From positions 1 to 33,829 of the forward strand of contig WQUW01000015.1 of NCBI GenBank assembly GCA_009781915.1: a stretch of DNA of 33,829 nucleotides. The letters are read 5' to 3'. The notes below the pieces were generated by a model. That model did no database searches. It had not been told where the DNA came from and saw only the letters and a program-made list of their open reading frames with translations. The stretch is from Treponema sp. (GTDB lineage: Bacteria > Spirochaetota > Spirochaetia > Treponematales > Breznakiellaceae). Positions 1 to 33,829 of this stretch are shown piece by piece. Made by a program: the position numbers and the translations under genes. Positions within the stretch are counted from its first letter, which is position 1. Each line of letters begins with the position of its first letter.

Positions 1-189
1 GTCCGTTCCCAGCGCTTTCCGGTTTTCTGCGCCCAAGTCGGCGTAATCAAAGCGGACGGTACATTCGCCTACGTTGTCCAAGGTGTCTATAACCTTCACG
101 GAGCGGAACGCCCCCTCGCAGCCAACGTTCAGGCGCCGCCCGTCTATGTAGATAATACAAATCGGAACCAAGCGTTTGTTATAGTTCAT
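1..189 (-). CDS. N-terminal part of a possible phage-tail/VgrG-like protein (runs off left edge)
   Basis: An open minus-strand frame begins at the ATG 189-187 and continues off the left edge without a stop, giving 63 residues. The start is supported by a purine-rich ribosome binding site (GAGGTGGG) about 5 nt upstream. The visible protein begins MNYNKRLVPICIIYIDG and continues with alternating hydrophobic and charged residues typical of beta strands. The pattern (a short strand ending in an I-D-G turn, then a strand pair ending in V-R-F-D-Y) is reminiscent of the N-terminus of phage baseplate hub/VgrG or late-control D proteins. That resemblance is weak and based on memory of the fold family only. 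The gene is transcribed away from clpC, and the element at 324-531 lies between them. Confidence 0.45.
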   Translation of the reverse strand, partial: MNYNKRLVPICIIYIDGRRLNVGCEGAFRSVKVIDTLDNVGECTVRFDYADLGAENRKALGTD

Positions 190-270
190 AACATACCCAC
201 CTCTACACAACCTTCAGTCTATTTAATCATGCCTATGGGCGGTTGTCAAGTGGAAAACAACACATTTTCC

Positions 271-312
271 CCGCTACGCTTCTCACAGCCTTCCCGGTTC
301 CGCCGGGAAGGC
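271..312. repeat. Outer hairpin next to element copy 1
   Basis: Positions 288-297 and 303-312 form a perfect 10-bp inverted repeat (GCCTTCCCGG / CCGGGAAGGC) with a 5-nt loop. The preceding bases 271-287 (CCGCTACGCTTCTCACA) are part of the same conserved block. In reverse complement, the block matches 31958-32000 beside element copy 4, including the hairpin and the adjoining GAAGCG stretch. It therefore appears to be an outer module of the repeat family rather than a simple terminator. No T-run follows on either strand. Confidence 0.7.
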
Positions 313-323
313 CCCCCCGCAAT

Positions 324-531
324 GCCCCCGCCGCGCGTGAGCATCAGTACAATGCCCGGCAGGGGAGGATAAATGTTTTAAGAAGCCATTTGCCCAAATT
401 CTTAGGCGAAGGAGACCGAGGCTCCGGAGCCGTGTTCCTTGGGCGGGATTCTTAAACCGTATATCCTCCCCTGCCGGGGCTTTATGCGGGAATGCTCATG
501 CGCGGCGGGGGGCTCACGCGCGGCGGGGGGG
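324..531 (-). repeat. Palindromic element, copy 1 (inverted relative to copies 2-4)
   Basis: The left end CCCCCGCCGCGCGTGAGC and right end GCTCATGCGCGGCGGGG are inverted repeats. Inside them lie a 29-nt inner arm at 356-384 and its near-complement at 449-477, with three mismatches. The terminal motif is duplicated on the right: a first copy at 494-510 and a second at 511-531. The central spacer, read as reverse complement, matches the spacers of copies 2-4 (GGAGCC, CGGTCTCC, GGGCAAATGGC), so this copy is in the opposite orientation. The flank CATTGC followed by a G run, present on the right of copies 2 and 4, appears here on the left as its complement, confirming orientation. Confidence 0.9.
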
Positions 532-539
532 CGGAAATA

Positions 540-568
540 TTGATCTCATGCCCACAATGTGCTAGACT
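540..568 (+). promoter_or_regulatory. Putative sigma-70 promoter of clpC
   Basis: TTGATC at 540-545 and TAGACT at 563-568 are separated by 17 nt, and TGC directly precedes the second hexamer, giving an extended -10. Transcription would start near 575, which leaves about 20 nt of leader before the GTG at 595. The promoter lies just right of element copy 1. It overlaps the upstream in-frame GTG at 559, which argues against that codon being the real start. No CIRCE or CtsR-like operator was recognised. Confidence 0.55.
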
Positions 569-594
569 ATAAGAAGCGCTCCAAAGGGGGAGTT

Positions 595-3144
595 GTGTTT
601 AAAGGTTTAACCCAGCGAGTTCAGCGAATACTCACCTTGGATGCCCATGAAGAAGCCCAGCGCTTCGGTTCGCAGCAACTTCTGCCGGAGCATATCATCA
701 TCGCTCTGCTTAAAGACGGCGCGGGAACCGCCTGCAAAGCTCTGTCCCACTTGCGGATAGACCTTGCGGAGTTCAGGCGAAGCATAGAAAACAGCCTGCC
801 CCTTACCGCCGTCCCGCTGGTGCGGGGGGATGTTCTCCCGTCTCAGCGGGCAAGACGGCTGCTCGAGGCCGCCTCGGAAGAAGCCAGAGCCACAGGCTGC
901 GATCATTTGGGCACGGAGCATCTAGTGTTTGCGGCTCTGGGGGAGCATAATTCGGCAGTTCAGATATTCCTTAACCAGCGGGAAGTAAGCCCCGAAATAT
1001 TCCGGGTGGTCGTGCAAACCTCGTTCAACCGCAGCCGCCACAGCGAAAGCGGGTTTGCTGGCGGGGGCTATTCGGTGTTTCCCCGCTGGGACGAGCGGTT
1101 TGGCAGGGGACCTTACGGGCGGGAAAGCAAACCGTCCCCCAGAATAAGGCCCGCCTCCTACCCCGCGCTGACCCCCGCCTTGGACGAGTATTCCCAAGAC
1201 CTTACCGCGCTGGCAAAGGCGCAAAAGCTTGACCCCGTTGTCGGCAGAAAAAAAGAAATAGAACGCGCCCTTCGCATACTTGCCCGGCGAACCAAAAATA
1301 ACCCCGTTTTGGTGGGGGAGCCGGGAGTGGGAAAAACCGCCATTGTAGAGGGCCTTGCCCAGCTTTTCGCCGCGGGAAACGCTCCGCTCGCGTTGTCCGG
1401 CAAGCGCATCCTTTCGCTGGACATGGGTTCCATTGTCGCCGGAACCAAGTACCGGGGCGAATTCGAAGAGCGCCTAAAAAGGATAATGCGGGAAATAACC
1501 CAGTCCCGGAACGTCATTCTTTTTATTGACGAGATTCACACGATTATCGGGGCGGGCGGGGCCGAAGGCACTCTTGATGCCTCCAATATGTTCAAGCCCG
1601 GCCTTTCCCGCGGGGAACTACAGTGCATCGGCGCTACGACCCTTGCCGAATACAACAAGCATTTTGAAAAAGATGCCGCCCTTGAACGCCGCTTTCAATC
1701 CATTCTGGTCGAGGAACCCGGCCTTGACGAAACCATCAAAATACTCCAAGGGGTTCAAAGAAAGTACGAGGATCACCACCTGGTAAGCTACACCCCCGCC
1801 TCCGTGGAAACCGCCGCGCGGCTGGCCCAGCGTTACATCACCGGCAAGTGTATGCCGGACAAGGCCATAGACGTGCTGGACGAGGCCGGAGCCATGCGGA
1901 AACTGGAACCTGCCGCCGCCCCCCCGGAAATTGCGGGCATCGAGCGGGAAATCCGCGAGTTAGCGGACGAGAAAGGCCCCACGCTGTCCGCCCAAGACTA
2001 CGAGCGCGCGGCGCAAATGCGTATCAAAGTAAGGGAACTGCGGACCCGGCTGGATACCATGCGCCAATCATGGGAGCAATCGAACAGGAGCGGAAAGCCA
2101 ACCGTTGACGAAGGCGATGTGCGCCGGGTGGTAGCGGAAATCACGGGCATACCCCTTACCCACCTGAAAGAGCAGGAATCCCGGCGGCTCCTTAACATAG
2201 AGCGGGAACTTCACCGGGGGATTATCGGTCAGGATGACGCAGTACAGCGCATCGCGTCAGCCATACGCCGCTCGCGTGTGGGCATTTCCTCTCCCCGCCG
2301 CCCCGTCGGTTCGTTTATCTTTTTGGGCCCCACCGGAGTAGGCAAAACCCTGCTCGCAAAGCGGCTTTCCGAGTACCTTTTTGAAAAGCCGGATTCCCTG
2401 GTGCGCATTGATATGTCTGACTACATGGAAAAACACAACGTCTCCCGGCTTGTGGGCGCTCCTCCCGGCTACATAGGCTACGAGGAAGGCGGCCTTTTAA
2501 CCGAGCGCATACGCCGCAACCCCTACCGGGTAGTTCTTTTTGACGAGATCGAAAAGGCCCACCGGGATGTGTTTAACCTCCTACTGCAAGTGCTGGAGGA
2601 AGGGGAACTAAAGGACAACCTTGGGCACACGGTGAGCTTCCGCAACACAGTCATTATCATGACCAGCAACGCCGGAGTGCGGGAAATATCCAAAGATTCC
2701 CGGCTCGGCTTTGGAAGCGGCTCAGGCCTTATGAGCTTTGGGGAAATCGAATCCTCGGCGCTGTCGGAACTAAAGCGGCTGTTTAACCCGGAATTCCTGA
2801 ACCGCATTGACGACGTGGTGGTTTTTCGCCCTCTTGATGAAAAGCAAGTGCAGGCTATCCTGGATTTACAGATAGAGGAACTTTCCCGGCGCTTGTCCGA
2901 ACAGGGATACTCCATCCGGGTATCCCAGCCCGTCCGCAAAATGCTTATCGAAAAAGGCTGGGACCCGAAATTTGGCGGACGGCCCCTGCGCCGGGCTATA
3001 CAGAAAGAGCTGGAAGACCCCCTATCCCTGAAGATTCTGGAAGGCGATTATCCTAAAGGGACGCTTTTTTCCGTTTACGGCAAGGACGGGAACATCTGCA
3101 TCAAGGTTACCAAAGTGGAGCCTGGCTCCGCTATGTATCAATAA
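595..3144 (+). CDS. clpC: ATP-dependent Clp protease ATP-binding subunit ClpC
   Basis: This is an 849-residue Hsp100 unfoldase that threads proteins into the ClpP peptidase. The start chosen is GTG 595 (protein [10 protein letters not shown]...), 4 nt after a strong AAAGGGGGA site; family members begin with this motif, and the GTG at 559 falls within the promoter. The N-terminal Clp_N repeats occupy roughly residues 1-145. AAA domain 1 has Walker A GEPGVGKT at 241-248 and Walker B with D312-E313. A short middle domain with a UVR-like coiled coil lies near 465-495, which is ClpC-like and much shorter than the ClpB M-domain. AAA domain 2 has Walker A GPTGVGKT at 578-585 and Walker B D650-E651. 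An LGF tripeptide at 704-706 sits where ClpA and ClpC carry the ClpP-docking loop. No clpP or mcsA/mcsB lies nearby. A fumarylacetoacetase-family gene follows at 43 nt. Confidence 0.95.
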
Positions 3145-3186
3145 CGCAGTGCAGAAATGCAGGCGGAAATACGAATGGAGGAATGT

Positions 3187-3888
3187 ATGATACAGTTGCC
3201 TTTGGCCGCAAGCGGCAAGACAATCACAGTGGCCCCGTCAAAGATAATCGCCGTGGGGCTTAACTACCGGGATCACGTAAAGGAAAGCATGAGTTTTGGG
3301 AACAAACCTGCCGAAGTTCCCGCAGAGCCGGTGCTTTTTGCCAAGACGCTGAATGTGCTTACCGGCCCCGGCCAGCCCATTGTAATTCCCGCCCACGTTA
3401 AGGAATATAATTTTCCGGATGAGCGGGTGGATCACGAATGTGAACTTGCCATAATCATTGGCAAAAAGGGGCGGCACATCCCCGAAGAAAAAGCCTTTGA
3501 ATATGTCCTGGGGTACACCTGCTTTAACGATGTAAGCCAGCGCAACATCCAGAAGTCCGACCCCTCCGGCTGGTTCCGGGGCAAGTCCTTCGACACATTT
3601 GGCCCCATCGGGCCAGTGGTGGTTTCGCATGACGACATCGGAGACCCGCAGGCCCTGAACATTACCTGCAAGGTAAACGGCGTTGTTAAACAGTCGGCAA
3701 ACACTAAAGACATGATCTTTGCCATCCCGGTCTTGATTTCCTACATCTCCAAGCAGTTCACCTTGGAGGAAGGGGATATTATCGCCACAGGCACACCCGC
3801 CGGAGTAAGCCCCATCGTGCCGGGGGACACGGTGGAAGTGGAAATAGAGCGCATCGGCGTTCTAAGAAACCCGGTAACGGCGGAGTAA
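3187..3888 (+). CDS. Fumarylacetoacetate hydrolase (FAH) family protein
   Basis: This 233-residue protein is the single-domain FAH type, related to acylpyruvases, oxaloacetate decarboxylases (FAHD1-like) and 2-hydroxyhepta-2,4-diene-1,7-dioate isomerases. It shows the family landmarks in order: GLNYRDH near the start, the metal-binding H-E-C-E-L segment, CFNDVSQRN, KSFDTFGPIGP, and TGTPAGV near the C-terminus. ATG 3187 is preferred because GGAGGA lies 4 nt upstream; the ATG at 3157 has no site and would add ten atypical residues. It lies 42 nt after clpC on the same strand and probably shares its transcript. It converges on leuB with 36 nt between the stops, and a 5-bp GC hairpin (3908-3923) is the only candidate terminator. 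The exact substrate cannot be told from sequence. Confidence 0.88.
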   Translation: MIQLPLAASGKTITVAPSKIIAVGLNYRDHVKESMSFGNKPAEVPAEPVLFAKTLNVLTGPGQPIVIPAHVKEYNFPDERVDHECELAIIIGKKGRHIPEEKAFEYVLGYTCFNDVSQRNIQKSDPSGWFRGKSFDTFGPIGPVVVSHDDIGDPQALNITCKVNGVVKQSANTKDMIFAIPVLISYISKQFTLEEGDIIATGTPAGVSPIVPGDTVEVEIERIGVLRNPVTAE

Positions 3889-3924
3889 GCCCCCGCCAGC
3901 GTTTCCGCCGGCATTCCCGCCGGG

Positions 3925-5001
3925 TCAAATCTCCCCGGCAATAAGCTGCCCGGCTTCCCTTGTGCCCACCAGCGTAAGGGAAGCCTCGCCCCGGTGAATG
4001 TCCCCCGTGCGAAAGCCCTTGCGCAGAACGCTTTGCACGGCGGCCTCTACCGCATCGGCCTCGCTGCCAAGGCCAAAGGTGTAGCGCAGCATCATTGCAA
4101 TGGAAAGAATCGCCGCCATCGGGTTGGCCTTGTCTTGCCCCGCAATGTCCGGGGCCGAGCCGTGTACCGGCTCGTACAGGCCGAAGTTCCCTTGGGCAAG
4201 GCTTGCCGAAGGCAGCATCCCAATAGAGCCCGTTATAATGCTGGCCTCGTCAGAAAGTATGTCCCCAAACATATTGTTAGTTACAATAACGTCAAACTGC
4301 TTCGGCGATGACACCAATTGCATGGCGGCGTTGTCCACGTACAGGTGGCTTAACGCAACCTCCGGGTAACCCTTCGCCACATCCGTTACAACCTCGCGCC
4401 ACAGCCGGGAGGATTCAAGCACATTCGCCTTGTCCACGCTCGTCAGCCGCTTGCGCCGCTTCATCGCCAGGGAAAAGGCAACCTCGGCTATGCGGCGGAC
4501 TTCGCCTTCGGAATACAGTTCCACGTCAAAGGCGGCACGGCCCGTCGGGGTGTCTTTGCGGCCCCGCTCGCCGAAGTAAATTCCCCCGGTAAGCTCCCGC
4601 ACCACCACAAGGTCAAGGCCCCCGGCAACAAGTTCCGGGCGCAGAGGGCAGGCATCCGCCAGTTCCTCGAACAGCACAGCCGGACGCAGATTGGCAAACA
4701 GGGCAAGCCCCGCGCGAAGCCCCAAAAGCCCCCGCTCCGGACGCTGATCGCCGGGCAGCGAGTCCCACTTCCAGCCGCCGATAGCGCCCAAAAGCACCGC
4801 ATCGGACGCCTTGCAAATTTCCAGCGTTTCCTGCGGCAGGGGAGTGCCCGCCGCGTCAATGGCACAGCCGCCGGCAAGCGCCGTTTTATACGTAAACTCA
4901 TGCCCAAAACGCTCGCCTACTTTGTCCAGCGCCAAAAGCGCCTGCTCCACCACTTCCGGGCCAATTCCATCCCCCGGAATAACCGCAATTTGCGCCTTCA
5001 T
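3925..5001 (-). CDS. leuB: 3-isopropylmalate dehydrogenase
   Basis: LeuB oxidises and decarboxylates 3-isopropylmalate to 2-ketoisocaproate using NAD, the last dedicated step of leucine synthesis. The 358-residue protein has the normal length. Family landmarks are the N-terminal PGDGIGPEV, the substrate loop around [21 protein letters not shown], the catalytic Lys/Asp region [15 protein letters not shown], and the NAD-binding [15 protein letters not shown] near the C-terminus. The start is ATG 5001, whose first base overlaps the leuD stop (TGATG). A GGGGAAG site lies inside the end of leuD, so translation is probably coupled. An in-frame GTG one codon earlier is less likely. It is the last gene of the leuA-C-D-B operon. 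Confidence 0.97.
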
Positions 5002-5516
5002 CACTGCTTCCCCTGTTTTTTCTTGATGGATGCCAACAGCCCCCCGGCGGCGATAATCTCCCTAATAAACTGGGGAAAGGGCGCTGCCGTGTAGCTTTCT
5101 CCTTTGCTGATATTCGTGATGATCCCCGTGCCAAAATCCACCGAAACCTCGTCCCCGGCGGCGATCCCTTCGCTGGCCTGCGGGCATTCAAGAATGGGCA
5201 GCCCGATATTGATGGCGTTGCGGTAAAAAATCCGCGCGAATGTCTTGGCAATGACGCAGGAAATGCCCGATTCCAAAATCACTATCGGCGCGTGTTCACG
5301 GGAGGAGCCGCAGCCGAAGTTAAGGCCGCCTACCATAATGTCCCCCCGGCGCACCTTTTTCACAAAGTCTGAGTCGATGTCCTCCATGCAGTGCGCCGCA
5401 AGCTCTTTCTTGTCGGCAATGTTCAGATACCGTGCCGGAATAATCACGTCCGTGTCCACGTTGTCGCCGTATTTGTGCGCAAACCCCTTGGCGTTTGAAA
5501 ACCCATGTGCGTCCAT
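5001..5516 (-). CDS. leuD: 3-isopropylmalate dehydratase, small subunit
   Basis: LeuD pairs with LeuC to isomerise 2-isopropylmalate to 3-isopropylmalate. The 171-residue protein is the short type that accompanies the roughly 420-residue LeuC. It carries [12 protein letters not shown] near the N-terminus, the swivel-domain signature [12 protein letters not shown], and [15 protein letters not shown]. The ATG at 5516 follows an AAGGAGCG site 5 nt upstream. The gap to leuC is 13 nt, and the stop overlaps the leuB start by one base. Homoaconitase small subunits are similar, but the setting between leuA, leuC and leuB fixes the role. Confidence 0.95.
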
Positions 5517-5529
5517 GATTCGCTCCTTC

Positions 5530-6801
5530 TTAATGCGCCCGCCGGAGATTCCGGGGATCGCTTATTTTTCCCGTTATAGCGGATGCCGCCGCCACGCTCG
5601 CCCCGGCAAGGTACACTTCCGACTGCGGGTGTCCCATGCGCCCCACAAAGTTCCGGTTTGTTGTCGCAACACAGCGCTCCCCCGCCGCCAGTATGCCCAT
5701 GTGCCCGCCAAGGCAGGGCCCGCACGTTGGCGTAGACACCGCGCATCCGGCTTCGACAAAGGCCTGTATGTAACCCCGCTCGATACAGTCCAGATAAATC
5801 TTCTGCGTGCCGGGGATAACAATGCAGCGGACATCGGGATGAACCCGCCGCCCCTTCAAAATCTCCGCCGCAACCGCCATGTCGGACAGCCAGCCGTTGG
5901 TGCAGGAACCGATAACCACCTGATGAATGGGCACGTCCCCGACATCACCAATCGCACGGGTGTTTTCCGGCAAATGCGGGAACGCCACAGTCGGTTCAAT
6001 GGAGCCAAGGTCAATGTCGATTGCGCGCGCATACTGAGCGTTACCGTCCGCCTCGTAGACGGTGTAGGGCCGGGCAACACGGCCTTCCATGTAGGCCCTT
6101 GTCGCGGCGTCCACGGGGAAAATGCCGTTTTTCGCGCCAGCTTCGATACTCATGTTGGCAACGCAAAAGCGGTCGTCCATCGTAAGCGAGGAAACGCCGT
6201 CCCCCGCGTACTCAAGGCTCTGGTACAGCGCCCCGTCCACGCCTATCATCCCGATTAGGTGCAGAATTAAATCCTTGCCGCTGACTGCCGGCTTAAACGC
6301 CCCGCTCAGGTTGATACGGATCGCCTCCGGTACTTTAAACCACGCTTCGCCTGTTACCATTCCGGCGGCCATGTCCGTGGAGCCAACCCCGGTAGAAAAA
6401 GCCCCCAGCGCCCCGTAGGTGCAGGTGTGGGAATCCGCCCCGATAACGCGCTCCCCGGCGGCGACAAGGCCCAGCTCCGGCAAAAGCGCGTGTTCTATGC
6501 CCATTGGCCCCACATCGTAAAAATGCTTGATGTGGAACTTTCTGGCGAAATCCCGGCATTGCTTGCATTGCTCCGCCGCCTTAATGTCCTTGTTAGGCGT
6601 AAAGTGATCCATCACCAGCGCGATTTTCTCCGGGTCAAACACTTTGTCAAACCCCGCGCCGTAAAACTCCCGGATCGCTATCGGGGCGGTAATGTCGTTG
6701 CCCAGCACCAAGTCCAGTTTCGCCTGAATAAGCTGCCCTGCGCAAACGCTCTCCAGCCCTGCTCCGGCAGCGAGGATTTTTTGGCTCATTGTCATTCCCA
6801 T
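5530..6801 (-). CDS. leuC: 3-isopropylmalate dehydratase, large subunit
   Basis: This is the aconitase-family large subunit carrying the 4Fe-4S cluster. It is 423 residues long, the shorter archaeal/homoaconitase-like class rather than the 466-residue enterobacterial form. Cluster cysteines are visible as GSCTNG (about residue 300) and TCGPC (about residue 358). Other landmarks are [23 protein letters not shown] and NRNFVGRMG. Start ATG 6801 lies 9 nt after an AAAGGAG site that is encoded by the last codons of leuA, so the two are translationally coupled. Two further in-frame ATGs follow within six codons, so the exact start is uncertain by a few residues. Confidence 0.95.
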
Positions 6802-6807
6802 TGCTCG

Positions 6808-8478
6808 TTACTCCTTTAGCGCATTAGCCGCCCGGTTTACGGCGGATATAAGAGCCAAGACCGAAGCCTTGGTAATGTCGTTGTGTACGCCCACACCCCA
6901 TGCGGGCTTGCCGTCCTTGCCGTGAATCTTCACGTAGGCGGCGGCTCTGGCGTCCGAGTCCCTTTCCAGCGCGTGCTGGGCGTAGTCGGCAAAGCGGAAC
7001 TCAAGGCAATCACGCAGGGCCTGACTTACGGCATCCAGCGATCCATTGCCCTTCCCCGTAACGCGGCGGCTCTGCCCTTTAACGGTAAGGGTTACATCGG
7101 CGACTGTACTGTCCCCGTCCCGCCGCCAGTCCACGCCTTCAAGCGAAACCGGCGCGCCGATGTTCACGTAGCCGGAGGCAAAGGCGTCAAGAATGTCCTG
7201 CGGCGAAAGCTCCTTGTGCGCCTTGTCGGAAATGTCCTTGATAAAATAGCCGATTTCCTGCTTTAACTCCTTGGGCAGAAGGTAGCCGAAATTGTTTTCC
7301 AGTATGGAAGAAATGCCGCCCTTGCCGGACTGACTGTTAATGCGAATCACATCGGTTTCGTATTCCCGGTTTACATCGCCCGGATCAAGTGGCAGATAGG
7401 GCACTGTCCAAAGCTCCTCGTTGCGCTCCTTGCGGTACTGCATTCCCTTCGCAATCGCGTCCTGATGCGATCCGGAAAACGCGGCAAACACCAGTTCCCC
7501 GGCGTAGGGGTGGCGGGGGCCCACGGGCAGTCCGGTGGCTTTTTCGTAGGCGCTTACAATGCCGGTCATATCGGACAAGTCAAGCTCCGGGTCTACCCCG
7601 TGCGTGTACAGGTTAAGCGCCAGCGTAACGAGGTCGGCGTTGCCCGTCCGCTCCCCGTTCCCTAGGATTGTGCCTTCGACCCGCTGCGCCCCGGCAAGCA
7701 GGCCCATCTCGGCGGCGGCTACCCCCGTGCCCCGGTCGTTGTGGGGGTGAAGCGACAGGACAACGTGCTGCCTGTAGCGCAAGTGCCGGCTCATGTACGC
7801 AATCTGCTGGGCATACACGTGCGGCATTGATGTTTCTACCGTGGCAGGCAGGTTGATGATCACCCCCCGCTCCTCGCAAGGCTTCCAAACATCGATTACC
7901 GCATTGCATATTCTAAGGGCAAACTCCGGCTCCGTGCCGGTAAAGCTTTCGGGGGAATACTCGAAGGTAAATTTGGTAAGGGGCATCTCGCGCGCGCATT
8001 TGTCAAACAGCCGGGCCCCTTCTTCGGCGATGGCGATAATCTCGTCCTGTGACAGCTTAAACACCTGCTGGCGCTGGGCATACGATGTGGAGTTGTAAAG
8101 GTGCATGATAACCCGTGGGGCTCCCTTAATTGCCGCAAAGGTTTTTTCGATGATGTGGGCCCTTGACTGGGTAAGCACCTGAATGGTAACGCCGTCTGGA
8201 ATAAGGTTTTCTTCGATAAGGGTTCGCACAAATGTGTACTCGGTTTGCGAGGCGGCGGGAAAGCCCACCTCGATTTCCTTAAAGCCAATGCCAAGCAGAA
8301 ACTTGTAGTAGGCAAGTTTTTCGTCAAGGCTCATGGGGGCAATCAGCGCCTGATTGCCGTCCCGAAGGTCAACGCTGCACCAGATGGGCGCTTTGGTAAG
8401 CCGCTCTTGCTTTACCCAGTTGGTATGATCTTCCGGCGGCATATAGTACAGCGGCCGGTATTTTCCGGTATGTTTCAA
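6808..8478 (-). CDS. leuA: 2-isopropylmalate synthase (long, type 2 form)
   Basis: LeuA condenses acetyl-CoA with 2-ketoisovalerate, the committed step to leucine. The 556-residue protein is the long form seen in actinobacteria. The HMGL-type TIM barrel shows WCSVDLRDGNQAL near residue 35, GFKEIEVGFPAASQTE, and the metal-binding HPHNDRGTG near 245. A C-terminal regulatory LeuA dimer domain follows, from roughly residue 430 to 550, so leucine feedback inhibition is likely. Translation starts at TTG 8478, 8 nt after a strong AGGAGG site; no ATG is suitably placed. It is the first gene of the operon. Its 158-nt upstream gap to the LysR gene is too short for a T-box, and no leucine-rich leader peptide was seen. 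Confidence 0.95.
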   Translation of the reverse strand: MKHTGKYRPLYYMPPEDHTNWVKQERLTKAPIWCSVDLRDGNQALIAPMSLDEKLAYYKFLLGIGFKEIEVGFPAASQTEYTFVRTLIEENLIPDGVTIQVLTQSRAHIIEKTFAAIKGAPRVIMHLYNSTSYAQRQQVFKLSQDEIIAIAEEGARLFDKCAREMPLTKFTFEYSPESFTGTEPEFALRICNAVIDVWKPCEERGVIINLPATVETSMPHVYAQQIAYMSRHLRYRQHVVLSLHPHNDRGTGVAAAEMGLLAGAQRVEGTILGNGERTGNADLVTLALNLYTHGVDPELDLSDMTGIVSAYEKATGLPVGPRHPYAGELVFAAFSGSHQDAIAKGMQYRKERNEELWTVPYLPLDPGDVNREYETDVIRINSQSGKGGISSILENNFGYLLPKELKQEIGYFIKDISDKAHKELSPQDILDAFASGYVNIGAPVSLEGVDWRRDGDSTVADVTLTVKGQSRRVTGKGNGSLDAVSQALRDCLEFRFADYAQHALERDSDARAAAYVKIHGKDGKPAWGVGVHNDITKASVLALISAVNRAANALKE

Positions 8479-8614
8479 GTTTCAGTCCTCCTGTAAGACA
8501 ACGAAGCACTTGGAATTTACCATATACAGGCGGTTGTCAGCAAGGGGGCGGACGGCAGAGAACGCGCGCGCAGGCAAGCCCGCCTGCGGCCCTGATACCC
8601 TTGAAACATACAGG
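8465..8614. repeat. Inverted 14-mer pair flanking the leuA-lysR intergenic region
   Basis: TTGAAACATACCGG reads leftward from 8478 and spans the leuA start codon. TTGAAACATACAGG reads rightward from 8601 just upstream of the LysR gene. They match at 13 of 14 bases, with 122 nt between. Either they are paired operator sites for the divergently encoded regulator, or the 5' end of one gene was copied. Between them lies a 6-bp GC hairpin (8570-8575 with 8582-8587). Confidence 0.4.
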
Positions 8615-8636
8615 CATTATCGTAACAATGCTTTTT

Positions 8637-9620
8637 ATGGGCGAGAACGATAACCGGTTAATTTTCAAGAATTATGAATATTTCAAGGCAGTTATCGAAG
8701 AAGGAGGGGTTTCGAAGGCTGCCGAAAAACTCTTTATATCGCAATCATCAGTAAGCAAATACCTGAAACGGCTGGAAGATAACATAGGCCACAAGCTTTT
8801 TAGCCGGAAATCCTACCCGCTTGGCTTAAGCGAAGCCGGGGAACTGTACCTTAAATACATTAACCAAATCTTCGCGCTGGAAAGAGAATTCAGGGCCAAT
8901 ATCGCCGAATGGAAAGAAGACCTTCGGGGCGAAATAAATATCGGAATTCCGTTTTTTCATTCCGCGATCTTTTTTCCGGCGATTCTTTTGGAGTTTAATA
9001 AAAAATATCCTGACATCCGGATTAGGGCGTATGAAAGATCGCCGCGGGAAATAACAACGATGCTTGATCAGGGCAAGATCGATCTTGCTGTCGTATTTCA
9101 GACGGCATACAATTGTGAAGATATAATGTTTGAACACATTTTATCCGAGCGAATACTTTTTTTCGTTAATAAATCCAACGCTGTTGTACAAGATATTCAT
9201 TTTGATCCGAACCTTGAAATTAACAGGATTAGCAGCACGGAATTTCTTCAATTCAGGAATGAGCCATTTGTACTCATAAAAAAAGGGCATAACTCAAGAC
9301 ACCTTGTGCAAAACTACTTTGACAAGTTTAATTTTAAGCCAAACATTGTCTTAGAGACTTCAAATATAAGTACCGCAGTCAATTTAGTGAAAGCCAAAGC
9401 GGCAGTAACGTTTGTCCCTGAAATGCTGCTGAAGTTCGAAGAACAGGCGGCAGATGTTTTGTGTTTCCATGTTGACGATCCTGTTCTGCAAAGGGAAATG
9501 GGTATTGCATACAGCGCCAAAAACACGCTGACCAAACAACACAGGTTCCTTATTGATATATCTAAAGAGCTTATCCCCGATTGCCTGAAATCGGGCAAGA
9601 ACACTGTCCGGCAAGGATAG
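8637..9620 (+). CDS. LysR-type transcriptional regulator
   Basis: This 327-residue protein has the LysR plan. An N-terminal winged helix-turn-helix (about residues 8-70) contains GGVSKAAEKLFISQSSVSKYLKRLEDNIGHKLFSR. A periplasmic-binding-protein-like effector domain follows (about residues 95-315), with the usual GEINIGIPFF beginning and LDQGKIDLAVVF. The start is uncertain: ATG 8637, ATG 8628 and TTG 8601 are in frame, and none has a clear ribosome binding site. ATG 8637 gives the most family-like N-terminus. It is divergent from leuA and lies directly upstream of the kinase-sulfatase-transporter cluster, so it could regulate either. Its more AT-rich sequence resembles that of the cluster rather than the leu genes, which favours the cluster. 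Confidence 0.9.
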   Translation: MGENDNRLIFKNYEYFKAVIEEGGVSKAAEKLFISQSSVSKYLKRLEDNIGHKLFSRKSYPLGLSEAGELYLKYINQIFALEREFRANIAEWKEDLRGEINIGIPFFHSAIFFPAILLEFNKKYPDIRIRAYERSPREITTMLDQGKIDLAVVFQTAYNCEDIMFEHILSERILFFVNKSNAVVQDIHFDPNLEINRISSTEFLQFRNEPFVLIKKGHNSRHLVQNYFDKFNFKPNIVLETSNISTAVNLVKAKAAVTFVPEMLLKFEEQAADVLCFHVDDPVLQREMGIAYSAKNTLTKQHRFLIDISKELIPDCLKSGKNTVRQG

Positions 9621-9628
9621 TTTCACGT

Positions 9629-9696
9629 ATTCCCAAATAGTCATACAAAACATGGAGAAAAATATATTTGACAGATAGGTAAAGGAGACATAACAT
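9629..9696 (+). promoter_or_regulatory. Shared upstream module and promoter of the kinase gene
   Basis: Positions 9629-9676 match 12284-12331 at 41 of 48 bases without gaps. The module ends in TTGACA at 9668-9673, and TAACAT at 9691-9696 lies 17 nt downstream, giving a plausible sigma-70 promoter. The conserved part lies mostly upstream of and over the -35, which is where an activator such as a LysR-type protein would bind. The repeat includes CATACAAA, CATGGA and AAAAATATAT. Confidence 0.55.
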
Positions 9697-9712
9697 GAAA
9701 AAAGTTTGGTAA
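9695..9712 (+). other. Five-codon ORF with a strong ribosome binding site
   Basis: AAAGGAG (9681-9687) is followed after 7 nt by ATG AAA AAA GTT TGG TAA, encoding MKKVW. It sits between the shared promoter module and the kinase gene, whose own ribosome binding site is weak. It may be the scar of a deleted gene start (MKK is typical of signal-peptide proteins such as TctC) or a tiny leader ORF. If the -10 at 9691-9696 is correct the ATG would lie within it, so one of the two readings must be wrong or transcription starts further upstream. Confidence 0.3.
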
Positions 9713-9761
9713 ACATTGTTTGATGCATACAATGATATTTGCAAAGGGGTTACGTTGCCTT

Positions 9762-10814
9762 ATGGAAAAGAGATTTGACTTCTTGGGGTTTGGCGAGTGT
9801 TTGGTTCGTTTTAGTCCGCATGGAAACACACGTTTCGAGCAAGCGGATGCCATGAGATTATCTACGGCTGGCCCAGAGCTTAACTACGCCGTTAATCTTT
9901 CCGAGCTTGGACTTAAAACCAAGTGGGTTTCCAAGGGCTGCGACAACTGGGGAGGGCGCTATATTCGCAACAAAGGCCGCGAGCATAACGTAAATATGGA
10001 CGACTACATACTGGTTCCTTATGACGGCTGCGGACGCAGAGAGCGGAACGGTATTTGCTTTGTAGAGATAGGCGTGGGCAACCGTGGCAACACGCAACTC
10101 TTTGATCGGGGCAACTCTGCGTTCAGCAAAATCGAATTTAACGAGTTTGACTGGAAAAGATTGCTTGGCGAAACACATTGGTTCGGCATTTCCGGTGTTA
10201 CCCCTGCTGTTTCCCCGCAGGCAGCCGAAACTGCGGAAAAAGCCCTAAAGCTGGCCAAGGAAATGGGCGTTTCCACCTGCTTCGACTTCAACTTTCGGGC
10301 TACAATGTGGAACAATGAGCAAGCGCAGGAATACACAAAAAAGATTATACCTTATGTTGATTTTATCGCAGGCAGTGAAGAAGATTTTGTAAAGAGGTTA
10401 GGCGTCAAAGTGGATGGCGGCGATGAGTCCTCTTCCAGACTGAGCCGCTACGAAAAAGCTGCCCGCAAGGTTTGCGAGCTTTACCCAAATATTAAGTGCG
10501 TGGGCAGCGGCTTTAGGAACGCCAAGAGCGGACTGCTGAACGATTGGCAGGGGGTTATGCTATATGAAGATAAGTTTTATGTTTCCCGCCAGTATGACAA
10601 TGTGGAAATTGTTGATCGAACCGGCGCTGGAGACAGCTTTACCGCCGCAATCATATACAGCTTAATCACAGGCGAGTTCAAAGAACAGGAAATGGTAGAG
10701 TTTGCTGCGGCATATTCCGCTTTGTCTCATGGACACTTTGGGCCTTGGAACTGGGCGACAAAACAAGAGGCCATACGTGTCATGAAAGGCGGCGATGCCC
10801 GCGTAATCCGTTAA
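9762..10814 (+). CDS. PfkB-family sugar kinase, 2-keto-3-deoxygluconate kinase-like
   Basis: This 350-residue ribokinase-fold enzyme would phosphorylate a sugar or sugar acid using ATP. FGECLVRFSPHGNTRFEQADAM at the N-terminus closely follows the KdgK pattern. The C-terminal signature DRTGAGDSF carries the catalytic base at about D291 and the anion hole. ATG 9762 (MEKRFDFLGFGE) is preferred over ATG 9720 because the extra residues do not fit the family; the upstream AAAGGGG is about 13 nt away, so initiation may be weak. It is first in a run of genes with the sulfatase beginning 16 nt later. This suggests it acts on the desulfated product, which is inference. KDG as the true substrate is likely but not proven; no KDPG aldolase lies in the window. 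Confidence 0.85.
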   Translation: MEKRFDFLGFGECLVRFSPHGNTRFEQADAMRLSTAGPELNYAVNLSELGLKTKWVSKGCDNWGGRYIRNKGREHNVNMDDYILVPYDGCGRRERNGICFVEIGVGNRGNTQLFDRGNSAFSKIEFNEFDWKRLLGETHWFGISGVTPAVSPQAAETAEKALKLAKEMGVSTCFDFNFRATMWNNEQAQEYTKKIIPYVDFIAGSEEDFVKRLGVKVDGGDESSSRLSRYEKAARKVCELYPNIKCVGSGFRNAKSGLLNDWQGVMLYEDKFYVSRQYDNVEIVDRTGAGDSFTAAIIYSLITGEFKEQEMVEFAAAYSALSHGHFGPWNWATKQEAIRVMKGGDARVIR

Positions 10815-10830
10815 AAGGATGAGTGTTGTC

Positions 10831-12267
10831 ATGGAAATGAAACCGACGAACTTGTTAATCATTCAAAGCGATGAGCATAACCGAACCAAAGTTGGATGTT
10901 ATGGAGATGCAAGCGCAATCACTCCCAACATAGACGCATTGGCGAAAGAAGGAACGCTTTTTGAAAATGCGTACTGTAACAACCCGATATGCGTCCCGTC
11001 AAGATCAAGTATGATTGTGGGCGCTTATGCGCACCGCCATTCCTTTTGGGATAATGGACATCCCTATGAAGGAGCTCAAAGGAGCTTTGGGCACGTATTG
11101 ACAGAACAAGGACACCGCATTACAACCATCGGCAAACTGCACTACCGTGGAATTGAGTGTGATTTGGGGCTGCCGGATCAAAGAATTCCACTGCATGTCA
11201 GGGATGGCATTGGAGACTTGCGCGGCTCATCACGTGTGCCGGGATTCGGAAAGGATAAAAAACGGAAAGCGTTTGACGGAGCCAACGTTGGAGAATCCGA
11301 TTATACAAGGTACGACGAAGCAATTACCCAAAAAGCCATTAGCTTTTTAGAGAACGAAACCGGTGCTGGCGAGCAGCCCTGGGTGTTGTATCTGGGATAT
11401 GTTTGTCCACACTTCCCCTTTACCGTGCCGGAAAAGTACTACAAGATGTATGAAGGCATCGAACTGCCAGACCCTATCGCATACTCGCAAGAGGAACGCC
11501 CCATGCACCCCGTTCTGGAGTATATCCGCAAGTACCTGCATATGTCGGATGTGCCGATTGAAAATGTACGCAATACAATCCGCCATTACTATGCGCTTGC
11601 GACTTTCCTTGACGATCAGGTCGGACAGGTGATGGCCAAACTCCACGAGCGGGGACTTAGTGAGAATACCCGTGTCATCTACACTTCGGATCATGGAGAT
11701 ATGATGGGAGACCATGCCCTGTTTTACAAGGGCCTGATGTACGAAGGCTCGGTGGGCGTGCCGCTGATTATGTCCGGGCCAGGGATTGAAGCCGGAAAAC
11801 GTGTCAAGACACCGGTGTCTCTGGTTGATCTGTATCCAACAATATTGGATTGTACGCAAATAAAAGACACTATTGGCCACCCGATAGACGGACGCTCCCT
11901 GTTCGAATTTATGCAAAAAGAAGAATATGACCGGGTAGTGTTCGCAGACTACCACGCAGGGGGGCCGCCCACCGATGAATACATGATCCGCAAAGGCTCG
12001 CATAAGCTGGTCTATTACCCCGGATATGAAAGTCAACTGTTCGATTTGGATAAGGATCCCAAGGAGTTGCGGGATGTAGCCGCAGACCCTGCCTATGCTA
12101 GTGTCCTTGAGGACTTAACGCTAGAGCTTTACAAGATTTGCGATCCGAACAAGCTGTTTGCCCAATGCCGCCGTGCGCAGCTTGAGCTTATTGAAAAGAA
12201 CGGAGGTATGCGTGAAGTATTGCTTGGTGAAAATTATGTAACGTATTCACCAGCACCCAAAGTATAA
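10831..12267 (+). CDS. Type I (formylglycine) sulfatase, choline-sulfatase-like
   Basis: This 478-residue alkaline-phosphatase-superfamily enzyme would hydrolyse a sulfate ester. The maturation motif CVPSR places the cysteine to be converted to formylglycine at residue 54. Metal ligands are suggested by SDEH at 13-16 and TSDHGDMMGDH in the second half. No signal peptide is present (it begins MEMKPTNLLIIQSDEHN), so it acts in the cytoplasm. Start ATG 10831 is preferred over ATG 10819, which sits immediately against the AAAAGG site; the true start could also be ATG 10837. The gene abuts the kinase and is followed by transporter and maturase genes, so substrate is presumably imported still sulfated. 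Phosphonate monoester hydrolases share the fold and the Cys motif and cannot be excluded. Confidence 0.9.
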   Translation: MEMKPTNLLIIQSDEHNRTKVGCYGDASAITPNIDALAKEGTLFENAYCNNPICVPSRSSMIVGAYAHRHSFWDNGHPYEGAQRSFGHVLTEQGHRITTIGKLHYRGIECDLGLPDQRIPLHVRDGIGDLRGSSRVPGFGKDKKRKAFDGANVGESDYTRYDEAITQKAISFLENETGAGEQPWVLYLGYVCPHFPFTVPEKYYKMYEGIELPDPIAYSQEERPMHPVLEYIRKYLHMSDVPIENVRNTIRHYYALATFLDDQVGQVMAKLHERGLSENTRVIYTSDHGDMMGDHALFYKGLMYEGSVGVPLIMSGPGIEAGKRVKTPVSLVDLYPTILDCTQIKDTIGHPIDGRSLFEFMQKEEYDRVVFADYHAGGPPTDEYMIRKGSHKLVYYPGYESQLFDLDKDPKELRDVAADPAYASVLEDLTLELYKICDPNKLFAQCRRAQLELIEKNGGMREVLLGENYVTYSPAPKV

Positions 12268-12283
12268 GGTATTTGTATTGGCC

Positions 12284-12352
12284 ATTCCTAAAAAGCCATA
12301 CAAATCATGGAAAAAAATATATTGGACAAATGCCTTAATTCCAATGGATAAT
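12284..12352 (+). promoter_or_regulatory. Second copy of the shared module and promoter of tctC
   Basis: Positions 12284-12331 repeat the module at 9629-9676 with 7 mismatches in 48. A promoter can be read as TGGACA at 12323-12328, an 18-nt spacer and GATAAT at 12347-12352. The weaker -35 compared with the first copy fits control by an activator. It gives the transporter and maturase genes a separate start from the kinase-sulfatase pair. Confidence 0.55.
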
Positions 12353-12382
12353 GGGCATAGCAAACAGAAACTTGGAGGACAA

Positions 12383-13366
12383 ATGAAAAACTTGACAAGA
12401 CTGAAAGTAACAGCCGTACTCATGTTGGGCGTAATGACACTGTTTTCCTGCGACGAGGAGATCGTTGTCAGCGAAACATGGCCGGACAGCCACATCAATG
12501 TGGTTATCGGTTTTACCGCAGGAGGCGGCACGGATGTAACCGGACGCTTGACCAACGAAATCTTACAGCGGCATTTGGATGCGACTCTGGTAACCATGAA
12601 CATGGCGGGCGCTGGCGGAACCATCGCGCAGAGGCATGTCAGCGGTGCAAGGGCGGATGGCTACACGGTTCTGTATGTCAACGACGCAATCTTAAACGGC
12701 GTTATTACCGGTTTAATTGAATTCGGTTTTGAAGGATTCAGAACCGCCGGAATCTCGCTTATTGCTAGGAATACCGTTTTTGTTACCGGATCAAGATTCC
12801 AGACCTTCCAATCCTTTGTCGATTATGCACGGGCCAATCCCGGGACACTCAGAATCGGCGTGGAAATGGGTACATTTAATGCCATGATGGCCGCCGCAAT
12901 TATTACCTATCTGGACATTGACCTAATAGTTGTTGACACCGGGCCGCTGGCTGATTCGGTTGCCGCTATGGCGGGTAATCACATCGAGGCGACTGCATGG
13001 CCAATCGGTATGCTGACCGACTTTATTGATTCGGGAATGTTTGTACCGCATGCGTTTTTAGCCACGGAAAGGGATCCCAGCCATCCGGATATTCCAACCC
13101 TGATGGAACTTGGCGTACCGTTTTACCGCCCGCAGTTCTTTACGTACCTATTTCCGATAAATACCCCTGACTTGGTTATAGAAAGGTTTTCCGCCGCACT
13201 GGAGAGAACCGTGGCCGATCCGGAATTTATTGAAAGGATGAGGCCGTTGCATTTTACCCCCTATTTTATGCCGCCGGAAGAAGCGGTTGCGGAGATGCAG
13301 CGTGCGTTTACAGATGTGCAGGGGTTTCAAAGAATACTGGAAGATTTTGAGATGAGAGGCCGGTAG
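12383..13366 (+). CDS. tctC: Tripartite tricarboxylate transporter, substrate-binding lipoprotein (TctC)
   Basis: This 327-residue extracytoplasmic solute receptor belongs to the TTT (Bug/TctC) family. It starts at ATG 12383, 4 nt after a GGAGG site; the longer frame to 12278 lies over the promoter. A lipoprotein signal with lipobox LFSC places the lipidated cysteine at residue 23. The family signature VIGFTAGGGTDVTGR follows near residue 40, then the GAGGTIAQRHV segment typical of the carboxylate-binding loop, and a C-terminal TPDLVIERFSAALERTVADPEF helix region. Family members bind carboxylates, so the ligand probably carries a carboxylate. tctB and tctA follow directly. Distinctively, it sits with a sulfatase. 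Confidence 0.93.
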   Translation: MKNLTRLKVTAVLMLGVMTLFSCDEEIVVSETWPDSHINVVIGFTAGGGTDVTGRLTNEILQRHLDATLVTMNMAGAGGTIAQRHVSGARADGYTVLYVNDAILNGVITGLIEFGFEGFRTAGISLIARNTVFVTGSRFQTFQSFVDYARANPGTLRIGVEMGTFNAMMAAAIITYLDIDLIVVDTGPLADSVAAMAGNHIEATAWPIGMLTDFIDSGMFVPHAFLATERDPSHPDIPTLMELGVPFYRPQFFTYLFPINTPDLVIERFSAALERTVADPEFIERMRPLHFTPYFMPPEEAVAEMQRAFTDVQGFQRILEDFEMRGR

Positions 13367-13370
13367 GAAG

Positions 13371-13862
13371 ATGAAGAAATACGGGGAAGTAATATCCGCA
13401 GGTTTTTTTGTGCTTCTTTCGCTGTTTTATCTCGTTCATAGTCTGGGCATACCCATTCGCCCTTTGACCATCAGTTCCCGGCTTGTTCCCCAACTGGCGG
13501 GCGGCACGATGTTTGTGCTGGCCGCATTGCACCTAACGCTGAGTTTGTTTAAGGTGTTCAAGAGTAAGCCCCAAGCGGTTGCTGTTTCTTCCAGCGATAA
13601 TACCGAAACGCGGGATAAGTCGAATCCAAAAAACGTCATCCTGACCTTGGTTTTTATTACGTTGTATGTGATCGGCTTATCCACGCTGGGCTTTTTAATC
13701 AGTACCGTTCTGTTTTTGTTTGCGCAGGGTTTCTTGCTGGCTCCAAAAGAAAAGAGAAAACCGGTGTTGATTGTGCTGGCATCGGTGGTTTGTACCGCAA
13801 CAATTTACATTCTGTTCCGTCATGCTTTTAATGTTTCATTGCCACGAGGATTTATTTTATGA
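13371..13862 (+). CDS. tctB: Tripartite tricarboxylate transporter, small membrane subunit (TctB)
   Basis: This 163-residue membrane protein matches the usual TctB size and plan: four hydrophobic segments at about residues 8-25, 39-58, 84-102 and 122-142, with a charged loop (about 60-80) between the pairs. It begins 4 nt after tctC with a GTAGGAAG site and ends 12 nt before tctA. TctB sequences are poorly conserved, so the call rests mostly on size, topology and position between tctC and tctA. Confidence 0.88.
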   Translation: MKKYGEVISAGFFVLLSLFYLVHSLGIPIRPLTISSRLVPQLAGGTMFVLAALHLTLSLFKVFKSKPQAVAVSSSDNTETRDKSNPKNVILTLVFITLYVIGLSTLGFLISTVLFLFAQGFLLAPKEKRKPVLIVLASVVCTATIYILFRHAFNVSLPRGFIL

Positions 13863-13874
13863 GGAAGCTGTACA

Positions 13875-15368
13875 ATGGGCGTACTTGAAGGATATTTGTT
13901 AGGATTTGCCAATGTGTTTACTCTCCAGAACTTTCCCGCAATATTCATCGGCGTAGTCTTGGGGCTCATGTTCGGGGCGATACCCGGCATTACAACCTCA
14001 ATGGGAATGGCGCTCGTGTTGCCGGTTACGTTTACCATGCCACTTTTTCCGGCCATAGGCTTACTGCTTGGGATATATGTCGGAGGCACAACTTCAGGAT
14101 TTATTCCCGCCATTCTTCTGAATATTCCCGGTACGCCGGCTTCAATTGCAACTACCTTTGACGGCCACCCTATGGCCCGGCGTGGAGAGGCAAGTACAGC
14201 CTTGGGTATTGCGCTTATTTCTTCGTTCATTGGCGGGGTAGTAAGTTTGCTCGTTCTGTTTACCTTGGCCCCGGTGGTAGCCGGCGTAGCTTTGAGCTTT
14301 GGGCCTGTTGAGTTCTTTTCCATTGTGGCGCTTACCTTCGTACTGGTTGCCAGTTTATCCGGCAAATCATTGTTAAAGGGACTAATAAGCGCAATGCTTG
14401 GTGTTATGCTGACTACTATTGGAATGGCCCCGCTGGATGGCGTTTTGCGTTACACCTTTGGCTTTCATGCACTGAACGGGGGGTTAAGCTTGATGCCGGT
14501 TCTGATAGGAGCCTATGCGGTTACGGAGGTGCTAACCACTGCGGAATTCAACGTACCAATGGCGAAGACAGGCAGTTATAAACTGAAAGGTTTTGGGCTG
14601 AGTCTTCGGGAAGCCAAATCACAGATAATAAATTGGCTTCGTTCTGCGTTTATAGGAGTCGGGGTCGGCATATTGCCCGGTATTGGAGCGAATGTTTCCA
14701 ACCTTCTCGCCCACGCCGCAGCAAAAGCCCAGTCAAAATACCCCGAAAAATTTGGCACGGGTGTTAAAGACGGTGTCGTAGCGCCGGAAACAGCGAATAA
14801 CGCCGTATGCGGCAGTTCCATGATTCCGGTACTTACCCTTGGCATCCCCGCCGATCCCGGCACTGCTATGCTGCTGGTGGCAATGACCATACACGGCATA
14901 CAGGCTGGCCCCTTGTTGTTTGACAGAAATCCGGAACTGATTTACACGATATTTGCTTTTATGATCGTTGCGTTTTTTATAATGATCAGCGCCGGATATT
15001 TCGGCATGAGAATGTTCTTAAAAGTGCTTTCTGTACCAAAGCATATTCTACTACCGATCATCTTGGTAATTTGCTGTGTGGGGGCATTCAGCCTGAATAA
15101 CCGTTTGTTTGATGTCGGCTCCATCATTGTTATTGCAGTCCTTGCGTATGGCATGAGTAAGTTCAAATATCCCCTCGCCCCTTTCATTTTGGGATTTATA
15201 TTGGGGGATTTATTCGAAACGAGCCTTAGGCGCAGTCTAATGTTCACTAGGGGTAATATGATGGATTTCTTCCAGCATCCGGTATTTATCGTGGCGCTTA
15301 TTACCTTTGTGCTTGTCGTTGCTTTTACGGTTAGGTCGCAGATAAAACAACGGAAAAAACAGTCGTAG
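13875..15368 (+). CDS. tctA: Tripartite tricarboxylate transporter, large permease subunit (TctA)
   Basis: This 497-residue permease with about 12 membrane segments forms the cation-coupled channel of the TTT system. Conserved TctA segments are clear: GLMFGAIPGITTSMGMAL near residue 30, GGTTSGFIPAILLNIPGTPAS near 80, LPGIGANVSNLLAHA near 270, and GIPADPGTAMLL near 325. The start follows GAGGAAG 7 nt upstream. It is strongly coupled to tctB by position. Confidence 0.96.
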   Translation: MGVLEGYLLGFANVFTLQNFPAIFIGVVLGLMFGAIPGITTSMGMALVLPVTFTMPLFPAIGLLLGIYVGGTTSGFIPAILLNIPGTPASIATTFDGHPMARRGEASTALGIALISSFIGGVVSLLVLFTLAPVVAGVALSFGPVEFFSIVALTFVLVASLSGKSLLKGLISAMLGVMLTTIGMAPLDGVLRYTFGFHALNGGLSLMPVLIGAYAVTEVLTTAEFNVPMAKTGSYKLKGFGLSLREAKSQIINWLRSAFIGVGVGILPGIGANVSNLLAHAAAKAQSKYPEKFGTGVKDGVVAPETANNAVCGSSMIPVLTLGIPADPGTAMLLVAMTIHGIQAGPLLFDRNPELIYTIFAFMIVAFFIMISAGYFGMRMFLKVLSVPKHILLPIILVICCVGAFSLNNRLFDVGSIIVIAVLAYGMSKFKYPLAPFILGFILGDLFETSLRRSLMFTRGNMMDFFQHPVFIVALITFVLVVAFTVRSQIKQRKKQS

Positions 15369-15416
15369 GAATACCGGGCAGGTACAAAAAATGCAGACAG
15401 GGAGTTTTACGGATAA

Positions 15417-16550
15417 ATGCAAAGCCATAACTTTTCCCTTCTTGTAAAACCCGCAGGGGCCGACTGCAATCTGCGGTGTGATTATTGTTTTTACCGGGAA
15501 AAGTCCGCCCTTTATCCGAAAAACACGGCGCACAGGATGAGTGATAGTGTTCTCCAGAAGCTCATATCTTCATACATGGAAACAGATCAAAACGTGTACG
15601 CATTTGGCTGGCAAGGCGGGGAACCTACTTTGATGGGCATTGATTTTTTCCGTAAAATTATCCGCTTGCAGATGCAGTATGGTAAACCCAATGCAACCGT
15701 CAGTAATGCGCTTCAGACAAACGGTATTTTCATCAACGATTCAATGGCAGACTTATTTACTCAATATAAATTTCTTTTGGGTATCAGCCTTGATGGGCCG
15801 GAAGCCTTTCATGATGTATTTCGCCGCACTGCCGGGGGAGGCGGTTCTTACAGGAAGGTAATGAAAAGTATCCAATGCTTACGCAGGAAAAAGACGGAAT
15901 TTAATATTCTTACCTTGGTGTCATCTGCAAATGTAAAAGCTCCCGCTGAGATTTATGGTTATTTGAAAGACGAAGGGTTTTTGTATCATCAGTACATTCC
16001 TTGTGTAGAATGGGACACAGAAGGAAAGCCGCAACAGTGGAGCATAACGGGGGAAGATTGGGGCCGTTTTCTTTTGGGTGTTTTTGAGCGCTGGTATTTG
16101 CATGATACACAGCGTATTTCCATTAGGCATTTTGATTCAATTTTGTATTTTCTTGTGCATGGAGAACATAATGCGTGTTATATGGGTGAAAGCTGCCAGC
16201 AGTATTTTCTTGTTGAATATTCAGGTGATATATACCCTTGCGATTTTTTTGTCCGCCCCGATCTGAAATTAGGAAATATCATGCAAGACTCATGGCAGTC
16301 ATTTTGTGAATCAACTGTGTACCACCAGTTTACAACCAGCAAAAAAAAATGGGATGCCGCGTGTGCCAGTTGTGAATTTTTATCCTATTGCGGCGGCGAC
16401 TGCCTAAAATGCAGGCAGGGCGGAATTTCTTTGGGCATTTCCGCTCTTTGCGAAGGATGGAAACTCTTTTACAAGGAAACGCTCCCTGTTTTCAGGAAGC
16501 TGGCAAAGCAGCTTGTATCAGAATCTCCAAAAGCTACTCTTAATGTATAG
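15417..16550 (+). CDS. Anaerobic sulfatase-maturating radical SAM enzyme (anSME)
   Basis: This 377-residue radical SAM enzyme converts the sulfatase active-site cysteine to formylglycine without oxygen. The SAM cluster motif is C17-x3-C21-x2-C24 (DCNLRCDYCFY), preceded by SLLVKPAGA as in known anSMEs. WQGGEPTLMG and ISLDGP follow. The C-terminal SPASM region carries the auxiliary-cluster cysteines, including CYMGESC, YPCDFF, CASCEFLSYCGGDCLKC and a final ALCEGW. It lies 48 nt after tctA and about 3 kb after the sulfatase, its likely client. The ribosome binding site (GGGAG, 12 nt upstream) is distant. Its presence implies the sulfatase is made active in an anaerobe. Confidence 0.93.
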   Translation: MQSHNFSLLVKPAGADCNLRCDYCFYREKSALYPKNTAHRMSDSVLQKLISSYMETDQNVYAFGWQGGEPTLMGIDFFRKIIRLQMQYGKPNATVSNALQTNGIFINDSMADLFTQYKFLLGISLDGPEAFHDVFRRTAGGGGSYRKVMKSIQCLRRKKTEFNILTLVSSANVKAPAEIYGYLKDEGFLYHQYIPCVEWDTEGKPQQWSITGEDWGRFLLGVFERWYLHDTQRISIRHFDSILYFLVHGEHNACYMGESCQQYFLVEYSGDIYPCDFFVRPDLKLGNIMQDSWQSFCESTVYHQFTTSKKKWDAACASCEFLSYCGGDCLKCRQGGISLGISALCEGWKLFYKETLPVFRKLAKQLVSESPKATLNV

Positions 16551-16583
16551 CATAGGCGCCGGAATAATCCGGCAGGTTAAGCT

Positions 16584-16614
16584 ATTTGACAAGCGCTTAT
16601 ATTTGTCGAATACT
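16584..16614 (+). promoter_or_regulatory. Promoter with overlapping inverted repeat upstream of the MBL-fold gene
   Basis: ATTTGACAA (16584-16592) and TTGTCGAAT (16603-16611) form a 9-bp inverted repeat with one mismatch and a 10-nt spacer containing AAGCGCTT. TTGACA at 16586-16591 and AATACT at 16609-16614, 17 nt apart, give a plausible promoter within it, so a dimeric repressor bound here would block transcription. A 6-bp GC hairpin at 16558-16573, without a T-run, may end the preceding transcript. Confidence 0.45.
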
Positions 16615-16655
16615 TGTAGGGATAGACAAAACATATTTCAGAGGATGGTTCTACT

Positions 16656-17525
16656 ATGTCAAGAACAAAAGTCGTCATGCTCGGTTCCGGCACACCTAAC
16701 CCCATTCCCGACCGTTCGGGACCCTGTGTAGCGGTTGTTGTGGACGAAACCGCTTATCTGGTTGATTTTGGCAGCAACGTGGTGCGTCAGGCCGAAAAAG
16801 CCCGCCGGATGGGGATAAAAGGTCTTGCCCCAAGCAAATTAAACCACGCCTTTTTGACCCACCTGCACTCCGACCATGCGGTGGGGATTGCTGATTTGAT
16901 TTTTTCTCCGTGGGTGCTTGAACGGGAAAAGCCGCTAAAGCTCTTTGGCCCCAAGGGAACCCGCGAAATGGCCGAACACACCACAGCCGCCTTTGCCGCC
17001 GACATCAAGGCCCGGATGGAAATGACCTGCCCCACTCCCCCCGATGGCTACAAGACCGAAACTACGGAAGCCAGCGAAGGGACTGTGCATCAGGACGATC
17101 TGGTTAAAGTAGATGCGTTCTTCGTCAACCACCCGCCGTTCGAGGCGTACGGATACCGCTTTACCACCCCTGACCGCGTTATTGTTGTCTCTGGCGATAC
17201 CGCCCCAAGCGACAACCTGATAAAGTACGCCGAAAACTGCGATGTGCTGGTGCATGAGGTAGTCTCTTCCAGCAGGGTAAAAAAGCGCACCCCGGACTGG
17301 TACGAATATCACACTACCGTACATACTACCTGCGAACAGCTTGGCGAAATCGCCGCTAAAGCGCAGCCGGGTATGCTGGTTCTGTACCACCAGTTGTTCA
17401 TGTGCGGAGAGAACGAAAGCGGCAACGAAGTTGTAATCAGGGAAACCGAATTGGAAGTAATTGCGAATATTCGTAAAAGTTACAAAGGGCCAGTGTTCTC
17501 CTCCAAGGACTTGGATATTTTCTAG
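16656..17525 (+). CDS. Metallo-beta-lactamase-fold hydrolase, RNase Z/arylsulfatase-like
   Basis: This 289-residue protein has the RNase Z-type MBL fold: an N-terminal VVMLGSGTPNP, the zinc motif THLHSDHAVG at 68-77 (H69, H71, D73, H74), SGDTAPSD near 186, and later histidines in YHTTVHTT and VLYHQLF. It lacks an obvious long exosite arm of true tRNase Z. Related small enzymes include zinc arylsulfatases, lactonases and phosphodiesterases, so substrate is open. It begins 105 nt after the maturase gene with its own promoter, and is followed after 5 nt by a TauE/SafE permease. That coupling to an anion exporter suggests a metabolic role rather than tRNA processing; this is inference. Confidence 0.85.
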   Translation: MSRTKVVMLGSGTPNPIPDRSGPCVAVVVDETAYLVDFGSNVVRQAEKARRMGIKGLAPSKLNHAFLTHLHSDHAVGIADLIFSPWVLEREKPLKLFGPKGTREMAEHTTAAFAADIKARMEMTCPTPPDGYKTETTEASEGTVHQDDLVKVDAFFVNHPPFEAYGYRFTTPDRVIVVSGDTAPSDNLIKYAENCDVLVHEVVSSSRVKKRTPDWYEYHTTVHTTCEQLGEIAAKAQPGMLVLYHQLFMCGENESGNEVVIRETELEVIANIRKSYKGPVFSSKDLDIF

Positions 17526-17530
17526 CGGCG

Positions 17531-18643
17531 ATGAAAAAACCAACGTTGTTCAGGCATCCCTGGCTGGAATTGCTGATAATGCTGGCGGCGGTACTGCTCT
17601 CGTTTACCGGCCTTTCGATAATTTCATTTTTATCGCAAGCGCCCGAAGCGGGCGAAATGGGCAGCGCCGCCATAACGCTCTGGCTGCTTGCGTTTTTTCT
17701 TATCAGTTTTTCTCTTGCCGTGGTGTCGGTAATTGCGGGTATCGGCGGCGGCGTGATATTTGTGCCGGTAATGATGGCGTTTACACCAGTCAACAGCGTG
17801 ATCATCCGGGCAAGCGGTCTTATTGTTACGATGTTCAGTGCGCTTATGTCAACCGGACTTTTCATGAAAAAGGGTCTTGCCAACTTCAAGCTGTGTTTAA
17901 CGCTGACAGTGAGCCAAGGGCTGGGAGTGCTTATCGGGGCGCAGTCCGCCATAGCTGTTGCCGGTGCGTTTGGGGACTCCGGGGAAGGCGTAATCCGCAT
18001 CATTCTGGGATGTATCCTTGCGCTGGTGGCGGTTTATTTTTTCACCGGAGGAAAAAAACGGGAATGGCCCAATGTGCAAAACGTGGACGCAATAACCAAA
18101 TGGATGGGGCTTGAGCATACATACTACGAAGAATCTGACGGCAAGGTGCATACATACAAAATAACCAGAATATTGCTGGGCCTTGTAGTGCTGTTTGGCT
18201 TTGGATTATTGGGCGGCTTCTTCGGGATAGGCGCGGGCTGGGCAATTACGCCAGTGCAGAACTTGGGGCTTGGCGTCCCGCTAAAGACAGCGCTTGCAAA
18301 CAGCAACATAATTCTTGGAATGGCAAGCTGCGTGGGCGTGTGGCCCTACATACTTGCAGGCGGCATTATTCCGTTATTTGTGCTGCCTTGGCTTTCAGGT
18401 CAGGTAACGGGCGGCTACCTTGGCGCGCTCGTGCTTGCCAAAGTCAAAGTTACCGTAGTGCGCTTTATCCTAATCGGGATTATGATGTTCACAAGTTTTA
18501 GCCTGGTAACCGACGGCTCTGCGAAGCTTGGCCTTATGCCCGCAGTGCCGGGCAGTGTTTCCCTGCTTGTGTTTTTTGCTGTAATGGCGTTTGTTCTTTT
18601 TCTGCTATTCCGCGATCGAGGAAGGCAAAGGAGCGAGACTTGA
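17531..18643 (+). CDS. TauE/SafE-family (DUF81) anion permease
   Basis: This 370-residue membrane protein has about eight to nine hydrophobic segments and two homologous halves, each with a glycine-rich stretch: VIAGIGGGVIFVPVMM near residue 74 and LGGFFGIGAGWAITP near 230. These are the TauE/SafE signatures. Characterised relatives export sulfite, sulfoacetate or similar anions. A polar loop of about 45 residues (around 172-215) joins the halves and is longer than usual. It begins 5 nt after the MBL gene and overlaps the next gene by 4 nt (TTGA). Closeness to the sulfatase cluster suggests a role in sulfur-anion export; not proven. Confidence 0.88.
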   Translation: MKKPTLFRHPWLELLIMLAAVLLSFTGLSIISFLSQAPEAGEMGSAAITLWLLAFFLISFSLAVVSVIAGIGGGVIFVPVMMAFTPVNSVIIRASGLIVTMFSALMSTGLFMKKGLANFKLCLTLTVSQGLGVLIGAQSAIAVAGAFGDSGEGVIRIILGCILALVAVYFFTGGKKREWPNVQNVDAITKWMGLEHTYYEESDGKVHTYKITRILLGLVVLFGFGLLGGFFGIGAGWAITPVQNLGLGVPLKTALANSNIILGMASCVGVWPYILAGGIIPLFVLPWLSGQVTGGYLGALVLAKVKVTVVRFILIGIMMFTSFSLVTDGSAKLGLMPAVPGSVSLLVFFAVMAFVLFLLFRDRGRQRSET

Positions 18644-19083
18644 ACATAGACGAAAAGCGGCCCGAAATTCCCCAAAGCCAATTGCATTTCGGGGCAGTAT
18701 ACCACTGGATCACCATCACCGCCTGCCTTATCTCTTTACTGGCCCCGGTTCTTATCCTGATGTTTCCCCGCAGTAACATCTTAAACCCCAACATAGTTTT
18801 CACCGCTATTTTTCAGGGCAAAAATCCGGCGGAAATATGGGAGGCTGCGGGAGTTTCTTTTCAGCCCGGTGATTTCTGGAATATGTTCCTTGGCAATTTT
18901 TTCACGCCGGACGGAATCGCTACCTTCGGCGTGGCGCTTGGGTGCAGTGTTACGCTATGGGCGCTTATACCCGCAATCCGGCAGTTTGTTAAAGAAAAAG
19001 AATATTTCTATGTGTGCGTTTCGTTATTCATTATGAGCCTGATCGTCCTTGCCATGTCTGGCCTTGTTACTATTGCCGGGTAA
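18640..19083 (+). CDS. Small membrane protein partnering the TauE/SafE permease (possibly DUF1634)
   Basis: This 147-residue protein has three hydrophobic segments at about residues 22-42, 94-112 and 124-145. The C-terminal pattern, an I-P-A-I-R segment followed by KEKEYFYV and a final hydrophobic helix, resembles DUF1634 proteins that often sit beside TauE/SafE permeases. Translation starts at TTG 18640, 5 nt after AAAGGAG and overlapping the permease stop by 4 nt, so the two are translationally coupled and probably form one complex. The family assignment is tentative. Confidence 0.7.
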   Translation: MNIDEKRPEIPQSQLHFGAVYHWITITACLISLLAPVLILMFPRSNILNPNIVFTAIFQGKNPAEIWEAAGVSFQPGDFWNMFLGNFFTPDGIATFGVALGCSVTLWALIPAIRQFVKEKEYFYVCVSLFIMSLIVLAMSGLVTIAG

Positions 19084-19136
19084 ACTCTCGGCCCCTGCGT
19101 CTTGAAATCCGCCCCCCAATGCTATATGCTGGCTGA

Positions 19137-20366
19137 ATGAAGGTTTGGCTGAAATTTCTTATTGGGGCTTTCCTAGGTGTAACTCTGGGATTTCTTTTGC
19201 CACCCGGTAACCAAGCGGTCTTGGACAATGTTGCGTGGCTTGGCGAACTGGCAATCCGTATCGGGCGCTACGTTCTTGTGCCAATTCTTGTGTTTTCCCT
19301 GACCATCGCCGTTTACGAACTGCGGCAGGACGGTCAGTTCTGGGGAATACTGCTAAAGACCTTTGCCGTCATGGTTTTCAGTTCCGTATTTGTTGTATTC
19401 GCGGGAATCCTTGCAGCCTTTTTATTTCTTCCTTCCCGCATCCCCATTGATGGCATGGTACAGGCCGAAGCCGTTTCCCTTAACACCGCCGAAAACATAC
19501 TGCAGGTATTCCCTTCCAATATGTTTGCCGCACTACTGAGCGACGGCCTTTTTCTTTTGCCCATTTGCGTCTTTGCTTTTTTCTTAGGCATGGGCTTGTC
19601 CTACGACCGCAACTATACCAAGCCCGTTATTTCGCTGGTAGATTCCCTTTCCCGGATTTTCTACCACATCGCCTCGTTTTTTTCGGAAATCCTTGGCTTC
19701 GTAATGATAGTCCTTAGCGCCTACTGGGCCGTGCGCTTTCATGGCGCAGTCAGGGCCGGGGTGTTTAGGGATATACTTCTGCTTCTTGGCATCTTCGGCG
19801 TAGTTGTGGGCTTTGGAATACTTCCGGCATTTTTGTATTTGCTCAAACCCAAGGTCAACCCGTGGAAGGTGCTGTACGGTTCGCTGGGGCAGGCGTTGGC
19901 GGGCTTTTTTTCCGGGGACATCAACTTTACCCTGCCGCTGATCTTCCGCCACCTAAAGGAAAATCTAGGCGTCCGCCGCCGATCCAATGCGGTAACCGTT
20001 CCCCTCTTTGCCATTTTTGGGCGGGCCGGAAGCGCCGTGGCTGCGGCTATGGCCTTTATGGTCGTCATTAATTCCTATTCAAGCTTAGGTATCACTGCGG
20101 GCGATGTTTTCACTATTGCGATAAGCACACTGGCAATCTCCTTCCTCTTGGCTGGCAATCCCGGCAATGGAGCCTACGTAGCGCTGGCGGTGCTTTCCAT
20201 AAGCGATGGCCGCTTTGAAGCAGGCTACCTTATTTTAAGGCCCATCGCCTTTTACCTTATTGCCGTGGGAACGTTCCTTGACGTAATGATAAATTCCGTT
20301 GCCTCCTACGCCATTGCCAGCTCAAGCGGCTTTCGGGGAGACAAGGAAACACGGCACTTTATATAG
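19137..20366 (+). CDS. SDF-family (dicarboxylate/amino acid:cation) symporter
   Basis: This 409-residue protein has the order of segments expected in the GltP/DctA family: N-terminal helices, RIGRYVLVPILVFSLTIAVYELRQ, a serine/threonine-rich loop (RRRSNAVTVPLFAIFGRAG) where relatives carry the SSSAATLP hairpin, and the final helices with DVMINSVASYAIAS. The substrate-binding motifs are divergent (no NMDGT), so glutamate or dicarboxylate transport cannot be assumed. No ribosome binding site is visible. TATATG lies 8 nt before the ATG, preceded by TTGAAA at 19102-19107, so the message may be leaderless, although the spacer is only 15 nt. purM follows 10 nt after its stop. Confidence 0.8.
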   Translation: MKVWLKFLIGAFLGVTLGFLLPPGNQAVLDNVAWLGELAIRIGRYVLVPILVFSLTIAVYELRQDGQFWGILLKTFAVMVFSSVFVVFAGILAAFLFLPSRIPIDGMVQAEAVSLNTAENILQVFPSNMFAALLSDGLFLLPICVFAFFLGMGLSYDRNYTKPVISLVDSLSRIFYHIASFFSEILGFVMIVLSAYWAVRFHGAVRAGVFRDILLLLGIFGVVVGFGILPAFLYLLKPKVNPWKVLYGSLGQALAGFFSGDINFTLPLIFRHLKENLGVRRRSNAVTVPLFAIFGRAGSAVAAAMAFMVVINSYSSLGITAGDVFTIAISTLAISFLLAGNPGNGAYVALAVLSISDGRFEAGYLILRPIAFYLIAVGTFLDVMINSVASYAIASSSGFRGDKETRHFI

Positions 20367-20376
20367 CGGAGAGCTG

Positions 20377-21519
20377 ATGGATTACAAACAGGCGGGCGTT
20401 GATATAGAAGAAGGCTACCGGGCGGTCGGGAAGTACCGGGAACTGGCGGCAGCCACAACTAACAGCGCAGTGTTGAACAGCATCGGCAGTTTTGCCGGAA
20501 TGTACTCGCTAAAGGAATGTATCGACGCCGGGCAGGGCATGGAAGAGCCGGTTCTGGTATCCGGCACGGACGGCGTGGGAACCAAACTGGACATCGCGTT
20601 CAGGATGCGAAAATACGACACCGTGGGCATTGACTGCGTGGCCATGTGCGTAAACGACATACTCTGCCACGGCGCGCGGCCCCTCTTTTTTCTGGACTAT
20701 CTGGCCTGCGGAAAACTCGATGCCGCAGTCGCCGCGGAACTTGTAAAGGGCGTTTCCACCGGATGCCGGGAATCGGGGGCGGCGCTTTTGGGCGGGGAGA
20801 CTGCGGAAATGCCCGGCTTCTACGACGAAGGAAAATACGACATTGCCGGTTTCGCCGTGGGAATTGTTGACCGGAAAAACATCATAAACGGCGCAAATAT
20901 CCGCGAAGGGGATGCGCTTGTCGGCATCGCATCGTCCGGCCCGCACTCAAACGGGTTCAGCCTTATCCGCAAAGTTATCCCCGACCTTAACGAAGATTTT
21001 GGCGGTATGCCCATAGGCATGGCCCTTTTAGAGCCGACCCGGATTTACGTTAAACCTATTTTAAGCCTACTGGGGCGATTGGACATTCGGGGCATGGCGC
21101 ATATTACGGGCGGCGGCTTTTACGAGAACATTCCCCGGATGTTTGGCGGCGCGGCGCGGGAAAAATGCTTTTCCGCAGTGATTCAAGACCCCTTTAGCCC
21201 CGGCTATAACGGCCTTTGGAAAGTCCCGCCCGTCTTTGCCCGCATCGCCTGCGGCATCGCACAGCACGAGGCGAAAGGCACGGCGGCCCTGACCACAGCG
21301 GCAGCCGAGAAAGCGGGCGAAGAAATCCTCCGCTCGGATTTGCGGGTCAGAAAGCTCATGTTCAACACCTACAACATGGGAATCGGCTTTGTCTTGGCCC
21401 TCGCGCCACAGGATGTTCAAGAAGCGGCGGCCTTTCTGGAAGAGAAGGGGTTTCCCGCATGGGAAATCGGCCGGGTGCAGGCGTCGCGCACTACCGGCGA
21501 GGGGCTGCGGTTTGCCTAG
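20377..21519 (+). CDS. purM: Phosphoribosylformylglycinamidine cyclo-ligase (AIR synthetase)
   Basis: PurM closes formylglycinamidine ribonucleotide to aminoimidazole ribonucleotide with ATP in purine synthesis. Landmarks: DYKQAGVDIEEGYRAV, VSGTDGVGTKLDIA, DCVAMCVNDILCHGA, LLGGETAEMPGFY, IASSGPHSNGFSLIRK, HITGGGFYENIPR and FNTYNMGIG. The 380-residue length exceeds the usual 345 or so because of a stretch of about 35 residues (roughly 289-325) between KVPPVF and MFNTYNMG, rich in Ala and Glu, at a place where typical PurM has only a short helix. ATG 20377 follows CGGAGAG at 5 nt; the longer frame from 20299 overlaps the symporter. No other pur genes are nearby. Confidence 0.95.
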   Translation: MDYKQAGVDIEEGYRAVGKYRELAAATTNSAVLNSIGSFAGMYSLKECIDAGQGMEEPVLVSGTDGVGTKLDIAFRMRKYDTVGIDCVAMCVNDILCHGARPLFFLDYLACGKLDAAVAAELVKGVSTGCRESGAALLGGETAEMPGFYDEGKYDIAGFAVGIVDRKNIINGANIREGDALVGIASSGPHSNGFSLIRKVIPDLNEDFGGMPIGMALLEPTRIYVKPILSLLGRLDIRGMAHITGGGFYENIPRMFGGAAREKCFSAVIQDPFSPGYNGLWKVPPVFARIACGIAQHEAKGTAALTTAAAEKAGEEILRSDLRVRKLMFNTYNMGIGFVLALAPQDVQEAAAFLEEKGFPAWEIGRVQASRTTGEGLRFA

Positions 21520-21524
21520 CCACT

Positions 21525-21541
21525 CCCGCCGTGCGTGAGCC
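21525..21541 (+). repeat. Solitary end of the palindromic element
   Basis: CCCGCCGTGCGTGAGCC lies 5 nt after the purM stop and differs by one base from the element terminus seen in copies 1, 2 and 4 (CCCGCCGCGCGTGAGC). No inner arm or second end follows, so this looks like a decayed or partial copy, placed directly behind a stop codon as at the Rpn genes. Confidence 0.5.
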
Positions 21542-21594
21542 AAGGGCATAAGCGGTATCCTTTTTATGCCGATACTATGACAAGGAGAACTTTA

Positions 21595-22989
21595 GTGAAA
21601 GCTTTGCGTACGTCCTTAAAGAAGGCGTTTCTGGTCACGGCGCTTTCGTTTGTCGCGCTGTGGGGAAGGCCCTTTGTTTCGGCTCAGGCGGATGCCGCGG
21701 AGCCTGTGCTGCTCCAGATTGCCGAGCTTCTTTCGGCCTTTGAATTTGACACGGCTATTGCCCTTTTTGACAGGATTCCCCTTCCCGAAAGGAATAGCCC
21801 CTCTATACGGCTCCTTGAGGCATCCGTGCTGATTTCCGCCGGAAACCTTGCCGGGGCCGGGGACATCGCGCGGGCCGTCAGCGAGGCGGAACCGGGCAAC
21901 ACCGAAGCTCTTTTTCTGCTCGCCGCCATCGAGGGCGCTCTGGGAAGGGACGCGCAACAGCGGGAAGCCCTGGAGCGCCTTCTTCGGGTAGACCCGGATA
22001 ACTCGGCGGCGCTGGTTACCTTGGGGAACCTGCATCTTAGCGCCCGCTCCTTTAGGCCGGCGGCGGACAATTTCCGTCAGGTTATTATGAGGGAACCGGC
22101 AAACCCTGACGCTCTTTTGGGCATGGCCCGCCTTCTTCGTATGAATCAGGAGTGGGAGGATGCGGAAACCTTTTTCGACCGGGTGGTGGAACTTCACCCC
22201 GCCATGATCGAGGCTCGCAGCGAGAGGGCCAGGTTCTACCGTTCCAGGGGACGGCTGGTTGAGGCCCTCTCCGATCTGGACGAGGCAAAGCGGCTGGCCC
22301 CCGCCGATTACTGGGTTGCGATTGACCGGGGATCGGTGCTGTTGGACATGGGCAGAAGGGCGGACGCTCTTGAAGAGTTCAACCGGGCCGTGCAAATTAA
22401 CCCCGGTGAATTTCTGGCGTACGTTTTTACGTCCGGCCTAAAGGATGAGTTTGGCGACTTGGACGGGGCCGAGCGCCACTATGCCATTTTGGCGGGCCTT
22501 AGGCCGGATTACCATTACGCACTTGAAGGGCTTGGTCTGCATATGATGCGGAACGAGCGGTGGGCGGAAGCCAGAGATGTGTTTTTGGAAGCCCACAGGC
22601 GGGCCCCCGGCATAAACCATTACGCCCTTTTGGCGGCGATAAACTGGATACGGATGGGAGACCCGATGGGCGCACGGAACTTTCTTAGGCAGGCTATCAC
22701 CAGAGTTACCAGAGACAGCCTTGAATGGCATATGTTCCGCCTGTTCGATGATCTTACCGTCAACGTCTTTGCCGGAGAGACCAATATGCTGCACCGCCTG
22801 AACCAAGAGCAGGATCGGGATTTAAGGGCCCGCATGACATTTTACATGGCCCTGTTTTACGACATACGGGGCAATGTCTCTTTGGCGAACAGGCACTTTC
22901 TTATGGTCAACGAAATGAACAGAATGTCCATTCCCGAATGGCGTTTGAATAACTGGATTTTGGCCGCCCGGAACATACTTGCGTTTTAG
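21595..22989 (+). CDS. Exported tetratricopeptide-repeat protein
   Basis: This 464-residue protein carries a signal peptide (VKALRTSLKKAFLVTALSFVAL followed by a small-residue cleavage region SAQA near 35) and then TPR helices. Clear TPR-like units run from about residue 90 to 310, with recurring features such as NPDALLGMARLLRM, AEDAETFFDRVVELHP-like ends and ADALEEFNRAVQINPGEF. GTG 21595 is the likely start, 7 nt after AAGGAG; the ATG at 21577 lies upstream of that site. TPR proteins scaffold other proteins, probably in the periplasm here. The partner is unknown. traB follows after 12 nt. Confidence 0.85.
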   Translation: MKALRTSLKKAFLVTALSFVALWGRPFVSAQADAAEPVLLQIAELLSAFEFDTAIALFDRIPLPERNSPSIRLLEASVLISAGNLAGAGDIARAVSEAEPGNTEALFLLAAIEGALGRDAQQREALERLLRVDPDNSAALVTLGNLHLSARSFRPAADNFRQVIMREPANPDALLGMARLLRMNQEWEDAETFFDRVVELHPAMIEARSERARFYRSRGRLVEALSDLDEAKRLAPADYWVAIDRGSVLLDMGRRADALEEFNRAVQINPGEFLAYVFTSGLKDEFGDLDGAERHYAILAGLRPDYHYALEGLGLHMMRNERWAEARDVFLEAHRRAPGINHYALLAAINWIRMGDPMGARNFLRQAITRVTRDSLEWHMFRLFDDLTVNVFAGETNMLHRLNQEQDRDLRARMTFYMALFYDIRGNVSLANRHFLMVNEMNRMSIPEWRLNNWILAARNILAF

Positions 22990-23001
22990 GAAAAAACATA
23001 C

Positions 23002-24195
23002 ATGAGCGACACCAGAATGGTTATACCCCTAAAACGCGCGGAGCTGGTTCTTATCGGCACTGCCCACGTTTCCAGGGAGAGCATCAACGAAGTAAGAGAA
23101 ATTATACGGGAGGAAAAGCCAGCCCTTGTCTGCGTAGAGCTGGACGAGAGCCGCTACGCTTCTATTACCCAGCAGGATAGCTGGGAGAAACTGAATGTCA
23201 TAAATGTTCTTAAAGAGGGCAAGGGCTTTCTTCTTATGGCAAACCTTGTGCTTTCCGGCTTTCAGCGCCGCATGGGGGCGGAGCTGGGCGTAAAACCCGG
23301 CGAGGAAATGAAGACGGCCCTGGACACGGCCAAAGAACTGGGGATACCTTACGCCCTCTGCGACCGGGAGGTGCAGACCACCCTGCGAAGGGCGTGGGCA
23401 AACTGCGGGCTGTGGCAAAAATGCAAGCTTCTGGCGTCCCTCTTTGCCAGCGCTTTTACGACCGAAAAACTGAGCGCGGAAGAAATAGAAAACCTTAAAA
23501 AACGCGGCGAGCTGGATGGCATGATGAGCGAGCTTGCAACGTACCTTCCCGAAATCAAGCAAACGCTTATTGACGAGCGGGATGAATACCTGGCGGCGAA
23601 AATCTGGGCTAGCGCCCCGAAGGACAGCCCTTCACGGATTATCGCCGTGGTCGGGGCGGGGCATATGCAGGGCATTAAAATGCACTTGGAAAAAATCGCC
23701 GGGGGCGAAAAGAGCGATGATGTCTCAGACCTTGACCGTATTCAGGCCCGGCGGACACTCTCGAAGGCGCTGCCCTTCCTTGTGCCCCTAGTTATCGTAA
23801 CCCTTATTGCCTTGGGCTTTGTAAGGGGGGGCGCTGACATGAGCCTTTCCCTCTTGACACAGTACATCCTATGGAACGGTTCCCTTGCGGCGCTGGGAGC
23901 GGCCCTTGCTCTGGCCCACCCCCTAGCCATACTGGTGGCCTTTGCGGGAGCCCCCATAACAACGATGATTCCCTTTGTCGGAGTGGGGATTTTTTCCGGC
24001 ATTATTCAAGCGACTTTTAGAAAACCCAAGGTAAGTGACGCCCAAACCATCATTGACGACGTAGGCAGCCTGAAGGGTTTTTACCGCAACCGCATGACCC
24101 GTGTCCTGTTGGTGTTCTTCCTTACGAACCTTGGCAGCAGCGCGGGCACATTCATTTCGGCGTCTGTCATGGCCGGGCGGCTTATGGCGTCATAG
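23002..24195 (+). CDS. TraB/PrgY-family membrane protein
   Basis: This 397-residue protein has the TraB family layout: a soluble N-terminal domain with GTAHVS at 19-24 and a conserved GAGHMQGI near residue 218, then about four to five membrane segments from residue 253 to the end. Family members include the enterococcal pheromone inhibitor TraB/PrgY and are thought to be related to Tiki-type metalloproteases; the histidines in the two motifs are candidate metal ligands. The cellular role in spirochetes is unknown. It follows the TPR gene by 12 nt and converges with the META lipoprotein gene. Confidence 0.9.
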   Translation: MSDTRMVIPLKRAELVLIGTAHVSRESINEVREIIREEKPALVCVELDESRYASITQQDSWEKLNVINVLKEGKGFLLMANLVLSGFQRRMGAELGVKPGEEMKTALDTAKELGIPYALCDREVQTTLRRAWANCGLWQKCKLLASLFASAFTTEKLSAEEIENLKKRGELDGMMSELATYLPEIKQTLIDERDEYLAAKIWASAPKDSPSRIIAVVGAGHMQGIKMHLEKIAGGEKSDDVSDLDRIQARRTLSKALPFLVPLVIVTLIALGFVRGGADMSLSLLTQYILWNGSLAALGAALALAHPLAILVAFAGAPITTMIPFVGVGIFSGIIQATFRKPKVSDAQTIIDDVGSLKGFYRNRMTRVLLVFFLTNLGSSAGTFISASVMAGRLMAS

Positions 24196-24228
24196 CGGCC
24201 GTTTGCGTTATCGCGCCGTTATCGTGCA

Positions 24229-24726
24229 TCACTGCCGGGCAAACACCAGAACGGTTTCGCTTCCATCGCCGCCGGAACTGAAAAGTTCCAGCATCCCCTG
24301 CCGGATGTTCCAGCTGCTAACCCTTGAAAGATAGGCGAAAAACTCGTGTTCCCGTAAATCGTCGGGTTCTACAAGGGGCATCATCAGGGTGCTTGCCATG
24401 TTTCCCATGCTGATGCTCATGCCGCCGCCAAGGGTATAGGGCCCAAAGAAGCGGTTGGGCGCACCCATGCCGCTTGCGCTACCCTCTGCGAAAGTAATGG
24501 AAAAGGCCCCGCCAAAACCGCTTGAATCAAGTTGTTCCCAATCCAGACGGACGGCTCCTCCGGCTCTTCTGACTTCCAAAAGCCGCCAGTCAACGCCTTC
24601 CACAGCCGTAAACGATACCGCTTCCGGCGGGCTGGCGGCGGGCGGCGTGGCGCTGACGCAGGCGGAAAGCAGGGTTGCCGGCAGAAATAGGGCCGCGCAG
24701 AACAGCATTGCGGTGATGTTTTTCAT
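24229..24726 (-). CDS. META-domain lipoprotein
   Basis: This 165-residue lipoprotein begins at ATG 24726, 9 nt after AAGGAG. The signal peptide ends with LLSAC, placing the lipidated cysteine at residue 23. The mature part fits the META/HslJ domain: an opening WRLLEVR, a central strand with ITFAEGSASGMGAPNRFFG, then STLMMP, EHEFFAYLSRVSSW and a final L-E-L-F-S segment. HslJ-type proteins relate to stress or antibiotic tolerance in enterobacteria, but function here is unknown. It lies 95 nt downstream of the coiled-coil gene. Confidence 0.85.
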   Translation of the reverse strand: MKNITAMLFCAALFLPATLLSACVSATPPAASPPEAVSFTAVEGVDWRLLEVRRAGGAVRLDWEQLDSSGFGGAFSITFAEGSASGMGAPNRFFGPYTLGGGMSISMGNMASTLMMPLVEPDDLREHEFFAYLSRVSSWNIRQGMLELFSSGGDGSETVLVFARQ

Positions 24727-24821
24727 GTGTTTTCGCTCCTTAGTGTCTTTCGGGAATTGTACCATGCGGCTGGCGTTTGCTTCAAGGAAGGGCGTTTTGA
24801 ACACCGAACCCCGCAGGCAGC

Positions 24822-27800
24822 TCAATCCAAAGAAGCCAAGTCAAGGGTTACTTCCACTTCCCCGCGGGATATTTTCAGGGCTTTGGCTATTTCGTCTTCC
24901 TTCCAGCCCTGCCGGGCAAGGGCAATGATGTTTTCCTTCCGTTCTTGGGGGGTGAGTTTTGAGCCATCGCCCAGATCGGAAAGGGATTTTGTCTTTTTGC
25001 CCTTTACCATAGAGTCAATGGCCCTTGCCTGAGTCTGGGCATCTTTGTTTAACTGTTCAAGCCGTGTTTCCATTCCCGCAATTGACTGCCGGGCCCTTTG
25101 CATGGAATCAATTTTCGCCTCAATCTCTTGTAAAAGACTGTCCAGCACGTCAATTTTGTCCGCCGCCTGCCGGGCCTTTTCGCTTTCTCCGGCAAGCTTT
25201 TCGATGGAACTCCGCAGGGATGATACGTCCTCGGCATAGCGGTCAAGATCGCCGCCAATTTTCGCCGAGATTTTTTCCGATTCCTGAAGCGCCTTGAAAT
25301 TCCTGTCTATGCCGTCATTGGTGTTGTCCAGTATCTGGTTCTTCCGTTCAATGCGCTGGAACTTGTCATCCGTGGCCCCCAACGCCTCTTCGAGCTTGCG
25401 GAACTGGAGCTGTATTCCCTGCAGGGTGTCGTCCGAAGCGATAACCTGCGTGAGTTTTTCCTCTACGGCATGGGATATTTTGAGCAGGCGGCCAAAGTCC
25501 GCCTCCATTGTTTCTATTTTGCGCTTTTCTGAAAGGAAGCGGGTCATTTTGGCGTTCACATCGTCCTGAAGCCGCTTGATTTTAACAAAGTCGTTTTCAA
25601 GCTGGAAGGCTTCCGCCCTGCGCTGATCCAGACGCTCAATGTCGCTTTTAAGCTGATCGATGCGCTGGCCCAAGTCAAGCCGCAGAGCGTCCACCTTGTC
25701 AACAAGCTTGGTCTGATCCACGGCCTCCTTGATGTGCCGCTGAGCGTCCTCCACAGAAGAGCGCACCACGGCGATGCGGCTGTCGTTTTCCGCCGAAAGG
25801 TCTTTGACACGGCGGCGGGCGTCCTCGATGCTGTCGTCCAGTTCCCGGATTTTCGCGGTAAGCCCTTCCCTCGCCCCGGCCAAATCCGCGCGGGAAGCGT
25901 CAACGAGCCCCGAAATCTCGGCGTTGCGGGTCTGGATGTACTCGGATACCTCGCGGAATTTCCCGTCCAGTTCCCGGTGGTACTGCTTTAGGCTTTCCGC
26001 CGCTTCAAGCGAGTGTTTGCCAATTTCGGCCTTGATATAAATCTCCGCCCCTTTTCTGGCTTCTTCAAGGTTTGCCGCAAGCTGCTCTTTAAGCGAAACC
26101 ACAGACTCGTCGGCGGCGCTCATTTCGCCCTGAATCCTGTCCCCAAAGGCGCTTGTTTCCGCTTTCAGGTGTTCGAGCGCCGACACAAGCCGCGCGTCAT
26201 GGGCCGAAAGCTGCTTCCGCATCTCTTCGGTAAGACTGCGCTCCAGTTCCCAGCGCCCGGCCTCGGCTTCTTCGCCCATTTTGGACAGCCGCCTTTCAAG
26301 GTCGTCCTGCCACTGCGCAAGGCGCTGGTCTATGTCGCCGGAACGCTTGGAAAGGTCGGTAAAGAAGCCCTCCTCGAACCCTTTGAGCTTCTGGGAAACA
26401 TTATCGTAGGCGGCGGTTTTAAGGCCGGAGAACTCGTTTTCAAGCTCCGCCAGCTCCTTTCTCAGGGCCGCCGCGACACCGGAGAACTTATCCAGTTCCG
26501 CTTTCCGCAGGCCCTCGGATTCCCGCTCGTACCGGGAGAGATCCTCCTGCACCCTGCCAACCACGTCCCGCATACTCAGGCGCAGTTCCTCGTCCAGTTT
26601 CTTTGAGTCATCGGCCAGCGTTTCAAGCCGCCGGAACTCGGCATCCTGAGCGTGGCGGTATTCTTCCAGCTTTGTTCCGGTAATTTCCAGCGCCTTCTCT
26701 TTTATCTCCTCGGCGGCCCTGACGATCATGGCCTCTTGGGAAGAAACTATCTGGCTCGTCCGCTCTGACAGTTCCCGCATCTGGGTTTCAAACTCCGCTT
26801 TGGCGGCGGCAAGGCGCTGTTCGGTGTCTTTAAGCGAGGCTTCCAGTTCCCGCGCATCGCTTTTGCGCTCGTCCCGAAGGGCCTTGTCCCGGATTTCCCA
26901 CTCGGCCCGCTCGGTTTGCCAGCCTTCCCGGTATTCCTCCAGCCGTGCCCCGGTAGTTTCCAGAGCCTTCTGCGTCATGTCCCCGGCAGTCTTAATGAAC
27001 TGGGCCTCCCGCGAGGAAACTACAGCATCCGTGCGGGCCGCAAGCTCCTGCATCTGGCGTTCCAGCTCGGTCTTGGCGGCGGCAAGGCGTTTTTCAGCGT
27101 CCTGAAGCGATGCCCCAAGCTCCCGCATATCGCTCTTGCGCTCGTCCCGAAGGGCCTTGTCCCGGCTTTCCCAGTCGGCCCGCTCGGCTTGCCAGCTTTC
27201 CCGGTATTTTTCCAGCTTGACCCCGGTGGCTTCCAGCGCCTTCCGCGCCATGTCCCCGGCGGCCTTGGCAAGGACAGCCTCCTGCGAAGAAAGTATCCTG
27301 TCCGTCTGGCCCGACAGTTCCCGCATTTGGCTTTCGAATTCGGCTTTGGCGGCGGTAAGGCGCTGTTCGGCCTCTTGAAGCGAGGTTTCCAGCTCCCGCA
27401 GGTCGTTTTTGCGCTCGTCCCGAAGCATTTTGTCCGTGTGTTCCCACTCGGCCCGCTCCGTCTGCCAGCCTTCCCGGTATTCCTCCAGCCGCGCCCCGGC
27501 GGTTTCCAGCGCCTTCTGCGTCATATCCCCGGCAGTCTTGAAGAACTCAGCCTCCCGCAAGGAAATTGCCGTGTCTGCGCGGGCAGACAGTTCTTGCATC
27601 TGGTGTTCCAGCCCGGCTTTGGCGGCGGCAAGGCGCTGTTCGGCCTCTTGAAGCGAGGTTTCCAGTTCCCGCAGGTCGTTCTTGCGCTCGTCCCGAAGCA
27701 TCTTGTCCGTGTGTTCCCACTCCGTCCGCTCCGCCTGCCAGCCCTCCCGGTATTCTTCCAGCCGCGCCTCGGTGGTTTCCAGCGCCTTCTGCGTCATATC

Positions 27801-29153
27801 CCCGGCAGTTTTGAAGAACTCAGACTCCCGTAAGGAAATTGCCGTGTCCGCGCGGGCAGACAGTTCTTGCATCTGGTGTTCCAGCCCGGCTTTGGCGGCG
27901 GCAAGGCGCTGTTCGGCCTCTTGAAGCGAGGTTTCCAGTTCCTGCAGGTCGTTCTTGCGCTCTTCCCGAAGGGCCTTGTCCGTGCGTTCCCACTCGGCCC
28001 GCTCCGCCTGCCAGCCGTGCTGGTATTCTTCCAGCCGCGCCCCGGTAGTTTCCAGCGCCTTCCGCGTCATGTCCCCGGCAGTCTTGAAAAACTCAGCCTC
28101 CCGCGAGGAAATTACGGCATCGGTGCGGGCAGACAGTTCCTGCATCTGGTGTTCCATGTCCGTTTTGGCGGCGGCAAGGCGCTGTTCGCTGGCTTCCAGC
28201 GAGGTTTCCAGCTCCAGTATGTCTTTTCTGCGCTCGTCCCGGAACGCCTTGTCCCCGCGTTCCCACTCGGCCCGCTCGGTCTGCCATTCTTCCTTGAAGT
28301 TCTTTATCAGCGTCTGCGCCTCGGCTACCCGTGCCTTGGCGTTTTCCTGATAGCCTTTAAGCCGCTCTTCCTCGGCGGTTTTAAGCCGCCTGAGCCTGTC
28401 TTCGGCCTGCTCTTTTAAGTTTTGCAAGGCGGCTTCTTCCATTTTATCCGCCCGTTTCCCGGCCTGCTCCACGGCGTTTTTCAGCGCTTCGTTGATGTGC
28501 GCCACGTCTCTGGCTAAATCCGTGGCCCGGTTCCGTTCGATCCTGTTAATTTCCTCCCGGTGGTCTTCCACTTTGCGCTCAATCGTTTCGGCGGTGGCGC
28601 TTAAATCGGACACGGCGGACGCTACTCCGGCAAGCACCGATTCGGCGGCCTTTTCCAGCGCCAGAGTATTTTCCCGCTCAAAGGTGCTTTCCAGTGACGC
28701 AAGGGCCTTGCCTATTTCGTCAAGGCGGGCCTTCGCCTCGCTTATGCGCTTGCCCGTAGATTCCACAAAGGCCGACTCGTCCCGGATGCGGTTCATGTTT
28801 TCCTGCACCCGGTTTGTCATGCGGTCAAGTTCGGCAAGGGAGTTTTCGTAACTCTTTATCTGATTGTCAATGTGGGTCATTGCGGCGGCTTTTCCGGCAA
28901 GCTCCTCCTCGGTTAGCTGAAGGCGCTTCATCAGTTCCTTGGCGGAGTCCCGCTCCACATTCAAGGAGACGCCGTAGTCCTTGATGGCGTTTTCCTGCTC
29001 CCCGACAAAGGAGGCAAGGTCTTTTTTGAGTATCTCCGAATAATCCCGGAGCTTTTTCATGTGCCGGTTATTCTTGTCCATCTGCCGGAACAGGACGAGA
29101 AACAATAGGGCGATGCCTAGCGTTAAAAGATTGCCTACGGTGAAAAATCCCAT
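24822..29153 (-). CDS. Giant membrane-anchored coiled-coil protein (SpiroCoCo-like)
   Basis: This 1443-residue protein has one N-terminal membrane segment (about residues 3-22), then nearly continuous heptad-rich coiled coil to about residue 1370, and a short C-terminal domain (TPQERKENIIALARQGW, then EIAKALKISRGEVEVTL) that looks like a helix-turn-helix. This architecture matches the SpiroCoCo coiled-coil family of treponemes, as far as I recall it. The centre holds six tandem 91-residue repeats (26643-28280). Topology suggests a rod projecting from the inner membrane, either cytoplasmic or periplasmic; the HTH-like end favours the cytoplasm. There is no clear ribosome binding site. The ATG lies 5 nt after the HAD stop, so translation is probably coupled. 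Confidence 0.9.
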   Translation of the reverse strand: MGFFTVGNLLTLGIALLFLVLFRQMDKNNRHMKKLRDYSEILKKDLASFVGEQENAIKDYGVSLNVERDSAKELMKRLQLTEEELAGKAAAMTHIDNQIKSYENSLAELDRMTNRVQENMNRIRDESAFVESTGKRISEAKARLDEIGKALASLESTFERENTLALEKAAESVLAGVASAVSDLSATAETIERKVEDHREEINRIERNRATDLARDVAHINEALKNAVEQAGKRADKMEEAALQNLKEQAEDRLRRLKTAEEERLKGYQENAKARVAEAQTLIKNFKEEWQTERAEWERGDKAFRDERRKDILELETSLEASEQRLAAAKTDMEHQMQELSARTDAVISSREAEFFKTAGDMTRKALETTGARLEEYQHGWQAERAEWERTDKALREERKNDLQELETSLQEAEQRLAAAKAGLEHQMQELSARADTAISLRESEFFKTAGDMTQKALETTEARLEEYREGWQAERTEWEHTDKMLRDERKNDLRELETSLQEAEQRLAAAKAGLEHQMQELSARADTAISLREAEFFKTAGDMTQKALETAGARLEEYREGWQTERAEWEHTDKMLRDERKNDLRELETSLQEAEQRLTAAKAEFESQMRELSGQTDRILSSQEAVLAKAAGDMARKALEATGVKLEKYRESWQAERADWESRDKALRDERKSDMRELGASLQDAEKRLAAAKTELERQMQELAARTDAVVSSREAQFIKTAGDMTQKALETTGARLEEYREGWQTERAEWEIRDKALRDERKSDARELEASLKDTEQRLAAAKAEFETQMRELSERTSQIVSSQEAMIVRAAEEIKEKALEITGTKLEEYRHAQDAEFRRLETLADDSKKLDEELRLSMRDVVGRVQEDLSRYERESEGLRKAELDKFSGVAAALRKELAELENEFSGLKTAAYDNVSQKLKGFEEGFFTDLSKRSGDIDQRLAQWQDDLERRLSKMGEEAEAGRWELERSLTEEMRKQLSAHDARLVSALEHLKAETSAFGDRIQGEMSAADESVVSLKEQLAANLEEARKGAEIYIKAEIGKHSLEAAESLKQYHRELDGKFREVSEYIQTRNAEISGLVDASRADLAGAREGLTAKIRELDDSIEDARRRVKDLSAENDSRIAVVRSSVEDAQRHIKEAVDQTKLVDKVDALRLDLGQRIDQLKSDIERLDQRRAEAFQLENDFVKIKRLQDDVNAKMTRFLSEKRKIETMEADFGRLLKISHAVEEKLTQVIASDDTLQGIQLQFRKLEEALGATDDKFQRIERKNQILDNTNDGIDRNFKALQESEKISAKIGGDLDRYAEDVSSLRSSIEKLAGESEKARQAADKIDVLDSLLQEIEAKIDSMQRARQSIAGMETRLEQLNKDAQTQARAIDSMVKGKKTKSLSDLGDGSKLTPQERKENIIALARQGWKEDEIAKALKISRGEVEVTLDLASLD
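26643..28280 (-). repeat. Six tandem 273-bp repeats inside the coiled-coil gene
   Basis: Six consecutive units of exactly 273 bp (91 residues, or 13 heptads) fill this interval. Each begins ERAEWE or a close variant, continues with RDERK, LETSLQEAEQRLAAAK, and ends ALETTGARLEEYREGWQ. Counting in the translation direction, units 2 and 3 are almost identical, while units 1, 4, 5 and 6 are more diverged. The unit length keeps the heptad register when units are gained or lost. Confidence 0.92.
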
Positions 29154-29158
29154 TGAAG

Positions 29159-29866
29159 TTACTGTATCACAAAATCACGCAATTGGCGATAGTCAGAAAA
29201 GGCGAAGTCCGGCACGGGGCCGCCAGAGGCGGCAAGGCGCTTTTTCCACCACGGGATGATAAGGGCGGCCTTCATTCCGGCGGCGTGGGCTCCGGCTACG
29301 TCATAGCCGGATTTGTTTCCGACGTACAGAATGTCCTGCGGGTTTTGCCCCATGCGCCGGGCGAGTTCCAGAAAGGAAAGGGGGTCTGGCTTTAGCCGCC
29401 CGGATTCTTCGGAGCCGAGCATCACGTCCCAGTATTCGGCAAGGCCCATGTTTTTAAGTTTTGTTTCCGGCGGAAAATCCGAAAGTATGCCCATTGGTAT
29501 TCCGGCGCTACGGAAAGCGTCCAGCGTTTCCCGCAGGTGGGGAAAGAGTTTCATGCCGGTAAAAAAAGGCTCCCAGCCCCGGTAAATAAGCCGGTCGGCC
29601 TTTTCCCTGACTATTTCGGCATCCTCGCCCAAAATCTCCCCCATAAGCCGGGCTTGCAGGCCGTAAAAATCCCCTTCGTACTCTGCGGATTTCCGCAGGC
29701 GGTCTCTGGCCCTGCCCATAGCTTTAAGCAGGCGGTGGTTTTTCAGGAGGAAGGGGACAAGCCGGAGGAACAGGCGGCGATCCGGGTAGAGTGTGCCGTC
29801 CAAGTCGAAGGCGACGGCGGCGAATCTGGCTCTCGCGGCTCCCGCCGGGGTGGGTGTTGCGTTCAT
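29159..29866 (-). CDS. HAD-superfamily phosphatase/hydrolase
   Basis: This 235-residue protein shows all four HAD motifs: FDLDGTLY at 20-27 (nucleophile D21, acid/base D23), GILSDFPP, a lysine in GRLKPDPLSF, and YVGNKSGYDVAGA. The helical cap (about residues 35-100) sits between motifs I and II as in subfamily IA phosphoglycolate phosphatase-like enzymes. Motif IV has GNKSGYD where GDxxxxD is usual, a small deviation. Substrate cannot be assigned. No ribosome binding site precedes ATG 29866, but AT-rich -10-like sequences (TATAGT or TATAAA, complement of 29875-29885) lie 9-19 nt upstream, hinting at a leaderless message. It heads a unit with the coiled-coil gene. Confidence 0.87.
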   Translation of the reverse strand: MNATPTPAGAARARFAAVAFDLDGTLYPDRRLFLRLVPFLLKNHRLLKAMGRARDRLRKSAEYEGDFYGLQARLMGEILGEDAEIVREKADRLIYRGWEPFFTGMKLFPHLRETLDAFRSAGIPMGILSDFPPETKLKNMGLAEYWDVMLGSEESGRLKPDPLSFLELARRMGQNPQDILYVGNKSGYDVAGAHAAGMKAALIIPWWKKRLAASGGPVPDFAFSDYRQLRDFVIQ

Positions 29867-29912
29867 GTGCTTACTTTATACTATATTGGCGGCGGTTTTG
29901 GAAGATGTCCCG

Positions 29913-30097
29913 CCCCCGCCGCGCGTGAGCCACCAGTACAATGCCCGGCAGGGGAGGATATACGGTTTAAGAATCCCGCACGGGGAACCCGCTCCGGAGC
30001 CACGGTCTCCTTTGCGGAGAGCCCATGCAAAATGGCTTCTTAAACCGTATATCCTCCCCTGCCGGGCATTGTACTGGTGGCTCACGCGCGGCGGGGG
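29913..30097 (+). repeat. Palindromic element, copy 2 (perfect 61-bp inverted repeat)
   Basis: Positions 29913-29973 are exactly complementary to 30037-30097, giving a 61-bp perfect stem around a 63-nt spacer (29974-30036). The arm runs from a GC-rich end (CCCCCGCCGCGCGTGAGCC) through ACAATGCCCGGCAGGGGAGG to TATACGGTTTAAGAA. The spacer contains the 10-bp palindrome GCTCCGGAGC at 29991-30000. Immediately right, CATTGCTGGGGG recurs beside the other copies. It lies between the HAD promoter region and a truncated Rpn-type gene. Confidence 0.95.
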
Positions 30098-30605
30098 CAT
30101 TGCTGGGGGAAGACTCAACCCCCGCAAGCTTATCAACCATCTGACCGGAGAGCGGAAATTCACGGTTGAAAAAAAGGAGTCCGGAATATATATTGTAAAG
30201 GGTGATATATTGCCCATCCAGATAATTGACAGCCGCAAGCTTTCCGAAGATGAAAACGTCTGGCTGAAAGGCCTGGACAACCAGCTTGACGCACAGTGGG
30301 TACGGCGGATTGCGGACAAGATAGCGGCTTTGGGCAAGGATGTCCAGATGTGGGCGTATCTTGACGCGATAGCAAGGGCAAACGAAGAAGCATTACAGGA
30401 GGCATACGAGATGAGCGATACGGCGATAGCGTCATTGAAACGAACATTTGAAAGAATCGGTTTTTCGGCGGAATGGGAAAATAGAGGCCGCAACGAAGGC
30501 CGTGAAGAGACAGCCCGCAACGCCCTCGCAAAAGGCTTGGCCCCGGAACTGATCCACGACATCACCGGCCTTGACATGGAAACCATACAAAGGCTCGCCC
30601 AGTAA
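30098..30605 (+). pseudogene. 5'-truncated Rpn-family (PD-(D/E)XK) nuclease gene
   Basis: The open frame reads in from element copy 2, and only the sequence from about 30122 (RKLINHL...) looks like protein. It matches the second half of Rpn-family proteins as I recall them: a GIYIVKGDILPIQII strand pair, a LSEDENVWLKGLDN helix, a helix with ARANEEALQEAYEM, and the charged C-terminal tail ending TGLDMETIQRLAQ, which the intact neighbour also has. The N-terminal nuclease core with its D...ExQ residues is missing. No ATG lies between the element and the conserved part, and no good start is visible. The break coincides with the element boundary, so insertion or recombination there probably removed the 5' part. 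Confidence 0.7.
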
Positions 30606-30610
30606 CCCGC

Positions 30611-30801
30611 CCCCCGCCGCGCATGAGCCATGCATTCCCGCCAAAAGCTCCGGCAGGGGAGGATATACGGTTTAAGAATCCCGCACGGGGAACCCGCTAC
30701 GGAGCCACGGTCTCCTACGCGGAGAGTCCATGCAAAATGGCTTCTTAAACCGTATATCCTCCCCTGCCGGGCATTAGGCCTGAGGCTCACACGCGGCGGG
30801 G
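30611..30801 (+). repeat. Palindromic element, copy 3
   Basis: The element begins 5 nt after the stop of the truncated Rpn gene. The inner arms 30650-30678 and 30742-30770 are a perfect 29-bp inverted repeat, while the outer arms have diverged (GCATGAGCC on the left, GGCTCACACGCGGCGGGG on the right). The spacer differs from copy 2 at only a few positions. The right flank has CATTATTGGGGGG, then a block resembling the one right of copy 4 (AACAT...CGGCATT). Confidence 0.92.
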
Positions 30802-30847
30802 CATTATTGGGGGGCTCCGCAGAACATCATCTACGGCATTCTCGCCC

Positions 30848-30876
30848 TTTTAAATTCCCCTTTCTTGCGCTATAAT
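30848..30876 (+). promoter_or_regulatory. Putative promoter of the intact Rpn gene
   Basis: A consensus TATAAT at 30871-30876 is preceded 17 nt upstream by a weak TTTTAA at 30848-30853. Transcription would start near 30883 and give a leader of about 15 nt before ATG 30898. Confidence 0.5.
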
Positions 30877-30897
30877 ACAAAACATGAGGGCGGCGTT

Positions 30898-31722
30898 ATG
30901 ACTAGGCTTGAGTACACGTTCAAAACCGACACGCTGTTCAAAATGCTGTTCGTCCAAAACCCGGACTTGCTCAAACGGTTGGTCTGCGAGCTGTTGCGGA
31001 TCAAGTTCGAAAGCATAGGCCAGTTCGAGATCAAAAACCCCGAAATGCCGCCGGAAAGCCTTGACGGCAAGTTCTGCCGCCTAGATATCAACATGACCGT
31101 TGACGGCCAGCTCGTAGACCTTGAAATCCAAGTCAGGGACGAAAAGGACTACCCGGAGCGGGCGCTGTACTACTGGGCACGGGAGTACTCAACGGCATTG
31201 CCCGAAAGCGGCGATTACAAGGATTTGCCCCGCACGGTCATAATCAGCATCATAAGCTTTAACCAGTTCGACAGCCCTGAATTCCATTCCGAGTTTTGCC
31301 CCCTAGAGGTAAATCGCCACGAGCTCCTCTCCGACAGGATGAGCCTTCATTTTTTTGAACTGAAGAAAATCCCCGCTCAGCCGCTAACCGCTAACGACAA
31401 GCTCCTATTGTGGCTGGCGTTGTTCAAGGCCGAAACGCAAGAGGAGCTGGAAAAGATAAAAGCATTGGAGGAACCAGTCATGGAACAAGCGATTAACGCC
31501 TACCAGAAGATCACGGCGACCCCCGAATTCCGCGAGATGGAGCGGATGCGCTCCTACGCCCGCCACAACGAGGCCGCCGCCCTCCGCCACGCCCGTGACG
31601 AGGGAAGGGAGGAGGGCATGGAGAAGGTAGCCAAAAATGCCTTGAAGGAAGGGGCTTCCGTCGAATTCGTGCAAAAAATAACCGGACTTGATATGGAAAC
31701 CATACAAAGGCTCGCCCAGTAA
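30898..31722 (+). CDS. Rpn-family PD-(D/E)XK nuclease / transposase-like protein
   Basis: This 274-residue protein belongs to the PD-(D/E)XK group annotated as recombination-promoting nuclease or putative transposase. It opens with TDTLFKMLFVQNPDLLKRLV, carries the active-site pattern with D63 (RLDINM) and E76-x-Q78 (LEIQV), then ERALYYWAREY, RTVIISIISFNQF and a helical second half. The C-terminal tail (EEGMEKVAKNALKEG... TGLDMETIQRLAQ) is shared with the truncated neighbour. ATG 30898 is preferred over the upstream ATG 30865, which lies before the -10 box; GAGGGCGG is 5 nt upstream. Relatives cut DNA and stimulate RecA-independent recombination. It sits between element copies 3 and 4. Confidence 0.9.
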   Translation: MTRLEYTFKTDTLFKMLFVQNPDLLKRLVCELLRIKFESIGQFEIKNPEMPPESLDGKFCRLDINMTVDGQLVDLEIQVRDEKDYPERALYYWAREYSTALPESGDYKDLPRTVIISIISFNQFDSPEFHSEFCPLEVNRHELLSDRMSLHFFELKKIPAQPLTANDKLLLWLALFKAETQEELEKIKALEEPVMEQAINAYQKITATPEFREMERMRSYARHNEAAALRHARDEGREEGMEKVAKNALKEGASVEFVQKITGLDMETIQRLAQ

Positions 31723-31726
31723 CCCG

Positions 31727-31912
31727 CCCCCCGCCGCGCGTGAGCATTTACGCCAAAAGCTCCGGCAGGGGAGGATATACGGTTTAAGAAGCCGCCCAGG
31801 GAACCCGCTGCGGAGCCACGGTCTCCTACGCTAAAGAGCCTGGGCAAATGGCTTCTTAAACCGTATATCCTCCCCTGCCGGACATTGTCCTAGAGGTTCA
31901 CGCGCGACGGGG
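31727..31912 (+). repeat. Palindromic element, copy 4
   Basis: The element begins 4 nt after the stop of the intact Rpn gene. Inner arms 31762-31790 and 31853-31881 are a perfect 29-bp inverted repeat. The outer arms are imperfect (GCGTGAGCATTTACGCC on the left, GAGGTTCACGCGCGACGGGG on the right). The spacer shares CGGAGCCACGGTCTCC with copies 2 and 3 but has GGGCAAATGGC like copy 1. CATTGCTGGGG follows on the right. Confidence 0.92.
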
Positions 31913-31957
31913 CATTGCTGGGGTGAAGAACATTTGCTTGCGGCATTTAACCCCGCC

Positions 31958-32024
31958 AGCCTTCCCAGTGGAACCGGGAAGGCTGCGCGAAGCGGGCAAG
32001 GCCGCTTTGATTGCGTCCTTGCCC
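31958..32024. repeat. Outer hairpins right of element copy 4
   Basis: AGCCTTCCC (31958-31966) pairs with GGGAAGGCT (31976-31984) across a 9-nt loop; it and the following GCGAAGCG match the reverse complement of 271-312. A second inverted repeat, GGGCAAGG (31994-32001) with CCTTGCCC (32017-32024), lies against the end of the secreted-protein gene and could stop its transcription, although no T-run is seen. The rest of 31913-31957 is gene-free and resembles the flank of copy 3. Confidence 0.65.
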
Positions 32025-32031
32025 TGCGCTG

Positions 32032-33829
32032 TTAAAAGCCGCTGCCAGTAACCGTTACGCCGGGAACCGGGGAGAATACTCCGCCGGGAAAGCTTATGGC
32101 GCTCTGCCCGCCGCTTGCTCCCCATCTTATCACCCCCGGCGGATTAGACGATAAATTGGTCACCGAACCCGCGGCATATGTTCCCGTAGAATACCGCGCG
32201 ATCGTGCCGGTAAGGGCGTTCGGCTCTCTGTTGACAACGCCGTTCGGGCCTATTAACGGCAAGTTTCTTTGAGAAACCACCAAGCCGCCGGTAATCCTGA
32301 ACGTGCCATTAACGTGGGCGTTGATCGCCTGTCCTGTTGTAGCGCTTACAACACCGCTGCCGGAAACGGTAACGGCGGTGGCGGAAGTACTGGTAGAATG
32401 AATCGCTGTGCCGGTAGTCGCCCTTACCTGTCCTCCCGAAACGGTAACGGAGCCGCCTGTAGAGAGAATTGTCTGAGCGTTGCCTTCCGCGCTTACAACC
32501 CCGCCGGAAACAATAATTGTACTGTTTTCCCATGAGATATCAGCGTGAATTGCCCTATGCCCGCCGATAGAATTTATACTTCCAGCGGTAACGTTAAGCG
32601 TACCGTTACCCCGAACAGTTACAGCATTGGCAACATTCCAATGATCTAGAGTAGCGTTATAATTCGCGTTCCAGTTAACCGTAGAGTTTGCGCCGATATC
32701 CAGAAAAATCTGTCTGTTCCCGTTATTCACCGCCCCGGTGCCTTGGCTGGTTATCGTTGTAGTTACACTTGCCGGCACTGCTAGTGTTCCGGACGCGCCT
32801 TCCGCTATAGTAATGGTGCTGTTTGTGGCGATTGACGCATCCCAAGGCACCCTGTCGCTGTTCCAAACTATTCTGTTGCCTACGCTAACACCTGAACGCG
32901 GGACAAAGATATTGTTCCGGTATCTTATGCCGGTTTCCCATCCGTTATTCAAGAACCAATGAACATTCGCCGAAGCAGGCAAAAATGATGCTGCCGGGAA
33001 AGCCGCTCCTGACGCATGAGAGCCGCCAAGGGCGTAGCCGATAATAGTGCCATTGGTAATAGTATTCGGAACTCTGTTGACAACGCCAACGCCGTAAAAA
33101 CCGGTTGCGTTAGGCGATTCCGCAATCACCAAGCCGCCGGTAATATTCAAGGCACCGGCAACGCTAATTGCCTGTCCCCCACTCCGATGACCGTATGCTC
33201 TTACAACCCCACCAGAAACGGTAACAGTACCGGAGGCATTTGTTGAAGCAATCGTTGCAGTAAACCACCCTTGCGGCCACGAACCGACAGATCCGCCTGA
33301 AACAAGGATTGTGCTATTAGAGGATGTATAGATTGCTCTGCTACTTAAAGATGGAACAGTTGGAAAACAATAGATATTACCATCGGCAACTTCAAGCGTG
33401 CCTGAACCCACAACAGTTACAGGAACAAAAGCACCACTAGTACCCATACTTCTAGTACTTCGATACCTCGCCCTCCAAACAACCCGCGCTCCTTCGCTGA
33501 TATTAAGCGTTATTGCCCTGTCTCCATTATCGACCCAGCCGGTACCTGCGCTGTTTATCGTTACCGTTGCGTTTTCGGGCACGATAAGCGTTCCGGCAGC
33601 GCCCGTGGCAATGGTAACCATTGCGCCGTTGGTAACTGCCGGCGGCGTGGCGCTGTTCCACGGGACGGTAACGGGCCCATTAAGCGTTACTGGCTGTGGC
33701 CCACTTGCAATCCCGGCCCGGTTGATAGAAATGTTTACCACTCCGGCAACCACATTGGTAAGCGTCAACGTTCGGGTATTCCCGGTGGTAGTTAACGTTC
33801 CCCTTGTCGCAGAGCCATTTACGGGAGTA
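32032..33829 (-). CDS. C-terminal part of a repetitive, probably secreted beta-structured protein (runs off right edge)
   Basis: The frame is open from the right edge, with no stop before TAA at 32034-32032, giving about 598 residues of a larger protein; the start is outside the window. Composition is rich in Gly, Ser, Thr, Val and Asn with almost no Cys or Lys, typical of surface beta-solenoids. Short strand motifs recur: ITGGLVI, VTVSGG, GSGTLEV, STIIVSGG. A module of about 265 residues occurs twice: TGAAGTLIVPENATVTI / EGASGTLAVPASVTTTI begin it, and VVNRVPNTITNGTI / VVNREPNALTGTI lie late in it. Pectate-lyase-like or adhesin repeats are possible. No autotransporter barrel or sorting signal is visible at the C-terminus (GVTVTGSGF). 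Confidence 0.75.
   Translation of the reverse strand, partial: TPVNGSATRGTLTTTGNTRTLTLTNVVAGVVNISINRAGIASGPQPVTLNGPVTVPWNSATPPAVTNGAMVTIATGAAGTLIVPENATVTINSAGTGWVDNGDRAITLNISEGARVVWRARYRSTRSMGTSGAFVPVTVVGSGTLEVADGNIYCFPTVPSLSSRAIYTSSNSTILVSGGSVGSWPQGWFTATIASTNASGTVTVSGGVVRAYGHRSGGQAISVAGALNITGGLVIAESPNATGFYGVGVVNRVPNTITNGTIIGYALGGSHASGAAFPAASFLPASANVHWFLNNGWETGIRYRNNIFVPRSGVSVGNRIVWNSDRVPWDASIATNSTITIAEGASGTLAVPASVTTTITSQGTGAVNNGNRQIFLDIGANSTVNWNANYNATLDHWNVANAVTVRGNGTLNVTAGSINSIGGHRAIHADISWENSTIIVSGGVVSAEGNAQTILSTGGSVTVSGGQVRATTGTAIHSTSTSATAVTVSGSGVVSATTGQAINAHVNGTFRITGGLVVSQRNLPLIGPNGVVNREPNALTGTIARYSTGTYAAGSVTNLSSNPPGVIRWGASGGQSAISFPGGVFSPVPGVTVTGSGF

Follow-up and report, generated by a model that had tools for sequence, protein, structure and literature searches.

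In E. coli, 260 of 496 REP sequences lie at most 15 nt from a stop codon, a figure cited in PMC12306157, and the REPs on the two sides of a RAYT gene are inverted (PMC2817692). The rpn genes of E. coli are toxin-antitoxin (TA) genes-within-genes, in which a C-terminal protein is produced from an internal start (PMC10327210). E. coli RpnA is described as an endonuclease that promotes RecA-independent recombination; its activity showed little or no sequence specificity and did not depend on DNA conformation (PMC5350276). According to Zhong et al., rpn genes in general have no defined ends, and neither target duplications nor inverted repeats beside them can be identified (PMC10327210); an arrangement in which rpn genes are bracketed by hairpins would therefore be new; no earlier description of it was found in the literature searched, which covered few subscription journals. 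Here we describe such an arrangement in a termite-gut spirochaete, Treponema sp. (GCA_009781915.1), beginning from the window, by which we mean the whole stretch of 33,829 nt of contig WQUW01000015.1 that was analysed. We lean towards a reading in which TA and Rpn cassettes are shuffled by recombination between REP-like hairpins, rather than one in which the locus is an analogue of REP/RAYT.

The hairpin is a high-copy element of this genome (2.82 Mb, 180 contigs, 97% complete), where 174 forward and 169 reverse core arms were found, corresponding to ~170 elements; the reversed-pattern control gave 0 matches. Each copy is ~192 nt long plus a variable right tail, has terminal inverted repeats and is predicted to form one very long hairpin (z-scores of -10.2 as RNA and -9.2 as DNA). 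No Rfam family matched the element. It was absent from 59 relatives, three of them of the same genus, save for one chance-like match with 3 mismatches, and is confined to one genome among 60. It can be described as a genome-specific, REP/MITE-like long hairpin. No transposase inside an element was noticed in passing across the 1.03 Mb sampled, and as to target-site duplications, 6-9 nt repeats across the element were no commoner than in shuffled pairs, with the right edge uncertain. The right end runs into several alternative short modules, some of which are themselves terminator-like palindromes. For example, at right edges such as L186 1953, L188 5531 and window position 326, one alternative module is the terminator-like hairpin CCTTCCCGGCGGAGCCGGGAAGG, which gives a BIME-like mosaic, and another module that recurs downstream of elements contains a promoter-like TTGACG...TATACT. 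Left-half elements (model positions 2-106) were seen at L251 2958-3057 and L256 12841-12944, where each forms a direct tandem with a complete copy; they are possibly footprints of unequal recombination.

The window holds four copies of the element, one of them away from any Rpn gene (Table 1). The sequence-only reading of the window had pointed to two Rpn-type genes whose ends are identical over 47 nt, through the stop codon and into the element, and whose frames end 4-5 nt ahead of it. Both observations were borne out. The 47 nt (ATGGAAACCATACAAAGGCTCGCCCAGTAA followed by CCCGCCCCCCGCCGCGC) match exactly, with different bases on either side and with 87% similarity over the surrounding 83 nt, and such an exact match within 34 kb is far beyond what chance could plausibly give. 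The stop codons end at 30605 and 31722, and the elements start at 30610/30611 and 31727/31728. Two corrections are due. The second gene is a PDDEXK_2 gene (family 1), but the first does not encode a complete nuclease, being a 5'-truncated remnant of another Rpn-like family (family 2); and the element, with its ~170 copies in the genome, is not peculiar to these genes. Elsewhere in the window, a minus-strand frame at 24822-29153 (1443 aa, with a DUF6115-like C-terminus) contains a ~273-nt unit six times in tandem (26656-28320, 71-79% alike). Another minus-strand frame, at 32032-33828, runs out of the window after at least 598 aa, carries many short internal repeats and has no Pfam match; its product looks like a repetitive surface protein.

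Table 1. Features of the hairpin-bracketed rpn locus and of the further element copy in the window
Feature	Positions	Strand	Basis or remark
Long-hairpin element, copy 1	29912-30098	+	65-nt arms, 98% complementary; right edge abuts the truncated Rpn-like frame
5'-truncated Rpn-like gene, family 2	30099-30605	+	C-terminal 168 codons, without the nuclease core
Putative internally started C-terminal protein, RpnS-like, 64 aa	30411-30605	+	SD-like AGGAGG at 30397, ATG at 30411; analogy with PMC10327210
47-nt junction, first copy (tail codons, stop, element start)	30576-30622	+	Sequence identity
Long-hairpin element, copy 2	30610-30801	+	3' of the family-2 stop, 5' of the family-1 gene
Promoter-like site, TTTAAA-16-TATAAT	30849-30876	+	Between element 2 and rpn; consensus match only
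rpn, family 1, PDDEXK_2 / TIGR01784 nuclease gene, 274 aa	30898-31722	+	Domain match
Putative internally started RpnS-like protein, 80 aa	31480-31722	+	SD-like GGAGGA at 31467
47-nt junction, second copy	31693-31739	+	Sequence identity
Long-hairpin element, copy 3	31727-31912	+	Behind the family-1 stop; RNA z-score -10.2 for 31723-31960
Element, copy 4, no rpn neighbour	326-511	-	Sequence match

Full-length paralogues of the truncated frame are found on contigs C3, C70, C120 and C1. The frame opens at the right edge of the first element and aligns only with their C-terminal half; what is missing is the N-terminal half, which in these paralogues carries the R-ID-V...ILEYK-S motif. Family 2 has a weak similarity to TIGR01784 (E 7e-5, under the cut-off) with a visible ID...EYK motif, and in family 1 the PD-(D/E)XK Rpn nuclease domain is clear (PDDEXK_2 / TIGR01784). 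The nearest named relatives of the Rpn protein are from termite-gut Treponema MAGs. A sequence search of the PDB gave no significant match for family 1, and the AlphaFold model of family 2 (pLDDT 41, pTM 0.31) was too low in confidence for use.

The two window genes have only a ~40-residue tail and the element in common. A single recent tandem duplication, which had been named as the alternative source of the 47-nt identity, was rejected because the two frames belong to different Rpn-like families; the same junction is also present on other contigs. Families 1 and 2 swap their C-terminal tails along with the element junction, and it is this exchange that accounts for the 47-nt identity. On contig C144, for example, a family-1 body is joined to a family-2 tail (0.83 to C15a, 0.56 to C15b), and the similarity of this gene to the window changes family within the gene and runs on through the element. 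An internal SD-like GGAGG with an ATG is kept, as a sequence signature, in 4/4 family-1 and 6/6 family-2 copies that cover the region. By analogy with the E. coli genes, the tail proteins may be antitoxins, and since the truncated window gene retains the part behind the internal start, it could be an orphan antitoxin.

Linkage statistics were taken from 1.03 Mb of the genome in stretches, with genes called by a simple codon-based script. An element stands behind the stop codon of 7 of 12 Rpn genes, against 30 of 836 other called genes (Fisher, 1e-7), and an element of the same orientation lies within 300 nt upstream of 7 of 12 Rpn genes, against 4 of 836 others (4e-12), P values that overstate the Rpn enrichment because paralogues were counted as independent. 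A comparison of element placement at Rpn stops and at other stops had been proposed as a check, and in this genome the Rpn stops are the more often followed by an element. Where non-Rpn genes have an upstream element, its orientation is nearly always opposite. The order element, rpn, element, in one direction throughout, is found on contigs C15 (that of the window), C3, C70, C137, C140 and C144, and wherever an Rpn locus has an element on either side, the two share one orientation, direct and not inverted. The window cassette includes the promoter-like site, between the upstream element and rpn. At the Rpn cassette sites the homology blocks stop at the outer element edges and the flanks are unrelated. 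The Rpn genes on C1 and C43 have no adjacent full element, and that on C120 has no downstream one. The claim that gene and element form one module survives as regards linkage in this genome, which is far above that of other genes, on both sides and in one orientation; the part that assigned recognition to the nuclease finds no support.

Other short same-orientation element pairs enclose a PIN-domain gene, a MazE/PIN pair and a nuclease-like gene. Single genes were also seen between inverted pairs (L196 4611-6345, L183 10479-12186, L266 10305-12152 and L198 1-1925), and several of these genes encode short lipoproteins of one family, with a MKNTFKFLGI...ACD start.

Adjacency to stop codons is a wider property of the element. 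Among the 81 elements whose left end is intact, 25 start 0-10 nt past a same-strand stop, where 2.5% would be expected from random intergenic positions; the absolute rates may be inflated because the sample was partly picked for element- and Rpn-bearing contigs. Most of the stop-adjacent elements adjoin ordinary genes unrelated to Rpn, and the key feature of the sequence-only reading is therefore general and not specific to Rpn. At 8 further elements a gene reads in and terminates at the element's own TGA (...PRRA-stop or similar; L196 4611, L174 5925, L162 1818, L197 285, L266 10305, L201 2102, L254 456 and L256 11911), so that the element supplies both the stop codon and a C-terminus of like added residues. 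In their behaviour these spirochaete palindromes beside stop codons match the REPs of E. coli, and no RAYT was detected with them.

Outside this genome the linkage is missing in most relatives. No long hairpin stands within about 1.5 kb of any of 26 Rpn loci from relatives, and the expectation that the element would accompany Rpn genes in related genomes thus failed, with an exception in G022, a genome of the same family and a different genus. This genome has a ~200-nt palindrome in about 21 copies, unrelated in sequence to the window element, which sits upstream of roughly 8-9 PDDEXK_2 genes and encloses 3 copies of a classical Rpn (PF04754-like) and a BrnT toxin gene; other G022 Rpn copies are without the palindrome. 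Hairpins in control stretches of G009 and G022 looked like in-gene or contig-end artefacts. Among 75 named Rpn loci, 3 have a hairpin at most 25 nt past the stop, all of them in one termite-gut Oscillospiraceae MAG, Th196P3bin43, where hairpin repeats lie 3, 8 and 21 nt after Rpn stops (L149 3311-3457, L150 1092-1167 and L161 527-623). G037 and G040, single-contig genomes of the same order, have 37 and 46 PDDEXK_2 matches, respectively. Many of the G037 paralogues inspected have DNA in common that runs from ~95 nt ahead of the start codon to a point 110-190 nt short of the stop, so that they share promoter and body and not the tail.

The alternative that survives best is coincidence combined with paralogy, in which a REP-like repeat inserts, or is tolerated, behind stop codons, and a few ancestral Rpn genes that had acquired it were duplicated together with it, with no functional link. 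The general stop adjacency in this genome, the similar placement of E. coli REPs in the count cited above, the absence of hairpins at most Rpn relatives and the proneness of rpn genes to tandem duplication and transfer (PMC10327210) are all as this account would have it. Taken alone, however, it does not predict the same-orientation upstream element of 7/12 Rpn genes against 4/836 others, and it leaves unpredicted both the choice of toxin-like cargo within direct-repeat pairs and the parallel case in G022. We consider it possible, if rather unlikely.

Shuffling by recombination between hairpins, the reading towards which we lean, would proceed as follows. A REP-like hairpin that is abundant and near-identical would provide homology on either side of small TA or Rpn genes. 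Rpn TA genes-within-genes, each with its own promoter, may have become enclosed by elements in direct orientation and thus have formed small cassettes, which ectopic recombination between elements would duplicate and relocate; recombination in the conserved tail would exchange the C-terminal (RpnS-like) tails. A gene-plus-element unit would join a resident element, and the outermost elements at Rpn loci lie at sites of the lone-element type, as expected from such a joining. The 47-nt identity would then be the footprint of a common tail-plus-element junction. Recombination of the elements would be what moves the cassettes, and recognition of the palindrome by Rpn would not be required. The repeat probably helps the bracketed genes to recombine and to move.

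Against this reading, the direct test for recombination within elements gave a weak result. Compared with random elements, the Rpn-linked ones show no excess similarity (all P>0.1), with one exception; a marginal hybrid-element trace was found only in family-1 downstream copies, at the end nearest the gene (P=0.033, uncorrected). Neither the element tree nor the comparison of similarity with random elements gave clear support to the idea that each Rpn is inherited strictly together with its own element. That the pair spreads together, as the sequence-only reading had also suggested, is plausible and unproven, with the Rpn-linked elements scattered in the element tree and their similarity as a group no higher than that of random elements. 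Neither an empty site nor a circular intermediate was seen; the same-genus genomes differ in gene order and neighbours at the locus.

A direct action of the nuclease on the palindrome, one of the two possibilities raised in the sequence-only reading, can be framed as a REP/RAYT-like or homing-like process; Rpn would cut the hairpin or cruciform, and repair would copy element-rpn-element into other elements. The tight Rpn-element linkage, the two Rpn families bordered by the G022 palindrome, the recombination-promoting endonuclease activity of RpnA (PMC5350276) and the location of Rpn-side copies at ordinary element sites would be consistent with this. However, in that source RpnA has little or no sequence specificity and is indifferent to conformation, and the hairpin is beside 0/26 Rpn genes of relatives. 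Furthermore, Rpn families are common to both genomes, yet their palindromes are unrelated; PIN and MazE/PIN genes are bracketed as well, and ~170 copies of the element stand against only about a dozen Rpn loci. The comparison with RAYT is weakened further by the stop adjacency of unrelated genes, by the direct orientation of the flanks and by the search for a Y1 transposase (HUH, PF01797), which gave no match in this 97% complete, 180-contig assembly and matched control genomes as expected. One palindrome is common to several Rpn families and to other toxin genes, and we see no sign in this analysis that the nuclease recognises the hairpin. With RpnA nearly unspecific, the linkage missing in most relatives, the palindromes differing by genome and other toxins bracketed, it is unlikely that Rpn acts directly on the palindrome, and the homing-like cycle as a whole is very unlikely.

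We give the least credence to integron-like, site-specific cassettes, in which the element would be an attC-like site for a tyrosine recombinase, since the elements right behind stops, their direct orientation, the TA-type genes between them and the presence of tyrosine recombinases, one of them integron-integrase-like, are offset by an attC core pair (RYYYAAC...GTTRRRY) in 0/63 elements, by scores of 157 and 186 bits against the TIGR02249 cut-off of 265 (one own-genome and one G022 protein), by the apparent frameshift of the own-genome copy and by the dispersal of the cassettes rather than a single array. The recombinases scored were L320 (G000, the present genome, C72:232-717, apparently frameshifted) and L325 (G022, C4:4023-4499).

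Recombination between hairpins can be extended to a wider and doubtful proposal, which we put forward tentatively. Termite-gut Treponematales may have a dispersed cassette system, in which genome-specific long palindromes, unrelated in sequence between genera, bracket Rpn and TA genes as direct repeats and serve as sites for gene movement and antitoxin-tail exchange, in function a scattered counterpart of the integron without attC. At the present loci the ends of rpn are defined by long hairpins, and tail swaps can be read together with the element junction. This bears on how Rpn genes spread and on why their C-terminal tails vary so strongly, and provides a concrete, testable route for the shuffling of phage-defence genes.

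Among known systems, the element resembles the enterobacterial REP/BIME sequences as a high-copy extragenic palindrome with mosaic neighbours and a preference for sites a few nt past stops, and with >100 extragenic palindromic copies, many behind stops, it falls within REP in the broad sense. Unlike REPs, it is 192 nt long rather than 20-40 nt, shows no GTAG-type head, resides in a genome where no Y1 (RAYT) transposase was detected and occurs in one genome among 60. In REP/RAYT modules (REPtrons), too, a gene of nuclease type lies between copies of a palindrome that is dispersed in the genome. However, the enzyme here is a PD-(D/E)XK Rpn and not an HUH Y1, the flanks are direct rather than inverted, several gene families share the palindrome, and the linkage is missing in most relatives. 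Integron cassettes have in common with the present ones a palindrome behind the stop, direct repeats and TA-type cargo, but here there are no attC core sites, dispersal is genome-wide, the cargo has its own promoter-like site, and there is no confirmed integrase. The closest likeness in the genes themselves is to the Rpn (COG5464 / TIGR01784 / PDDEXK_2) genes-within-genes, with the PDDEXK_2 nuclease, the variable C-terminal tail and the conserved internal SD-ATG; unlike those, the genes described here are bracketed by long hairpins.
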